Source of the DNA: Pyxidicoccus sp. MSG2
GTDB lineage: Bacteria > Myxococcota > Myxococcia > Myxococcales > Myxococcaceae
Assembly (NCBI RefSeq): GCF_026626705.1
Contig: NZ_JAPNKC010000001.1
Location: 186,001 to 250,000 of the forward strand
Direction of reading: 5' to 3'
DNA length: 64,000 nucleotides
Shown: positions 1-64,000 of the stretch, piece after piece
How positions within the stretch are numbered: position 1 is the first letter of the stretch
How the letters are laid out: each line of letters begins with the position of its first letter
Translations under genes and position numbers: made by a program
The notes under the pieces: generated by a model
What the model was told of the DNA's origin: nothing
Database searches by the model: none
The model's input: only the letters and a program-made list of their open reading frames with translations

Positions 1-95
1 CACGCGGGGACTGCGTTGAAGCACCTGCGATAAAGCACGACGCCCCGGCCTCATGTATCGGCCAGGGCGCCCAGACTGCAACGTCCAGCAGCGGC
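1..95. other. Intergenic edge downstream of rpsD
   Basis: No gene is visible in this short stretch. By the usual alpha-operon order, rpoA would lie just beyond the left edge on the minus strand, but none of its coding sequence can be recognised here. Confidence 0.6.
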
Positions 96-722
96 TTACT
101 TCGAGTAGAGCTCGACGATCAGCTGCTCCTGGATGGGCATGGTCAGGTCCTCGCGGTTCGGCGCGGTCGACACGGTGCCCTTGAACGCCTTCTTGTCCAG
201 GGAGATCCACTGCGGAACGCCACGGCGGTCCACCGTCTCCAGCGCCTCGGAGATGCGGAGCACCTTGCGGCTCTTCTCCACCACCTCCACCGCGCTGCCC
301 GGCTTGACCGAGAAGGAGGGGATGTTGACCTTGCGGCCATTCACCTGGAAGTGGCCGTGGCGCACCAGCTGGCGGGCCTCGGCGCGGGTGTCCGCGAAGC
401 CCATGCGGAACACCACGTTGTCCAGGCGGAGCTCCAGCTGCTGCAGGAGATTCTCACCCGTCTTGCCCTTGGCGGCGGACGCGCGGTGGTAGTAGCCGCG
501 GAACTGGTTCTCCAGCAGGCCGTACATGCGCTTGACCTTCTGCTTCTCGCGCAGCTGCACGCCGTAGCCAGAGAACTTCACGCGGCCCTGGCCGTGCTGG
601 CCGGGGGGATAGGGGCGGCGCTCGATGGCGCACTTGTCCGTGTAGCAACGGTCGCCCTTGAGGTACATCTTGAGGTTTTCGCGCCGGCAGATGCGGCAGG
701 CGCTGGCGGTGTAACGAGCCAT
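96..722 (-). CDS. rpsD: 30S ribosomal protein S4
   Basis: S4 (uS4) is a primary binder of the 16S rRNA 5' domain and in many bacteria represses translation of its own operon. The 208-residue product has the usual length. It carries a zinc-knuckle-like N-terminus (C9, C12, C26, C31), so it is the cysteine-containing form of S4, followed by an S4 RNA-binding domain at about residues 95-160. It is the last gene of the alpha-type group in the window, after rpsM and rpsK on the same strand. Confidence 0.98.
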
Positions 723-792
723 TGAGAGGTCCTTGAAGGTGTTCTGGAGCCGCCCTCACGCCGCGAGGCGCGAAGGCGGCCCGACGAAGGGT

Positions 793-1236
793 TTAGACGC
801 GGCGACGCTTGGGCTGACGGCACCCGTTGTGCGGGATGGGCGTCACGTCGCGGATGAGGTTGATCTTCAGGCCGGCGGCGGCCAGCGCGCGCAGCGCCGA
901 CTCGCGGCCCGCGCCCGGGCCCTTCACGAACACGGACACGTTCTTCAGGCCGTGCTCCATCGCCTTCGCCGCGGCGTCGCCGGCGGCCACCTGGGCGGCG
1001 AACGGCGTGGACTTGCGGCTTCCCTTGAAGCCACGCGCCCCGGCCGAGGACCAGGAGATCACGTTCCCGGACACGTCCGTGATCGTGATGATGGTGTTGT
1101 TGAACGTGGACTGGATGTGGACCACGCCGTTGAGGATGTTCTTCTTGCCCTTGCGCTTGGCCTTCTTCGCGGCAGGGGCCTCGGCACCCTCGGCGCCCGC
1201 GGGCGCCGCAGCCGAAGTATTGGTCTCGTCAGCCAT
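793..1236 (-). CDS. rpsK: 30S ribosomal protein S11
   Basis: S11 (uS11) lies in the 30S platform next to the mRNA exit path. The conserved body begins at about residue 35 ([13 protein letters not shown]) and ends in the typical basic tail ([12 protein letters not shown]). The first 30 or so residues are an Ala-rich then Lys-rich extension, which explains 147 residues against the usual 129. It sits between rpsM and rpsD in the alpha-operon order. Confidence 0.98.
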
Positions 1237-1296
1237 GTGCGTTGCTGCTCCTGAAAGGTGATCGACGTGGGCCCCCTGGAGGGCCCACGCTGAGGG

Positions 1297-1680
1297 TTAG
1301 CGAGCCGGAGCGGCCGGCTTGGCCCGGACGATGCCGCGCTTCGGACCCTTGCGGGTACGCGCGTTGGTGTGGGTGCGCTGGCCGCGAACGGGCAGGCCCT
1401 TGCGGTGACGGAGACCCCGGTAGCAGCCCAGGTCCATCAGACGCTTGATGTTCATGGTGACCTCGCGACGCAGGTCACCCTCCACCTTGTAGCTGGCCTC
1501 GATGATCTCGCGGATCTTGCGGGCCTGCTCCTCGGTGAGGTCCTTGGTCCGGGTGGTGGGATCGATGCCCGCCGCCTCGATGATGTCTTGCGCGGACTTG
1601 TTGCCGATCCCGTAGATGTACTGGAGCGAGATCACTGCACGCTTGTTGGGCGGCAGATCGATGCCGGCGATACGAGCCAT
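1297..1680 (-). CDS. rpsM: 30S ribosomal protein S13
   Basis: S13 (uS13) sits in the 30S head and contacts P-site tRNA and the 50S subunit. The 127-residue product opens with the family N-terminus ([14 protein letters not shown]) and has the conserved [20 protein letters not shown] segment near its C-terminus. Upstream is rpmJ, downstream rpsK, both on the same strand with short spacers. Confidence 0.98.
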
Positions 1681-1734
1681 CTTCGGTATTCCTTCGTGGG
1701 TGGAGTTGGTCTGAAGCCAACGGCCGTCTGGCCG

Positions 1735-1851
1735 TTAGCCCTGGCGCTGCTTGTGACGGGGGTTCGAAGCGCAGATGACACGCACGATACCCTTGCGACG
1801 AACGACCTTGCACTTGTCGCAGATCTTCTTGACGGACGCCCGTACCTTCAT
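1735..1851 (-). CDS. rpmJ: 50S ribosomal protein L36
   Basis: This 38-residue protein was found by translating the gap between infA and rpsM. It begins [15 protein letters not shown] and ends NPRHKQRQG, the bL36 signature. Zinc ligands C11, C14, C27 and H33 are present, so this is the zinc-binding (C+) form. bL36 is a small late-assembly protein of the 50S subunit. The infA-rpmJ-rpsM-rpsK-rpsD order is the standard one. Confidence 0.96.
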
Positions 1852-1924
1852 GGGAGCGAACTTCCTTCCTCAGCTAAAGAAAAGCCCAGCGGGCCACCCG
1901 CCATTCCCGGCGGGCAAGGCCCTT

Positions 1925-2143
1925 CTACTTCGCCCGGTACGTGATCCGACCGCGCGTCAGGTCGTACGGAGACAGCTCGACCTTCACCTTGTCACCCGGG
2001 AGGATGCGGATGAAGTGCATCCTCATCTTGCCCGAAATGTGCGCGAGCACCTTGTGGCCGTTGTCCAGCACCACGCGGAACATCGCGTTCGGGAGGGGCT
2101 CCATTACGGTCCCCTCGACTTCGATGGAATCATCCTTCGGCAA
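1925..2143 (-). CDS. infA: Translation initiation factor IF-1
   Basis: IF-1 is an OB-fold protein that occupies the ribosomal A site during initiation. Starting at the TTG codon at 2143 gives 72 residues ([20 protein letters not shown] onward), the normal family length. The only longer reading adds a 36-residue N-terminus with no family resemblance, so TTG was chosen. A purine-rich stretch (GGGAAGAGAG) lies a few bases upstream. A promoter-like element lies about 50-75 bp upstream. rpmJ follows after about 75 bp. Confidence 0.95.
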
Positions 2144-2188
2144 GCGGCAGACTCTCTTCCCGGACCACGAACCTCTTGGAAGCGCGGC

Positions 2189-2217
2189 GGGATAGCACTT
2201 TGGTCCGCAAGTGGCAA
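2189..2217 (-). promoter_or_regulatory. Sigma70-type promoter upstream of infA
   Basis: On the minus strand, TTGCCA (2212-2217) and TATCCC (2189-2194) are separated by 17 bp, about 46 bp upstream of the infA TTG start. Position and spacing fit a vegetative promoter for infA-rpmJ-rpsM-rpsK-rpsD, uncoupling these from map. The -10 element is imperfect. Confidence 0.5.
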
Positions 2218-2294
2218 GCGCCGCGCGCAGCAAAACTCGGATTCCTACCAACCCCCCATAACACCAGGGTATTTCACCCGCAGTCGGAGCGACC

Positions 2295-3053
2295 TCAAAT
2301 GCTCCGGGTGAGCACCTCGGGGCCGTGGTCCGTGATGAGGACCGTGTGCTCGAAGTGCGCGGACAGCTTTCCGTCGGCCGTGACGGCCGTCCACTCGTCT
2401 TCCAGGATCTCCACCTCGTCGGTGCCCTGGTTGACCATGGGCTCGACCGCCAGGACCATCCCCGCCCGAAGCTTCATGCCCCCACCCGCCTGGCCATGAT
2501 TCGGAACCTGCGGGTGCTCATGCAGCTTGCGCCCGATTCCGTGCCCCGTGAAGCCCCGCGCCACCGAGTACCCCCGTGCCTCGACATGGCGCTGCACCGC
2601 ATGCCCGATATCCCCCAGGTGGTTGCCCGGTTTCATCGCCTGGATGGCCTTGTGGAGCGACTCCCGGGTGGTGTCCACCAGGGCCCGGGCCGCCGAGCTC
2701 ACCTTCCCCACCGGCACCGTCCTCGCCGAGTCCCCGAAGAAGCCCCGGTACACCACCCCGAAGTCGAGCTTCATCAGGTCGCCCTCCGCCAGCTTCCGCG
2801 TCCGGCTGGGGATGCCGTGGACCACCTCCTCGTTGATGGAGGCACACAGCACACATGGGAAGCCGAGGTACCCCTTGAACGCCGGCCTGGCCCCCTTCCG
2901 GGCCGTGAGCTCCGCGGCCAGGGCGTCCAGCTCCCAGGTGGTGACGCCGGGCGCCACGGCCTTCTCGAGCGCGTCCAGGATTTCGCACACGATGCGCCCC
3001 GCCTGGCGCATGAGGGCAATCTCCTCCGGGCTCTTGATGCCGACCTGGCTCAT
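2295..3053 (-). CDS. map: Methionine aminopeptidase, type I
   Basis: This enzyme removes the initiator Met from nascent proteins. The 252-residue product has the pita-bread fold signatures with all five metal ligands recognisable: Asp in KLDFGV, Asp in FGDSART, His in [14 protein letters not shown], Glu in AVEPMV and the late Glu in EDEWTAV. There is no N-terminal zinc-finger extension. It follows adk with a spacer of about 90 bp, the common secY-adk-map-infA arrangement. Confidence 0.97.
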
Positions 3054-3147
3054 TCACGTGTCCCGGGCCCGGCAGGGCCTCCTGGGAACGGGTGGGCAGC
3101 GGAGAGAGGCGCCGCAAGAGCCCCCTCCCCGCCCGCCCGGCCTCCGC

Positions 3148-3795
3148 TCAGCCCTTGCCCGCGGCGGCCTTGATTTCCTCGTAGATGCCTTCCGGCGAGC
3201 CCACGCCGTCCACGCTCTTGAGGACGCCCTTCTTCGCGTAGAAGGCCTTCAGCGGGGCCGTCTCCGCGTCGTACTTCTGCAGGCGCTTCTCAATCACGTC
3301 CGGCATGTCGTCGGGGCGCTGGACCAGCCCCGCGTTGCACTTGTCGCAGTAGCCCGCCCGCTTCGGGGGGCTCTGGTAGACGTGGTAGACGCTGCCGTCA
3401 TTGGGACACACGCGCCGCCCGGAGCCCCGCTCCACCAGCTTGGCGTGCGGCACCTCGAGCGAGATGACCGCGTCGAGCTGCTTGCCCAGGCGCGCCAGCA
3501 TCCGGTCCAGCGCCTCCGCCTGGCCCGGCGTGCGCGGGAAGCCATCCAGCACGAAGCCGCTGGCCACGTCCGGCTGCTTCAAGCGCTCCTCGACGATGCC
3601 GATGACGACATCGTCGGGCACGTACTGCCCCGCGGCCATCAGCGGCCCCGCGACCTTCCCCAGCTCCGTCCCATCCGCCACCGCCTTGCGGAGGATGTCA
3701 CCGGTGGAGATCTGCGGGATGTGGAAGTCCCCATACAGCTTCTTCGCCTGGGTTCCCTTCCCCGCGTTCGGCGGCCCCAACAGGATCAGGTTCAT
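3148..3795 (-). CDS. adk: Adenylate kinase
   Basis: Adenylate kinase interconverts ATP plus AMP with two ADP in the cytoplasm. The P-loop GPPNAGKGT is near the N-terminus, followed by DGFPRTPGQAEAL and GRR motifs. The LID region is of the long type and holds Cys residues (VCPNDG and YCDKC), with an Asp where the second Cys of the usual zinc set would be. The 215-residue length is normal. It lies between secY and map. Confidence 0.97.
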   Translation of the reverse strand: MNLILLGPPNAGKGTQAKKLYGDFHIPQISTGDILRKAVADGTELGKVAGPLMAAGQYVPDDVVIGIVEERLKQPDVASGFVLDGFPRTPGQAEALDRMLARLGKQLDAVISLEVPHAKLVERGSGRRVCPNDGSVYHVYQSPPKRAGYCDKCNAGLVQRPDDMPDVIEKRLQKYDAETAPLKAFYAKKGVLKSVDGVGSPEGIYEEIKAAAGKG

Positions 3796-3906
3796 GTGCT
3801 CCTCTCAGCTCCGAAGGAAGGCACGGAAGTCGTCGGCCACAAACCTCCGAGGGCCCCCCGTGTGCACCACCGAATACCCCTGAACGACATTACCCTGGAA
3901 CGACGA

Positions 3907-3937
3907 GGCGCCCCTCCCCGCGACGGGAAGAGGCGCC
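3907..3937 (-). other. GC-rich inverted repeat between secY and adk
   Basis: The arms GGCGCC (3907-3912 and 3932-3937) continue inward with several further pairs, including wobble pairs, giving a stem of about 13 bp in the secY-adk spacer. No U-run follows, so it is not an ordinary terminator. It may be an RNA-processing or stability element, or chance in GC-rich DNA. Confidence 0.3.
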
Positions 3938-3957
3938 CGGAACTTACGCCCTGAGAC

Positions 3958-5304
3958 TCAGGCCGCCGCGCGCACCCGGCCGCGGATCCGCGGACCGCGG
4001 GGGCCCGCGAAGCCCTCGTAGTTGCGGCTGATGAGGTGACCCTCGATCTGCTGCACCGTGTCCAGCGCCACGCCCACGACGATGAGCAGCGCCGTGCCAC
4101 CGAAGGTGAACTGCACCCCCAGCAGGCCGCTGATGACGGACGGAATCACGCAGATGACGGCCAGGTAGAGCGCGCCACCAAAGGTGAGCCGGTTGAGCAC
4201 GCGCTCGATGAACTCCGCCGTCTGGCGACCCGGACGGATGCCGGGAATGTAGCCACCCTGCTTCTTGATGTTGTCCGCGACGTCATCCGGCCGGAACGTC
4301 AGCGCCGTGTAGAAGTACGCGAAGAAGATGACCAGGAGGACGAACAGCCCGTTGTAGATCCACAGGTTGCCTTCGATGGCGCGCTGGAAGTCCTGGAGGA
4401 ACGGGAACCAGGTGCCCAGCGTGGCCGGGAAGGACAGCACCGCGCCGGCGAAGATGGGCGGAATCACGCCGGAGGTGTTCACCTTCATGGGGAAGTACGT
4501 GGCCTGCCCCGCGAACATCCGCCGTCCCGCCATTCGCTTGGCGTACTGGATGGGAATGCGCCGCATGCCGCGCTCGACGTAGACCACCACCCCGATGATG
4601 AGGAGCATGAAGGCCAGCAGCCCCAGCACCTCGGCCACCGCGATGACCTCCTGGCTCGTCAGGTCCAGCAGCGTCTTTCCACCGGGGACCAGGCGGGCCA
4701 CGATGCCGGCGAAGATGATGAGGGAGATTCCATTGCCGATGCCGCGCTCGGTGATGCGCTCACCCAGCCACATGATGAAGGCCGTGCCCGCCGTCAGGCT
4801 GATGACCGTCATGAAGGTGAACCAGGCGCTGTCGTCCGGGACGACGACCTGGTTGAACCCGCTCTGTCCGCCGTCGGAGCGCCCGAGCGACGCCAGCCAC
4901 CGGGAGATGCCGATGCCCTGGATGACGGACAGGACGATGGTGCCGTAGCGGGTGTACTGGTTGATCTTCTGGCGCCCGCCGGCGCCCTCCTTCTGGAGCC
5001 GCTCGAGGCTGGGCACCACCACCGCCAGGAGCTGCATGATGATGGAGGCGCTGACGTACGGCATGATGCCCAGACCGAAGATGGACATCTGCTCCAGCGC
5101 GCCGCCGGAGAAGAGGTTGAACAGCGACACGAGGCCACCCGACTGCTTCTGGGCCTCCATGAACGCGTTCATCGCTGCGCGGTCCACGCCCGGCGTGTTG
5201 ATGAAGATGCCGATGCGATAGACGGCGAGCAGCAAGAGCGTATACGCGAGCCGGCTGCGCAGCTCCGCGATACGGAAGACGTTGGCGAAGGCGTTGAAAG
5301 CCAC
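3958..5304 (-). CDS. secY: Protein translocase subunit SecY
   Basis: SecY is the channel subunit of the SecYEG translocon in the inner membrane. The product shows about ten hydrophobic helices, the plug-region segment RIGIFINTPGVD and the late cytoplasmic loop GIRPGRQTAEF. I chose the GTG at 5304 (MAFNAFANVFRI, 448 residues), which matches the family N-terminus and has GAGGA about 10 bases upstream. A TTG at 5346 would add 14 residues but falls in the tail of a hairpin. It follows rplO and precedes adk. Confidence 0.95.
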   Translation of the reverse strand: MAFNAFANVFRIAELRSRLAYTLLLLAVYRIGIFINTPGVDRAAMNAFMEAQKQSGGLVSLFNLFSGGALEQMSIFGLGIMPYVSASIIMQLLAVVVPSLERLQKEGAGGRQKINQYTRYGTIVLSVIQGIGISRWLASLGRSDGGQSGFNQVVVPDDSAWFTFMTVISLTAGTAFIMWLGERITERGIGNGISLIIFAGIVARLVPGGKTLLDLTSQEVIAVAEVLGLLAFMLLIIGVVVYVERGMRRIPIQYAKRMAGRRMFAGQATYFPMKVNTSGVIPPIFAGAVLSFPATLGTWFPFLQDFQRAIEGNLWIYNGLFVLLVIFFAYFYTALTFRPDDVADNIKKQGGYIPGIRPGRQTAEFIERVLNRLTFGGALYLAVICVIPSVISGLLGVQFTFGGTALLIVVGVALDTVQQIEGHLISRNYEGFAGPRGPRIRGRVRAAA

Positions 5305-5344
5305 GGGGTAGCCATCCTCTTCGAGAGGGTTCTGCCAGGACGAC

Positions 5345-5378
5345 AAAACGCCCCTGTTCCACGAGCGGGAAAGGGGCG
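5345..5378 (-). terminator. Terminator-like hairpin immediately before secY
   Basis: On the minus strand CGCCCC (5373-5378) pairs with GGGGCG (5349-5354). An inner TTCC/GGAA extends the stem, and TTTT (5345-5348) follows directly. This is the second of two such structures in the rplO-secY spacer and lies about 40 bases before the chosen secY GTG. Confidence 0.5.
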
Positions 5379-5396
5379 CAGAAGCCTACACAAGCG

Positions 5397-5430
5397 AAAA
5401 GGCGCGCACCACCGACAAGTGATGCGCGCC
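5397..5430 (-). terminator. Terminator-like hairpin after rplO
   Basis: On the minus strand GGCGCGCA (5423-5430) pairs perfectly with TGCGCGCC (5401-5408) over 8 bp, and TTTT (5397-5400) follows. It begins 8 bases after the rplO stop codon. It could partly terminate transcription and lower secY-adk-map output relative to the ribosomal proteins. Confidence 0.6.
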
Positions 5431-5438
5431 GGACACGC

Positions 5439-5966
5439 TCAGGCCTTGGGCTGCCGGGGCGCCTTGACGCCCTTGCCAGAGTGCGCCTTGGCGGCCGCCT
5501 CCGGCTTGTGGGCCATCAGCGGCAGCTCCTCGACGGCGCCGCCCGCCTGCTGGACGGCGGACTTCGCCGCCTCGGAGGCCTTGTGGACCCGGACGGTGAC
5601 CTTCTTGGTCAGCCCGCCCTGGGCCAGCAACTTCACGCCGTGGTAGCGGCCCTTGACCAGGCCCACCTTCTTCAGCGCGGCCTCGTCCACCGTGGCGCCA
5701 GCGTCGAAGTGCTGCTCGACGTCCGCCAGGTTCACCACCGCGTACACGGTGCGGTTGGGCGAGTTGAAGCCGAACTTCGGCAGGCGGCGCTGGAGGGGGC
5801 TCTGGCCGCCCTCGAAGCCCTCGAACCGCATGTTGCCGGAGCGGGCCTTCTGGCCCTTGCCACCACGGCCGGCCGTCTTGCCCAGACCGCTACCCTGGCC
5901 GCGGCCCACGCGCTTCTTGCGGTGCCACGAGCGAGGCGGACGCTTCAGATTGTTCAGAGTGCTCAT
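5439..5966 (-). CDS. rplO: 50S ribosomal protein L15
   Basis: L15 (uL15) is a 23S rRNA binder needed for late 50S assembly. The N-terminus has the Gly/Lys-rich signature ([20 protein letters not shown]) and then [17 protein letters not shown]. At 175 residues it exceeds the usual 145-150 because of an Ala/Lys-rich C-terminal tail. Two hairpins follow before secY. Confidence 0.97.
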
Positions 5967-5986
5967 CGTCTCAATCCTCTCGTGAC

Positions 5987-6256
5987 TCAGGCCTTGCCCT
6001 GCTTGGCCTGATACGCGCGGGCGCGCTCCTTCAGAGCGACCTTGCGCGGCTTGCGACGCTTGGGAGCCGGAGCCTCACCGGAGACAGTCTCCAGCGTGAC
6101 CAGGTGCTTCACCTTGAACACCATGCCGCGAACGGACGGGGTGTCCTTCAGGATGCGCTCCTCGCCGAACTTCTTCAGGCCCAGCCCACGGATGGTCTCC
6201 AGCATCTCGCCAGAGGACCCCGAAAAGCTCTTCACCAGCTTGACCTTGAGCGCCAT
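5987..6256 (-). CDS. rpmD: 50S ribosomal protein L30
   Basis: L30 (uL30) binds 23S rRNA. Starting at the ATG at 6256 (MALKVKLVKSFSGSS) gives 89 residues. The first 60 match the family (LGLKKFGEERILKDTPSVRGM, shown as two adjoining motifs), and the rest is a basic tail (PKRRKPRKVALKERARAYQ) not present in most L30 proteins. The start lies 2 bases after the rpsE stop, as expected in the spc operon. Confidence 0.94.
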   Translation of the reverse strand: MALKVKLVKSFSGSSGEMLETIRGLGLKKFGEERILKDTPSVRGMVFKVKHLVTLETVSGEAPAPKRRKPRKVALKERARAYQAKQGKA

Positions 6257-6258
6257 GT

Positions 6259-6780
6259 TTAGGTCCTCTGCTCGCCGGCGAGCTTCGTCGCCTCGACGTC
6301 CTTGCCACGCAGACGGGACACCTGCTCCGCGCTGCGCAGCATCTTCAGGCCGGCCACCGTGGCCTTCAGCACGTTGTGCGGGTTCCGCGAGCCCTGGCTC
6401 TTGGTCAGGATGTTGCGGATGCCCGCCGCCTCCAGCACCGCGCGAACCGCGCCGCCGGCGATGACGCCCGTACCCTGGCTGGCCGGCTTCAGGAGCACCC
6501 ACCCGGCGCCGAAGTGCCCGAGCACCTCGTGCGGGATGGTGTGACCCATCAGCGGAACCCGGAACAGGTTCTTCTTCGCGTTCTCGCCACCCTTGCGGAT
6601 GGCCTCGGGGACCTCGTTGGCCTTGCCCAGGCCGACGCCCACGTGCCCGGCGCCGTCCCCCACCACCACGAGGGCGGCGAACGAGAAACGACGGCCGCCC
6701 TTCACGACCTTGGCCACGCGGTTGATGTTCACCACGCGGTCGGTGAGGTCCAGATCGTTCGGATTGATCGGAGTTGCCAC
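6259..6780 (-). CDS. rpsE: 30S ribosomal protein S5
   Basis: S5 (uS5) lines the mRNA entry tunnel and affects decoding fidelity. The S5 double-stranded RNA-binding fold is seen at [19 protein letters not shown], followed by the C-terminal domain ([19 protein letters not shown]). The 173-residue length is normal. It lies between rplR and rpmD with very short spacers. Confidence 0.98.
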
Positions 6781-6802
6781 TTGGGGGATTCCTTTCGAAT
6801 TC

Positions 6803-7159
6803 TTAGAACTTCAGCCCGGCCTCGCGCGCGGCGTCGGCCACGGCGGCGATGCGCCCGTGATAGGGGAAGCCGTTGCGGTCGAACACCACCGCCTCGACGT
6901 TGGCGGCCTTGCACTTCTGCGCAATCAGGGTGCCCACGCGCTTCGCGTCCGCCTTCTTGTCGCCCTCGTCCTGACCCTTCAGGTCCTTGGACAGCGACGA
7001 AGCAAACGCGAGGGTGCGGCCCGTGGTGTCGTCCACCACCTGGGCGTAGATGTGCTTGAGGCTCTTGTAGACGGTGAGCCGCGGCCGCTCTGTCGTGCCC
7101 GACAGCTTCTTGCGGATGCGGTTCTTCCTCTTGAGGCGCTGTTCGATCTTCGATGCCAT
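6803..7159 (-). CDS. rplR: 50S ribosomal protein L18
   Basis: L18 (uL18) binds 5S rRNA together with L5. The ATG at 7159 ([18 protein letters not shown]) gives 118 residues, the standard length. The upstream 30-residue extension in the same frame lacks any family resemblance. [20 protein letters not shown] and the C-terminal [20 protein letters not shown] segment are typical. Confidence 0.97.
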
Positions 7160-7267
7160 GGCTGCTTCCTTTTCCGTCCGGTGGCGATGCGGCCTTCCGC
7201 CGCCGGATGATGCCGCCAGGCCCAGCGGGCCCGGCGGGGTTTGGAACACTCAGGACAGACGGGACGA

Positions 7268-7834
7268 CTAGGTCGTTCCGGTCTTGCCCTCCTTACGGCG
7301 GATGCGCTCCTCGGAGTACTTGATGCCCTTGCCCTTATAGGGCTCGGGCGGGCGCAGCGAGCGGATGTTCACCGCCGTGGCCCCCAGTACTTCCTTGTCC
7401 GCGGAGCGCAGCGTCAGCCCCACGGTGGGGAGGCTGTCCTCGGTACGCGACGCCTTGTCGACCTCGGCCGTCACGCCCTCCGGCAGGTTGAACACCACCG
7501 GGTGCGAGTAACCCAGGGCGAAGTGGATGGCCTTGCCCTTCACCTCGGCGCGGAAACCGACGCCGCGGATGTCCAGCTTCTTCTCGAAGCCCGTGGACAC
7601 GCCCTTGGCGGCGTTCGCGAGGATGGTGCGCGTCAGGCCGTGCAGGCTGCGGGCCTCGCGAGAGTCGTCCTCGCGCTGCACCGTCACCTGGCCGTCCTTG
7701 ACCTCCACCTTGACCCGGGCGGGCAGCTTCACGGACAGCTTGCCCTTGGGGCCCTCGAAGTTCACCTGCTGGCCGGCGACGGTGGCCTTCGTCTTGTCGC
7801 CGAGCTTGATTGCCAGTTTTCCAATCCGACTCAT
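7268..7834 (-). CDS. rplF: 50S ribosomal protein L6
   Basis: L6 (uL6) lies near the GTPase-associated centre. It has two tandem L6 domains, beginning MSRIGKLAIKLGDKTKATV, and the C-terminal signature RPPEPYKGKGIKYSEERIRR. Its 188 residues are slightly above the usual 177-180. A spacer of about 110 bp separates it from rplR. Confidence 0.98.
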   Translation of the reverse strand: MSRIGKLAIKLGDKTKATVAGQQVNFEGPKGKLSVKLPARVKVEVKDGQVTVQREDDSREARSLHGLTRTILANAAKGVSTGFEKKLDIRGVGFRAEVKGKAIHFALGYSHPVVFNLPEGVTAEVDKASRTEDSLPTVGLTLRSADKEVLGATAVNIRSLRPPEPYKGKGIKYSEERIRRKEGKTGTT

Positions 7835-7898
7835 GATTGCCTCGGTCCTGTATGCCCGGGGGGCGCTCCCTCACGGGGCGCCACACCTGGGCTGCTGG

Positions 7899-8297
7899 CT
7901 AGTAGACGGTGCAGAGCAGCTCGCCGCCGACCTTCTGCTTGCGGGCCTCGGTGTCCACCATGATGCCGCGCGAGGTGGAGAGGACGGAGATGCCCAGGCC
8001 ACCCAGCACCTGCGGAATCTCACGCGAATTCACGTAGCGGCGCAGACCCGGCTTCGACACGCGGCGGATGCCGGTGATGGCGGGCGCACGGTCCGGGCCG
8101 TACTTCAGCTGAACGGTGATCTCGTTCTGGGGCTTGAGCTCGTGAACGGTGAACTCACCGATGTAGCCCTCGTCCTTGAGGACCTTGATGATCTCGAGCT
8201 TGAGCTTCGAGTGGGGAATGACGACCTTGTCGTGCCGCGCACGCGAGGCGTTGCGCAGGCGGGTCAGCATGTCGCCGACGGGATCATTGACCGGCAT
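7899..8297 (-). CDS. rpsH: 30S ribosomal protein S8
   Basis: S8 (uS8) is a central 16S rRNA binder and in E. coli the translational repressor of the spc operon. The ATG at 8297 ([20 protein letters not shown]) yields 132 residues, the normal length. The C-terminal signature [20 protein letters not shown] is intact. The longer open frame upstream is unrelated spacer sequence. Confidence 0.97.
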
Positions 8298-8414
8298 GGG
8301 ATACCTTCCGAGGCAGGGCCCCTTCCCGGGCACCCCGCGTTCGCAACCGCCACGCCTGCCGGGCCCATCCCGGGGGTTCGAGGCGACTGCCACTTCCGTA
8401 CAGCGGAACTTCCA

Positions 8415-8440
8415 GGGCGTGCTCCTTCCGGAGCACGTCC
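8415..8440. other. Hairpin in the rpsN-rpsH spacer
   Basis: The perfect arms CGTGCTCC (8418-8425) and GGAGCACG (8430-8437) enclose TTCC, and three further pairs extend the stem to 11 bp. It lies in an unusually long (193 bp) gap between rpsN and rpsH. No U-run follows on either strand. It may be an autoregulatory (S8-type) or processing structure; the function is not shown. Confidence 0.4.
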
Positions 8441-8490
8441 AGGGCGCCTATCAAGCCCTCACGAGCCCGCCAGGCGCCCTGCCCTTCCGG

Positions 8491-8676
8491 CTACCAGGAC
8501 GACTTGGTGACGCCGGTGATTTCGCCGCGCAGCGCGCGGTTGCGCAGGCAGATACGGCACATCTTGAACTTGCGCAGGAACGCACGGGGCCGACCGCACA
8601 GCGGGCAGCGGTTGTACTGGCGCACGGCGAACTTCGGCTTGCGCTTTGCCTGGGCAATCTTGGAGAGCTTGGCCAT
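8491..8676 (-). CDS. rpsN: 30S ribosomal protein S14, zinc-binding type
   Basis: S14 (uS14) is a 30S head protein. The 61-residue form with two CxxC pairs ([10 protein letters not shown] and FKMCRICLR) is the short zinc-binding type, as opposed to the about 100-residue Cys-less type. The N-terminus [16 protein letters not shown] is typical. It sits between rplE and rpsH. Confidence 0.97.
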
Positions 8677-8701
8677 TGTCTTCGGGTCCTTGGCTCGAGG
8701 G

Positions 8702-9355
8702 CTACTGGCGGAACGGCATGCCGAAGTGACGCATCAGCGCCAGCCCCTGCTCATCGTTCGCGGCCGTGGTGACGAAGCTGATGTTGAGCCCCTTCACCTT
8801 CTCGATCTGGTCGTAGTTGATTTCGGGGAAGATGATCTGCTCGCGGATGCCGAGCGTGTAGTTGCCATTCCCGTCGAAAGCCTTGGGGGACACGCCCTTG
8901 AAGTCACGCACGCGCGGCAGCGCCACGGTGATGAGGCGGTCCATGAACTCGTACATGCGCTCGCCACGCAGCGTCACGGCGGTGCCGATGGCCTGGCCCT
9001 GGCGCAGCTTGAAGTTCGCGATGGACTTGCGGGCGCGCGTGACGATCGGCTTCTGGCCGGTGATCGCCGCGAGCTGATCCACCGCCGACTCCAGGATCTT
9101 GTTGTTGGCGAGCGCCTCGCCCAGACCCATGTTGACGACGATCTTCTCAAGGCGGGGAACCTGCATCGGGTTCTTGAGGTTCAGCTCCTTCATCAGGGCG
9201 GGCACGCCCTCCTTGAAGAAGCGGACCTTCATGCGGGCCGGCTTGGACTCGAGGCCTTCCTCGATGTTCGCCGCGAAGCCAACCTTCTTGGCCTCTTCCT
9301 TCTTGCCCCGCTTCGCCTTCTTTTCCTTCTGCTCGGGCTTCTTCTCGTCAGCCAT
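8702..9355 (-). CDS. rplE: 50S ribosomal protein L5
   Basis: L5 (uL5) binds 5S rRNA and contacts P-site tRNA. The conserved body starts at about residue 40 ([17 protein letters not shown]) and includes PKLEKIVVN-like [16 protein letters not shown] and the late [11 protein letters not shown] motif. An N-terminal Lys/Glu-rich tail of about 38 residues raises the length to 217 against the usual 180. A 180-bp spacer separates it from rplX. Confidence 0.97.
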
Positions 9356-9435
9356 CGTCCTGTCCTCTGCTTCGGAGCGCCGTCGTGGACCCAGCGCGCC
9401 CGATCAGTCCTTCGTATGGAACCTGGAAACACCGC

Positions 9436-9463
9436 GAGGGCCCCCGATGCTCCACGGGCCCTC
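9436..9463. other. Hairpin in the rplX-rplE spacer
   Basis: The arms GAGGGCCC (9436-9443) and GGGCCCTC (9456-9463) form a perfect 8-bp stem around a 12-base loop. The 180-bp gap holding it is long for an spc operon. No U-run follows it. I see no gene in this gap. Confidence 0.4.
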
Positions 9464-9535
9464 CATGCCTGCACGCCCACCTATCCTCCCACCCGGGAGG
9501 GCGAAGGGCGCGCATACATGCACCAACGCGGCTAC

Positions 9536-9871
9536 CTAGTCAATCAGGGCGTCGCAGTTCTTGCAGAACCGCTTCTTCTTCCCGTCCTCACCCTCGGTGC
9601 GGAAGCCCACTCGCGTCGGCTTGTCGCACTTGGCACACACCACCTGGACATTCGCCAGGGCGATGGTGCCGGGCTTCTCGACGATTCCGCCCTCCGGGCT
9701 CTGCGGCGTCTTCTTCATGTGCCGCTTCACCAGGCGCAGCCCTTCGACCGTCACGCGCTCTGCCTCGCGATCGATCTTCAGGATCTTGCCGCGCTTGGTC
9801 GCCGGGTTCTTCTCGGAGGCCTCGGCCCCGGCCATGACCTGGACCGTGTCACCCACCTTCAGCTTCTGCAT
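9536..9871 (-). CDS. rplX: 50S ribosomal protein L24
   Basis: L24 (uL24) initiates 50S assembly. The N-terminal KOW motif is clear ([18 protein letters not shown], then [17 protein letters not shown]). The C-terminus carries two CxxC pairs (VVCAKC and RFCKNC), a zinc-ribbon-like tail seen in some L24 proteins. Length is 111 residues. It lies between rplN and rplE. Confidence 0.97.
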
Positions 9872-9912
9872 GGCTTCCTCTCTCTGGCTGCTCGCCGTCC
9901 GGCCTGCTGTCC

Positions 9913-10281
9913 TTAGAGGACTTCGGGCGCCAGCGAGATGATCTTCATGAACTTGCGGGCGCGGAGCTCACGGGCCACCGGCCCGAAGATGCGCGTACCA
10001 ATGGGCTCCATGTCCTTGTTGATGAGGACGGCGGAGTTGCCATCGAACTTGATGTAGCTGCCGTCGGCCCGACCCACCTCGCGCTTGGTGCGGACGATGA
10101 CGGCCTTGGCCACGTCACCCTTCTTCACCTTCGAGTTGGGCAGCGCCTCGCGGATGGACACGACGATGACATCGCCGATGGACGCGTACTTGCGCTTCGA
10201 GCCGCCGAGCACCTTGATGCAAAACACCTTCTTCGCGCCCGAGTTGTCGGCAACGTCGAGCACGCTGGTCATCTGAATCAT
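9913..10281 (-). CDS. rplN: 50S ribosomal protein L14
   Basis: L14 (uL14) forms the inter-subunit bridge B8 region and is the docking site for RsfS. The sequence opens [19 protein letters not shown] and has the family segment [17 protein letters not shown] and the C-terminal [20 protein letters not shown]. Its 122 residues are the exact family length. Confidence 0.98.
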
Positions 10282-10310
10282 CTGGAAGTCTCCTTGTCGC
10301 CGGGTGCGTG

Positions 10311-10625
10311 CTAGACGTTCTTGCTCTTCTCCAGCACCTCGACCACGCGCCAGCGCTTGTCCTTCGACGCGGGCTTGGTCTCGGCGATCCGGACCCGATC
10401 ACCCTCGTTGATGGTGACCTTCTTGGGGTAGTCGTGGTCCTCCACGTGCGCCTTGTACTTCTCGCGCAGGCTCATGATCTTCCCGTACTTCGGGTGGGGA
10501 GCCCGACGCTGGACGGTGACGACCACCGTCTTCTGCATCTTGTTGGAGGTGACGATACCCACGCGCGTCTTGGGACGGCCGCGGGTGGAGGTCTCGGGAG
10601 CGGGCGTCTCGGTCGCTTCAGCCAT
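10311..10625 (-). CDS. rpsQ: 30S ribosomal protein S17
   Basis: S17 (uS17) is a primary 16S rRNA 5'-domain binder. The core begins at about residue 18 ([18 protein letters not shown]) and includes [21 protein letters not shown] used the ATG at 10625 ([11 protein letters not shown], 104 residues). A GTG four codons upstream is possible. The Ala/Glu/Thr-rich N-terminal extension is longer than in most bacteria. Confidence 0.95.
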
Positions 10626-10718
10626 CTTCAGTCTCACTGTCTCTCATGCACCCGGGCCTTCAGGGCCCGGATGGCCGCGCGCGCTCCTACCACAGAGCGC
10701 GCTTGGAGGTTTGACTTC

Positions 10719-10925
10719 TCAGCCCTGCTTCGCCGCCTTGACCTTCTGGGTCATGACGGTCAGCACGCGGGCCAGGTCGCGGCGGTGCTGGGTGCGCTCG
10801 GACGGGCTGTCCAGCGAGCCCGTACGCCGCTTCAGCTGGTCCTGGAACAGCGTGTCGCGCAACTCGGTCGCGCGCCGCTGCAGGTCCTCCGCGGACAGTT
10901 CCTTCAGTTCCTTCGCAGTCGCCAT
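10719..10925 (-). CDS. rpmC: 50S ribosomal protein L29
   Basis: L29 (uL29) is a two-helix protein at the peptide exit tunnel, part of the trigger factor and SRP docking site. The ATG at 10925 (MATAKELKELSAEDLQRRA) gives 68 residues, the normal size, with the family motif RRDLARVLTVM. An ATG four codons upstream is less typical. Confidence 0.96.
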   Translation of the reverse strand: MATAKELKELSAEDLQRRATELRDTLFQDQLKRRTGSLDSPSERTQHRRDLARVLTVMTQKVKAAKQG

Positions 10926-10983
10926 TGCAATCTCCACATGCGAGCGGGAGCCGGCCGCGAGACCGGCACCCGCCGCTGTATGC

Positions 10984-11403
10984 CTAGAGGCTCAGGTCCG
11001 CACGGGTCACGATCTTCGTGAGCACCGGCAGCTTGGCCTGCGCCAGCTTCAGCGCCCCGGTGGCCACCTCGCGCGTCATACCCTCCATCTCGTAGAGGAT
11101 ACGGCCGGGCTTCACCACCGCGACGTAGTACTCCACGCCACCCTTACCGGTACCCATACGGGTCTCGGCGGGCTTCTTGGTGATGGGCTTGTCCGGGAAG
11201 ATACGGATCCAGATCTTGCCGCCGCGCTTCACGTGGCGGGTCATCGCGATACGGGCCGCCTCGATCTGCCGGGAGGTGATCCACCCCGGCTGGAGGCTCA
11301 CGAGACCGTACTCACCGTAGGTCATGTCGCTACCACGGTGAGCAGCGCCCGGGGTGCGGCCCTTGTGCATCTTGCGGTATTTGGTACGAGCAGGCTGAAG
11401 CAT
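10984..11403 (-). CDS. rplP: 50S ribosomal protein L16
   Basis: L16 (uL16) organises the A-tRNA site of the 50S subunit. Residues [16 protein letters not shown] and GYVR-region equivalents ([20 protein letters not shown]) mark the family. Length is 139 residues. Gene order rpsC-rplP-rpmC is standard. Confidence 0.98.
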
Positions 11404-11468
11404 CGTCGCTGTCCTTGGTCGCCCTGCTCCGGACGGCCCTCACGGGCAGTCCGGCGCGGGTGGGCTGA

Positions 11469-12131
<663 letters not shown>

Positions 12132-12172
12132 CGTGAATCTCCTTGAACGTTCCGGGCGGGGCCCGACGGGTC

Positions 12173-12520
12173 CTACTTCTTCTTCGCCTCGGCCAGCACC
12201 ACGTGAACGTGGGCCGTCTTCTTCTTGATCGGGGTGGCCCGACCCATGGCGCGCGGCATGAACCGGCGCTGGGTGGGACCCTGGTCCACGGAGATGGTCT
12301 TCACGTAGAGCGTGTCCACGTCGACCTGCCCCTTGGACTTGTCCGTCGCGTTGGCCACGGCGCTCTTGATGAGCGTCTCCACCGGCTTGGCCGCGGCGCG
12401 CTTGGTGAACTTCAGGATGTTGAGGGCCGCCTCGACAGGCTTGCCCCGGATGAGCGCCGCAACGGTGGAAATCTTGCGGGGGCTCATGCGCAGGAAACGC
12501 AGATGTGCAGTCGACTCCAT
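12173..12520 (-). CDS. rplV: 50S ribosomal protein L22
   Basis: L22 (uL22) extends a beta-hairpin into the peptide exit tunnel, where changes can give macrolide resistance. The motif [17 protein letters not shown] and the tunnel hairpin with [20 protein letters not shown] are present. Length is 115 residues. It lies between rpsS and rpsC. Confidence 0.98.
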
Positions 12521-12555
12521 GGTCTTCTCCTCAGGCTCTCAGGCAATGCGCCAGG

Positions 12556-12843
12556 CTACTTGCCCGGGGCCTTGGCGACCTTCTTCTCCGCCGAGTGACC
12601 ACCGAACGTACGGGTCGGGGCGAACTCGCCGAGCTTGTGGCCCACCATGTTCTCCGTGACGAACACCGGGATGAACTTCTTCCCGTTGTGCACCGCGAAG
12701 GTGTGGCCCACGAACTCCGGAAGAATGGTGGAGCGCCGCGACCACGTCTTTACGACGGTCTTCTTGTTCGTCTTGATCATGTCCTCGATCTTCTTCACGA
12801 GGAAATCGTCGACGAACGGACCCTTCTTGATCGAACGAGCCAT
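12556..12843 (-). CDS. rpsS: 30S ribosomal protein S19
   Basis: S19 (uS19) is a 30S head protein near the A-site finger bridge. [19 protein letters not shown] and the C-terminal [15 protein letters not shown] are diagnostic. It has 95 residues and follows rplB after 14 bp. Confidence 0.98.
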
Positions 12844-12857
12844 GACTTGCGATCCTC

Positions 12858-13703
12858 TTACTGGCTGCGCGCGCCCTGGCGGCGGCCGCTCACGATGAAC
12901 TTGTCAGTGCGCTTGTTGGTGCGCGTGGTGAGGCCCTTGGTCTTCTTGCCCCACGGAGACACCGGGTGCGGGTTACCCTGACCGGACTTACCCTCACCAC
13001 CGCCGTGCGGGTGGTCGACGGGGTTCATCGCCAGACCGCGGACGGTGGGACGGATGCCCAGCCAGCGGCTCTTGCCCGCCTTGCCGATGCGGATGATCTC
13101 GTGCTCGATGTTGCCCACCTGGCCCACGGTGGCGCGGCACTCGATGAGGACCTTGCGGACGGTGCCGGAAGGCATGCGGACCTGCGCGTAGCGGTCCTCC
13201 TTCGCCATCAGCTGGCCGGACGTCCCGGCGGAGCGGATGACCTGGGCGCCACGGCCCGGCTTCAGCTCCACGTTGTGGATGATGGTACCCACCGGGATGT
13301 TCTGCAGCGGAAGGCTGTTGCCCGGACGGATGTCCGCCGTATCGCCGGCGAACACCGTGTCACCCACGCTCAGACCCACCGGAGCGAGAATGTAGCGCTT
13401 CTCGCCGTCCGCGTAGTGCAGCAGCGCGATGTTGGCGGTGCGGTTCGGGTCGTACTCCACCGCGGCGACCTTGGCCGGCACGCCGTCCTTGTCGCGACGC
13501 TTGAAGTCGATGATGCGGTAGCGGCGCTTGTGGCCACCGCCCTGGTGACGACGGGTGATGTGACCGTGGACGTTGCGGCCACCGGAGCGCTTGAGGGGCG
13601 CGGTGAGGCTCTTCTCCGGCGAGTCCTTGGTGATGTCCGCGAAGTCGGACACCGTCATCAGACGGCGGGCGGCGCTAGTCGGCTTGTACTTCTTGATGCC
13701 CAT
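12858..13703 (-). CDS. rplB: 50S ribosomal protein L2
   Basis: L2 (uL2) supports peptidyl-transferase centre assembly and subunit joining. [20 protein letters not shown], the OB-fold and SH3-like domains and the conserved C-terminal [16 protein letters not shown] equivalent ([19 protein letters not shown]) with its key His are intact. Length is 281 residues, typical. It lies between rplW and rpsS. Confidence 0.98.
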
Positions 13704-13739
13704 GGTGTGTTCCTCGCAGGCAGGCTCGACGCCGTAGCG

Positions 13740-14033
13740 TCAGGCCGCCCCTCCCTCGAAGAGCTCGATCGAGTCGCCCTGCTTCAGGGTGACGACCGCC
13801 TTCTTGAAGTTGGGCCGCTTGCCGATGCTCCGGCCCACCCGCTTGACCTTGCCGCGGACGACGTTGGTACGAACGCCCTCGACGGTGACCTTGAAGAGCG
13901 TCTCCACCGCGCGGGCCACGTCGTGCTTGGTGGCCTTGCGGTCGACGATGAACGAGTACTGCCGGAACTTCTCGCGGGCCTTGTCCAGCTTCTCGGTGAT
14001 GAGCGGGCCCTTGATGACGTCGTTCAGATTCAT
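13740..14033 (-). CDS. rplW: 50S ribosomal protein L23
   Basis: L23 (uL23) sits at the tunnel exit and docks trigger factor and SRP. MNLNDVIKGPLITEKLDKAR and the FKVTVEGVRTNVVRGKVKR segment identify it. It has 97 residues. Its ATG overlaps the rplD stop by 4 bases, which indicates translational coupling. Confidence 0.98.
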   Translation of the reverse strand: MNLNDVIKGPLITEKLDKAREKFRQYSFIVDRKATKHDVARAVETLFKVTVEGVRTNVVRGKVKRVGRSIGKRPNFKKAVVTLKQGDSIELFEGGAA

Positions 14034-14653
14034 GACAGCGCCCCCTCGAGGGTCTTCGCGGCCGCGGAGGTGAGGACGATGTGCGAGTGCCGCAGGACGG
14101 CCTCGAGGTTGAGACCCTCGGGAGGCAGCACGTCGAACTTCGCCAGGTTGCGCACGCTGCGGTGCAGGTTGGTGTTGCCCTTGTCGTCAATCACCAGCGC
14201 GTTCTGCAGCTTCAGGCGCTTGGTGAGGACCTCGAAGGCCTGCTTGCTCTTCGGCGCGTCCAGGGAGAAGCCGCTCAGGATGATGAGCGTCTTCTCGCGG
14301 GCCCGCAGGGACAGAGCGGACTTCAGGGCACCGCGGCGCACCTTGCGGGGCGGGCGGTAGAAGTAGTCGCGAGCCTTGGGAGCCATCGCCTTGCCGCCGC
14401 CCACCCAGTGGGAAGCGCGGATGGAGCCCTGGCGGGCGCGGCCGGTGCCCTTCTGCTTCCAGGGCTTCTTGCCGCCGCCGCTGACCAGCGAGGTGTTCTT
14501 CACCCCCACCGTGCCGCGACGCCGGTTGATCTGCTGCATCTTCGCCACCTCGTAAAAGAGGTGGGTGTTCGGCTCGGCGCCAAACACGTCGTCGGAGAGC
14601 TCGATCTCCGACACCTTCTTCAAATCCAGGTCGACAACGTCAAACTTCGCCAT
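14030..14653 (-). CDS. rplD: 50S ribosomal protein L4
   Basis: L4 (uL4) extends a loop into the exit tunnel and in E. coli represses the S10 operon. The start at 14653 (MAKFDVVDLDLKKVSE) has a GAGGAAAG ribosome site and gives 207 residues. The tunnel loop WKQKGTGRARQGSIRASHW is typical. It follows rpsJ by only 52 bp, so rplC, normally between them, is not here. Confidence 0.97.
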   Translation of the reverse strand: MAKFDVVDLDLKKVSEIELSDDVFGAEPNTHLFYEVAKMQQINRRRGTVGVKNTSLVSGGGKKPWKQKGTGRARQGSIRASHWVGGGKAMAPKARDYFYRPPRKVRRGALKSALSLRAREKTLIILSGFSLDAPKSKQAFEVLTKRLKLQNALVIDDKGNTNLHRSVRNLAKFDVLPPEGLNLEAVLRHSHIVLTSAAAKTLEGALS

Positions 14654-14705
14654 GGCACTTTCCTCGCGGGGTCGGAGTGAAACCACTCGAACGCCCACCC
14701 GCTTC

Positions 14706-15014
14706 CTAGGACTTGATCTCGACGTCAACGCCGGCCGACAGATCCAGCTTCATGAGCGCATCCAACGTCTGCTGCGTGGGCTCGAGGATGTCGAGCAGGC
14801 GCTTGTGAGTGCGGATCTCGAACTGCTCGCGGCTCTTCTTGTCCACGTGCGGAGACCGCAGCACGGTGAACTTGTTGATGCGCGTCGGCAGGGGGATCGG
14901 ACCGGCTACCTTCGCGCCCGTGCGCTTGGCCGTCTCGACGATCTCCCCAGCACTCTGGTCCAGGAGCTTCGAGTCGTACGCCTTCAACCGGATGCGGATC
15001 TTCTGTGTCGCCAT
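14706..15014 (-). CDS. rpsJ: 30S ribosomal protein S10
   Basis: S10 (uS10) is a 30S head protein that also pairs with NusB in antitermination. The ATG at 15014 ([20 protein letters not shown]) gives 102 residues, the family length. A TTG two codons upstream is less likely. An AGAGG ribosome site lies 9 bases before the ATG. It follows tuf after about 200 bp. Confidence 0.97.
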
Positions 15015-15159
15015 TCGCAAGAACCTCTTAGAACGAGCCCTGCCTGTGCCTCGGGCGGCGTTACGACTTACGTCCCCTGGATTTCACAGAGCCGTTTCTT
15101 CGGAACGAAGGGGCGCGGTGATTACCATCCCGCGCCGGGGGTATGCAACTGGATTTCCT

Positions 15160-15203
15160 CCGGCTCCCTGAAAATTCCCACCCATGGGGTCTCAGGGAGC
15201 CGG
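15160..15203 (-). terminator. Long hairpin downstream of tuf
   Basis: The 12-bp perfect arms CCGGCTCCCTGA (15160-15171) and TCAGGGAGCCGG (15192-15203) enclose a 20-base loop holding a smaller palindrome. It starts 11 bases after the tuf stop codon on the minus strand. No U-run follows, so termination would need Rho or be partial. It separates tuf from rpsJ in the 199-bp spacer, in which no gene is seen. Confidence 0.5.
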
Positions 15204-15213
15204 TGGAGGGCTT

Positions 15214-16404
<1,191 letters not shown>

Positions 16405-16550
16405 GACCTCTCCTCGCGGGGCTGCCGGTCAATGGACCCGGCGCGCGTCTCAATCTCGGAATTCAACTGCGAAGGTGCTGCGTCCTGCTCCAATCGTGCC
16501 GCAACGTCAACTGAAATCGCCCGGCGAGCACTCCGCCAGGCGTACCGCGG

Positions 16551-18626
<2,076 letters not shown>

Positions 18627-18712
18627 GACTCAATACCTCTCCAAAAAGCGGGACGGGCCTCCACGCCGCGTCACCCACCGACCGGACGATTTCAGAGAAC
18701 CTGCTGCGCCAT

Positions 18713-18752
18713 CTAACAAAACCGCCCGGATGCAGCATCTGCATCCGGGCGG
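18713..18752 (-). terminator. Intrinsic terminator after rpsG
   Basis: The arms CCGCCCGGATGCAG (18722-18735) and CTGCATCCGGGCGG (18739-18752) form a perfect 14-bp stem with a 3-base loop. On the minus strand the stem is followed by TTTTGTTA. It begins 22 bases after the rpsG stop codon. This is the best intrinsic terminator in the window and divides rpsL-rpsG from fusA-tuf. Confidence 0.88.
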
Positions 18753-18773
18753 CAACCGCGAAGCCTCGAGGGC

Positions 18774-19244
18774 CTACCAGCGGTAGTGAGCGAAGGCCTT
18801 GTTGGCCTCGGCCATCTTGTGCGTGTCTTCACGCTTCTTCACCGCGTTGCCGCGGTTGTTGGCGGCGTCCATGATCTCGCCGGCCAGCTTCTCCTGCATG
18901 GTCTTCTCGCCACGCGCCTTGGCGTAGCTGATGATCCACCGCATGCCGAGGGCGACGCGGCGATCCTGACGGACCTCGACGGGCACCTGGTAGGTGGCGC
19001 CACCGACGCGGCGGCTCTTCACCTCGAGCACCGGCTTGACGTTGTCGAGGGCCTTCTTGAACGTCTTGAGGGGGTCTTCCTTCGCGCGCTCCTCGATGAG
19101 GGCAAAGGCGCCGTAGCACACGCCCTCGGCGATGGACTTCTTCCCCTTCCGCATCAGGTCGTTGACGAACTTGGTGACCAGGCGGTCCTGGAACTTCGGA
19201 TCCGGCAGAATCTTGCGCTTGGCGACTACGCGACGACGAGGCAT
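18774..19244 (-). CDS. rpsG: 30S ribosomal protein S7
   Basis: S7 (uS7) initiates 30S head assembly and in E. coli represses part of the str operon. [20 protein letters not shown] and the [17 protein letters not shown] segment are diagnostic. It has 156 residues, the standard length. It is paired with rpsL, with a 154-bp spacer. Confidence 0.98.
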
Positions 19245-19398
19245 CTCTACTCTCTTCCCTTACGCCCCACTCCCACTTGGAGAGCAATCAACGGGGCTTC
19301 ATGAGCTGCTGCGAGGAACTTCCCACGGACGCTCCCCAGGGTGTGGGGCGAGACGTCCGAAAACACTGCGAGACGAAGGTGGTCCGCGTGACGAGCGA

Positions 19399-19770
19399 TC
19401 AGCTCGGACGCTTGGCTCCGTACTTGGAGCGGCTCTGCTTGCGACCCGCGACGCCCACGGAGTCCAGCGTTCCACGGATGATGTGGTAGCGGACGCCCGG
19501 GAGGTCCTTCACACGGCCACCGCGGATCATGACCACCGAGTGCTCCTGGAGGTTGTGACCCACGCCGGGGATGTAGGACGTGACCTCGATCCCGTTGGTC
19601 AGACGAACACGGGCCACCTTGCGGAGGGCCGAGTTCGGCTTCTTCGGGGTCGTGGTGTACACGCGCGTGCAGACGCCACGCTTCTGGGGGGACTCCTTGA
19701 GCGCGGGGCTCTTGCCCTTGATGACAAGCTTCTCGCGGCCCTTGCGAACCAGCTGGCTGATGGTCGGCAA
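19399..19770 (-). CDS. rpsL: 30S ribosomal protein S12
   Basis: S12 (uS12) is at the decoding centre and is the target of streptomycin-resistance mutations. [14 protein letters not shown], the [15 protein letters not shown] segment holding the classical resistance Lys and the [17 protein letters not shown] segment are wild-type in form. It has 123 residues. It is the first gene of the cluster, behind a sigma70-type promoter. Confidence 0.98.
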
Positions 19771-19853
19771 CTGATACCTCTTCTTCGGGGTTGGCCACCG
19801 CCAGACACACCAGGCGGCGCATATCTACCTACAGGACTACGGAAAGGGCCGCG

Positions 19854-19881
19854 AGTATAGGGAGGGACCCCTCCGTGTCAA
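19854..19881 (-). promoter_or_regulatory. Strong sigma70-type promoter of rpsL-rpsG
   Basis: On the minus strand TTGACA (19876-19881, a perfect -35) and TATACT (19854-19859, -10) are 16 bp apart. The predicted start is about 75 bases before the rpsL ATG. The spacer also holds a GGAGGGGTCCCTCC palindrome that could bind a regulator. Confidence 0.85.
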
Positions 19882-19996
19882 GCACGGCCTGGACCCTGCC
19901 TATGAACCGGCAGGGCCCCGGAGGTCCATTCCCCGTCGCCCGAAGCGACGAAGCACGGCGGGTATACGGCGGGGCGGTCGTCTACTCCGCGTGCGG

Positions 19997-20491
19997 CTAG
20001 AAGTCGAGGACCATGACGATGGCGTCCTCGCCCTCGTCCACGTAGTAGTTCGGCCGGATGCCCACCGGACGGAAGCCGAGCGACTTGTAGAGCTGGAGCG
20101 CGGCCTCGTTGCTGCGGCGCACCTCCAGCGTGGCCAGGGTGCAGCGCCGGCCCTTGCCCCGGGCGAGCACCTCGTCCATGACGGCCCGGGCCACCCCGCG
20201 CCGCCGGTGCTCCGGGGCGGTGGCCACGTTGAGCACGTGCACCTCGTCGTGGACGATCCAGAAGATGGCCAGCCCCAGCAGCAGCGGGCCCCCCTCCTTC
20301 AGCTCCTCCTCCACGAGGAGGATGGTGGACCACTCGTGCTGCAGCTCGCGCTGGAGCAACTCCGGGGACCAGGGGTTCCGGAAGGCCTGTTTCTCCAGCG
20401 CCATCACCGCCGGCATGTCCGCCACCGTCATCTGCCGGATGACGAAGTCGGGCTTCCCGTGCGGCGCGGAGTCTTCGCGCATCCGCCTCAT
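19997..20491 (-). CDS. rimI: Ribosomal-protein-alanine N-acetyltransferase-like (RimI)
   Basis: The product is a GNAT-fold acetyltransferase of RimI type. RimI acetylates the N-terminal Ala of S18 in E. coli, and family members also act on other protein N-termini. The 164 residues include NVATAPEHRRRGVARAV (acetyl-CoA pyrophosphate loop), LEVRRSNEAALQLYKSLGF and YYVDEGEDAIVMVLDF, all typical. It overlaps the upstream SurA-like gene by 4 bases. A second ATG lies three codons in, so the exact start is open. Confidence 0.88.
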   Translation of the reverse strand: MRRMREDSAPHGKPDFVIRQMTVADMPAVMALEKQAFRNPWSPELLQRELQHEWSTILLVEEELKEGGPLLLGLAIFWIVHDEVHVLNVATAPEHRRRGVARAVMDEVLARGKGRRCTLATLEVRRSNEAALQLYKSLGFRPVGIRPNYYVDEGEDAIVMVLDF

Positions 20492-21228
20492 CGCCGCGCC
20501 TCCCGCGCGAAGGGGGCCACCCGGCGCACCTGCGCCGAGCCCCGGACCTGGGCCAGCTCCTCCGCCGCCAGCACCCCGTACCGCTCTCGCACCAGCTTCT
20601 CCCGGATGGCGGCGCGCACCGCCTCGTAGTCCGAGGGGTACTCGGTTGCGTGCTGCTCGAAGTACCGGCGGACCTCTGTCTCACCCACCTGCGCGCGCAG
20701 CCGGATGCGACTGTCCAGGATGCGCTCCGCCCGCAGCCCCCGGGCCAGCACGCCCTCCAGCGCGTTCAGGTCCATGTCGTGCCGCGCGAGGAAGCGGTGC
20801 AACGCGGCCTCCCCGCCCACGCGGGCCTGGAACGCGGCCAGCCGCGTCTGGACCTCGGCCGGCTCGGCGGGGAACGCCTGGAGGCGGTCCGCGTTCAGCA
20901 CCTGGACCCGCTGGTTGATGATGAGCTCCAGGGCGCCTCGGAGCGTGTCCTCGTCGAGCGGGGCCTCCAGGGCCTGCACGCCCCCTCGCTGGACGAGCGC
21001 CACCCGGGCCTCGAAGCGCAGCTCGCTCAGGGTGAGCACCTGGCCCTCGATAATGGCCACCACCCGGTCGACGACGCGGGAGTCGGCTTCTGGCGCGGAT
21101 GCGGTCCGGGCGTCAGGGGCTGGCGGGGGCGCGGCCCGGGCCCCCGTAACGGGCACGAACAGGAGCCAGACCACCAGCCACAGGGTTCCCGCTCCAGCCT
21201 GGCGCGGCGCTTCCATGGCCTCCCTCAT
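20488..21228 (-). CDS. SurA-N-like periplasmic protein without PPIase domain
   Basis: The product has a signal peptide ([17 protein letters not shown]) and then [20 protein letters not shown], the opening motif of the SurA/PpiD chaperone domain. The rest is helical and ends at 246 residues without a parvulin domain. It probably acts in the periplasm as a chaperone-like protein, by family inference. A TATAAA box (21240-21245) lies so close to the ATG that the transcript may be almost leaderless. It is coupled to rimI by a 4-base overlap. Confidence 0.75.
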
Positions 21229-21239
21229 CTTCCGGCGAC

Positions 21240-21245
21240 TTTATA
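21240..21245 (-). promoter_or_regulatory. Possible -10 element of the SurA-like gene
   Basis: TATAAA on the minus strand ends 11 bases before the ATG at 21228, which predicts a 5' leader of about 5 bases. No clear -35 box was found. Confidence 0.4.
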
Positions 21246-21328
21246 CATCTCCCGCCAACCGGGCACTCCAAGCTGGCGCGCTCCCACCGGCTGGTTACGT
21301 TCAATCAGGTACATCACGGCGGGAACAA

Positions 21329-22495
21329 ATGGCGGACGACTATTACCAGATTCTCGGTGTGGACCGCGGGGCTTCGGCGGAGGACGTCAAGAAGGCGTAC
21401 CGCAAGCTCGCGCGCAAGTACCACCCGGACGTCAATCCCGGGAACAAGGCCGCCGAGGAGAAGTTCAAGCAGGTCAGCTCCGCCTTCGAGGTGCTGTCGG
21501 ACGCGAAGAAGCGCAAGCTCTACGACGAGTTCGGCCCCGACGCGGAGAAGATCGGCTTCGACGAGAAGAAGGCGGAGGCCTACCGCGCCTACAAGTCCGC
21601 GGCCACGAGCGGCGGCGGCGCGGGGGGCATGCCCTTCGGCGCCGAGGGCTTCGACCTGGGCGACCTCTTCAGCGACCTCTTCGGCGGCCGGGGCGGCGCG
21701 GGCGCGGGCGCGGGCGGCTTCGACGCGGCCGACATGTTCGGCCGGCGGAGGGCGTCCGGCCCGGAGCGCGGCGAGGACCTGACGGCTCGCGTGCAGCTCA
21801 CCCTGAACGAGGCCGTCTCCGGCTCCGAGCGGACCCTCTCCATCTCCCGGCCCGGGCGCTGCTCGGCGTGCAGCGGCCGGGGCGACTCGGGGAAGATGGG
21901 CACCTGCCCCACCTGCAACGGCACCGGCCGGCCCCGGCGGGCGGGCCTCTTCGGCGGCAGCGGCGTGTGCCCCAACTGCCAGGGTACCGGGCGGGCGATG
22001 GAGCCCTGCCCCCAGTGTGGCGGCTCTGGCATCAAGGAGGAGACCACGCGGCTGACGGTGAAGATACCCGCCGGAGTGCAGACGGGCTCCAAGGTGCGGC
22101 TGTCCGGCCAGGGCGCCGCCGGCCCCCGGGGCGGCCCTCCGGGCGACCTCTACATCGAGACCGATGTCGCCGAGCACCCGCTGGTGCGCCGCGAGGGCGA
22201 CGACCTGCACATCGACCTGCCGGTCACGGTGCCGGAGGCCATCCTGGGCGCGGACGTGCGCGTGCCCACCTTCCAGGGGGAGGTGACGGTAAAGGTGCCC
22301 GCGGGCTCCCAGTCCGGACGGCGGATGCGCCTGAAGGGGCGCGGGGTGCCCTCTCTCAAGGGCGGGGCGCCCGGCGACCTCTACCTGCACCTCCAGGTGA
22401 AGGTGCCCGAGGACGCCAGTGCCGAGGCACGTGCCGCGGCCGAAACACTTTCCCGCGCCTATCGCGACGATGTCCGCCGCGAGCTGACGCTCTGA
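21329..22495 (+). CDS. dnaJ: Chaperone protein DnaJ, type I
   Basis: This J-domain co-chaperone stimulates DnaK ATPase and binds unfolded proteins. The J domain ([20 protein letters not shown]) has its HPD in YHPDVNPG. A long Gly/Phe-rich stretch follows at about residues 90-150, then four zinc-binding repeats ([32 protein letters not shown]) and the C-terminal substrate domain. I chose the ATG at 21329 because it begins exactly at the J domain; the open frame extends much further upstream as junk. It has 388 residues. dnaK is not adjacent. Confidence 0.95.
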
Positions 22496-22583
22496 CCCCT
22501 TTGTCTCTTGTCCCAGGCGCCGCCTCGGCATAGACGGCACCACCTACTTTCACGCTGTCGCAGGAAACGGAGCACACGCGCAC

Positions 22584-23312
22584 ATGGGCCTCTTCGACAT
22601 CTTCACGGGCGGCTCGGGCCCCGACAAAGCCCTCAAGCTCAAGTCCAAGGTGACCCAGAAGTACGGGGACCCGGCGACACGGCAGAAGGCCATCGAGCAG
22701 CTGGGGGAGATGAAGTTCCCCGAGGCCGTCAGCGTGCTGCTCAGCCGCTTCACCATCACCGTGGACCCGCTCACCACGGACGCCGACGAGAAGGAGCGCA
22801 CGTTCGACCTCGTCAGGAGCTTCGGCAAGGACGCCGTGCCGCCCATCACCGACTTCCTCGGCAAGAACGAGGCGGCCACCTCGTGGGCGCTGCGACTGCT
22901 GGGTGAGCTCCTCACGGAGGACGAGGTGCTCGGCGCCTGCGTGGATGCGCTCCGGCACCTGTCCGCGCACTACACGAAGAACCCCGAGAAGAAGGTCGTC
23001 CTCCTCCACCACGTCACGGGCAAGGCGGACCCCCGCATTCCGCCGGTCGTCCTCCCCTTCCTCGAGGACATGTCGGACGACGTGAAGATCGCCGCGCTCA
23101 AGGCGCTCGGTTCCTTCAAGTACGAGCCGGCTCGCGAGCCCATGCTGAAGCTCCTCACCGCCGACGAGACGGCCCGCCGGGTGCAGACCTCCGCCCTGGC
23201 CGCGCTGGCGGAGGGTGGCTTCTCCGTGGACGGCTACCAGACGAAGGTGCAACCGCTCCTCGTGGAGCCGTACGCCCTGGGTCAGGACGGCCGCATCCAG
23301 CGCCGGGCCTGA
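22584..23312 (+). CDS. HEAT-repeat protein
   Basis: The 242-residue product is an alpha-helical repeat protein with recognisable HEAT-like units (VPPITDFLGKNEAATSWALR, then SDDVKIAALKALGSF and RVQTSALAALAEGGF). It has no signal peptide or membrane segment, so it is probably cytoplasmic. HEAT proteins act as binding scaffolds; the partner is unknown. Neighbours are dnaJ upstream and a hybrid kinase downstream, all on the plus strand. Confidence 0.82.
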   Translation: MGLFDIFTGGSGPDKALKLKSKVTQKYGDPATRQKAIEQLGEMKFPEAVSVLLSRFTITVDPLTTDADEKERTFDLVRSFGKDAVPPITDFLGKNEAATSWALRLLGELLTEDEVLGACVDALRHLSAHYTKNPEKKVVLLHHVTGKADPRIPPVVLPFLEDMSDDVKIAALKALGSFKYEPAREPMLKLLTADETARRVQTSALAALAEGGFSVDGYQTKVQPLLVEPYALGQDGRIQRRA

Positions 23313-23356
23313 GGTCCGGGCTGTCGGGCAGCCGACACGACCACTGTCCTCCGGAA

Positions 23357-23375
23357 GGCCCTGCGAGACAGGGCC
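23357..23375. other. Short hairpin between the HEAT gene and the hybrid kinase
   Basis: The arms GGCCCTG (23357-23363) and CAGGGCC (23369-23375) form a 7-bp stem with a 5-base loop. No U-run follows, so any terminator role for the HEAT gene is weak. Confidence 0.35.
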
Positions 23376-23394
23376 GTTCCCTCGCGCGCGGAAC

Positions 23395-25110
23395 ATGGAG
23401 CAGGATCCTCACGTGCGCACGAAGAAGAAGGGGCCGCTGGCCGAAGTCGTACCACTGCGTCCCATTGCGAAGACCGCCAAGAAGCCCGCCCGACGGACGG
23501 TGAAGCCTGCCCCTCCGGTGGATGCTGATGTCGCCAACCGTGCCTTGCTGGAGATGGCGCGGCACCTGACGGACAACGCGGGGCCCACCGAGGCCCTGCG
23601 CTCCCACCTGCAGACCATCCACGCGCTGCTGAAGCCGAAGGTCTGCTACGTGGCCCGCCACTTCCCCTCTCGCGAGCAGCTCCACGTGGAGCACGTGCGC
23701 GGCCGCTACGACGACCGCGTCACCGCCGCCGTCCCGGGCGAGGGCGTCGTGGGACGCGCCTTCGCCACGAAGACGCTCTTGCGCGAGGGCGACACCGTGG
23801 CCGTCCCGCTCGAGAGCCCCCAGGGCGTCACCGGCGTGCTGGTGGTGCTCGGGGCCCGGCGCGAGCCCTCGGACACGCTGCTGGAGTCGCTGGCCGCCCA
23901 GCTCACCGCCGCCTACGAGGTGGCGCGCCTGCGCGATGACAGCGCCCGCCGCAACAAGGACCTCCAGACGGCCATCGCCGGCCTCAAGAGCCTGGAGCAG
24001 AACCGCGAGGAATTGCTCGGCAATGTCTCGCACGACCTGAAGAACCCGCTCACCACCATCAAGTCCTACCTGGCGATGATGGGGCGCGAGAAGCTGGGGC
24101 CCCTGACGGACTCCCAGCGCCGCGCGGTGCAGATCTGCGACCGCAACTCGGACCGCATGCTGCGCATGGTGAACGATTTGCTGCTCATGTCCCGGCTCCA
24201 GTCCGGGAAGATGCAGCTCAACCAGCGCCCCTTCGGCCTCAAGTCCGTGGCCGAAGAGGTGGTGCGCGCGCTGGGCGCCCTCGCGGAGCACTGCAAGGTG
24301 CGCGTCGTGATTCCGCCCTGCCCCGAGGTCTTCGTCCGTGGAGACCGCGAGCGCATCGCCGAGGCCATCCACAACCTCGTCGAGAACGGCATCCACCACA
24401 GCGAGGTGGACGACACCGTCGAGGTGCGGGTGTCCGCCGAGGACGGGCTGGCCACGTTCACCGTCAAGGACAGCGGCCCCGGCATGTCCGCCGAGGCGCT
24501 GGAGCACGTCTTCGACGCCTTCTACCGCGCGCAGCCGGGCATGCCCCGTCCGCCCGGTGCGGGCCTCGGCCTGCCCCTGGTGGGCAAGATTGTCGCCCTG
24601 CACGGCGGGCGAATGGACGCCTCCAGCGTGCTCGGCGAGGGGAGCACCTTCCAGATGGTGCTGCCGATGTTCGCCGGGGCCGTCAGCACGCCGGAACTGA
24701 ACCAGGCGGCGCCCAAGTCCGGTGGCATCCTCCTCGTCGAGGACGACGCCGACTGCCGCGAGGTCCTCCAACAGGTGCTGGAGCAGGAGGGCTACCGGGT
24801 GATGGCCACCTCGGGGGCCTCGGAGGCGCGCTCCATCCTGTCGCACATCCGCCCGGCCATGGTGCTGCTCGACCTGCGGCTGAGCGAGGAGGACGGGCAG
24901 TCGGTGCTGCGCTTCATCCGCGGCAACGAGTCGCTGGCCGACATCGTCGTGTACATCATCTCGGGAGCCAGCGAGGTGGCGTCCCTCACCTCGGGCCAGG
25001 GGCTGGAGCGCATCGACGGCTTCTTCGAGAAGCCCCTGCAACTGCCCAAGCTGCTGGACACGGTGTCCGCCGTGGTGCGGCCCAGCCGACGGGCACCAGC
25101 CGTACCCTGA
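23395..25110 (+). CDS. Hybrid sensor: GAF, histidine kinase and receiver
   Basis: This soluble two-component hybrid of about 571 residues starts with a basic N-terminus. A GAF domain follows at about 45-180, then HisKA with the phosphoacceptor H213 (NVSHDLKNPLTTIKS), an HATPase (N box HNLVENGIHH, G1 DSGPGM, G2 GAGLGLPLV), and a C-terminal receiver with D493 (VLLDLRLSEEDG). It has no membrane segment, so it senses a cytoplasmic cue or partner through GAF. A GTG at 23413 with AGGA 7 bases upstream is an alternative start. No DNA-binding regulator is adjacent, a common orphan arrangement in myxobacteria. Confidence 0.92.
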   Translation: MEQDPHVRTKKKGPLAEVVPLRPIAKTAKKPARRTVKPAPPVDADVANRALLEMARHLTDNAGPTEALRSHLQTIHALLKPKVCYVARHFPSREQLHVEHVRGRYDDRVTAAVPGEGVVGRAFATKTLLREGDTVAVPLESPQGVTGVLVVLGARREPSDTLLESLAAQLTAAYEVARLRDDSARRNKDLQTAIAGLKSLEQNREELLGNVSHDLKNPLTTIKSYLAMMGREKLGPLTDSQRRAVQICDRNSDRMLRMVNDLLLMSRLQSGKMQLNQRPFGLKSVAEEVVRALGALAEHCKVRVVIPPCPEVFVRGDRERIAEAIHNLVENGIHHSEVDDTVEVRVSAEDGLATFTVKDSGPGMSAEALEHVFDAFYRAQPGMPRPPGAGLGLPLVGKIVALHGGRMDASSVLGEGSTFQMVLPMFAGAVSTPELNQAAPKSGGILLVEDDADCREVLQQVLEQEGYRVMATSGASEARSILSHIRPAMVLLDLRLSEEDGQSVLRFIRGNESLADIVVYIISGASEVASLTSGQGLERIDGFFEKPLQLPKLLDTVSAVVRPSRRAPAVP

Positions 25111-25167
25111 GTGACGGAATGAGCCTGGGCGCGAACAAGAGGTGGCCGGAAGGCGCCTCGGTTTGTC

Positions 25168-25173
25168 TAGTAT
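25168..25173 (+). promoter_or_regulatory. Possible -10 element of argS
   Basis: TAGTAT ends 12 bases before the argS ATG, which would give a leader of about 6 bases. No Shine-Dalgarno sequence is visible in that space and no good -35 was found. Confidence 0.4.
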
Positions 25174-25185
25174 CGCCGCGTTCCC

Positions 25186-26907
25186 ATGAGCTCCTCCGTC
25201 TACTCCCGATACCGCGCCGCATTCGCCCAGGGCCTCGCCACGGCCCTGGGTGTGCCGGCGTCCGAGATTGAAGCGCAGATCAAGCCCGCCGAGCCCGCGC
25301 ACGGTGACTTGAGCTTCGCCACCTTCCCCCTCGCCAAGGCGCAGAAGAAGGCGCCCCCCGCCATCGCCGCCGGGCTCGCCCAGTCGCTCAGCGTGCCGGG
25401 GCTCGAAATCAAGGCGGTGGGCCCGTACGTCAACGCCCGCTTCGCCCCCCTCCCCTTCACGGCCGAGGTCATCGACGCGGCGCGCTCGGCGGGGCTGGCC
25501 TACGGCGGTGACGCGGACGCGGGACGCGGCAAGACGGTGGCCATCGACTACTCGTCGCCCAACATCGCCAAGCCCATCGGCTTCCACCACATCCGCACCA
25601 CGTTCCTCGGCCATTGCATCGCCAACATCTACCGGGCGCTGGGCTGGAAGGTGGAGGGCATCAACTACCTGGGCGACTGGGGCAAGCAGTTCGGCCTCGT
25701 CGCGGTGGGCTTCCAGGAGTACGGCGACCCGGCGCGCATCGACGACATGGCGCACCTCGTGGAGGTGTACGTCCGGGCCAACAAGCGCGCCGAGGCGGAG
25801 CCCGAGTTCGACGAGAAGGCTCGCGAGTTCTTCCGGCGCATGGAGGCGGGCGATGCCGAGGCGCTCAAACTCTGGAATCAGTTCCGAGAGACGAGCATCC
25901 GCGGCTTCAAGCAGATCTACGCGCGGATGGGCATCGAGTTCGAGCACATCGAGGGCGAGAGCCGCTACCAGGGAAAGATGGACGCGGTCATCGAGCAGAT
26001 CGCGAAGAAGCCCGGCGTGAAGGAGTCCCAGGGCGCGCTCATCGTCGATTTGCCCTACGCCGACAACGAGCCGCCCATCCTGCTGAAGAAGAACGACGGC
26101 AGCACGCTGTACGCCACGCGCGACCTGGCGGCAGCGGAGGACCGGTACGAGCGCTTCCACTTCGACAAGTCGCTGTACGTCGTGGCGCAGGACCAGGCGC
26201 TGCACTTCCGGCAGGTGTTCCGCACGCTCAAGGAGATGGGCCAGCCCTGGGCGGACCGGGTGGTGCATGTGGCCTTCGGCCGCATCCACGGCATGAGCAC
26301 GCGCAAGGGTCAGGTGGTGCAGCTCAGCGAGGTGCTCGACGAGGCGAAGGAGCGCGCCTCCGCGAAGGTGAAGGAGAACATCGAGGCCGGCCGCATCCAC
26401 ACGGGCGACGCGGACCAGCTCTCCGAGCAGATCGGCCTGGGTGCCATCGCCTTCGGCGACCTCAAGCACAAGCGAGCCAGCGACTACACCTTCGACTGGG
26501 ACGAGGTGCTCAGCTTCGAGGGCCACACCGGCCCCTATCTCCAGTACGCCCACGCGCGCACCGTCAGCGTGCTGCGCAAGGGCGGTGGCGCGCCCGCGAG
26601 CTACGATGCGTCCCTGCTGACGCTGCCCGAGGAGCAGGCGCTGCTGCGCGAAATCATGCGCCTGCCCGAGGTGGTGCGCGACGCGGCCGAGCAGTACGAG
26701 CCGAGCCTCGTGGCGCGCCTGCTGCTGGACGTGGCCGCCGCCTTCAGCCGCTACTTCACCGCCGGCAACCAGGACCGCGAGAAGCGCATTCTCGTAGAGG
26801 ACAATGATGCACTTCGCGCGGCGCGACTGGCGCTGACGGACGCCACCCGGGTTACGCTGGCGGCGGGCCTGACGCTTCTGGGCATTCCGACGCCGGACAA
26901 CATGTAG
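25186..26907 (+). CDS. argS: Arginyl-tRNA synthetase
   Basis: This class I synthetase charges tRNA-Arg. The 573 residues show the N-terminal Arg-tRNA-binding domain, the catalytic core starting DYSSPNIAKP, the MSTRKGQVV loop in the KMSKS position and the DALR anticodon domain ending in LLGIPTPDNM. The HIGH signature reads G132-F-H-H instead of the usual HVGH. The ATG at 25186 has a -10-like TAGTAT just upstream and no Shine-Dalgarno. plsB follows after 13 bp. Confidence 0.95.
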   Translation: MSSSVYSRYRAAFAQGLATALGVPASEIEAQIKPAEPAHGDLSFATFPLAKAQKKAPPAIAAGLAQSLSVPGLEIKAVGPYVNARFAPLPFTAEVIDAARSAGLAYGGDADAGRGKTVAIDYSSPNIAKPIGFHHIRTTFLGHCIANIYRALGWKVEGINYLGDWGKQFGLVAVGFQEYGDPARIDDMAHLVEVYVRANKRAEAEPEFDEKAREFFRRMEAGDAEALKLWNQFRETSIRGFKQIYARMGIEFEHIEGESRYQGKMDAVIEQIAKKPGVKESQGALIVDLPYADNEPPILLKKNDGSTLYATRDLAAAEDRYERFHFDKSLYVVAQDQALHFRQVFRTLKEMGQPWADRVVHVAFGRIHGMSTRKGQVVQLSEVLDEAKERASAKVKENIEAGRIHTGDADQLSEQIGLGAIAFGDLKHKRASDYTFDWDEVLSFEGHTGPYLQYAHARTVSVLRKGGGAPASYDASLLTLPEEQALLREIMRLPEVVRDAAEQYEPSLVARLLLDVAAAFSRYFTAGNQDREKRILVEDNDALRAARLALTDATRVTLAAGLTLLGIPTPDNM

Positions 26908-26920
26908 CCGGGGGGCTACC

Positions 26921-29476
26921 GTGGACACCGTGCTGACTCAGACTGGGAATCAGGGTGAGGCCTCGCTGAAGGAAGAGTTCGGCCCCATGGGCCGGGCGCT
27001 GGGAGCCCGTTATCTGGACGGGGTCCACTTCTCCGCGGAGACCGAGGACGAGCTGCGCTCCCTCCACGCGAAGGGCTTCGTGGTGCACGTCATGCGCTCC
27101 ACGGCGTGGGTGAACTTCCTCTACCTGACCTGGGCCATGGTCCGCAGGGCGCTGCCTCCCGTGCGCGCCGTCTGCAACCTGCGGCCGTGGTTCACCCGCC
27201 CCTGGCGGCAGACGAAGCACCGCGGCGACTACGCGCAGCGCTTCGAGTACGCACGGCAGAATGGCGGCAGCGGGCTCGTCTTCCTGCGCCGCACGGCGCT
27301 GCTGGCCCCCTCCGGGAAGGAGACGCGCGAGGACCCCTTCCCCGCCCTGGTGGCCATGGCGCGCCAGTCTGACCGGCCGATGTACCTGGTGCCGGAATTG
27401 TTCATCTGGGAGAAGCGCACCGCGCGCCTCAAGCCCAACTGGGTGGACATCGTGTTCGGGAGCCCGGAGGCACCGGGCTTCCTGCACTCGATGCTCGCGT
27501 TCTTCCGCAACTACAAGCGCGCGCAGTTCCGCGTGGGCGAGCCCATCGACCTGCGGCGCTTCGTGGAGGAGAACCCGAAGGACTCGGACGAGGTGCTGGC
27601 GCGCAAGGTGCGCAGCACGCTCCACGTCCACCTGGCCCGCGAGACGCGCGCCGTGTTCGGTCCGCCGGTGAAGCCCGCCGCCCGGGTCATCGACGAGACG
27701 CTGCGAGACAGGGCCCTGCGCAAGGTGCTGGACGAGCACGCCGCCTCGACGAACCGCAAGCAGGAGAGCGTGCTGCGCGAGGCCCGCCGCAACCTGGAGG
27801 CCATCGCCGCGAGGCCCAGCCCCACCACGCTGGCCTTCATCGCGCCCGTGCTGGAGTGGGTGTTCAACCGCATCTACGACGGCATCGAGGTGGACGAGGC
27901 GGGCCTGCACCGCGCACTCAAGGCCGCCGGCAAGGCACCGCTCGTCCTGTGCCCCAGCCACAAGAGCCACGTCGACTACTTGGTGATGAGCTGGATTCTG
28001 TGGAGCCGCGGCTACACCGTGCCGCTGGTCGCCGCGGGCGCCAACCTCTCCTTCTGGCCGCTGGGCTCCATCTTCCGCCGCTGCGGCGCGTTCTTCCTGC
28101 GCCGCTCGTTCAAGGACGACAAGGTCTACTCCGCGGCCTTCAAGGCGTACGTCCGCAAGCTCGTGCATGACGGCACCCACCAGGAGTTCTTCCCCGAGGG
28201 CGGGCGCTCGCGAACGGGCAAGCTGCTGACACCCAAGCTGGGCATGTTCACCTGGCAGGTGGAGTCCGTGCTCGAAGGCGCGCGCAACGACCTCATGTTC
28301 GTGCCCGTCGCCATCGACTACGAGAAGGTCGTGGAGTCCGGCAGCTACTCGAAGGAGCTGGCCGGAGGGGAGAAGAAGCCGGAGGACCTGAAGGCGCTCC
28401 TGAGCACGCCCAAGGTGCTGGCGGCGCGCTACGGACGCATCCATCTGAGCTTCGACGAGCCCATCTCCCTGCAGGAATTCATGCAGGCTCGCGGGCTCAA
28501 TCCCGAAGAGCCGGTGACGGACGAGCAGAAGAAGAGCCTGGTGCGCGCGCTGGGCAACCGGGTGATGTACGGCATCAGCAAGGTATCCACCGTGACGCCG
28601 CACGCGCTGGTGAGCACCGCCCTGCTGGCGCACCGCCGGCGCGGCCTCACGCAGCGCGAACTGGCGGACCGCATCAGCGTCCTGCGCCGCATCGCCCTGG
28701 AGGACGGCTCGCCGCTGTCCGTGGAGCTGCGCAACGCCCCGAGCAACCCCGAGACGATGGGGCCCATCCAGGACGCCATGCGCACCTTCATCTCCGACGA
28801 GATGGTGCGCACCCAGGAGGCGCGCGGCGAGGTCATCTACCAGGTGGAGGACGCCCGCCGCCCGGAGATGTCCTTCTACAAGAACACGCTGATGAACCTG
28901 ATGGCCGCGCGCAGCCTCGTGGCCAACGCGTTGCTCGCGGGCGGCTCTCCCGCGCCGTACGACGACGTGAAGGCCCGGGCGCTGTTCCTGTCGCGCCTCT
29001 TCAAGGTGGAGTTCATCTACCGGGTGGGCCTCACTTTCGACACCATCTTCGCGGAGACGGTGGAGCGGCTCGTGCGCATGGGCCTGGTGATGCACGAGGG
29101 CGACACGCTGACGCTCGCCCCCGAGCCCCACGCTCGCCCGGAGCTGGAGTTCCTGGCGGACCTGCTTCGCGACTACCTGGAGGCGTACCTGCTGGCGGCG
29201 ATGACGCTGGAGGACGTGGCCACGGGCGTTGCGACGGACCGCAAGGCCTTCATCAAGCTCGCCCTGGAGACGGGCCGCGCGGAGTACCACGCGGGCCGCA
29301 TCACCGCCGCCGAGTCCCTGGCCAAGGTCACCCTGGAGAACGCGGTGGCCTACCTGCTGGACCAGAAGTACCTCGTCGAGAAGGACAAGAAGCTCGAGGT
29401 GGTCACCACCGAGCAGGGCGAACGGAACCGGAAGCAGCTCGCCGACGACATCCGCGAGTACCTCAAGCGGGCATGA
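26921..29476 (+). CDS. plsB: Glycerol-3-phosphate 1-O-acyltransferase (PlsB family)
   Basis: PlsB acylates glycerol-3-phosphate at sn-1, the first step of phospholipid synthesis at the inner membrane. The 851-residue product has the acyltransferase block I HKSHVD (HX4D) in CPSHKSHVDYLVMSW and the block III motif FPEGGRSRTGK, with long family-specific N- and C-terminal parts. The start is GTG, preceded by a GGGGG stretch. It lies 13 bp after argS, so the two are probably co-transcribed, and overlaps the next gene by 4 bases. Confidence 0.93.
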   Translation: MDTVLTQTGNQGEASLKEEFGPMGRALGARYLDGVHFSAETEDELRSLHAKGFVVHVMRSTAWVNFLYLTWAMVRRALPPVRAVCNLRPWFTRPWRQTKHRGDYAQRFEYARQNGGSGLVFLRRTALLAPSGKETREDPFPALVAMARQSDRPMYLVPELFIWEKRTARLKPNWVDIVFGSPEAPGFLHSMLAFFRNYKRAQFRVGEPIDLRRFVEENPKDSDEVLARKVRSTLHVHLARETRAVFGPPVKPAARVIDETLRDRALRKVLDEHAASTNRKQESVLREARRNLEAIAARPSPTTLAFIAPVLEWVFNRIYDGIEVDEAGLHRALKAAGKAPLVLCPSHKSHVDYLVMSWILWSRGYTVPLVAAGANLSFWPLGSIFRRCGAFFLRRSFKDDKVYSAAFKAYVRKLVHDGTHQEFFPEGGRSRTGKLLTPKLGMFTWQVESVLEGARNDLMFVPVAIDYEKVVESGSYSKELAGGEKKPEDLKALLSTPKVLAARYGRIHLSFDEPISLQEFMQARGLNPEEPVTDEQKKSLVRALGNRVMYGISKVSTVTPHALVSTALLAHRRRGLTQRELADRISVLRRIALEDGSPLSVELRNAPSNPETMGPIQDAMRTFISDEMVRTQEARGEVIYQVEDARRPEMSFYKNTLMNLMAARSLVANALLAGGSPAPYDDVKARALFLSRLFKVEFIYRVGLTFDTIFAETVERLVRMGLVMHEGDTLTLAPEPHARPELEFLADLLRDYLEAYLLAAMTLEDVATGVATDRKAFIKLALETGRAEYHAGRITAAESLAKVTLENAVAYLLDQKYLVEKDKKLEVVTTEQGERNRKQLADDIREYLKRA

Positions 29477-29976
29477 GCATGCCGCCGCGGTCCCTCCTTC
29501 CCGTGGTGCTCTGCTCCGCGGCCCTGCTCTCGTGCCGGAGCACGCCGCCGACGGCTCCTGCTGCGCGTACGCACGCCTGCGGCACGTCCATCACCGACGT
29601 GGCGTGGATGGCGGGCGACTGGCAGGGCCCGTCAGGTCCGGGAACGGTGGATGAGCATTGGACCCAGGCGTCGGGGGACTCCATGCTCGGGATGAGCCGC
29701 TTCGTCTCGCAGGGCAGGACGGTGTTCTTCGAGTACCTGCGCATCGAGGCGCGGCCGGACGGGCTCTATTACATCGCCCATCCGAAGGCCCGCCCGGGCG
29801 TCGAGTTCAAGCTCGTGCGCTGCTCGGAGCGGGAAGCGCTCTTCGAGAACCCCGAGCATGACCACCCGAAGCGCATCCTCTACCGGCGCGAGTCGGCGGA
29901 CAGGCTCACCGCACGCGTCGAGGGTGACGAGGGTGGCAAGGCCGTCGCGGAGGACTTCCTCTACACGCGGATGTAG
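29473..29976 (+). CDS. DUF6265-type lipoprotein
   Basis: A lipoprotein signal ends in AALLSC, with the mature protein beginning at Cys 21. The body has the pattern I recall for the DUF6265 family (AWMAGDWQG, DEHWTQASGDSMLGMSR, FFEYLRIEARPDG, FENPEHDHPKRILYRR), a small beta-rich domain of unknown function. It has 167 residues. Its ATG overlaps the plsB stop (ATGA), so it is the last gene of that operon. It converges on the next minus-strand gene with one base between them. Confidence 0.8.
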   Translation: MSMPPRSLLPVVLCSAALLSCRSTPPTAPAARTHACGTSITDVAWMAGDWQGPSGPGTVDEHWTQASGDSMLGMSRFVSQGRTVFFEYLRIEARPDGLYYIAHPKARPGVEFKLVRCSEREALFENPEHDHPKRILYRRESADRLTARVEGDEGGKAVAEDFLYTRM

Positions 29977-29977
29977 C

Positions 29978-30439
29978 TCACGGCCCGGCGGTGGTGCGGA
30001 AGGCCACGCGCACCTCGCCGGTCAGCGGGTTGCCCTCCAGGTCCGTGAGGCTGTCTCGCAGCACCAGCGTGTAGGCCATGCCCGGCTGGAGCGTGCTGCC
30101 CTCCGCCGCCGTGGCCTCCACCGTGTACGGCCGGTCTCCCCGCTCCACATCGGCATCCACGTCGGACACTTCGGGTGCGGCCAGCGTGAGCGCCACCTCG
30201 TCCCGGCCCGCGAAGACGGCGATTCCCGGGCGCAGGGTGCGCGGGTCCATCGTCTCGGAGAAGGTGATGCGCAGCGTCCCGCCCGGCGCCACCGTGCCTC
30301 CCGCGACGGGCGTCGTGGACAGCACCTCCGGCGGGTCCGTATCGCGGCGGGAGTAGATGGGGTCTCCGGGGTCCAGGCACCCCGTCAATGAGGAGAGAGC
30401 AGCGAACACGAGGCCTCGCGGAAACATGAGCCGCCGCAT
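29978..30439 (-). CDS. Ig-like (SbsA-type) lipoprotein
   Basis: A lipobox is seen in LSSLTGC, followed by one Ig-like domain of the type that begins PPEVLSTTPVAGGTVAPGG and contains ITFSETMDP, common on bacterial surface proteins. It has 153 residues. Its ATG overlaps the stop of the multihaem cytochrome gene (TGATG), so the two are translationally coupled. It could anchor or cap the cytochrome at the outer membrane, which is inference from position only. Confidence 0.75.
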   Translation of the reverse strand: MRRLMFPRGLVFAALSSLTGCLDPGDPIYSRRDTDPPEVLSTTPVAGGTVAPGGTLRITFSETMDPRTLRPGIAVFAGRDEVALTLAAPEVSDVDADVERGDRPYTVEATAAEGSTLQPGMAYTLVLRDSLTDLEGNPLTGEVRVAFRTTAGP

Positions 30440-31623
30440 CACCGGCACCCCTTCTCCGCCAGGCTTTCCGGCGTGTGGCACTTGAGGCAGGCCCTGTCGT
30501 TGGCCCCCGCCAGCCGCTTGCAGGCCTGCGTGAAGCCCGCCGGGTGCGGGTTTATCTGCCGGCGCGTGGACAGTGACGAGTGACAGCTCGTGCACGACTC
30601 CTCGCGGTGGCAGGAGATGCAGCTCCCGATGTCCCTCGACGCGGCGATGCCATGGTGCTGCGGCCCGATGATCTCCACCCACGCCTGGTAGTCCGGATGC
30701 ACCTTCAGGTTGCGCGGGCGCAGCGAGGCATCCGCGTCCATGCCCACGCCAGTGCGCTCGTGGCACGCCACGCAGAAGGACTGGGCGCGGTGGCAGCTCT
30801 CGCAGCGCGGCGTGCCCGCGCGAGCCTGCACCGGGTGCAGCGTGATGTAGTCATTGGGGTGCACGGACAGCGGCTTCTGCATGCCGTCATGGCAGGTCTG
30901 GCAGTAGCTCTCGCTGTGGCACTGCTGGCACGTCAGCCGGTCCACCGTCGCGCGGGGGCCGTGGTTGAACTCGTAGCGCGGCCCGTGGTCCAGCCCCAGC
31001 GGGTTGCCCTGCATGGGACGCAGCAGCCCCGCGTCGAACGTGAGTCTCAGCCGTCCCGAGGCCTCCGTCGGGTGGCAGCTCTTGCACGTGTTGGACGCCA
31101 CGTTGCCGTCATGGCACGTGAAGCATGTCGCCATCTTCGGCAGTTGCTGCCTCGTGGCGAGCTGCACGTCCTTCATCTCGCCGTGGCACACCGTGCAGTC
31201 CACCTTCTTCTCCACGTGCTGCTGGTGGCTGAAACGCAGGTTGGCGGACGGCACCACCAGCTTCGCGGGCTCCATGCGCACGGTGGGGTCGAAGCCCGGG
31301 TGGCACGTCGTGCACGAGGACGGCGGGTCCGTGCGCTTGCCCTTCCTCGCCGCGTCGATGTCGTGGCACGTCTCGCACTCCTCGTGCCCGGGGAGGTTGC
31401 GGTCCTTCGGGGACTGGCTGGTGCGCGCGGCGTCGTGGCAGGTGACGCACTCGGCGCCGGCCTCCAGGTGCTGGCCGTGGTCGAAGCGCAGCGGCACATG
31501 CTGCGCGGGGTACACGGCCAGGCTGCGCTCACGGCCCGTGGCGGCCCAGGCCACGCCAGCGCCCACCAGCAGCGACAGCGTGGCCAGCCCCAGCAACACG
31601 GTGCGGTTCGGACGGTGCGGCAT
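30439..31623 (-). CDS. Periplasmic multihaem c-type cytochrome (13 CxxCH)
   Basis: The 394-residue product has a Sec signal peptide (LLGLATLSLLVGAGVAWA) and 13 CxxCH haem-binding motifs spread from about residue 60 to the C-terminus, with many extra His residues available as distal ligands. It resembles the cytochrome c3/c7 and NapC-like multihaem groups used for periplasmic electron transfer. The barrel gene immediately upstream (adjacent stop and start) and the lipoprotein downstream suggest a three-gene operon. The redox partner is unknown. Confidence 0.9.
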   Translation of the reverse strand: MPHRPNRTVLLGLATLSLLVGAGVAWAATGRERSLAVYPAQHVPLRFDHGQHLEAGAECVTCHDAARTSQSPKDRNLPGHEECETCHDIDAARKGKRTDPPSSCTTCHPGFDPTVRMEPAKLVVPSANLRFSHQQHVEKKVDCTVCHGEMKDVQLATRQQLPKMATCFTCHDGNVASNTCKSCHPTEASGRLRLTFDAGLLRPMQGNPLGLDHGPRYEFNHGPRATVDRLTCQQCHSESYCQTCHDGMQKPLSVHPNDYITLHPVQARAGTPRCESCHRAQSFCVACHERTGVGMDADASLRPRNLKVHPDYQAWVEIIGPQHHGIAASRDIGSCISCHREESCTSCHSSLSTRRQINPHPAGFTQACKRLAGANDRACLKCHTPESLAEKGCR

Positions 31624-32729
31624 CTACAGGCTCGCCTTCAGGTCGAAGAGCAGGAAGCCCTTCGTGTCCGAGTCGGTGAAGGAATTGACGTTCTGCTCCA
31701 GCACCAGCGACAGCCGAGCCGCGCGGCTCAAGGCCCGGCTGGCCCACACCTGCGCGCCGTAGAAGTTGCCGCCCAGCCGCGGGTTGAAGCTATCGAAGAT
31801 GCGCGCGAAGGACAGCCGCCCGTCCAGCGTGAGGCCGTCGCGGCCGAAGCTGTAGCCGCCCGTCAGGTCCGCCCAGAGCTGGTCCCCGCCGTAGCCCGTG
31901 CGGTACGTCACGTCCAGCGCCGAGCGGAAGTCGCCCTTCCGCAGCGCCGCACCGACCGCTCCACCCACGCTGCGCGTCTCCGGAGCGCCCTCCCCGTCCA
32001 CCTGCGATGCGAGACCCAGCTCCGGGTTGAGGTCGTCGTGGTACAGGCTGCCAATGCCCTGCACGTAGTAGCGCAGCGCGCCCACGGGCAGGAAGTCCAC
32101 GCGCACCCGCGCCTCGTCCCTCGGGGCCCACGCGAAGTAGTACCAGATGGAGTCCGCGTGCCGTCGAGCTGGTACACCGACGAGCCGAGGACGCTCGCGC
32201 CCTTCACCCACAGCCCGCCGATGGCCTCCACGCCCAGGCCCAGCCTGCTCACGTACCGAAGCCGCAGTCCGTCGAACGCGAGGATGTCCGTCACGTCCGC
32301 GTAGAGCTGCCGCCCCAGCCGCCCCTCGAAGCCGCCCTTCGCGTAGCGCACGTAGGCGTGGAGCAACTCCGCGTCCTCGGACTTGAGCCCGTCCACCAGC
32401 GCCGCTTCGCCGCGCGGCAGGCCGAAGTCCGCCCAGACGCGCAGGTTGGACTCGAAGCCCATGTCCTGACCGGTGACGAGCTCGAAGGCGTTGAGGCCCA
32501 GGTACTGGACGATGCGCCGGCGCGGCAGCAGCACCGGGTCCTCCGGCGTGGTGCCACGCCACGCGCGGATCTGGTACGCCTGCGCCTCGGTGCGCGCCTC
32601 CACCTGGAACGCCGCCGCGTGCGACGTCACCGCTCCCAGGCCGAGCCACAGGGTGCCCAGGGCCCCCAGGGTCCGCGAGCACCTGCACCACGTCCGCCGC
32701 GCTGTTCGAGCCAGGATGAAGGACGTCAA
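31624..32729 (-). pseudogene. Outer-membrane beta-barrel protein, frameshifted
   Basis: Two overlapping frames together read as one protein of about 368 residues: a signal peptide (LWLGLGAVTSHAAA), alternating beta-strand segments such as LRLRYVSRLGLGVEAIGGLW, then after a shift DSIWYYFAWAPRDEARVRVD to the C-terminal FLLFDLKASL, typical of barrels. The switch is at about 32159, where ACGCGG would read correctly as ACGGCGG, so one G seems missing. This may be decay or a base-call error. The start at TTG 32729 is supported by TATACT just upstream. It is followed directly by the cytochrome gene. Confidence 0.72.
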
Positions 32730-32738
32730 CGTGCGGAC

Positions 32739-32744
32739 AGTATA
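32739..32744 (-). promoter_or_regulatory. Possible -10 element of the barrel-cytochrome operon
   Basis: TATACT on the minus strand ends 10 bases before the TTG at 32729, which implies a leaderless or nearly leaderless transcript. The preceding bases CC match the rpsL promoter context. No good -35 was found. Confidence 0.4.
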
Positions 32745-32794
32745 GGAAGCCGCACCGCGGGCAGTTCGGCATTTCGTAACAAGGAGACGAAACG

Positions 32795-33973
32795 GTGGAA
32801 GATTCCGGTCCCAGCGACTCACAGCCGCCGCAGCCGCCCGAGCCTCCCCCGGCTCCGACGAGCCCGCGCACGATGGCGGTGGCGGGCAGCGCGCTCGCGC
32901 TGGCGCTCTTCATCACCGTGGGCGGCATCGTGCAGTTCATCAACCCGGCCTTCGGCATCTGGTTCACCGAGCTGTTCGTCTTCCTCGGCCTGGGCTGGGT
33001 GATGCTGCGCTTCAACGGCTGGCGGCCGCGTGAGTACACCGGGCTGACGCCTGCACCGCGCGCGGCCACCCTCTTCGGCTTCCTGCTGGGCGTGGCCAAC
33101 TTCTTCGCGCTGGTGGTGCCCATCCAGTTCGGGGCCCAGAGCCTCGCTCCGGAGTGGCTGACGAAACTGTTCGACGCCTCGCGCCTCTTCGAGGGCCAGT
33201 CACCCGTGGAGCTGGCCCTGCTCCTCTCGGGCGTGTCCGTGGCCGCACCGCTGTGCGAGGAGTTCTTCTTCCGCGGCATCCTCCAGCGGGGGCTGACGCC
33301 CGCGCCTCCGGCCTCTCCGATGCGCGCGCTGGTGGTGACGGCCGTGGTGTTCAGCGCGTTCCACCTGGACCCGGTGGGCTTCGCCGCACGTGTGGAATTG
33401 GGGCTGCTCTTCGGGTGGCTCTACCTGCGCACCGGCTCGCTCTGGCCGAGCATCGCGGCGCACGCGGCCAACAACCTCGTGTCCTCCGTGCTCTTCCTCG
33501 CGGCGAAGGCCCTGGGACAGGAATCCACCGACGGGGAGACGGACCCGCGCGCCGTGCTGGCGCTGGCGGGCCTGGGCTTCGTCGGCCTGTCCGCGCTCTT
33601 CACCGCCGCGCGCCACTACCCGGGGCTCCTGGGCGGGCAGGCCCGAGCCACCGATGAGGAAGCACGAGCACCCGAGCCGCGCCCCTCACTGGCAGGGCTG
33701 CTGCTGCCGTGGGTGATGGCCGCCACGCTGTCGCTGGTCGCGCTGGGTGCGGTGGATGCGCGCGGCATCTCCCTCAACTTCTACGACGCGCAGCACTCGC
33801 TGCCCGAGCTCGAGAAGGACTCTCCCCCCGGGCTCCAGGCAGAGCGAAAGGCACTCCAGGTGCTCCGCAACTCGGCGCGCCGTGGCGAGACGTCAATGGA
33901 GGCCTACCACGAGGAGCGCGAGCGGCAGGCCCACGCACACCGCCGGGCCCTGGGCCTCCAGAAGGAGCCCTGA
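32795..33973 (+). CDS. CPBP-family intramembrane metalloprotease
   Basis: This membrane protein has about eight hydrophobic segments and the CPBP (CAAX/Abi) motifs: EE in CEEFFFRG (motif 1) and His in FSAFHLDP (motif 2), with a third at SIAAHAANN. Family members cleave prenylated or membrane proteins or act as bacteriocin self-immunity proteins. Starting at GTG 32795, which has AAGGAG about 10 bases upstream, gives 392 residues with a Pro-rich cytoplasmic N-terminus. The C-terminal 130 residues form an extra membrane helix and soluble tail. It is divergent from the barrel-cytochrome operon. Confidence 0.9.
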   Translation: MEDSGPSDSQPPQPPEPPPAPTSPRTMAVAGSALALALFITVGGIVQFINPAFGIWFTELFVFLGLGWVMLRFNGWRPREYTGLTPAPRAATLFGFLLGVANFFALVVPIQFGAQSLAPEWLTKLFDASRLFEGQSPVELALLLSGVSVAAPLCEEFFFRGILQRGLTPAPPASPMRALVVTAVVFSAFHLDPVGFAARVELGLLFGWLYLRTGSLWPSIAAHAANNLVSSVLFLAAKALGQESTDGETDPRAVLALAGLGFVGLSALFTAARHYPGLLGGQARATDEEARAPEPRPSLAGLLLPWVMAATLSLVALGAVDARGISLNFYDAQHSLPELEKDSPPGLQAERKALQVLRNSARRGETSMEAYHEERERQAHAHRRALGLQKEP

Positions 33974-33995
33974 CCCGGCGGGAGCACGCCTGCCG

Positions 33996-34211
33996 TCAGA
34001 CGAAGCGGTACGAGCTGACGTGGAACACGGGGCCCACCATGGCGCTGGTGAGCAGGTCCTTGTCCACGCGGCCCTCGGCTTCGATTCGCTGGCCGTCCTT
34101 CTTGATCTTCCGGTCGCCGCCAGCGAGCTGGTACGTGGTGCCGTCGTCGCCCTCGAGCACCCACACGCCGGTTTCGATGTCTCGGAAGACGACGCGGCCG
34201 GTGAGCTTCAC
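33996..34211 (-). CDS. Small beta-rich protein (OB-like, DUF5818-type?)
   Basis: The 71-residue product has no signal peptide and reads as a small beta-barrel: MKLTGRVVFRDIETGVWVLE, DGTTYQLAGG, KKDGQRIEAEGRVDKDLLT. That pattern (value expressed with or without the component) resembles small OB-fold domains such as DUF5818; this assignment is from memory. It overlaps the subtilase stop by 4 bases, so the two are coupled. Function unknown. Confidence 0.7.
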   Translation of the reverse strand: MKLTGRVVFRDIETGVWVLEGDDGTTYQLAGGDRKIKKDGQRIEAEGRVDKDLLTSAMVGPVFHVSSYRFV

Positions 34212-36010
34212 GGCTCATCCTTCTTGAGCATCGCGCGGGCGATGACGATGCAGAGGACGGTGTTGAAGCCCAGCCACGGCTTGGCCAGGAAGGTGAAGGG
34301 CATCCACGCCAGCGCCGGAGCCCCCGCCCACGCGGAGTACGCGAGGAAGCCCGCGAAGCCGAGCGCCAGGCCGCCCACCGCCGCGCGCAGACCGCGCCAC
34401 TTGATGGAAGGCAGCGAGAGCAGCAGCGGGATGAGCGCGCTGTAGAACAGCGGGTTCACCGTCTTGCCACGGCCGAAGATGATGCGCTCCCAGTCGGGGA
34501 TGGGCAGCGAGGCCACGTTCACCACGTCACCCGCGGCGCCCTCCGCGCCACCGAACCAGTTCTTCAGGAAGAAGGCGCCCACCGTGGACAGCAGCAGCGG
34601 GAGCAGGAACGCGGGCTTGAAGAGCACGTTGAGGTAGCCGGGACGGGCGCCCCCACGCAGCGTCAGCAGCACGAAGGCCAGCAGCGCGAGCGCCCAGTAC
34701 AGCGGCGGCCACTGGGACAGCCCGCCGCTCAGCGACGCCAGCGAGGCCTCCGCGTTGAGCAGGCCGTGGCCGTACTGCTCGCTCCACGCCTGGTCCGCGA
34801 CCTTCTTCGCACCGGCGTACAGCGCCTTCTCCACCTCGTCCGGACCCTTGGCGCCGGCCGCGTACAGCATGGCGGCCACCGCGGCCACGTGCGGGGTGGC
34901 CATGCTGGTGCCCTGGTACGAGGCATAGACGGACTGCGCCGGATTGCGCGGGTCGATGGTGTTCTGGAGGATGCCGCCCTGGTCGCCACGGCGCTTGTCA
35001 CCACCCGGCGCGGCGATGTCCAGCTCCTTGCCATAGGACGAGTACGGCGCGAGCACACCATCCGGCCCCACCGCCGACACCGCCACCGCGCCCGGGTAGG
35101 CCGCGGGGAACTCGACGCGAGCGCGCCCGCCGTTGCCGGCCGCCGCGACCACGGTGACGCCCTTCTTGCGCGCGTACTCCACCGCGCTCGCCATCACCTG
35201 CGAGTAGCCGCCGCCGCCCAGGGACATGTTGATGACGTTGGCGCCCTTGTCCGCCGCGAAGCGGATGGCGTCCGCGATGTCCGCCGTGGTGCCGCCACCG
35301 AAGTGGTTGAGCACCTTCACCGGCATCAGGGTCGCCTCGAAGGCCACGCCCGCCACGCCCTCCTTGTTGTTGGTGGCCTGGGCAATCGTGCCCGCCACGT
35401 GCGTGCCGTGACCGTGGTCGTCATTGGCGTGCTCGTCGTCGTTCACGAAGTCGTAGCCCTTCACGAACTTCACGCCCTTGAGGTCCGGTACCTGCTTGAA
35501 CTCGTCGTAGTCCTCGTAGGCGATGCCAGTGTCGAGCACCGCCACCACCACGCCCTTGCCGTGGTTGCGATCCCACGCCTTGGGCATGTCGATCATCCGG
35601 AGGTTCCACTGCTCCGAGTACTTGGGGTCGTTCGGCGTGAAGCTCGCCCGGACCTCCATCAGCGGCTCGGCGGCCTCCACGTTGGGGTTCTGCCGGATGC
35701 GCGCCAGCGTGCCCTCGACGTCATCCACGCCCACCGCCAGGGTGAGGGCCTCGTCGGCGCTCTCCACGGAGTTGAGCTCCAGGTCCACGCCCCAGTCGGC
35801 CTCCCAGGCGTCGAACTCGGCCTTGGTGGTGCCATCCTTGAAGTCCACGACGATGGCGCCATCCACCACGTCCATGGGCTCGAGTGCTTCGGCCGCGACA
35901 GCCTCTGCTTCCGTCGGCGGCGGCGCCTGCTCATCGGAGCGAGATGCGCACGCGGTCGCCAGCGTCACGGCCAGCACCGCGCCACCCAGGGTCCATCGCA
36001 CCATCCGCAT
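34208..36010 (-). CDS. Subtilisin-like S8 protease with C-terminal membrane helices
   Basis: A lipoprotein-like signal ends at C21 (LATAC, an imperfect lipobox). Residues about 48-120 form an I9-like propeptide, then the S8 domain with catalytic D160 (VAVLDTGIAY), H201 (HGHGTHVAG) and S369 (GTSMATPH), plus the AAAGNGG oxyanion Asn. After about residue 425 come four or five hydrophobic helices to residue 600, unusual for an S8 enzyme. I chose ATG 36010 because AAGGAG lies 7 bases upstream. It is probably a cell-envelope protease anchored at both ends. The small OB-like gene follows. Confidence 0.9.
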   Translation of the reverse strand: MRMVRWTLGGAVLAVTLATACASRSDEQAPPPTEAEAVAAEALEPMDVVDGAIVVDFKDGTTKAEFDAWEADWGVDLELNSVESADEALTLAVGVDDVEGTLARIRQNPNVEAAEPLMEVRASFTPNDPKYSEQWNLRMIDMPKAWDRNHGKGVVVAVLDTGIAYEDYDEFKQVPDLKGVKFVKGYDFVNDDEHANDDHGHGTHVAGTIAQATNNKEGVAGVAFEATLMPVKVLNHFGGGTTADIADAIRFAADKGANVINMSLGGGGYSQVMASAVEYARKKGVTVVAAAGNGGRARVEFPAAYPGAVAVSAVGPDGVLAPYSSYGKELDIAAPGGDKRRGDQGGILQNTIDPRNPAQSVYASYQGTSMATPHVAAVAAMLYAAGAKGPDEVEKALYAGAKKVADQAWSEQYGHGLLNAEASLASLSGGLSQWPPLYWALALLAFVLLTLRGGARPGYLNVLFKPAFLLPLLLSTVGAFFLKNWFGGAEGAAGDVVNVASLPIPDWERIIFGRGKTVNPLFYSALIPLLLSLPSIKWRGLRAAVGGLALGFAGFLAYSAWAGAPALAWMPFTFLAKPWLGFNTVLCIVIARAMLKKDEP

Positions 36011-36171
36011 CGGGCTACTCCTTGAGGAACGAGGCTCTTCCAGAAGACCCCTACGAACGAACGACGAAACGATTGGGTCTGCACTCACAGTCTGTACGCC
36101 CCCTCTCCCGGCGTGCAAGGGCCCGGAGGTAAAGAAACGTGAAGAAGTCCACGGGGTTGCACGGGCATCGG

Positions 36172-36804
36172 TCATCCCCCGGAGAGCCGGCGCAGCCAGG
36201 CGGCCACGGCCCGTCCGACCTGGGGGAGGTTGCGCTGGAAGGTCGCCCCGGCATCGTCGATGACCTCTAAATCGCCCCCCGCCTGGGCGACAGCGGCGGA
36301 CACCCTGGCCCGGGGCAGTCGGGCGTCCTGCTCCCCCTGGATGACCAGGAGCGGACACGCCACCCGACCCAGGACGTCCGGGGCCACGTCCGCGGGCGCC
36401 ACCAGGCACAGCCCCCCCACGGAGGGGTGCTTCGCCTGGAGCGCCAGGGCCACCTGCGCCCCGCCATGGAGCGAGGCCACCGCCAGCGCCGACGTGCCCG
36501 CGTTCTCCATCAGCATCCGCATGGCCGCCTCGGCGTCCTCCAGGAGCGCCAGGTCCTTGCCCCGCGTGCCCTGGCTGGCGCCCACACCCCGGTGGTTGAA
36601 GCGCAGCGTGGGGAAGCCCGCGTTGGCCGCCGCCCAGACCAGTTCCGACGCGATGACGTGGTCCATGCCGCCGCCCTCGTCCGGACGGGGTGGAATCACC
36701 AGCAGCGGCGGGGCCTTGGTGCCACGGTGGGCCGTGCCCTCCATCACCTCGCGGCCCACCGGAACCAGCGTGGCACGCTCCAGGAACTGACCTTTCTGGA
36801 CCAT
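36172..36804 (-). CDS. Alpha/beta-hydrolase-fold protein lacking catalytic residues
   Basis: The 210 residues follow the short dienelactone-hydrolase-like fold: PPLLVIPPRPDEGGGMDHVI, LRFNHRGVGASQG, then the nucleophile elbow and PLLVIQGEQDARLP. The elbow reads ASLHGGA with His at position 113, where the family has Ser, and the late active-site His is Thr (DDAGATF, T188). Only D160 remains. It is probably not an esterase. It may bind rather than cleave. It lies downstream of a divergent region and reads towards the subtilase. Confidence 0.75.
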   Translation of the reverse strand: MVQKGQFLERATLVPVGREVMEGTAHRGTKAPPLLVIPPRPDEGGGMDHVIASELVWAAANAGFPTLRFNHRGVGASQGTRGKDLALLEDAEAAMRMLMENAGTSALAVASLHGGAQVALALQAKHPSVGGLCLVAPADVAPDVLGRVACPLLVIQGEQDARLPRARVSAAVAQAGGDLEVIDDAGATFQRNLPQVGRAVAAWLRRLSGG

Positions 36805-36972
36805 GCTCCCACCTTAACCTTCCAGGTGCGCGGCGGCCCGGCCCGGGTGTGTGGGCACATCTCCCCACACTCGAATCATCCAGCCCCACGCAACTTCCCG
36901 GGTCCCCGAGTGACAATGGAGAACACCGACGTCCACGTCCTCTCCCCTGAGCACCCCGTAGGAGCCCCCAGC

Positions 36973-37923
36973 ATGAGCCTCATCGAGCGCGGCCGGAACC
37001 TCATCACCAAGATTGGCACCGGCACCCAGAAGGCCGTCGAGACCGCCCAGACGGCGGCGAACACGGTGAAGACGACCGCGCAGACCGTGGGCCAGAAGGC
37101 CGCCACCGTGGTGGACGGCTTCGAGAGCAAGGCCGCCCAGGCGGCCCACACCGTCGCGGGCGTGTTCACCGCTCCGGCGGGCGCGAAGGACAAGGCGTAC
37201 GACGGCAAGCTGGTGGGCGCGGGGGGCCAGACGTTCGAGCCCGGCACACCGCTGAGCCAGATTCCCGCCGTCACGCCGCGCAACAACCCGAACGCGACGT
37301 CCACCGTCATCTACGTCAACGGCATCTCCACGGACAAGAACGGCCAGTCCGCGGAGCTGCAGGCCATCGCGGACAAGTCGGGCATGCGCGCCATCGGCAT
37401 CCACAACGCCACCGAGGGCATGGTCTCCGACCTCCTCCAGTGCGTGAAGGACAAGCTGGACAAGGGCAAGAACCCCGCCGTGGACACGCTCGCCGACACC
37501 ATCTACTCCGAGCTGAAGGCGGGCCGCTCGGTGAACCTGATGGGCTACAGCCACGGTGGGCTCATCACCTCGCGGGCGCTCAACGACGTGGCGCGCCGGC
37601 TGCGCATCGAAGATGGGATGTCCAAGACGCAGGTGGAGCAGACGATGAGCCGCCTCAACGTGGAGACGTTCGGCGCCGCCGCCTGCACGTACCCGGACGG
37701 CCCCAACTACGTGCACTACGTCAACGACAAGGACCTCGTCCCCACCCTCTTCGGCCTCGGCGGGAGCGGCAAGAGCCCGGCGGACCTGCTGCGCGACGCG
37801 GGCAAGGGCGCCAAGGTGCACTACTTCTCCGAGAAGGGTGCGTTCAGCGGCGCGCACGCGCTGGCGGACACGTACCTGAAGCACCGCGTGCCCTTCGAGG
37901 AGGGCCGGGCCGGCCGCTTCTAG
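36973..37923 (+). CDS. Lipase-like alpha/beta hydrolase with amphipathic N-terminus
   Basis: Residues about 1-75 form a Thr/Ala-rich amphipathic stretch with no signal peptide. From about residue 115 there is a hydrolase core: STVIYVNGISTD, then LMGYSHGGLITS with the GxSxG nucleophile. His is probably in the late HYFSEKGAFSGAHAL. I chose ATG 36973 (316 residues) because GGAG lies 8 bases upstream; ATG 36916 would add 19 residues. It resembles myxobacterial proteins of unknown substrate. The next gene lies 25 bp downstream. Confidence 0.8.
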   Translation: MSLIERGRNLITKIGTGTQKAVETAQTAANTVKTTAQTVGQKAATVVDGFESKAAQAAHTVAGVFTAPAGAKDKAYDGKLVGAGGQTFEPGTPLSQIPAVTPRNNPNATSTVIYVNGISTDKNGQSAELQAIADKSGMRAIGIHNATEGMVSDLLQCVKDKLDKGKNPAVDTLADTIYSELKAGRSVNLMGYSHGGLITSRALNDVARRLRIEDGMSKTQVEQTMSRLNVETFGAAACTYPDGPNYVHYVNDKDLVPTLFGLGGSGKSPADLLRDAGKGAKVHYFSEKGAFSGAHALADTYLKHRVPFEEGRAGRF

Positions 37924-37935
37924 CGCGAGTCGTGC

Positions 37936-37941
37936 TATGTA
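37936..37941 (+). promoter_or_regulatory. Possible -10 element giving a leaderless transcript
   Basis: TATGTA ends 7 bases before the ATG at 37949, and there is no Shine-Dalgarno in between. No clear -35 was found. Confidence 0.35.
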
Positions 37942-37948
37942 GGCGCTC

Positions 37949-38377
37949 ATGAACATCGAAGAGGCGCAGCGACTGGTACAGGCCTTCATGCGGACCCAGG
38001 GCGAGCAGAACAGCCCGGGTCTCAACCCGCAGGGGTTCGGTGGTCTCGCCAAGGGCGAGGCGCAGCTGTACTTCGAGTTCGTCCCCACGTCGGGCGAGCT
38101 CAAGTGCAGCGCGCTCATCTACCGCTTCCGCGACGCCCCCCGGCCCGGAGTCCTCGACGGCTTCCTCGCCGAGGAGAAGGCCGGCACCGACACCGGCGGC
38201 GGCAAGGTGGACTTCGAGAAGGAGAGCAAGAGCCTCTTTCTCAGCCGCACGTACCCCATGGCGCCTCCGGACCAGTCGTTCGAGCTCGGCATGAACAAGC
38301 TGATGGCCGCGAGCCTCGTCTGGGGCGGCGAGGTCTTCGAGCGCGTCGCCGCGAAGGTGATTCCCGCGAAGAAGTAG
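37949..38377 (+). CDS. Hypothetical protein (possible secretion-chaperone-like fold)
   Basis: This 142-residue soluble protein has no signal peptide. The layout, an N-terminal helix (MNIEEAQRLVQAFMRTQGE), a beta-sheet region with QLYFEFVPTSGELKCSALIY and a C-terminal helix, resembles CesT-like chaperones in outline, but no family signature is certain. A TATGTA box (37936-37941) ends 7 bases before the ATG, so the mRNA may be leaderless. A strong hairpin follows. Confidence 0.6.
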   Translation: MNIEEAQRLVQAFMRTQGEQNSPGLNPQGFGGLAKGEAQLYFEFVPTSGELKCSALIYRFRDAPRPGVLDGFLAEEKAGTDTGGGKVDFEKESKSLFLSRTYPMAPPDQSFELGMNKLMAASLVWGGEVFERVAAKVIPAKK

Positions 38378-38398
38378 ACGGGGTGCTCGGGACCCGAG

Positions 38399-38425
38399 GG
38401 CGACGAGGTGCTGGACCTCGTCGCC
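38399..38425. terminator. Bidirectional hairpin between converging genes
   Basis: The perfect 11-bp arms GGCGACGAGGT (38399-38409) and ACCTCGTCGCC (38415-38425) enclose a 5-base loop in the 60-bp gap between two converging genes. It lacks a clear U-run on either strand, but the position suits a shared terminator. Confidence 0.6.
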
Positions 38426-38437
38426 ACCCGTGTCTCG

Positions 38438-39634
38438 CTACACCGACTGCAGCACGTAGAACTTGAGGTACTTCCCCTCGGGGAACTGCAGGCGCACGGG
38501 GTGGTCCGGCGGCTGGTAGCGCTCCTCCACGAGCGCCAGGTCCACGCCGGCCTTGAAGCCCGCCTCGCGCACCGCGCCCATGAAGTCATCCGGCGTCACG
38601 CGCGCCGAGCACGACGCCGTGGCCAGCAGCCCACCCGGCCGGAGGATGCCCAGCGCCTGCCGGTTGAGGGACGCGTAGCCGTCGATGGCCGCCTGCACCG
38701 CGCGCTGGCTCTTCGCGAAGGCCGGCGGGTCCAGGATGATGAGGTCGAACGTGCGGCCCTCTTCCTTGAACGACTGGATGATCTTGAAGACATCCGCCGC
38801 CAGGAAGTCGTGCTTCTCCGCGGGCAGCCCGTTGCGCGTGAAGTTCTCACGGGCGAGCGCAATCGCGTCCGGGTCCAGGTCCACGGAGAAGACGCTGTTG
38901 GCCCCGCCCAGCGCCGCGTTGACGGAGAACCCGCCGCTGAAGCTGAAGCAGTTGAGCACGTCGCGGCCCTTCGCCAGCCGCCGGATGAGGTAGCGGTTCT
39001 CCCGCTGGTCCAGGAAGAAGCCCGTCTTCTGTCCGCGCCACGCATCCACCATGAACGTCGCGCCGCGCTCGCGGATGGGGATGAGCTCCGGGGCCTCGTG
39101 GCCGTAGAGCATCTTCCCGGAGCCGCGGCCCTCGTCCTCGTCCACGTCGTCGCGCCCCACCTCGTCGCGGCCGAGCACGCCCTTGAGTCCGGGCACGCCC
39201 GCCTTCAGTGCCTCCAGGATGAGCGGCCGGTAGGGCGTGAGGCCCGCCGAGTACAGCTTCATCACCGCCCAGCCCGCATAGAGGTCCACCACCACGCCCG
39301 GCAGCCCGTCGCCCTCGCCGTGAATCAGGCGGTAGCTGTCCGTGTCGGTCAGGTCGATGAGGGACGTGCGCTCGTTCAGCGACTGCCGCACCCTCCGGGT
39401 GATGAAGGCCGCGTCCACCGCCTCGCGCGGATCTCGCGTCAGCACGCGCACGGCGATGGCGGAGTGCGGGTCGTAGTACCCGCGCGCCACGAACTTCCCA
39501 TTCTCCGTCAGGTCCACCACGCAGCCGGCCGGAATCTTCGGCACGTGCTCCAGCGCCTTGCGGAACACCCACGGGTGCCCCGCGCGCAGGTGGCGCCCCA
39601 GTCCTCGCGCCAGCTCCAGCTTCACGACATTCAC
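38438..39634 (-). CDS. RlmI-like class I SAM-dependent rRNA methyltransferase
   Basis: This PUA-plus-methyltransferase protein belongs to the family of 23S rRNA m5C methyltransferases (RlmI, formerly YccW). A PUA-like N-terminus (RHLRAGHPWVFRKALEH) is followed by a middle domain and a Rossmann fold (DVLNCFSFSGGFSVNAALGG), with catalytic ILDPPAFAKS and the Cys in LATASCSARV. GTG 39634 has GAGGAG 7 bases upstream and gives 398 residues; a TTG five codons further upstream was rejected. It lies 11 bp from the HAD gene stop. The exact rRNA target is not shown by sequence. Confidence 0.88.
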   Translation of the reverse strand: MNVVKLELARGLGRHLRAGHPWVFRKALEHVPKIPAGCVVDLTENGKFVARGYYDPHSAIAVRVLTRDPREAVDAAFITRRVRQSLNERTSLIDLTDTDSYRLIHGEGDGLPGVVVDLYAGWAVMKLYSAGLTPYRPLILEALKAGVPGLKGVLGRDEVGRDDVDEDEGRGSGKMLYGHEAPELIPIRERGATFMVDAWRGQKTGFFLDQRENRYLIRRLAKGRDVLNCFSFSGGFSVNAALGGANSVFSVDLDPDAIALARENFTRNGLPAEKHDFLAADVFKIIQSFKEEGRTFDLIILDPPAFAKSQRAVQAAIDGYASLNRQALGILRPGGLLATASCSARVTPDDFMGAVREAGFKAGVDLALVEERYQPPDHPVRLQFPEGKYLKFYVLQSV

Positions 39635-39645
39635 GGTGTCACTCC

Positions 39646-40467
39646 TCAAAGGGCCGCGCGGGCCCGGCGGGCGAGGATGGCTCTTGCCAGCTCCTCGAAG
39701 CCCCGCCCTTCGGCCGCCCGGGTGATGAAGGCCGGCGGCGCGTCAATCCGGTCCAGGACGGAGCGAACATTGGCCACGCCCACGCCCAGTGCAAATGCTG
39801 CGAACATCGGGGCGTCGTTGAAAGAATCCCCCGCGTACACGTAGCGCCCGTCCGCCGGCTCCAGTCGCTCGCCCCACGCCACCTTCGCGAAGCGCCGCGT
39901 CGCGCTCAGCTTGTCGAAGCGGCCCAGCCAGCAGTTGACGTGCACCGACGAGCGCACCGCCGTCACCCCTCGCGCCGTCAGGAGGGACTCGATGCGAGCC
40001 GCGCCGTCATCCCCCAGCCGCGCCTCCTCGTTGTAGTCCACGGCGAGGTCCACCTCGGTGTACGCGCTGTCCAGCGACAGCCGGGCACCGGGGACCTGTT
40101 TCAGGACCCGCGCCACCTCCGCCTGGAGCCGCTTCCGGTTGGCCACTCGCTGGGCGGGGGCCTCCGCGTACACCTTCCGCATGCGCCCGTGCTTCCCCTT
40201 CAGGAAGAACAGGCCACCGTTCTCCACGATGACGCCGTCCACGGGGAGCTGCCGCGCCCACGCCTCACCCCACCCCGCCGGCCGACCGCTCACCAGCACC
40301 ACGTGCAGCCCGGCGGCGGACAGGCGCTCGAGCGCCCGCACCGTGTCCGAGCGCAGCTTGTGCCCCGTGGTGAGCGTGCCGTCCACGTCCGTGAAGACGC
40401 CCTTCACGCGGGACAGGTCCGCCTCGCGCAGCGGGCGCGGAGGGGCCACCTTGCTGGACGCCGCCAT
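39646..40467 (-). CDS. HAD-IIB hydrolase
   Basis: This HAD-superfamily phosphatase has motif I FTDVDGTLTTG, motif II VLVSGRPAG and motif IV YAGDSFNDAPMF, with a large type IIB cap between II and III. The family includes mannosyl-3-phosphoglycerate phosphatase and sugar-phosphate phosphatases, so a sugar phosphate is the likely substrate class, by inference. It has 273 residues. Its ATG overlaps the stop of the upstream gene (TGATG). Confidence 0.88.
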   Translation of the reverse strand: MAASSKVAPPRPLREADLSRVKGVFTDVDGTLTTGHKLRSDTVRALERLSAAGLHVVLVSGRPAGWGEAWARQLPVDGVIVENGGLFFLKGKHGRMRKVYAEAPAQRVANRKRLQAEVARVLKQVPGARLSLDSAYTEVDLAVDYNEEARLGDDGAARIESLLTARGVTAVRSSVHVNCWLGRFDKLSATRRFAKVAWGERLEPADGRYVYAGDSFNDAPMFAAFALGVGVANVRSVLDRIDAPPAFITRAAEGRGFEELARAILARRARAAL

Positions 40468-41654
40468 CACATCACGTCCAGCTGGGCCAACAGCCCCTGG
40501 AAGGACTCGATGGTGGAGCGCAGGTCCGCCGGGGAGAGCTGGCCAATCTGGAGCTTGCGCGCCTTGCGCAGGAAGGCGTCCAGCTCGGAGTCCCTGCCAT
40601 AGAGGGACTGGGCGCTGCCGGCCGCCTCCGCCAGGGCACGCGCGGCGCCGGCCGGGTCCGAGCCCACCAGCGACAGGGCCCGCTCCAGCCGCACGCCGCA
40701 AGAGGCCCACACCTCGCGGTCGTGGATGATGAGCACCTGCCGCTGATTCACGGCGGACAGGCCGCGCACGAACTCGTCGAGCTGCTCCACCACCACGACC
40801 AGCTCCGGCCGGGCGGGGTTGGGGAGGATGGACAGGCGGCCCACCTCGGCGCGCATCTCCACGATGTGGCGCTTGTCCTGCGCGCGGAGGTTCCGGTACG
40901 CGGCGGTGCGGCCGAAGGCGTCCAGCTCCGTCTGGAGCTGCTGCGCGTTCCACTGCACGTCCTCGGGCTCGGCCTCGCGGACCTTCTTGAGGCGCGAGGA
41001 GATGATGCGGGCCAGGTCGGAGGTAATCGCGCGCACCGTCACCGCGGCCTTCACCTCGGCCTCGTACCCGGGCACCACCTGCGCCCGCGTCACCTCTCCG
41101 AAGGTGCCCACCGACTCGAAGACGAGGTTGCTCATCTGCTCGCGGAAGCGGGCCCGGAAGCGCTGGATTTCCGACAACAGCGTCCACCGGTCGCTCACCA
41201 CGGACGGGTTGCGCATCGCCTCGCCGAGCTGGGTGACGCCCTGCGCAATCTGGCTCATCGCCTCCCGGAGCAGGCCGGAGGGGTCGTCCGCGCCATCCGG
41301 CCGCTTGCCGACCTCGTCCGCCGCGCGGCTCACGGTGTCGGCGATGCCGCCCAGCGGCTGCACGGGGAACTGCTCGCGGATGACGTTGAGCAGCGCGTTG
41401 ACGTCCATCACCGTGTCGCGGATGACGGGCGCCATCTCCTCCCACAGTGACAGGTCCGGGGACGAGTCCACGACGGGCGTCTCGTACTTCACCAGGTCCA
41501 TGTCGCTCAGCCGGGCGATGGCCTGGGCCGCGGCGGCGTACACCTTGCGCAGGCGGCCGGCGAACGCACGGTCGGGGATGGACTTGAGGATTTCTTCGAG
41601 CCTCGGAGACAGGGAGGCCGGGGGATTTTCAGCGGCTTCGGACACGGGACGCAC
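40467..41654 (-). CDS. Uncharacterised alpha-helical protein
   Basis: The 395-residue product is almost wholly helical, soluble and acidic, with no signal peptide or recognised domain. There are many regular Leu/Ala/Arg stretches (such as RFRARFREQMSNLVFESV and LARIISSRLKKVREAEP) suggesting long bundled helices. A GTG at 41654 or 41645 could be the start. It is coupled to the HAD gene and then the RlmI-like gene. I do not recognise its function. Confidence 0.65.
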   Translation of the reverse strand: MRPVSEAAENPPASLSPRLEEILKSIPDRAFAGRLRKVYAAAAQAIARLSDMDLVKYETPVVDSSPDLSLWEEMAPVIRDTVMDVNALLNVIREQFPVQPLGGIADTVSRAADEVGKRPDGADDPSGLLREAMSQIAQGVTQLGEAMRNPSVVSDRWTLLSEIQRFRARFREQMSNLVFESVGTFGEVTRAQVVPGYEAEVKAAVTVRAITSDLARIISSRLKKVREAEPEDVQWNAQQLQTELDAFGRTAAYRNLRAQDKRHIVEMRAEVGRLSILPNPARPELVVVVEQLDEFVRGLSAVNQRQVLIIHDREVWASCGVRLERALSLVGSDPAGAARALAEAAGSAQSLYGRDSELDAFLRKARKLQIGQLSPADLRSTIESFQGLLAQLDVM

Positions 41655-41736
41655 ACTCTACTAGCGCTCGACTTCGGCGCGAGGGAGTTCTAGCACTCGC
41701 GTTCAGGCACGGCCGCCGATTCGGGAGCGCTACGGG

Positions 41737-42681
41737 ATGATTCAGGTCTGTCTGTTGAAGGACGGTCAGCTTGTCACCGGCGGGGAGGAGCTCCTCGCGC
41801 ACGACGGCCGGAAGTGGGTCGACGTGCAGAAGCCAACCGAGGAAATCATGGCCCGGCTGGCGGAGCGGTTCGGCCTGCACAAGCTGGCCGTGGAGGACTG
41901 CCTCCACCTGGACCAGCGACCCAAGCTGGAGGAATACCCCAACCACCAGTTCATCGTCCTGCAGGGCTTCTCCGTGGCCAGCAAGGACGTGTGTGACCTG
42001 ACGCTGCACGAGCACCACTTCTTCCTGTCTCACGACTGGCTCATCAGCGTCCACGAGTTCCCCTTCGCCGGGCTGGAGGCGGTGAGGAAGCGCGTGCAGG
42101 ACGACCCGAAGGCGACGCTGGAGCGGGGCACGGACTTCGTCCTCTACATGCTGGCGGATGGGCTGGTGGACGCGCAGTTCCCCATCCTGGACGCGTTCAG
42201 TGACGAGCTGGAGGACCTGGAGGTCGCCATCTTCGAGAACGTGGAGAAGGGGCACCTGCAGCGCATCTTCGAGATGAAGCGGATGCTGGTGACGGTGCGC
42301 CGGGTGCTGTCGCCCCAGCGGGACGTGGTGGGGCTCCTGTCGCGGCGGGGCCTGCCCAACATCCATGACCGGACGACGCTCTACTTCCGCGACGTGTACG
42401 ACCACCTGGTCCGGCTGTACGAGCAGATCGACGCGGGCCGGGACATCGTGGGCAACGTGATGGACGGCTACCTCTCCATGGTGGCCAACAAGACGAACGA
42501 CATCACCAAGCAGCTCACCATCTTCTCCACCCTCTTCCTGCCCCTGTCCTTCATCGTCGGGTTCTTCGGGCAGAACTTCGAGGTGCTCTCAGCGAAGGGC
42601 TACTACTACGCGATGTGGGTGACGATCATCGGGTTCCCGGTGGCACTCATCCTGTGGTTCAGGCACAAGCAGTGGCTCTGA
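41737..42681 (+). CDS. corA: CorA-type divalent cation transporter
   Basis: This inner-membrane magnesium or cobalt transporter has a large cytoplasmic N-terminal domain of about 250 residues and two C-terminal helices. The loop between the helices reads G278-Q279-N280 (VGFFGQNF), where CorA has the nearly invariant GMN. The 314-residue length fits the family. GGAG lies 9 bases before the ATG. The gene may be co-transcribed with the hydrolase 28 bp downstream. Confidence 0.88.
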   Translation: MIQVCLLKDGQLVTGGEELLAHDGRKWVDVQKPTEEIMARLAERFGLHKLAVEDCLHLDQRPKLEEYPNHQFIVLQGFSVASKDVCDLTLHEHHFFLSHDWLISVHEFPFAGLEAVRKRVQDDPKATLERGTDFVLYMLADGLVDAQFPILDAFSDELEDLEVAIFENVEKGHLQRIFEMKRMLVTVRRVLSPQRDVVGLLSRRGLPNIHDRTTLYFRDVYDHLVRLYEQIDAGRDIVGNVMDGYLSMVANKTNDITKQLTIFSTLFLPLSFIVGFFGQNFEVLSAKGYYYAMWVTIIGFPVALILWFRHKQWL

Positions 42682-42709
42682 CGTCTCCGACGTTGCACGG
42701 AGGAAGCGC

Positions 42710-43510
42710 ATGCTGACGGTGACCGTCGACGGAATCCCCCTGCACTACCGCGACGTGGGCCAGGGGCCACCCGTCCTGCTGCTGCACGCGTTTCCGCTCA
42801 GCGGTGATGCCTTCGACAAGCAGGTGAAGGCCCTGTCGGGGCGCTACCGCTTCATCATCCCGGACCACCGGGGCTTCGGGCAGAGCAAGCCGGGCGAGGG
42901 GCCCACGGAGATGTCGCGCATCGCCCGGGACGCGCTGTCGCTGCTGGACTCGCTGAAGCTCGACGCCGTGGTGGTGGGCGGCGTGTCCATGGGCGGCTAC
43001 GCGGCCATGGCGCTCTTGCGCGAGGACGCGGGCCGGGTGCGTGGGCTGGTGCTGGTGGACACGCAGGCCACGCCGGATGACGAGGCAGGCAAGGCGCGGC
43101 GCGAGGCCTCCGCGCAGGAGGTGCTGGCGAAGGGCGTGGACCCGCTCATCCAATCGCTGCTGCCGAAACTGGTCGCCGCGGGGCCGAACTCGCCGGTGGG
43201 GCACGAGGTGGCGGCGCTGATGCGCACGGCGTCTCGCGAGGGGCTCGCCGCCGCACAACGAGGGATGGCGCTACGGCCTGACAGCAAGGACATGCTGGCG
43301 CGCTACGCGGGCCCGGCGCTGGTGGTGGTGGGCGAGCACGACGCCATCACCCCGCCCGAGAAGGCGAAGGCCATGGCGGACCTCATCTCCGGCGCGAAGC
43401 TGGAAGTCATCCCCGGCGCCGCGCACCTGCCCAACCAGGAGCAGCCGGAGCGCTTCAACGCGGTGCTGGACGCGTTCCTGTCCTCCATCCACGGGGGTGT
43501 GCCAGAATAG
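42710..43510 (+). CDS. Alpha/beta hydrolase (enol-lactonase-like)
   Basis: The 266-residue hydrolase has the fold markers LHYRDVGQGPPVLLLHAFPL, the oxyanion region, DHRGFGQSKPG and the nucleophile elbow GGVSMGGYAAM. The acid is in VVGEHDAITPP and the His in GAAHLPNQEQP, so the triad is intact. It looks most like 3-oxoadipate enol-lactonases (PcaD) and related esterases. It lies 4 bp upstream of a carboxymuconolactone-decarboxylase-family gene, an arrangement reminiscent of pcaD-pcaC. Confidence 0.88.
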   Translation: MLTVTVDGIPLHYRDVGQGPPVLLLHAFPLSGDAFDKQVKALSGRYRFIIPDHRGFGQSKPGEGPTEMSRIARDALSLLDSLKLDAVVVGGVSMGGYAAMALLREDAGRVRGLVLVDTQATPDDEAGKARREASAQEVLAKGVDPLIQSLLPKLVAAGPNSPVGHEVAALMRTASREGLAAAQRGMALRPDSKDMLARYAGPALVVVGEHDAITPPEKAKAMADLISGAKLEVIPGAAHLPNQEQPERFNAVLDAFLSSIHGGVPE

Positions 43511-43514
43511 GCGC

Positions 43515-44123
43515 ATGTTCCTGAAGGACGTCGAGACGCATGAGTCGGACGGCCACTACGGCCAGCTCATCCGGAAGATGCGCGAGGCGGGCTCGCCCAT
43601 GCCTCAAATCTGGCACCTGTTCGCCTTCAAGCCGCGGATGACGGAGGCCCTTTCCGTCTTCACCCAGGAGGTGATGCGCGGCCCCTCTCCCCTGTCGCCC
43701 GGCCTTCGAGAGCTCATTGCCGCGTACACCTCGCGCGGCAACGAATGTTTGTTTTGAACGGGCTCTCACGCCGCGGTCGCGGCGGAACTGCTGGGCAGCA
43801 CGGATGTGGTGAAGGCGGTGCTGGAGGACGTGGGCTCGGCGCCCATCTCCGACGCCGAGAAGGCGCTGTTTGCCTTCGTGGACAAGCTCAATCTCCAATC
43901 GGCGCAGGTGCGCCAGGAGGACATCGACGGCTTGAAGGCGGTGGGCTGGACGGACGAGGCCGTCTACGACGCCATCTCGGTGTGCGCGTTGTTCAACTTC
44001 TACAACCGCTGGATTGACGGCACCGGCGTCCAGGCGATGCCCGCGGAGATGTATCACCGCAACGCGCAGCGACTGTCGCAGGGCGGGTACGTCGACTCGC
44101 CACTCACCCCGCCGAAGAAGTAG
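43515..44123 (+). CDS. CMD/AhpD-family selenoprotein with CxxU motif
   Basis: This is a carboxymuconolactone-decarboxylase (AhpD-like) peroxidase-related protein of 202 residues, read through an in-frame TGA at codon 81 (43755-43757). The family motif EC-x2-C-x3-H appears as E77-C78-L-F-[TGA]81-T-G-S-H85, so the TGA sits exactly where the second redox Cys belongs. The frame stays open and family-like after it (VVKAVLEDVGSAPISDAEKA) to the normal C-terminus. A SECIS-like hairpin starts 11 bases after the TGA. Selenocysteine therefore seems likely. Such CxxU AhpD-like selenoproteins are known elsewhere. No sel genes are in the window. A single substitution or sequencing error (TGC to TGA) is the alternative. 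Confidence 0.8.
43769..43784 (+). promoter_or_regulatory. Bacterial SECIS-like hairpin after the UGA
   Basis: CGCCGC (43769-43774) pairs perfectly with GCGGCG (43779-43784) around the loop GGTC. The apical loop begins 17 bases after the UGA and has G in its first two positions. Both agree with the published features of bacterial SECIS elements (loop 16-37 bases from UGA, G near the loop start). It lies inside the coding region, as expected for bacteria. Confidence 0.65.
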
Positions 44124-44135
44124 CGCGCGGGGACT

Positions 44136-45311
44136 TCAGCGCCCGCGCCGCGTGCGGCGGGTGGCCTCCTCGAGGACGTGCTCCTTGAGGAGGTAGCCGA
44201 AGCCCGCGTTGCGCAGGCGCAGGACGAGGTCGTCCCGGGTGGTGTTGAAGCGCTCCGCGGCGCCCTCCAGCTTCCAGCCGGACAGGGCCAGTTGCTGGAG
44301 CAGGTACGCCCGCCGCGTCTGGGCCGCGGAGAGACGGTACGTCTTGAGGTACTCCAGCGTGCCGTCCTCGCGGACGATGGCCTCGCCCAGGTGGTTCTCC
44401 TCCGAGGGCACGAGGCTCGTGTGGAAGCGCTGCAGGAGGAATGGCCCGGCCTCGTAGATGCGCTCGGACGTCACCGGGGCTCCGAAGAGTCCGCCCGCCA
44501 TGAAGGCGTGGAAGTCCGCCCAGTCGGCGCGCATGCGCGCCACCGCCGCGCGCAAGTCCTCCAGGCTGGCGATGCGCGCGTCGTCCAGGGACAGCCCGAG
44601 CTCGGGCGCCGCGCCGAGGAAGCCGTACTGGAGGAGCAGCTCGCCGTAGAAGTCCTCCAGCAGCGTGCGGTGCAGCACGCGGTAGTCGTCCGGGTGCGAG
44701 ACGACGAAGGCGGACAGGAGCACGTCCGCGTTGAAGAGCAGCAGGCCCACCTGTCGCTCGTGGACCTCGAAGGTGCGCAGCGCGCCGTCCAGCGCGGAGC
44801 TGGCCCAGCCGGGCACCGCGCTCTCGATGCGCGGGCTCAGTCCGTGGGACAGCGCCTCGCGGGAGTACTCCGTCCACGCCACGTCCGGCCCGCCGAAGTG
44901 CAGGGCCAGGAAGCCCTCCATGGCCAGGTGCAGCGGCAGCATGCGGAGCTGGTTGCGGTCCTCGCGGTGCACCATGCGGTGCAGGAGCCGGACGGAGAAG
45001 GGCCCCACCTTCACGCGCTTCCCGTCGGGCGCCTGGAGCTGCGTGCCCTGGACGGCGTCCGCCTGCCGCTGGCCCCACGTCACCACGAGCCCGTGCGGGA
45101 CGTACGTGCAGTACTTGAGGCCCGGGGCCTTCAGCTCGCCCTCCAGCGAGACGACGGTGAGGTGGTCGTCGTAGGTGCGGCGGTTGAAGCGGAGGTCGTC
45201 CCTCACGGAGTCGCGCAGCACGGGCACCAGCCGGATGCCACCCCATACCTGGGAGGGCGCCAGCCGCAGCCCGGCGGGCTCCAGCTTCTCGAGCAGTCGC
45301 GCGTCCGTCAT
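44136..45311 (-). CDS. ARPP-type protein (possible ARPP-2)
   Basis: The 391-residue soluble protein opens with RLAPSQVWGGIRLVPVLRD and PHGLVVTWGQRQ, a pattern I recall from the ARPP domain group (ARG- and rhodanese-phosphatase-associated) described in prokaryotic conflict systems. The match is from memory. It has no signal or membrane segment. The C-terminal third ends in a helix-turn-helix-like region (RRAYLLQQLALSGWKLEGAA) that reads like the DNA-binding domain of Fis-type regulators. Its ATG overlaps the TROVE gene stop (ATGA), so the two proteins are made together. Confidence 0.6.
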   Translation of the reverse strand: MTDARLLEKLEPAGLRLAPSQVWGGIRLVPVLRDSVRDDLRFNRRTYDDHLTVVSLEGELKAPGLKYCTYVPHGLVVTWGQRQADAVQGTQLQAPDGKRVKVGPFSVRLLHRMVHREDRNQLRMLPLHLAMEGFLALHFGGPDVAWTEYSREALSHGLSPRIESAVPGWASSALDGALRTFEVHERQVGLLLFNADVLLSAFVVSHPDDYRVLHRTLLEDFYGELLLQYGFLGAAPELGLSLDDARIASLEDLRAAVARMRADWADFHAFMAGGLFGAPVTSERIYEAGPFLLQRFHTSLVPSEENHLGEAIVREDGTLEYLKTYRLSAAQTRRAYLLQQLALSGWKLEGAAERFNTTRDDLVLRLRNAGFGYLLKEHVLEEATRRTRRGR

Positions 45312-46810
45312 CCCTCGCCCTCCTCGGACACCACCAGCGCCACCGGGGCCGCGACGGCGGCGTCTCGCTGACGCCTGCGGACGTCGCGCTCCCGCAGCCC
45401 CCGTACGCGCGCGGACAGGTAGTCCTCCAGCTCCGCCAGCGGGGCGGCGCCCTCGGCGAAGCGCGCGAAGCCGAGCACGGTGGGCAGGTCCTCCGCGTCG
45501 CGCACGCCCACGGTGGGAACAGCGGTTCCAAAGGAGCGCGGCGCGTACTCCTCCGCGTCGAACACCGGGTTGACGTGGACCAGCGCCGTGCGGCGCGCCG
45601 GGTCCAGCTTCGCGCGGTAGACGCGCGTCAGCTCGGCCACGGCCTTCGGCGGGTCGTTGTCGTAGCCGTCGGAGACGATGACCACCAGCTCCGCGCCCCA
45701 CGCCAGCGCCTCCAACAGTGGCGTGGCGATGTCCGTCTGGCCTCGCGCGCCAATCCGCACCGCGTCCTCCACGGGGCACGTCCAGAAGGCGCGGTAGTCG
45801 CGCGACGCGGCGGACAGCAGGTAGTGCGCGGCCAGCGCCACGCCCAGCGGCCGGCGGCGCTTCTCCAGCGAGCCGGAGGAGGAGTAGCTGCTGTCCAGCA
45901 CCGCGGCCACCCGGCCCAGGGATACGGGCGCCCGGCCCAGCACGCGCGCCGAGGCCCGCTCCAGCGCCGTGTGGAGCTCGTCGCGCCGCGTCCGCCGCTC
46001 CTCCTGCTTCAGCGACAGGATGTAGAGGGCCAGCTTCGTCAGCGGCGCCCGCTCCAGGTCCACCGGGGGAGCCTTGCCTCCATCACGCGCCGCGGACTCC
46101 TGGAGGCGCAGGCGCTCCGCCGGGGTGAGGCGCGGCTCGATTCGCTGGAGGAACACGTCCCGGGGGATGCCGTGCTTCGCGGCCAGCCCTTCCGCCACCG
46201 TGTACGGCAGCGCATAGACGGCCTCCTGCGTGTAGTGGGCCTGGCGGAACGCCTCCAGCAGCGGCTGGGTATACGTGCGCTTCTTCCAGCCGTGGATGAG
46301 GAAGGGGCCCAGCTCGCCGGGGAGCTTCACGTGTCCGTGCACCACCGCCGCGCGCAGCTTGGAGCGGTACTTCACCGCGTCGAAGGCCAGGTCCGCGCGG
46401 CCCTCCAGGTACTCACGGACGACGGCGCGGGCCCGGCGGTTGTTGATGCGCCGCGCGCGCAGGGACTCCAGCACGCGGAAGGCGCGCGGCGGAGGCAGCG
46501 CGCGGAGCGTGGCGGCGATGAGGGCCCCCTCCTCCTCGCGGTCCTCCGGTGCCGGGGGACTGCCGCTGGCCAGCAGGTTGAGGACGATCTGCGCCTGGTT
46601 GAAGTGGTTGATGCCGGCCGCGAGCGTGCGCGCGTAGAGGCGGCGGTAGTTGCCCAGGATGTACTGGTGCAGGAACTCGATGGAGACGGACTGGCCACGC
46701 GCGTCGCCGTAGAACTCCCGCTGTCCGGTGCAGGAGAAACACGCGTTGACGAACATCACCAGGTCCTCGCGGGCGACCTGTTCGCTGCGGACTTCCATCA
46801 CCGCGGCCAT
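45308..46810 (-). CDS. Ro60-like TROVE/vWA protein
   Basis: The 500-residue product has an N-terminal alpha-solenoid (about residues 15-290) with TROVE features, then a vWA domain at about 298-470. The MIDAS is intact: D306-x-S308-x-S310 (LDSSYSSSG), T359 (RGQTDIAT) and D381 (VSDGYDND). TROVE plus vWA is the architecture of Ro60 and bacterial Rsr, which bind misfolded RNA and Y RNAs in a ring. I chose ATG 46810 because GGAGG lies 11 bases upstream. It forms a two-gene operon with the ARPP-type gene. No Y-like RNA was recognised nearby. Confidence 0.72.
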   Translation of the reverse strand: MAAVMEVRSEQVAREDLVMFVNACFSCTGQREFYGDARGQSVSIEFLHQYILGNYRRLYARTLAAGINHFNQAQIVLNLLASGSPPAPEDREEEGALIAATLRALPPPRAFRVLESLRARRINNRRARAVVREYLEGRADLAFDAVKYRSKLRAAVVHGHVKLPGELGPFLIHGWKKRTYTQPLLEAFRQAHYTQEAVYALPYTVAEGLAAKHGIPRDVFLQRIEPRLTPAERLRLQESAARDGGKAPPVDLERAPLTKLALYILSLKQEERRTRRDELHTALERASARVLGRAPVSLGRVAAVLDSSYSSSGSLEKRRRPLGVALAAHYLLSAASRDYRAFWTCPVEDAVRIGARGQTDIATPLLEALAWGAELVVIVSDGYDNDPPKAVAELTRVYRAKLDPARRTALVHVNPVFDAEEYAPRSFGTAVPTVGVRDAEDLPTVLGFARFAEGAAPLAELEDYLSARVRGLRERDVRRRQRDAAVAAPVALVVSEEGEG

Positions 46811-47001
46811 CGTTCGCACTTCCTCCCCGGGCTCCGGGGCTGGGATGGAAGCGCCGCTCGGGGAAGAGGGATACGACCAGCGTGTCAGGCTCCAAAGGCT
46901 TGAATCGGAAGTCGCATCGGAGTCCCGCGAGCGGCACTCCCACGCTACCACACGCCACGGCTGGAGAATCCTGACGGCCCGGACCCGCCCGGGCTGGAGG
47001 C

Positions 47002-47379
47002 TCAGGGCTGGCAGGTGACCTCGTCACCCTCCACCGAGCAGTCGGAGCAGGTGGCTGTCTCCTCCAGCACGCCCTGGCGGCACTCGAGGACGGCCAGGCC
47101 GTCCGAGCGGCACACGCCCTTGCCCTCGGCGCTGGAGGCGCAGGCGTCGCCGGCCCGGTTGTTGGACGTGTCGCAGCGGACGGCGTCATCCGTCTCGCGG
47201 CAGCCCAGCGGGCCGCGGCAGGGCACCTCGCGCCACGTGCCGCTGCGGCACTCCAGCGCGAGGACGTCTTCCTGACAGATGAAACCACTCCCTTCACAAC
47301 TGTCTCCCGCACCCTGGCTGCAGCCGGCGAAGAGGAGGGAGCCAACGACGGACACGGCAACAAGGAGGGAGCGGTTCAT
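47002..47379 (-). CDS. Cysteine-rich lipoprotein
   Basis: The lipobox is in GSLLFAGC and the mature protein of about 105 residues has two similar Cys-rich units (DSCEGSGFICQEDVLALECR and DACASSAEGKGVCRSDGLAV, each followed by an LECR/Q type strand). The spacing suggests disulfide-stabilised repeats, common in myxobacterial surface lipoproteins. I chose ATG 47379 because it begins the signal peptide; the longer frame overlaps the dipeptidase gene. It has 125 residues. Function unknown. Confidence 0.75.
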   Translation of the reverse strand: MNRSLLVAVSVVGSLLFAGCSQGAGDSCEGSGFICQEDVLALECRSGTWREVPCRGPLGCRETDDAVRCDTSNNRAGDACASSAEGKGVCRSDGLAVLECRQGVLEETATCSDCSVEGDEVTCQP

Positions 47380-47416
47380 GAGCGTGCGGCCAATATTTCG
47401 AGCGTCCCGCTCCCGG

Positions 47417-48421
47417 TCAACCTCCCAGTGTCTCCTGGAAGAAACGGCGGAAGTTTCCACCGGCGACACGTTCCACCCAGGACTCTGGATGGCGTTGCAG
47501 TAGCGCCTCGGTGAGCAGACGCAGGTCCGTGACGTCCTTCATGCCCCGGGGGAGCGCCACCATGCCGTCGTAGTCGGAGCCCAGGCCCACGCCCTCCACG
47601 CCCATGACGTCCACCGCGTGCTCGATGTGGCGGACCACGTCCGCCACCGAGTCCCCGCCCAGGTACACGGGTGCGAAGATGATGCCCACCACCCCACCCC
47701 GGTCGGAGATGCGCCGCAGGGCCGCGTCGGAGAGGTTGCGCCAGCCGCCCCCCGCTGCCCGCACGCCCGTGTGTGAACAGAAGTACCGCACCGTGGGGTG
47801 TGCGAAGAGGTCCTCGAGCGTGCTCTCCGAGGCATGTGCCACGTCCACGCTCAGCCCCAGCCGCGCCATCTCCTCCATCACCTCACGGCCCAGCGGCGTC
47901 AGCCCGCGGTTGCCCATCATCGGAAACGAGGAACCGCCCAAATCGTTGTTGGACAGGTGGGTGAGCCCCATGAAGCGCACCCCGCGCCGGTGCAGCTCCG
48001 CCAGTCGCTCCACCTTCCCTTCAATGGCATGTCCCCCCTCCACCCCCAGCACCGCGGACAGCCGCCCGTGCGCGAGGTTGTCCTCCAGCGCGGCCCCGGT
48101 GGTGGTGATGCGCGCCGCGTCTCCGGAGCGACGGCAGAACTCCTCCATGCGCTCAATCTGCCAGAGCGCCCGCGTCCACTCGCTCGCGCGCGCCTCGCGC
48201 GGCCACCCCCGCCACGCGGCGAACACCGGGAAGCCCCCGATGAAGGGGAAGCCCCGGGTGACGATGGTGAAGCACTGCAGCTTCACCCCCGCCTCCCGCA
48301 GGCGGGGGAAGTCCACGTGCCCTTCCTCGGAGCGGGCCGTCAAATCCCGGTTCCACATCAGGGAATCCGCATGCCCGTCCGCGATGCACCAGCGCTGGTG
48401 GAGCTCAGTCACGTCACCCAT
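47417..48421 (-). CDS. M19 family membrane-type dipeptidase
   Basis: This dipeptidase-like hydrolase of the renal dipeptidase (M19) family has 334 residues. The metal ligands are recognisable: HxD in ADGHADSLMW, Glu in GVEGGHAIEG, two His in SVDVAHAS and FCSHTGVR, and the late Asp in GLGSDYDGM. It has no signal peptide, so it is likely cytoplasmic. Bacterial members hydrolyse dipeptides, some with D-residues. I chose ATG 48421; a longer frame upstream lacks family resemblance. Confidence 0.9.
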   Translation of the reverse strand: MGDVTELHQRWCIADGHADSLMWNRDLTARSEEGHVDFPRLREAGVKLQCFTIVTRGFPFIGGFPVFAAWRGWPREARASEWTRALWQIERMEEFCRRSGDAARITTTGAALEDNLAHGRLSAVLGVEGGHAIEGKVERLAELHRRGVRFMGLTHLSNNDLGGSSFPMMGNRGLTPLGREVMEEMARLGLSVDVAHASESTLEDLFAHPTVRYFCSHTGVRAAGGGWRNLSDAALRRISDRGGVVGIIFAPVYLGGDSVADVVRHIEHAVDVMGVEGVGLGSDYDGMVALPRGMKDVTDLRLLTEALLQRHPESWVERVAGGNFRRFFQETLGG

Positions 48422-48522
48422 GCGCGGCAGTCTGCCCGGCCGGGCGCGCGAGACAAGCACCACCCGCGTCCGGGCGCCGATGCCCGACAGGCCCGAGGGC
48501 CCCGGGCCTGCCCACCGCCCGC

Positions 48523-49656
48523 TCACGCGTCGCGCGGGGAGTCCGCCCGCCGGCTGGATTCCGACCGCGCCGGGTCCTCCCACCGCAGCACGTCCGCGGA
48601 CCTGCGCCGGGAGCGGGCGTCACGGCGCACCTGGGCCCCCTCGCGCTCCGCCTCCCGGGGGCCGTAGCTGTAGCCCAACCCGCCCAGCACGCCGCGCAGC
48701 GCGTCCCGCAGCTCCAGTCCGGACTGGAAGCGCTCCGCCGGCTCACGCCGCAGGAGCCGCGTGAGGATGGCGCGCATGGGGCCGGACAGTCCCCGCGTGG
48801 CGCGCTCCACGTGCTCCGGGGCGAGGCACGCCATGCGCGCGGCCATCATGGGCGCCGGCAGCCAGCTGGGCACCTCCGCGAGCAGCGCCTCCGCCTCCGG
48901 GACGGGCCCCGCCGCCAGCGCCGCGCGCTCCACGTCCTCCAAATCCAACAGGTGCAGCCCGGTGAGCAGCTCCAGCAGCACCACGCCCAGGGAGAACAGG
49001 TCCGAGCGCCCATCCAGCGGCTGGCGCGCGAGCACCTCCGGGGAGGCATACGCCAGGTCCCCCCGGACGACGTGACCCTCCGTGCCCACGCGCCCCGGCA
49101 GCTTCGCCCACGCCATGGCGAAGTCCGCCAGCTTCACCCGGCCGTGCACGTCCAGCCGCAGCGTGCGCGGAGACACGTCCCGGTGGACGATGCCCAGCGG
49201 CAGGCCCCGCGCGTCCTCCAGGGAGTGGGCGTGGTGCAGCGCGTCCGCGACCTCCGCGCCCACGTAGGCGCCGAAGGCCTCCGAGAAGGGCCGCCGCCGC
49301 AGCGCCGCGAAGCTGGTGAGCGTCTCCAGGCTGTGGCCCTCCACGTACTCCATGACGAGGTGGGGCGAGCCCTCGTGGACGCGCACCAGGAACACCTGGG
49401 CGATGGCGGGGTGGCTGAGCTGCATGAGCAGCTTCACCTCTTCCCTCAGGCGCGCGCGCCCGTGGGTGTCCCCCGCGTCCTGCAGCCGCTTGATGACCAC
49501 GAGGTCACCGGGCGTGTCCGCGTAGTGCCGGCGCGCGAGCAGCATCTCCCCCGGGCCCCGGGGGCAGAGGAAGCGGACCAGCTCATACGAGGTGGCCCCG
49601 GCGGTGAAGAGGATGAAGGGCTTGGAAGACGGGTGCTCGGGGTGATGGGTGGCCAT
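48523..49656 (-). CDS. Atypical Ser/Thr protein kinase
   Basis: This is a Hanks-type kinase of 377 residues, with K56 (VVIKRL), alpha-C Glu in REEVKLL, H158-R-D160 (IVHRDVSP) and YASPEVLAR. Two key positions differ: the Asn of HRDxxxxN is T165, and the metal-binding DFG reads D178-F-A180. No transmembrane segment is present. The C-terminal 60 residues are a basic linker. It may be weakly active or a pseudokinase. Myxobacteria carry many such kinases. No phosphatase is adjacent. Confidence 0.88.
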   Translation of the reverse strand: MATHHPEHPSSKPFILFTAGATSYELVRFLCPRGPGEMLLARRHYADTPGDLVVIKRLQDAGDTHGRARLREEVKLLMQLSHPAIAQVFLVRVHEGSPHLVMEYVEGHSLETLTSFAALRRRPFSEAFGAYVGAEVADALHHAHSLEDARGLPLGIVHRDVSPRTLRLDVHGRVKLADFAMAWAKLPGRVGTEGHVVRGDLAYASPEVLARQPLDGRSDLFSLGVVLLELLTGLHLLDLEDVERAALAAGPVPEAEALLAEVPSWLPAPMMAARMACLAPEHVERATRGLSGPMRAILTRLLRREPAERFQSGLELRDALRGVLGGLGYSYGPREAEREGAQVRRDARSRRRSADVLRWEDPARSESSRRADSPRDA

Positions 49657-49770
49657 AGGCTCCTGGGCAGGAAGTCCTCCCCTGGGTTGGGAAGGCGTGA
49701 GAAAACCTCACGGGTCCCTCCTACCACCCACGTCCGACACACCCTCCCGACCTGCCAGCACGGATTCACG

Positions 49771-49805
49771 AATAAAAGGGAACGGCCCCCGCCGAAGCGG
49801 GAGCC
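49771..49805 (-). terminator. Intrinsic terminator with UUCG loop
   Basis: On the minus strand GGCTCCCGC and GCGGGGGCC pair over 9 bp (one G-U) around a TTCG tetraloop (arms at 49797-49805 and 49784-49792). GTTCCCTTTTATT follows. It ends the coiled-coil lipoprotein transcript, 50 bp after its stop codon. Confidence 0.78.
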
Positions 49806-49811
49806 GTCCGA

Positions 49812-49837
49812 GCCGGCCCGCGAGGAAACGGGCCGGC
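49812..49837 (-). terminator. Second hairpin after the coiled-coil lipoprotein
   Basis: GCCGGCCCG (49812-49820) and CGGGCCGGC (49829-49837) form a perfect 9-bp stem with an 8-base loop. It lies between the gene stop and the main terminator, giving a tandem structure. Confidence 0.5.
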
Positions 49838-49856
49838 CACTGCGCCGTGCGTGGGA

Positions 49857-50447
49857 CTACGGCTTCTTCTGCACCGGCTTCGTGACGGTCAGCTCACGGG
49901 CCACCATGTCCTTGCCGTCCATGACGTAGGAGGCGCGGACCTGGGTCCCCTCGGTGATGTCTCCCAGCTTCACCGGCGCGTTGTTCTGCAGGATGCGCGT
50001 CTGGTCGTTCGTCTTCAGCTTGAGCTGCTTGTTGTTGGTGGTGTCGACCAGGGTGAGCGAGTCATGCCCGGTGGAGAGGACGCGGCCCTGGACGCTGGCC
50101 GCCGCCGCGGCGGACGTACCGGCCACGCCGGAGCCGCCCTGCGCCAGGTCGTCCTGACGCTCACGCGCGTCCTCGTTCAGGTCCTCCTGACGGTTCGCCT
50201 GGGCCTCGGCGAGGTCCTGCTGCTCCTCGCGGACGTCCTCCTGCGCGCTGGCGACTTCCTCGTTCGCGTCCTGCCGCGCGCCAGCGATGTCCCGCGACTC
50301 CTCCTGGCGGGCCTCGGCCGTCTCCTTCGCGGCCTCCTGCTGGGCCTCGGCAACGTCGCGACGCTCGGACTCGACGTTGTCACGCTTGCAACCCGAAACC
50401 ATCGCCAGACCCGCCACCGCGGTGACCGCCATCATGAGCTTGCGCAT
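49857..50447 (-). CDS. Hendecad-repeat coiled-coil lipoprotein
   Basis: The lipobox is in GLAMVSGC. Residues about 32-85 form a run of 11-residue units (AEAQQEAAKET, AEARQEESRDI, AGARQDANEEV, ASAQEDVREEQ), a hendecad periodicity typical of long amphipathic or right-handed coiled-coil helices. The C-terminal 80 residues are a small beta domain (VQGRVLSTGHDSLTLVDTTN, TNDQTRILQNN). It has 196 residues. It could link the outer membrane to cell-wall or ligand components, like Lpp-type proteins. It is followed by two hairpins. Confidence 0.78.
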   Translation of the reverse strand: MRKLMMAVTAVAGLAMVSGCKRDNVESERRDVAEAQQEAAKETAEARQEESRDIAGARQDANEEVASAQEDVREEQQDLAEAQANRQEDLNEDARERQDDLAQGGSGVAGTSAAAAASVQGRVLSTGHDSLTLVDTTNNKQLKLKTNDQTRILQNNAPVKLGDITEGTQVRASYVMDGKDMVARELTVTKPVQKKP

Positions 50448-50671
50448 ATATCGTTCCCTTTCCCTTGGAGTTCCCTTGGAGCCGGGGACCCTGTCCTCCG
50501 GCGTTGGGCAGAAAGTGAGCGTCGTTCCCCTCCTTGCACAGGGCTTGCCGATGGCGATTCACAGACACAGGGGAAGCCTCCGGGCCACTCGCCGCCCGGC
50601 CGCCCGGCCGCTTCCCCAGGAACAATGTCGACAGTCACACGACGGGTGGGAACGGGATTTCCCACCGCGCG

Positions 50672-51223
50672 TCAGGAGCCGCCGTCGGTGCCGCCGTCCG
50701 GGATGCCCGCGTCAACGCCGCCGTCGAAACACAGCGGAGCCCCACCCGCCGCCCAGCGGGCGATGAGCGTGCGCTGCTCCGCCGTGGGAAGGGCCACGGT
50801 GCTGGGAGATGGCGGCATGTCCTGGTTCACCGAAGCCCGCTGCCGGATGCGCTCCGCCTTCGCCTGCGCGCCCGGGAGCCCGCCCGCGTCCGGCGCGTAG
50901 TAGTCCAGGCGGAACGAGGTCTCGTTGCTGTCGCGCGTGTCCACGCCGTGGCACGAGCTGACGCAGCTGGCGGCCATGATGGGCTGGATGTCCGCGCACC
51001 AGGTGGGCACCGGCCCCGCGTCCTCCCCGCCCCCGTCGGAAATCCCCGGCAGTCCCAGCACCTCGCACGTGCGTCCCTCGCCCGGTCGCGCGGCGACGCA
51101 GACGTGCGTGTCCGGGCAGTCCCCGACGACGTCGCACTTCTTGCCGGTGAAGTCCGCCACGTCGATGGTGCAGGCCAGCGCCGCGCAGAGGGAGAGCGAC
51201 ACGCTCGCGAGAAGTCTCTTCAT
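50672..51223 (-). CDS. Lipoprotein with CxxxCH haem-like motif
   Basis: The lipobox is in AALAC. A Cys-rich N-terminus (IDVADFTGKKCDVVGDCPD) is followed by a segment resembling c-type cytochromes of the planctomycete/myxobacterial type (WCADIQPIMAASCVSSCHG, then MPPSPSTVALPTAEQRTLIA). The motif is CVSSCH, with three residues between the Cys instead of two. It has 183 residues and a Gly/Asp-rich tail. The first 40 mature residues resemble those of the next lipoprotein upstream, so both may derive from duplication. Start ATG overlaps that gene. Confidence 0.72.
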   Translation of the reverse strand: MKRLLASVSLSLCAALACTIDVADFTGKKCDVVGDCPDTHVCVAARPGEGRTCEVLGLPGISDGGGEDAGPVPTWCADIQPIMAASCVSSCHGVDTRDSNETSFRLDYYAPDAGGLPGAQAKAERIRQRASVNQDMPPSPSTVALPTAEQRTLIARWAAGGAPLCFDGGVDAGIPDGGTDGGS

Positions 51224-51444
51224 GGCGTGGCTCCGGCGTCCGCGCCGGCATCCGCCGTGGAGGGCGGCGGGTAGATGACCTCGCAGCGCCCCTTCCCTTC
51301 CGCCCCGTCCACGCACCGGTAGCGCGCGGGACAGCCGGTGTCGTCCGAGCATTGCCAGTCGGCGACTTCGTCCACGTCGATGGAGCAGGCGGCGACCAGC
51401 GTGGTGGCGAGGACGAGCAGTCGGGGAGGAAGGCGGGCAGCCAA
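51220..51444 (-). CDS. Small lipoprotein, paralogue of its neighbour
   Basis: The 74-residue product uses a TTG start at 51444 (AARLPPRLLVLATTLVAACS), with the lipobox in LVAAC. The mature part (SIDVDEVADWQCSDDTGCPA, then YRCVDGAEGKGRCEV) has four Cys, arranged like the N-terminal domain of the following lipoprotein. It is in the same short operon, overlapping by 4 bases downstream and lying just after the upstream membrane gene. Confidence 0.65.
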   Translation of the reverse strand: MAARLPPRLLVLATTLVAACSIDVDEVADWQCSDDTGCPARYRCVDGAEGKGRCEVIYPPPSTADAGADAGATP

Positions 51445-51455
51445 GGAGGGCTCGG

Positions 51456-51848
51456 TCAGAAGTGGTAGGTGAGGCTCGCCGCGTCGGCGGCCGGCTGGGG
51501 GAGCAGCTCCAGCACCAGCCCGTACAGGACGGCGGCGCCCGCGGTGGCGTAGAGGAGGTTGGCGGAGGCCGCGGCGGTGCGCGCCCTGTCGAGGGTGACG
51601 CGCGCGTCGTGGGCGGACTCCAGGCTCTGGGCCCGCCGGGCCTCTCCCTGCGCGAAGAAGCCCAGCCCCAGCCCGCCCAGCGCCAGCACGCCCCCCGCGA
51701 CGAAGGCATACCGGTGGCCATGGAGGACGGGCGTGGGCGCGCGCACCGGAGCGTCCACCGCGGACGGCTCGGCGGCTCGGGCACCGGCGGGCATGGCGAA
51801 CGTCAACAGCAGCACGGTGGCGACGAGCCTGCTGGAAGCCATGAGCAT
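51456..51848 (-). CDS. Membrane protein with signal peptide
   Basis: The 130-residue product has an N-terminal signal (SRLVATVLLLTFAMPAGARA) and two hydrophobic helices (FVAGGVLALGGLGLGFFAQG and LLYATAGAAVLYGLVLELL), so it is an inner-membrane or envelope protein with a coiled linker between them. I chose ATG 51848, which lies right behind a TATACT box. It is first in a three-gene operon with two lipoproteins. Function unknown. Confidence 0.68.
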   Translation of the reverse strand: MLMASSRLVATVLLLTFAMPAGARAAEPSAVDAPVRAPTPVLHGHRYAFVAGGVLALGGLGLGFFAQGEARRAQSLESAHDARVTLDRARTAAASANLLYATAGAAVLYGLVLELLPQPAADAASLTYHF

Positions 51849-51855
51849 GACCGCG

Positions 51856-51861
51856 AGTATA
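51856..51861 (-). promoter_or_regulatory. Possible -10 element giving a leaderless transcript
   Basis: TATACT on the minus strand ends 8 bases before the ATG at 51848. The surrounding CCTATACTCGCGG is identical over 13 bases to the rpsL promoter -10 region, which supports it as a real promoter. No good -35 was found. Confidence 0.5.
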
Positions 51862-51962
51862 GGCGTGACGCGGGCGGACACGTCCATGAGAGAGCGCGTT
51901 GACAGCGTGGAGGCCCCCCTGTAGTCCGTGCCCAGGTCCCCGTCGCAAGGAGCCGTGACGCC

Positions 51963-52163
51963 GTGCAGGTCTGGGTCAACGGAGAGACACGCGAGGTGCC
52001 GGAGGGAACCACCCTTTCGGCGCTGCTGGAGTCGCTCCAGGTGGGCGGTCCCGGTGTGGCCGTGGAAGTGAACGCGGAGGTGGTGCGCCGCGCCCGCCAC
52101 CCCGAGCACCACCTCCAGGCGGGAGACCGTGTCGAAATCGTCGCCTTCGTCGGCGGCGGCTAG
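51963..52163 (+). CDS. thiS: Sulfur carrier protein ThiS
   Basis: ThiS carries thiocarboxylate sulfur for thiamine thiazole synthesis. The 66-residue protein has a ubiquitin-like beta-grasp pattern (MQVWVNGETREVPEGTTLSA) and the essential C-terminal Gly-Gly. The start is GTG 51963, with AAGGAG 10 bases upstream. A TTGACA (51899-51904) lies upstream but the matching -10 is poor. No TPP riboswitch was recognised. thiG follows after 9 bp. Confidence 0.94.
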   Translation: MQVWVNGETREVPEGTTLSALLESLQVGGPGVAVEVNAEVVRRARHPEHHLQAGDRVEIVAFVGGG

Positions 52164-52172
52164 GAGACTTCC

Positions 52173-52958
<786 letters not shown>

Positions 52959-52962
52959 GCCC

Positions 52963-53592
52963 GTGGCGGTCCCCCGGCTCATCGTCATCACCGACTGGCG
53001 CCTGCCTGGCGAGCGGCTCTCGAGCGCGCTCGCCCGTGCGCTGGAGGCGGGCCCGGAGGTGGCCGTGCAGCACCGCCACCCCGAGGCCACCGGGCGCCAG
53101 TTCCTCGAAGAGGCCCGCCTGCTCGCCGGGCTATGCGCGGCGCGGGGCAACCCGCTGTTCATCAACGGCCGGCTGGATGTCGCGCTCCTCGTGGGCGCGC
53201 ACCTGCACCTGCCCGCCCACGGGCCCACGCCCGAGGACGTGCGTCCCCACCTTCCCACCGGGCGGCTCGTCAGCGTGGCCGTCCATGACGAAGCGGAGGC
53301 CCGGGCGGCACGCGGCGCGGACCTGGCGCTGGTGAGCCCGGTGTTCTCTCCCGGCTCCAAGCCCGGAGACACCCGGGCGACGCTGGGCCCCGAGGGCTTC
53401 GCGGCCCTGGCCGCCGTGCTTCCCTGCCCGGCGCTCGCGCTCGGCGGCATCACCCCCGAGCGGGCGCGTGCCGTGCGGGGCGCCGCGGGCTTCGCCGTCA
53501 TCTCCTCGGTGCTGGAGGCGGAGGACCCGGCGGCCGCGGCCCGGACCCTGCTGGCCGCATGCCCGGCGCAGGCTATGCTGCGCCTTCCGTGA
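52963..53592 (+). CDS. thiE: Thiamine-phosphate synthase
   Basis: ThiE joins the pyrimidine and thiazole phosphates to form thiamine monophosphate. The 209-residue TIM-barrel begins LIVITDWRLPGERL and has the family LALVSPVFSPGSKPG and the C-terminal phosphate site GITPERARAVRGAAGFAVIS. Start is GTG, four bases after the thiG stop. The stop overlaps the next gene's GTG by 4 bases, coupling thiamine synthesis to a membrane gene. Confidence 0.93.
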   Translation: MAVPRLIVITDWRLPGERLSSALARALEAGPEVAVQHRHPEATGRQFLEEARLLAGLCAARGNPLFINGRLDVALLVGAHLHLPAHGPTPEDVRPHLPTGRLVSVAVHDEAEARAARGADLALVSPVFSPGSKPGDTRATLGPEGFAALAAVLPCPALALGGITPERARAVRGAAGFAVISSVLEAEDPAAAARTLLAACPAQAMLRLP

Positions 53593-54617
53593 GCCCCACA
53601 CCCGTCCCCGAGCTGCGCCCCCTCGCCATGGGGGAGATGATCGACCGTGCCGCCACCTTCTGGCGTGCCCACCTCAAGCCGCTCTTCGTGATGAGCTTCG
53701 GCTTCTCGCTGGTGAACTACATCGCGATGAAGGCCACCGTCCTCTCGGGCCAGCGACTGACGCCGATGCTCTACTCGAGCGACGCGCAGGCCCAGGCCCA
53801 GAAGGACCCCATGGGACTCATGGGCGAGGCGGGCCTCTCCATGGGGCTGTGGATGGTCCTCCTGGCGTTCCTCTTCTGGAGCTACTGGATGGCCACCCTG
53901 GCGGCGTCCCGGTACGTGGTGTCGGCGCAGCTCGGCGAGCCCGTGAGCCCGACGGACGGCCTGCGCCGCGCTTTCTCCCGCGTGGGCTCGGTCACACGTG
54001 CCTATCTCCTGTCCATCGCGTGGGCCGGGCTGATGACGGTGCTGCTGCTGGCCCCGGGAGCCATCGTCGGCGGCATGGCCGCCGCGGCGGCGGTCATGGG
54101 CTCCAACACGCTGGCCATCGTGCTCGCGGTGGTGGGCGCCCTGCTCGCCGGCCTCGGGCTCATCGCCGCGATGCTCTGGTACTTCCTGCGCTTCCTGCTG
54201 CTGCCGCCGGTCATGGCCATGGAAGACCTGGGAGCGTGGGACTCCTTCAAGCGCTCCGGGGAGCTGCTGTCCGGCCGCATCGAGCCGGGCTTCCTCGGCC
54301 GGGTGGTGGTGCGAGCCATGGTTCTCTACACGGTGATGAGCCTCATCCTCATCTCGGTGCAGCTCGTCTCCAGCATCCCCTCGTGGCTGGTGATGGCACC
54401 GTATGGCAACCCCTTCGAGGCGGGGACCATGGCGCGCACGCCCCAGTTCGTGCTGGTGCCCGCGGAGCTGGTGCAGGTGGTGGCGCAGTCGTGCTTCACG
54501 CCCATCTACTTCGTCTTCTGCTCGCTGTTCTATCTGGACATGCGCGTGCGCCGGGAAGCGCTGGACCTGGAGCGGCGCATGGACTCGCCGCCGGCCGCAC
54601 CGACGCTGGCCGTCTGA
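53589..54617 (+). CDS. Multispanning membrane protein (GDPD-membrane-domain-like)
   Basis: The 342-residue product has about six long hydrophobic helices and no signal peptide. It resembles the uncharacterised membrane-domain families linked to glycerophosphodiesterases. Start is GTG 53589 (SPTPVPELRPLAMGEMIDRA), overlapping the thiE stop (GTGA). The overlap suggests co-transcription with the thi genes, but the downstream DUF4129/DUF4350 genes are the likelier functional partners. Substrate or role unknown. Confidence 0.7.
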   Translation: MSPTPVPELRPLAMGEMIDRAATFWRAHLKPLFVMSFGFSLVNYIAMKATVLSGQRLTPMLYSSDAQAQAQKDPMGLMGEAGLSMGLWMVLLAFLFWSYWMATLAASRYVVSAQLGEPVSPTDGLRRAFSRVGSVTRAYLLSIAWAGLMTVLLLAPGAIVGGMAAAAAVMGSNTLAIVLAVVGALLAGLGLIAAMLWYFLRFLLLPPVMAMEDLGAWDSFKRSGELLSGRIEPGFLGRVVVRAMVLYTVMSLILISVQLVSSIPSWLVMAPYGNPFEAGTMARTPQFVLVPAELVQVVAQSCFTPIYFVFCSLFYLDMRVRREALDLERRMDSPPAAPTLAV

Positions 54618-54642
54618 CACGCCTTCGCCTCGCGAGCTCAAC

Positions 54643-55530
54643 GTGACGAGCCTGTCCCTGCTGATGCTGCTGGCCACCCTGCCCTGCGCGGAGCGTGAGC
54701 GCACCGCGCGGCTGCTGGAGGAGACGGCGGCCACGCGCCCCTCCGAGCTGCCCGCGGTGGTGGACGGGCTGTCCACGAGCATGGGCGGAATGCCGCTGCC
54801 CTCGCCGGAGCAGGACGCGCCCGCGACCGAGCGTGCGAAGCAGCTCACGGGCTTCCTGGAGCGGGCGTGCGCGCTGCAGGAGGCGGAGCGTGGAGCACCG
54901 GCCGCGCTGCCGCCGGGTGAGCCGGAGCGACTCAAGGCCATCCTCGACCGACCGGAGTTCTCCCGGGCCCGCCAGCGTCACGGGGACCTGGTGAAGCGGC
55001 TGTTGCGCGAGCTGGAGGCCTGGATGGAAGGCCTCTTCGAGTCCAACGAGGCGCAGAGCTTCGCGGTCGCCACGCGCGCGGTGATGTTGGGACTGGCACT
55101 CTCGCTGGTGCTGTGGGGCGCGCTGCGCCTGGCCGCGCGCCGGGGACGGAAGGCCGCCGCGCCCCTCGCCTCGACGCTGGCCGAGGTGCCGCTGGTGCTG
55201 GACTCGCCGGGAGAGCACCTGCGGCGGGCCCGGGCGGCGCTGGGCGAGGATGCGCGCGAGGCGATTCGCGAGGGACTGCTGGGCCTGCTGTCCGCGCTGG
55301 AGCAGCGGCGGCTGGCACGACCGGACCGGGTGAAGACCAATCGCGAGCTGGCGGCGGAGCTGCCCGCGCGCGGCGCGCCCGCGACGGTGGTGAGCGAGGT
55401 GGAGCGGCTGGTGGGTTGGTACGACCGGGCCTTCTATTCGCTCGCGCCGGTGCCGCCGGATGAAGCGGCGAGCTTCGTCGCCGCGGTGGAGCATCTCAAC
55501 GGCTCGCTGCCGGCGGCGGGGGCACGATGA
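54643..55530 (+). CDS. DUF4129-type membrane protein
   Basis: The 295-residue product has an N-terminal signal-like segment, a helical periplasmic part, one central membrane helix (VMLGLALSLVLWGALRLAAR) and a C-terminal DUF4129 domain (TNRELAAELPARGAP, RLVGWYDRAFYSLAPVP). Start GTG 54643. DUF4129 proteins typically accompany DUF4350, DUF58 and MoxR genes. It overlaps the DUF4350 gene by 4 bases. Its role is not established. Confidence 0.75.
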   Translation: MTSLSLLMLLATLPCAERERTARLLEETAATRPSELPAVVDGLSTSMGGMPLPSPEQDAPATERAKQLTGFLERACALQEAERGAPAALPPGEPERLKAILDRPEFSRARQRHGDLVKRLLRELEAWMEGLFESNEAQSFAVATRAVMLGLALSLVLWGALRLAARRGRKAAAPLASTLAEVPLVLDSPGEHLRRARAALGEDAREAIREGLLGLLSALEQRRLARPDRVKTNRELAAELPARGAPATVVSEVERLVGWYDRAFYSLAPVPPDEAASFVAAVEHLNGSLPAAGAR

Positions 55531-56708
55531 AGAACCTCCGCATCGCATCCATCTTCGGCGTGCTCATCGCCCTGGCGCTGGCGGTGGGCCTGTCCACTCG
55601 CGCGGACTCGCCGGAGTCCGTGGTGCCCACGGTGGAGAACACCGGCGCCCAGGGTGCCCGGGCGCTCTACCTCTACCTGCGCGAGGGCGGCCGGCCCGTG
55701 GACGCGCACACGGCCTCGCTGGAGTCGCTCCCCTCCGGCACGCGCACGCTGGTGCTGTCGTCGCCCCAGGGCCGCCCGGTGTCGAAGGAAGAGGTCTCCG
55801 CGCTGGAGCAGTTCGTCCGGGCCGGAGGCACGCTCGTCTACCTGTCCCCACGCGAGCTGGGCAAACACCAGGCCGCACTGGAGGAATGGCTCCGCTTGGA
55901 TTCGGGCCCGCTGATGCCCGCGAGCAGTCGCGGTCTCGACTCCACGCTGGCGGACGCGGGCGGCACCACCGTGGATATCTGGCTGGCCGCTGGCCCCCTG
56001 CGCGGACTCTCCGGCCTGCGCGTGTCCCAGGACCGGGGCCTGCGTCTGCACCACGACGACGCCCTGCCCCTCGCGGGCCTGGGCGGTGCGGTGGCCGTGT
56101 GGCGCTGGCCGCTCGGCGCCGGCGAGGTGTACGTGCTCGCGGGCGCAGACCTTGTGGAGAACCGGCGACTGGAGCTGCTGGACAACCTGCGCTTCTGGGA
56201 TGCGCTCGCGGCACGCGGCCCACTGCTGTTCGACGAGTACCACCACCAGCTCGCGCCACCGCCGCCGCTGTCACGCGGCATCTGGGTGTTCGTCGGGCAG
56301 GTGCTGCTGGTGGGTCTGCTCTACGCCGTGTCCCGGGGCACGCGCTTCGGCGCGGCCCGGCCCCTGCGCCAGGAGCGACACCGCTCGGCGCTGGAGTACG
56401 TGCGCAGCATGGGCTGGCTGATGCGCCGCGCGAAGGTGGAGCGCGAGCTGCTTCCCGAGCTGGACCGCACCCTGCGGCAGCTCATGCAGGAGCGGCTGGG
56501 AATCCCCCTCGCGCTGTCCGACGCGGACGCGGCCCGCCTCATGGAGCGAGGAGGGAAGGACTACCTCGAAGCGAAGGCGGACCTCACGCGGACGCTCGCG
56601 CAGGCGGACATCCGTGCGTCCGACTACACGCGCGTGGCCCGCCACTACGCGCACCTGGAGCGCGTGGTGACGGGCCGTGAGTCAGAGGCTCGCAAGGACG
56701 CGGCCTAG
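55527..56708 (+). CDS. DUF4350-type protein
   Basis: The 393-residue product has an N-terminal anchor (RIASIFGVLIALALAVGL), a periplasmic GATase-like (DUF4350) domain with TLVYLSPREL and GEVYVLAGADLVENRRLELL, then a second membrane helix (GIWVFVGQVLLVGLLYAVSR) and a cytoplasmic tail. This is the standard layout. Its ATG overlaps the DUF4129 stop. MoxR and DUF58 genes, which usually complete this set, are not next to it. It converges on exoP, overlapping by 4 bases. Confidence 0.78.
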   Translation: MKNLRIASIFGVLIALALAVGLSTRADSPESVVPTVENTGAQGARALYLYLREGGRPVDAHTASLESLPSGTRTLVLSSPQGRPVSKEEVSALEQFVRAGGTLVYLSPRELGKHQAALEEWLRLDSGPLMPASSRGLDSTLADAGGTTVDIWLAAGPLRGLSGLRVSQDRGLRLHHDDALPLAGLGGAVAVWRWPLGAGEVYVLAGADLVENRRLELLDNLRFWDALAARGPLLFDEYHHQLAPPPPLSRGIWVFVGQVLLVGLLYAVSRGTRFGAARPLRQERHRSALEYVRSMGWLMRRAKVERELLPELDRTLRQLMQERLGIPLALSDADAARLMERGGKDYLEAKADLTRTLAQADIRASDYTRVARHYAHLERVVTGRESEARKDAA

Positions 56709-57907
56709 AGGTCCTTCCCGTCGGCCACGAGGGCGGCGCCCACGTGGTGGCGGATCTCCTCGACGCGGGCGTCCCAGCTCTCGTTGAATATCTTGTCCGC
56801 GCGCTCACGGTTCGGGCCGGGGCCTTCCGAAAGGCACTCGTCGACCTTGGCCACGAAGTCCTCGGTGTTCGAGGCAATCTTGCACAGGCCCACCTTGCGG
56901 ACCTCGGGCAGGTCCGTGGACACCACCGGCAGGCCCGAGGCCAGGTACTCGCGCACCTTCAGCGGATTGGCATTCAGCGTCAGCTCGCTGACCTTGAAGG
57001 GCATCAGCGCCACGTCGAAGGCCTTGCTGTAGCCCGGCAGGTCCGCGTACGGCTTGCGGCCCAGCATGTGGATGTTGGGCTCGGCGCGCAGCTTCGAGTC
57101 ATCGCAGTCCGGCGTCGTCTTGCCGATGATGACCACCGAGCCCTCCGGATGGGCGCGGGCGGTGGCGATGATGGCTTCCTGGTCCACCCAGTCCGCCACC
57201 AGGCCGAAGAAGCCGATGACGGGCTTGGGCAGGCTGGCGATGTCCGCCGGAATCTGCGTGGCGGGGTCACACGCCTTCACGAAGTGCGTGAAGTCCGTGC
57301 CGTGCCGCACCAGCACCGTGCGCGGGTTGATCTTCGACTTGTTCTCCCGCAGCCGCTCCGCGGAGGTGATGCAGATGTCGGCGCGGCGCAGCAGGCGATC
57401 TTCCAGCTCCGCGATGTGCTTGCCGTTGGTGTCCGCGAAGGCGGCGAACTCGTCCACGCAGTGGTAGACGACGAACTCCTCCCCCAGCGTGCCGGACACC
57501 GGCGCGGACGCCGGCAGGAAGCTCCAGGAGATGGGCTTCTTGAAGTTCAGCTGCTTCATCGCCCGCAGCACCTGGAGCCGCAAGAGGTGCCGGTTGGCAT
57601 TGCGCACCAGCTCCGAGCCGTAGAAGGGAATCGCCAGCGGCGACAGCACGAAGAGGTTGGGCTGCACCTCCTTGATGCCCTGGGTGAACTTCTCCAGCTT
57701 GCCGAGGATGCGCTTCGCATCGTGCGCGTTGGCGCGCGGCGCGCGGTTGCCGATGCTGTTCACCCAGAGGATGCGGTTCTCCCGGGAGAGAATCTTCATG
57801 ATGTGGACCTTGGACAGCGGGTCCCCATCCCAGTCATTGGAGAACACCACCAGGTCGCGCCCGCGCAGCGCCCGCCGCGACAGGTCCATGTCATCACTGC
57901 GCCGCAT
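56705..57907 (-). CDS. exoP: Glycosyltransferase ExoP-like (spore coat)
   Basis: The 400-residue glycosyltransferase is of GT-B type: VVYHCVDEFAAFADTNG in the N-half, IGFFGLVADWVDQEAI at the linker, then HMLGRKPYADLPGYSKAFD and NPLKVREYLASGLPVVST in the nucleotide-sugar-binding C-half. By gene order it matches ExoP (MXAN_3263) of M. xanthus, one of the enzymes needed for an intact spore-coat polysaccharide. It overlaps the exoO stop by 14 bases. It is the last gene of the operon. Confidence 0.75.
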   Translation of the reverse strand: MRRSDDMDLSRRALRGRDLVVFSNDWDGDPLSKVHIMKILSRENRILWVNSIGNRAPRANAHDAKRILGKLEKFTQGIKEVQPNLFVLSPLAIPFYGSELVRNANRHLLRLQVLRAMKQLNFKKPISWSFLPASAPVSGTLGEEFVVYHCVDEFAAFADTNGKHIAELEDRLLRRADICITSAERLRENKSKINPRTVLVRHGTDFTHFVKACDPATQIPADIASLPKPVIGFFGLVADWVDQEAIIATARAHPEGSVVIIGKTTPDCDDSKLRAEPNIHMLGRKPYADLPGYSKAFDVALMPFKVSELTLNANPLKVREYLASGLPVVSTDLPEVRKVGLCKIASNTEDFVAKVDECLSEGPGPNRERADKIFNESWDARVEEIRHHVGAALVADGKDL

Positions 57908-58976
57908 GTCTCGTCTCTCCTGTATCGAAGGCTTCGTCGTCTGACTTCTTGAAAGGAATTGTCCCGGTGTAGAGCGCGAGCAACTCGGGCCCCACGTCCA
58001 TCGTCGGCTGTATCGCCGGCCCCGCCGTCACGGCCTCGCGCACCGCGCGGGCCAGGTCCTGCGCATCCTCCGTGGCGAACACCCGGGTCCCCTCGGGACG
58101 GACGCACACGTCGCTGGCCACGCAGGGCACGCCCAGGGCCAGCGCCTCACGCACGGAGATGGAGTCCCCGTCGTGCGTGGTGGGCCGGAGGAAGGCATCA
58201 CTGCGGGCCATCAGTCCGAGCGCCGCCGAGTGCTCCAGTTCCCCCAGCACCTCGAGGTTTCCCGCCACGCCCGATTCACGCGCGTCGCGGATGAACTCCT
58301 CCGAATCCGTCCCCGGCCCGAAGAGGGCCAGACCCACGTCCGGGCGCTCCTTCGCGAGGAGCTTCAGCGCGCGGAACGCCAGTTTCCGCCCGTACACGGG
58401 CGAAGGGTGGTGCGCCATGGCCAGCAGCGGCTTGCGCCGGGCCCGCGCCGCCTCCACCACCGCGGGCACAGTGCCCGGCCTCACCTGCGAGGACAGGAAG
58501 GCCGGATGGACGACGACCTTCTCCTCCGGCACGCCGCACGCGACGATGGCGTCCTTCACCGCGTTGGACACCGCCACCACGCGCGCGTAGCCGGCCAGCG
58601 CCACGCGAGCGAAGTTGCGCCGGGCCCCGGACGCCGCCAGGTAGTCCGGCAGCAGCCCCGAGTGGAGGGTGATGATACGGGCCGACCGGAACCCGGGCAG
58701 CCCGCCTACCATACCCGCCAGAACCCAGGACTTCGGGTTGTTGCCGCTGGTGTGGACGTGCACCGTCCACCCCGAGGAGATGAACCCCGCCAGCCGCAGA
58801 GCGAAAGAAGCAGGACTGCGCGTCGGGATGACGTCCGGAGCCGGCCGGCCGCCCTTCCCGATGTCCAGCACCTTCGCTTCGACCCCGCAGCCGCGCAGGT
58901 AACCGTGTAGCTGTTGTACGTGGATGGCTACACCGCCGTACGGAGGCGGGTAGTCGCCGACCAGGAGCACCTTCAT
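57894..58976 (-). CDS. exoO: GT4-family glycosyltransferase ExoO-like
   Basis: This 360-residue GT4-type transferase begins MKVLLVGDYPPPYGGVAIHV and has FGPGTDSEEFIRDA, the motif EX7E region with VREALALGVPCVASD and the LRPTTHDGDSISVREAL stretch. It adds a sugar to the lipid-linked repeat at the cytoplasmic face of the inner membrane. By order it corresponds to ExoO (MXAN_3262). It lies 12 bp after exoN and overlaps exoP. Confidence 0.8.
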   Translation of the reverse strand: MKVLLVGDYPPPYGGVAIHVQQLHGYLRGCGVEAKVLDIGKGGRPAPDVIPTRSPASFALRLAGFISSGWTVHVHTSGNNPKSWVLAGMVGGLPGFRSARIITLHSGLLPDYLAASGARRNFARVALAGYARVVAVSNAVKDAIVACGVPEEKVVVHPAFLSSQVRPGTVPAVVEAARARRKPLLAMAHHPSPVYGRKLAFRALKLLAKERPDVGLALFGPGTDSEEFIRDARESGVAGNLEVLGELEHSAALGLMARSDAFLRPTTHDGDSISVREALALGVPCVASDVCVRPEGTRVFATEDAQDLARAVREAVTAGPAIQPTMDVGPELLALYTGTIPFKKSDDEAFDTGETRHAAQ

Positions 58977-58988
58977 GCGAGTCCTCTC

Positions 58989-59507
58989 CTACTGCCGCAT
59001 GGAGGCGGGTGGCGGCACCGCGGACAGCGGCGTGCGCTGGGGCAGGAGCCCCATTTCCCGCTGGTACGTGGTGAGTGGGTCCGGGTCCTGGCGAATCACC
59101 TTCGCCGGAACACCCGCCACCACCGTGCCCGAGGCCACGTCCTTCAGCACCACCGCGTTGGCGCCAATCACCGCGAAGTCGCCAATGCGGATGTTGCCGA
59201 GAATCTTCGCCCCGGCGCCGATGCGCACGTAGTCACCGATGACCGGCGCACCCTCGAGGCCCGAGCGCCCGCCGATGGTCACCTGCTGCGAGATGAGGCA
59301 GTTCTTCCCCACCTTCGCCGCCTTGTGGATGACCACGCCGATACCGCCGTAGCCGAGCTGCGTCCCTTCCCCGATCTCCGCATCCTCGGGGATGTACGAG
59401 CTGTGCAAATAGTAGATGGCCTTGCGAAGCACGGCCGGAAGCAGGGGCACGCCCCGCCTCTTCAGTCCGCGCGCGAGCCGGTACAACGTCATCGCGTCGA
59501 CACCCAT
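58989..59507 (-). CDS. exoN: Serine-acetyltransferase-like left-handed beta-helix enzyme ExoN-like
   Basis: The 172-residue product has hexapeptide repeats (IPEDAEIGEGTQLG, IGDYVRIGAGAKILG, IRIGDFAVIGANAVVLKDVA) forming a left-handed beta-helix, ending GVPAKVIRQDPDP. Family members acetylate Ser or sugars; in a glycan operon a sugar is likely. Start ATG 59507 has GGGAGG close upstream. By order it matches ExoN (MXAN_3261). Upstream in the 79-bp gap lies a 14-base motif shared with exoL. Confidence 0.78.
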   Translation of the reverse strand: MGVDAMTLYRLARGLKRRGVPLLPAVLRKAIYYLHSSYIPEDAEIGEGTQLGYGGIGVVIHKAAKVGKNCLISQQVTIGGRSGLEGAPVIGDYVRIGAGAKILGNIRIGDFAVIGANAVVLKDVASGTVVAGVPAKVIRQDPDPLTTYQREMGLLPQRTPLSAVPPPASMRQ

Positions 59508-59541
59508 CACGCCTCCCTGACCCCGATTGCCCGACGGCGAG

Positions 59542-59555
59542 GAAACTAGGTACCC
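59542..59555. repeat. Shared motif GAAACTAGGTACCC upstream of exoN
   Basis: GAAACTAGGTACCC lies 35 bases upstream of the exoN start. A copy with one difference (GAAACTAGGCACCC) lies at 62423-62436 upstream of exoL. It is a candidate regulatory site for the spore-coat operon. Confidence 0.4.
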
Positions 59556-59586
59556 AACCGTGGGGAGGGAAGTGCTCCCCACGCGT

Positions 59587-61121
59587 CTATTTCCCGACGC
59601 TCAGTCCCGCCCGGCGCGGCCGAAGCCCCGCCAGCAGGCTCAAGGGCCGCACGCCCGCCGCGTACAGCACGCCCAGGTAGCCCATGACGAAGAGCACCCC
59701 GGCCGACGCCAGCGGCAGCACGCGCCACACGAAGCCCTCCGGCAGGTGGCTGAAGGCCCCTTCCGCCGCGGCCCTGAGGACGAAGACACCCAGCGCCGCG
59801 GCCGCCGCGGACAGCGCGGCCTTGCCCAGCTCCCGCCAGGGGATGACGTCCACCACCCGCAGCTTGAGTTGCGGTGTCGACAGTGCGGCCGGCACCCGCG
59901 CCAGCAGCATCGCCTTGCCCACCACCTCCGCCACGGCCCACGAGCCGATGCCACCCATGAGGCCCAGGTGCTTCACGCCCAGCCACACCATGGGCACCGT
60001 CACCGCCGCCTTCACCGCGTACGAGGCAAAGATTGCGCGCGTCTGACCCCGGGCGCGCAGCGTGCCATCCATGGGCAGAATCGACAGCACCACGCCCAGC
60101 ACGCTCACCCGGAACACGGGCACCGCGGGCAGGAACTCTCGCCGAACATCGCCCCGACGAACTCGGGCGCCGCCGCGAAGAGGAACGCGGCGAAGGGCAG
60201 GAAGACATAGGCCAGCTTCCCCGCCGCCTCGCGGAACGCATTCACGCCCTCTTCCAGGCGCCCTTCCCGCTCCAGCTCGCCCAGTCGCACCATCAGCACC
60301 TCGCTGGTGGGCGTGTAGAGCAGGTCCACCACGGGCAACTGGAAGCAGCCCACCCGGTAGAGCGCGTACATCGCCGGCGCCACCGCGCCCGCCACCATGT
60401 ACAGGTGCGCGTTCTGCTGGGGAATCGCCAGCAGCATCGCCGCGCCGAAGGGTGCCGCGTACGCGAGCTGCTCGCGGAACAACGTCCGGTCCACCAGCGG
60501 CCCGGTGACACCGCGCAGCGACACCATCCACGTCGCCACGTAGCGCAGGCCCGCGAAGGCGGCGACGACGACCATCATCCAATAGAGGGACGCACCCAAT
60601 AGCGGCGGCACCACCATGACGGCCGCGCGCACCGCGTCGGACACCAGGTAGACGCCCGCGGACGCCTTGGTGCGCCCCTGCGCGGTGAGGGACACCTCCA
60701 GCGGGAAGCTGCCCAGCAGGAAGGCGGTATACGCGGCCAGCGGCAGCCGGTACTGCGCCAGCGCCGGGTTGGAGAACCAGCCCGCCACGTACCCCAGGCT
60801 CGCGTACACGCCCAGCGCGCCCACCAGGCCCGCCGCGGACATGAACAGCAGCGTCTGCCCCAGGTAGGGCCGCTTCGCCTCCGCGCGCGGCAGGAAGTAG
60901 TACAGGCTCTGCACCACGCCGAACGGCAGCACGTAGTAGAGCGTCGTGGCGATGAGGAACAGCTGGTAGTACGTGCCGTACTCGTCCAGGTGCAGCACCC
61001 GGGCGAGCACGAGCGGAATGGACAGCGTCAGCCCGGCGGTGAACAGCCGGGCCAACACGAGGGGGCCGGCGCGGCCGAGGAACGAGCCCCCGGACGCCGC
61101 CGGCTTGGGACTGCCGCTCAC
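59587..61121 (-). pseudogene. exoM: Wzx-type flippase ExoM-like, frameshifted
   Basis: Together the two frames give a flippase of about 511 residues with 12-14 hydrophobic helices (PLVLARLFTAGLTLSIPLVL onward), matching ExoM (MXAN_3260), the flippase for the spore-coat repeat unit. Start GTG 61121 overlaps the exoL stop. At about 60136 the frame breaks: GAGAGTTCCTG would read correctly as GAGAGGTTCCTG, so one G seems missing. The upper frame then runs to a stop after GESSCPRCPCSG, and the lower frame carries the last 180 residues. It may be an error or a true mutation that would block spore-coat formation. Confidence 0.78.
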
Positions 61122-62323
61122 GGAGCCTCCTTCACCGGCGACGTCGCCGCCTCCGGGATGATGATGTTGGCCGCAACCGCCGGGCTCACCCCGGACAACG
61201 AGTTGCCGAGGTGGTGCGGACGCTTGCCCGGCACCGGGTGGCTCATGCCGAGCACCCCGAAGCAGTCGTCGAACTGGCACGCGGTGAGCGACGGCGAGTA
61301 GTCCCCCGTCATGCCCAGGCTGAAGTTCTCCCAGAGCACCTTGCGCTTGAGGGTGAACGGGTCCCCACCGATGCGGTTGGGGAAGTCCTCCGTCGTCACG
61401 CCCGAGCGGAAGCCGTTGGACGACAGCACGCGGATGACCTCGTCCGAGTACCAGCCGTTGCAGTACGCGAAGTCGCGCACGGTGATGCCCACCTCGCGCT
61501 CAATCGTGCGCTTGGACTCCAGAATCTCGCGCTCCACCACCGCCTGCGGCTCCAGCGTGAGCACGGTGTGGCCGAGCGTGTGCGCGCCGAACTCGAAGCC
61601 GTCGCGCGCCATGCGGCGCACCTCGTCCCAGCCCATGACGTCGCCCTGCTCCGGCACCAGGTCCTTGCCGCCGCCGAGCTGCTGCTCCAGCGCGTCGATG
61701 ATGTCCGTGAGCACGCGCGTGGGGTACTCGCCGATGAAGTCGTCCAGCGCCGCGGACACCGTCTTCTGCCCGGAGAGGATGGGCCCGAGCAGCTCCAGCG
61801 ACGGCCCGGGCAGCGCGTCGTACAGCGGCCGGAAGCGGCGCTGCTGGACGCGGTGGAGCAGGTGGAAGAGCCGGTCGTGGTTGAAGCGCTTGTCCGTGCC
61901 GATGAACGCCGTCGGAAGGTAGGTGATGGCCGGCACGCCCATCTGCTTCAGGACGGGGTACGCGTACCGGTACACGTCGCGGTAGCCGTCATCGAAGGTG
62001 ACGACGCACAGGTCCTTCCTCGCGGTGCGCCGTCCGGCCATGACGTCCACCGCGTCACCGATGGAGGTCAGCTCGTAGCCCGCCGCGTTCGCCTCCTCCA
62101 GGTGCTTGCGGAACGTCTCCTGGGAGATGAGGAGCCCGGGGATGGAGCGCTGCAATTCCCCCGTGAAGTCGCTCACCACGCGGTGGTAGCTGACGATGAG
62201 GATGCGCCGCCCGCCGGACTGGACGCGGCGGTATGCCGCCATCGCCTTGCGCAATCCGCTGTAGTGCATCACTCCCGCCGCCGCCGCCTTGACTGCCCTG
62301 CGTACCACCTTGCCCGTCGCCAT
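61118..62323 (-). CDS. exoL: NodB-type polysaccharide deacetylase ExoL-like
   Basis: The 401-residue enzyme has the NodB motifs: TFDDGYRDVY (catalytic Asp and metal Asp), HTLGHTVL (metal His pair) and later barrel strands. It removes N-acetyl groups from the glycan or a precursor. By order it matches ExoL (MXAN_3259), required for an intact spore coat. Start ATG 62323 has GGAGG 5 bases upstream. It is the first gene of the operon, behind a sigma54-like promoter. Confidence 0.85.
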   Translation of the reverse strand: MATGKVVRRAVKAAAAGVMHYSGLRKAMAAYRRVQSGGRRILIVSYHRVVSDFTGELQRSIPGLLISQETFRKHLEEANAAGYELTSIGDAVDVMAGRRTARKDLCVVTFDDGYRDVYRYAYPVLKQMGVPAITYLPTAFIGTDKRFNHDRLFHLLHRVQQRRFRPLYDALPGPSLELLGPILSGQKTVSAALDDFIGEYPTRVLTDIIDALEQQLGGGKDLVPEQGDVMGWDEVRRMARDGFEFGAHTLGHTVLTLEPQAVVEREILESKRTIEREVGITVRDFAYCNGWYSDEVIRVLSSNGFRSGVTTEDFPNRIGGDPFTLKRKVLWENFSLGMTGDYSPSLTACQFDDCFGVLGMSHPVPGKRPHHLGNSLSGVSPAVAANIIIPEAATSPVKEAP

Positions 62324-62403
62324 CACGCCCTCCGCGCGGAGATGAAACCGCCCGCCCACCCGCCTCCTCCCTCACCCGGGAAGAGAACCCGGGGCCGCGC
62401 CAG

Positions 62404-62419
62404 TGCAGGGGGAGTGCCA
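62404..62419 (-). promoter_or_regulatory. Sigma54-like -24/-12 promoter of exoL
   Basis: On the minus strand TGGCACTCCCCCTGCA fits the -24/-12 pattern: GG and GC are exactly 10 bases apart, with TGGCAC perfect and CTGCA one off. It predicts a start about 69 bases before the exoL ATG. Developmental genes of M. xanthus are often driven by sigma54 and enhancer-binding proteins. Confidence 0.5.
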
Positions 62420-62422
62420 TGC

Positions 62423-62436
62423 GAAACTAGGCACCC
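62423..62436. repeat. Shared motif GAAACTAGGCACCC upstream of exoL
   Basis: This 14-base motif differs by one base from the copy at 59542-59555 before exoN. It is immediately upstream of the -24 box on the minus strand, a plausible regulator-binding position. Confidence 0.4.
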
Positions 62437-62651
62437 GTTCGGCCCCCGCAGAGGGGAAGCCCGGAAGCGCAGGGGAGCTGCCGGGCGGTGGACACGCCCT
62501 CCGGTGGAAACCGGACGGAGCGCACGGGCACCTCAGACCACATGCAGGGGAAAAGCTTTCCTGATCGGGTGGCCCGCTCCTCCACTGACCGGCCGTCCCT
62601 CCGGGTTTCACTGGAGGACATTTCCATTTCCGGATACGAACGGCGACGCCG

Positions 62652-63308
62652 ATGCCTTCCCCTTCCGCCCCCGCGCTCGCGCTGCACGACGTCAGCAAGC
62701 GCTATGGGCGCCGCTGGGCCCTGGCGCGTCTCACCTACGCGCTCCCCGCCGGCCGCTCTCTGTTGCTCACCGGACACAACGGCTCCGGGAAGACCACCCT
62801 GCTGCGCCTCCTGGCCACCGCGCTCAGCCCCACCGCGGGCCGCGTGGAAGTCCTGGGCCGCGACGCGGTGGTGGACCGGGAGGCCGTGCGCCGCGACGTG
62901 GCGCTCCTGTCCCACGCCAGCTTCCTCTACGAGGACCTCACCGCGCTGCAGAACCTCACCTTCCTCGCGCGGCTGCTCGGCATCCCCTCTCCGGAGGACG
63001 CCGCCAGCGCGCTGCTCACCCGCGTGGGCCTCACCCGCCGCTCGGACAGCCCGGTGCGCGGCTTCAGCGCCGGCATGCGCAAGCGGCTCGCCATTGCCCG
63101 GCTGCTCCTGAAGACCCCCTCCATCGCCCTGCTGGACGAGCCCTTCGGTGAGCTGGACCCGCAGGGCATCCGCGACATGGAGGGCATCATCGCGGAGCTG
63201 AAGGCCGGGGGCGTCACCGTCATCCTCGCCACCCACCTGGTCGAGCAGGGCATGTCCCTGTGCGAGGAGCGCCTCCACCTGCAGGACGGGCGGGCGGTGG
63301 CCGCATGA
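62652..63308 (+). CDS. ccmA: Haem exporter ATP-binding protein CcmA
   Basis: This ABC ATPase subunit of the CcmAB complex acts in cytochrome c maturation. Its 218 residues have Walker A GHNGSGKTTLL, signature GFSAGMRKRLAIARLLL and Walker B SIALLDEPFGELD. Gene order ccmA-ccmB identifies it better than sequence alone. It overlaps ccmB by 4 bases. The abundance of haem motifs nearby (13-haem cytochrome) fits a need for this pathway. Confidence 0.85.
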   Translation: MPSPSAPALALHDVSKRYGRRWALARLTYALPAGRSLLLTGHNGSGKTTLLRLLATALSPTAGRVEVLGRDAVVDREAVRRDVALLSHASFLYEDLTALQNLTFLARLLGIPSPEDAASALLTRVGLTRRSDSPVRGFSAGMRKRLAIARLLLKTPSIALLDEPFGELDPQGIRDMEGIIAELKAGGVTVILATHLVEQGMSLCEERLHLQDGRAVAA

Positions 63309-64000
63309 GCACCCCGCCCCGCCCGCGCCCCGTCGGCCTCATCCCCGCCACCCTGGCGCTCTTGCGCAAGGACCTGCTCATCGAGTGGCGCACCCGCGCG
63401 CGCCTCAACGCCATCATCTTCTTCGCGCTGGCCACGCTGCTGATGTTCTCCTTCGCGCTCGGGCCGGACACGAAGCTGCTGGAGAAGAACGCGGGCGGCT
63501 ACTACTGGCTGGCCATCCTCTTCGCCAGCGTGCTGTCCCTGGGCGAGTCCTTCCGCGTGGAGTCGGAGAACGCATGCCTGGATGGCGTGAGGCTCGCTCC
63601 CGCCGACGCGCGCGCCATCTTCCTCTCCAAGGCCCTGGGCAACACGCTGCTGCTCACGGCCCTGGGCGCCCTCATCTTCCCCGTCATGGTGGCCCTGTAC
63701 GGCGTCGGCGTCGCCACCAGCGTGGCGGACCTGGGCCTCATCCTGCTGCTCGGCTGTCTGGCCCTCAGCGCGCCGGGCACTGTCTACGCGGCGATTTCCA
63801 GCAACGCCCGTGCACGGGACGTGTTGCTGCCTCTGCTATTGTTCCCGCTCGTCATTCCGGCCCTCCTCTCCGCAGCCAAGGCGACGACCCTCGTCCTGCA
63901 GGGTGACCCCATGAATCAGCTAGGCTCATGGCTGGGGCTTTTGAGTGGATTCAATCTGATTTACTGGGGCGTAGGCTTCCTGCTGTTCCCGCGGATCATC
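63305..64000 (+). CDS. ccmB: Haem exporter membrane protein CcmB (3' truncated by window)
   Basis: The open frame runs from ATG 63305 to the right edge with no stop: 232 residues visible. An N-terminal RKDLLIEWRTRARLNAIIFF segment and several hydrophobic helices (LANNLLLTALGALIF-like LGNTLLLTALGALIFPVMVA and VLLPLLLFPLVIPALLSAAK) match CcmB. The full family length is about 220 residues, so it is almost complete. It is coupled to ccmA by an ATGA overlap. Confidence 0.85.
   Translation, partial: MSTPPRPRPVGLIPATLALLRKDLLIEWRTRARLNAIIFFALATLLMFSFALGPDTKLLEKNAGGYYWLAILFASVLSLGESFRVESENACLDGVRLAPADARAIFLSKALGNTLLLTALGALIFPVMVALYGVGVATSVADLGLILLLGCLALSAPGTVYAAISSNARARDVLLPLLLFPLVIPALLSAAKATTLVLQGDPMNQLGSWLGLLSGFNLIYWGVGFLLFPRII

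Follow-up and report, generated by a model that had tools for sequence, protein, structure and literature searches.

The window, a 64,000-nucleotide stretch of Pyxidicoccus sp. MSG2 DNA, carries a gene that almost certainly encodes a selenocysteine (Sec) protein of the AhpD type (CMD fold, TIGR01926), with Sec insertion predicted from the sequence at an in-frame UGA. The UGA, the hairpin that follows it, the insertion machinery, and the catalytic residues are conserved together. Sec has been retained at one active site across the Myxococcaceae and into the Acidobacteriota, and the hairpin is under tight synonymous constraint. Because ordinary gene callers split such frames at the UGA, enzymes of this kind would be missed or called pseudogenes. 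Existing knowledge of Sec insertion itself is unchanged by this gene.

The reading frame and its internal UGA

It was originally predicted that codon 81 is a TGA at the position of the second Cys of the family motif, giving C78-L-F-U81 with H85 intact, and that the frame continues beyond it to the C-terminus. Translation bears out both points: the product, MFLKDVE...NECLFUTGSHAAVAA...PPKK*, reads N-E-C78-L-F-U81-T-G-S-H85 around the codon, and the frame contains a single internal TGA and is otherwise open to its TAG (Table 1). The alpha/beta hydrolase gene directly upstream is likely to be on the same transcript. However, it adjoins the Sec gene in Myxococcus/Pyxidicoccus and Corallococcus loci and is absent beside it in other genera; consequently, it is placed outside any conserved system. 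Across the compared loci of different genera, no conserved gene partner hinting at a substrate or a reductant was found.

Table 1. Positions within the window of the Sec gene, its elements, and the upstream neighbour
Feature	Position	Strand	Remarks
Gene for Sec-containing AhpD/CMD-fold peroxidase-related protein (predicted)	43515..44123	+	203-codon frame, 202 aa; residue 81 is Sec; terminated by TAG at 44121-44123
In-frame UGA, predicted Sec81 codon	43755..43757	+	Codon 81; TGA in all close orthologues (40/40) and in 77/78 of the wider CxxX set, whose one exception has Cys
Active-site motif C78-x2-U81-x3-H85	43746..43769	+	Spacing equals that of Cys130/Cys133/His137 of M. tuberculosis AhpD (PMC3141380)
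Glu66 codon, counterpart of AhpD Glu118	43710..43712	+	12 residues N-terminal of the first Cys; invariant in the protein alignment; role assigned by homology
Bacterial SECIS upper stem-loop (predicted), 6 bp CGCCGC/GCGGCG, loop GGUC	43769..43784	+	Sequence, synonymous constraint, and pairing across relatives
Alpha/beta hydrolase gene, directly upstream	42710..43510	+	Neighbour ORF; 4-nt gap

Close full-length orthologues are present in 40 of the 96 family genomes (59-100% identity), each with exactly one in-frame TGA; in translation, this TGA falls at the identical codon in all 40, and it is found there in nine more distant relatives as well. Judged by the Sec gene, Pyxidicoccus caerfyrddinensis is the closest named relative, at 95% identity. 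Myxococcus xanthus, too, has an orthologue bearing TGA (L074). When named genomes, a set that overlaps the 40 orthologues in some species, were scanned, 80 relatives were recovered; they belong to the Myxococcota, the Acidobacteriota, and a few metagenome-assembled genomes (MAGs) labelled as other phyla. Among the 78 that bear the CxxX motif, the Sec codon is TGA in 77 and TGC in one, L094 (Acidobacteria MAG RI_231), a natural Cys counterpart. The other two, L134 and L141, come from a single MAG (Bryobacteraceae MAG HOG28) and read TxxC, with the first Cys missing and Cys at the Sec position. Since selA is still present in the L094 and L134 genomes, their use of Cys is not explained by selA loss. 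A paralogue, L061, likewise has Cys at this column. Thus, as the original prediction anticipated, homologues carry either Sec or Cys here, and the pairing of an in-frame UGA with Cys among homologues (TGC in L094, Cys in L061), by which bacterial selenoproteins are recognised, is present.

Two side observations arose from these searches. A record named Comamonas sp. KCTC 72670 (L091) contains a Myxococcus-type copy with 76% identity and is probably misnamed. In another genome (G003, C1:1573239-1573487), a C-terminal fragment without the active site is 55% identical to residues 119-200 and is possibly a gene remnant.

Translation table 11 treats TGA as a stop, and automatic ORF callers give two pieces, 43497-43757 and 43806-44123, which could be taken as an 80-residue protein followed by a separate downstream fragment of a pseudogene or split gene. 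This reading is highly improbable given that the frame runs on intact past an identical TGA in 40/40 orthologues, that purifying selection (dN/dS < 1) acts on both sides of this codon, that the genome has the Sec machinery, and that truncation would remove most of the fold. The selection on both sides and the single domain predicted for the read-through product uphold the earlier view of one Sec gene rather than two fragments. The TGA might instead be a sequencing error or a recent point mutation of TGC or TGT, a Cys codon being one base away. However, TGA occurs in every close orthologue and in dozens of independently assembled genomes from several phyla, and L094, the relative with Cys, has a broken hairpin; an error or recent mutation is scarcely credible.

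The insertion machinery sought in the host is present: the 13.3-Mb genome encodes selA, selB (one 721-codon frame), a tRNA-Sec with anticodon UCA, and selD, which together make up the selA, selB, selC, and selD set required for a bacterial selenoprotein. Two additional matches to the tRNA-Sec model (48 and 40 bits), lying near each other at C1:2672290-2673295, probably represent long-arm tRNAs of another kind (e.g., Ser or Leu). The selD gene (C1:2609995-2610924) is itself of the Sec type, with one TGA in ...LSHCAGUAAK... (motif HCAGUAAK). A formate-dehydrogenase-like gene (C1:12313096 onward, scoring under the TIGR01591 cut-off) has a TGA at 1921-1923 within ...NQARIUHSSTVPG..., followed by the hairpin TGCCC-GGTCT-GGGCA. 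Together with the Sec AhpD-like gene, these bring the genome to at least three predicted selenoproteins. Within the family, selA is found in 40/40 genomes having the Sec gene and in 89/96 genomes overall; because selA is nearly universal, absence of the Sec gene tells little about co-occurrence of the two.

The hairpin downstream of the UGA

A perfect 6-bp hairpin with a GGTC loop, 11 nt (stem) and 17 nt (loop) past the TGA, had been proposed, and all of its coordinates proved exact: stem CGCCGC at 43769-43774, loop GGTC at 43775-43778, and stem GCGGCG at 43779-43784. A stem-loop located just after the UGA, with a small apical loop containing guanosine, is the pattern described for bacterial SECIS elements (PMC1088965), and the GGUC loop 17 nt past the UGA conforms to it. 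An Rfam scan of the hairpin region returned just one chance snoRNA match, under threshold. Judged against 200 shuffles, the folding energy does not stand out for so GC-rich a gene (z = -1.5; 15/200 fold as stably). It is therefore not used as proof, and the support beyond chance is comparative.

This comparative support comes from synonymous constraint and from pairing. The five codons that follow His85 (GCC GCG GTC GCG GCG) show zero synonymous variation at fourfold sites among the 40 orthologues; by comparison, the average at 40 other conserved positions with at least four codons is 1.0 bit, with no invariant position among them. In the 16-nt element of 126 TGA sequences (81 distinct), 4-6 of the 6 pairs are retained, and nearly always all 6. 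In L062-L069, a stem C-G has become G-U, the pair being kept, with two amino-acid changes; in L093, a C-G has become U-A through two synonymous changes; and in L105, the stem is rewritten as CACAGC/GCUGUG with pairing kept. Among 30 diverse sequences, three pairs have changed on both sides versus 0.7 expected, the covariation score exceeds that of all 500 shuffles, and the covariation measures beat nearly all shuffles. One shifted version (+3) likewise gives three pairs changed on both sides, but the number of paired cells is much lower. L094, with its TGC, has 2/6 of the pairs broken. This natural Cys counterpart with its broken hairpin should be useful for asking why soil bacteria retain Sec.

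Taken together with the machinery, these features suggest a model in which SelB and Sec-tRNA(UCA) would bind the GGUC hairpin 17 nt past the UGA and insert Sec at residue 81.

Fold, active site, and probable substrate

The protein belongs to the peroxidase-related family TIGR01926 (111.4 bits versus a cut-off of 81.8, residues 16-168) and to PF02627 CMD (34.4 bits versus a gathering cut-off of 23). AlphaFold, run with Cys in place of Sec, models the read-through product as a single all-helical domain (pLDDT 92.9, pTM 0.90) in which the active-site motif opens helix 79-93. The closest solved structures to this model are 2prr, 3c1l, 6k40, 2oyo, and 2pfx, the first four at a probability of 1.00. 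Among 36 aligned sequences, E66, position 81, and H85 are invariant, and C78 is nearly so. E66, C78, U81, and H85 form the AhpD-type catalytic hairpin, i.e., Glu and Cys-x2-Cys(Sec)-x3-His at AhpD spacing; in M. tuberculosis AhpD, the relay residues are Glu118, Cys130, Cys133, and His137 (PMC3141380). By homology with this enzyme, Sec81, beside His85, would attack and reduce peroxide, Cys78 would resolve Sec81 via a selenenylsulfide, and Glu66 and His85 would serve as a proton relay. The oxidised Sec81/Cys78 pair would then be reduced by some dithiol donor.

Peroxide is somewhat favoured as the main substrate. Of all the steps in this scheme, the least secure is function as a peroxidase and not as some other reductase, since the debrominase Bmp8 (6ohi, 6ohj), which matches the Sec protein in both sequence and fold, has this fold too. 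Given this match and the absence of a conserved redox partner next door, the main job of a real Sec protein could be to reduce another substrate, such as an organohalide or a disulfide, as this CMD-fold debrominase does. However, by score the nearest families are TIGR01926, which is peroxidase-related, and AhpD of D. radiodurans (6k40), and each of the four relay positions examined from AhpD (Glu, Cys, Cys/Sec, His) is retained, which makes a non-peroxide substrate unlikely. It is a little more doubtful still that the Myxococcota/Acidobacteriota clade represents a Sec-dominated soil branch with a chemistry of its own (e.g., reductive dehalogenation or lipid-hydroperoxide reduction), unlike known AhpD function.

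Relationship to known AhpD-like proteins

The AhpD-like protein of D. radiodurans (6k40) and the peroxidase-related structures 2oyo, 2pfx, 2prr, and 3c1l share a common fold with the Sec protein over ~170 residues, at ~25-29% identity. At the second motif position, read in 6k40 alone, the D. radiodurans protein has Cys (CVYC) where Sec stands here. M. tuberculosis AhpD shares the Glu-x11-Cys-x2-Cys/Sec-x3-His helical hairpin, with Glu66/Cys78/Sec81/His85 corresponding by spacing to Glu118/Cys130/Cys133/His137. It differs, however, in its chain topology and is a weak fold match (E 0.3), and the present protein has Sec in place of Cys133 and Phe80 in place of His132.

Among selenoprotein families, the NF041238 AhpD_rel_CFYUT (seleno)protein also has an AhpD-related domain with CxxU and shows weak similarity over residues 65-177. 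However, the score of 48.2 bits is far under the cut-off of 175, and NF041238 is a separate, longer family of 357 positions. Among the papers searched, nothing relevant turned up on myxobacterial selenoproteins, including AhpD-like members. Knowledge of AhpD-like selenoproteins carrying CxxU goes back to the Sargasso Sea selenoproteome, which was drawn from marine metagenomes (PMC1088965); in contrast, the present members come from soil Myxococcota and from Acidobacteriota. A 2026 review names "AhpD-like, TIGR01926, CxxU" as a selenoprotein family (PMC13188914), and the Pyxidicoccus gene agrees with it in the NCBIfam model, in Sec as the second residue of CxxU, and in the hairpin just past the UGA, a match made by model, motif, and hairpin. 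The example protein listed for the family is MCB9421940.1. Since the gene passes TIGR01926 and this family is already described, it joins a known selenoprotein family.
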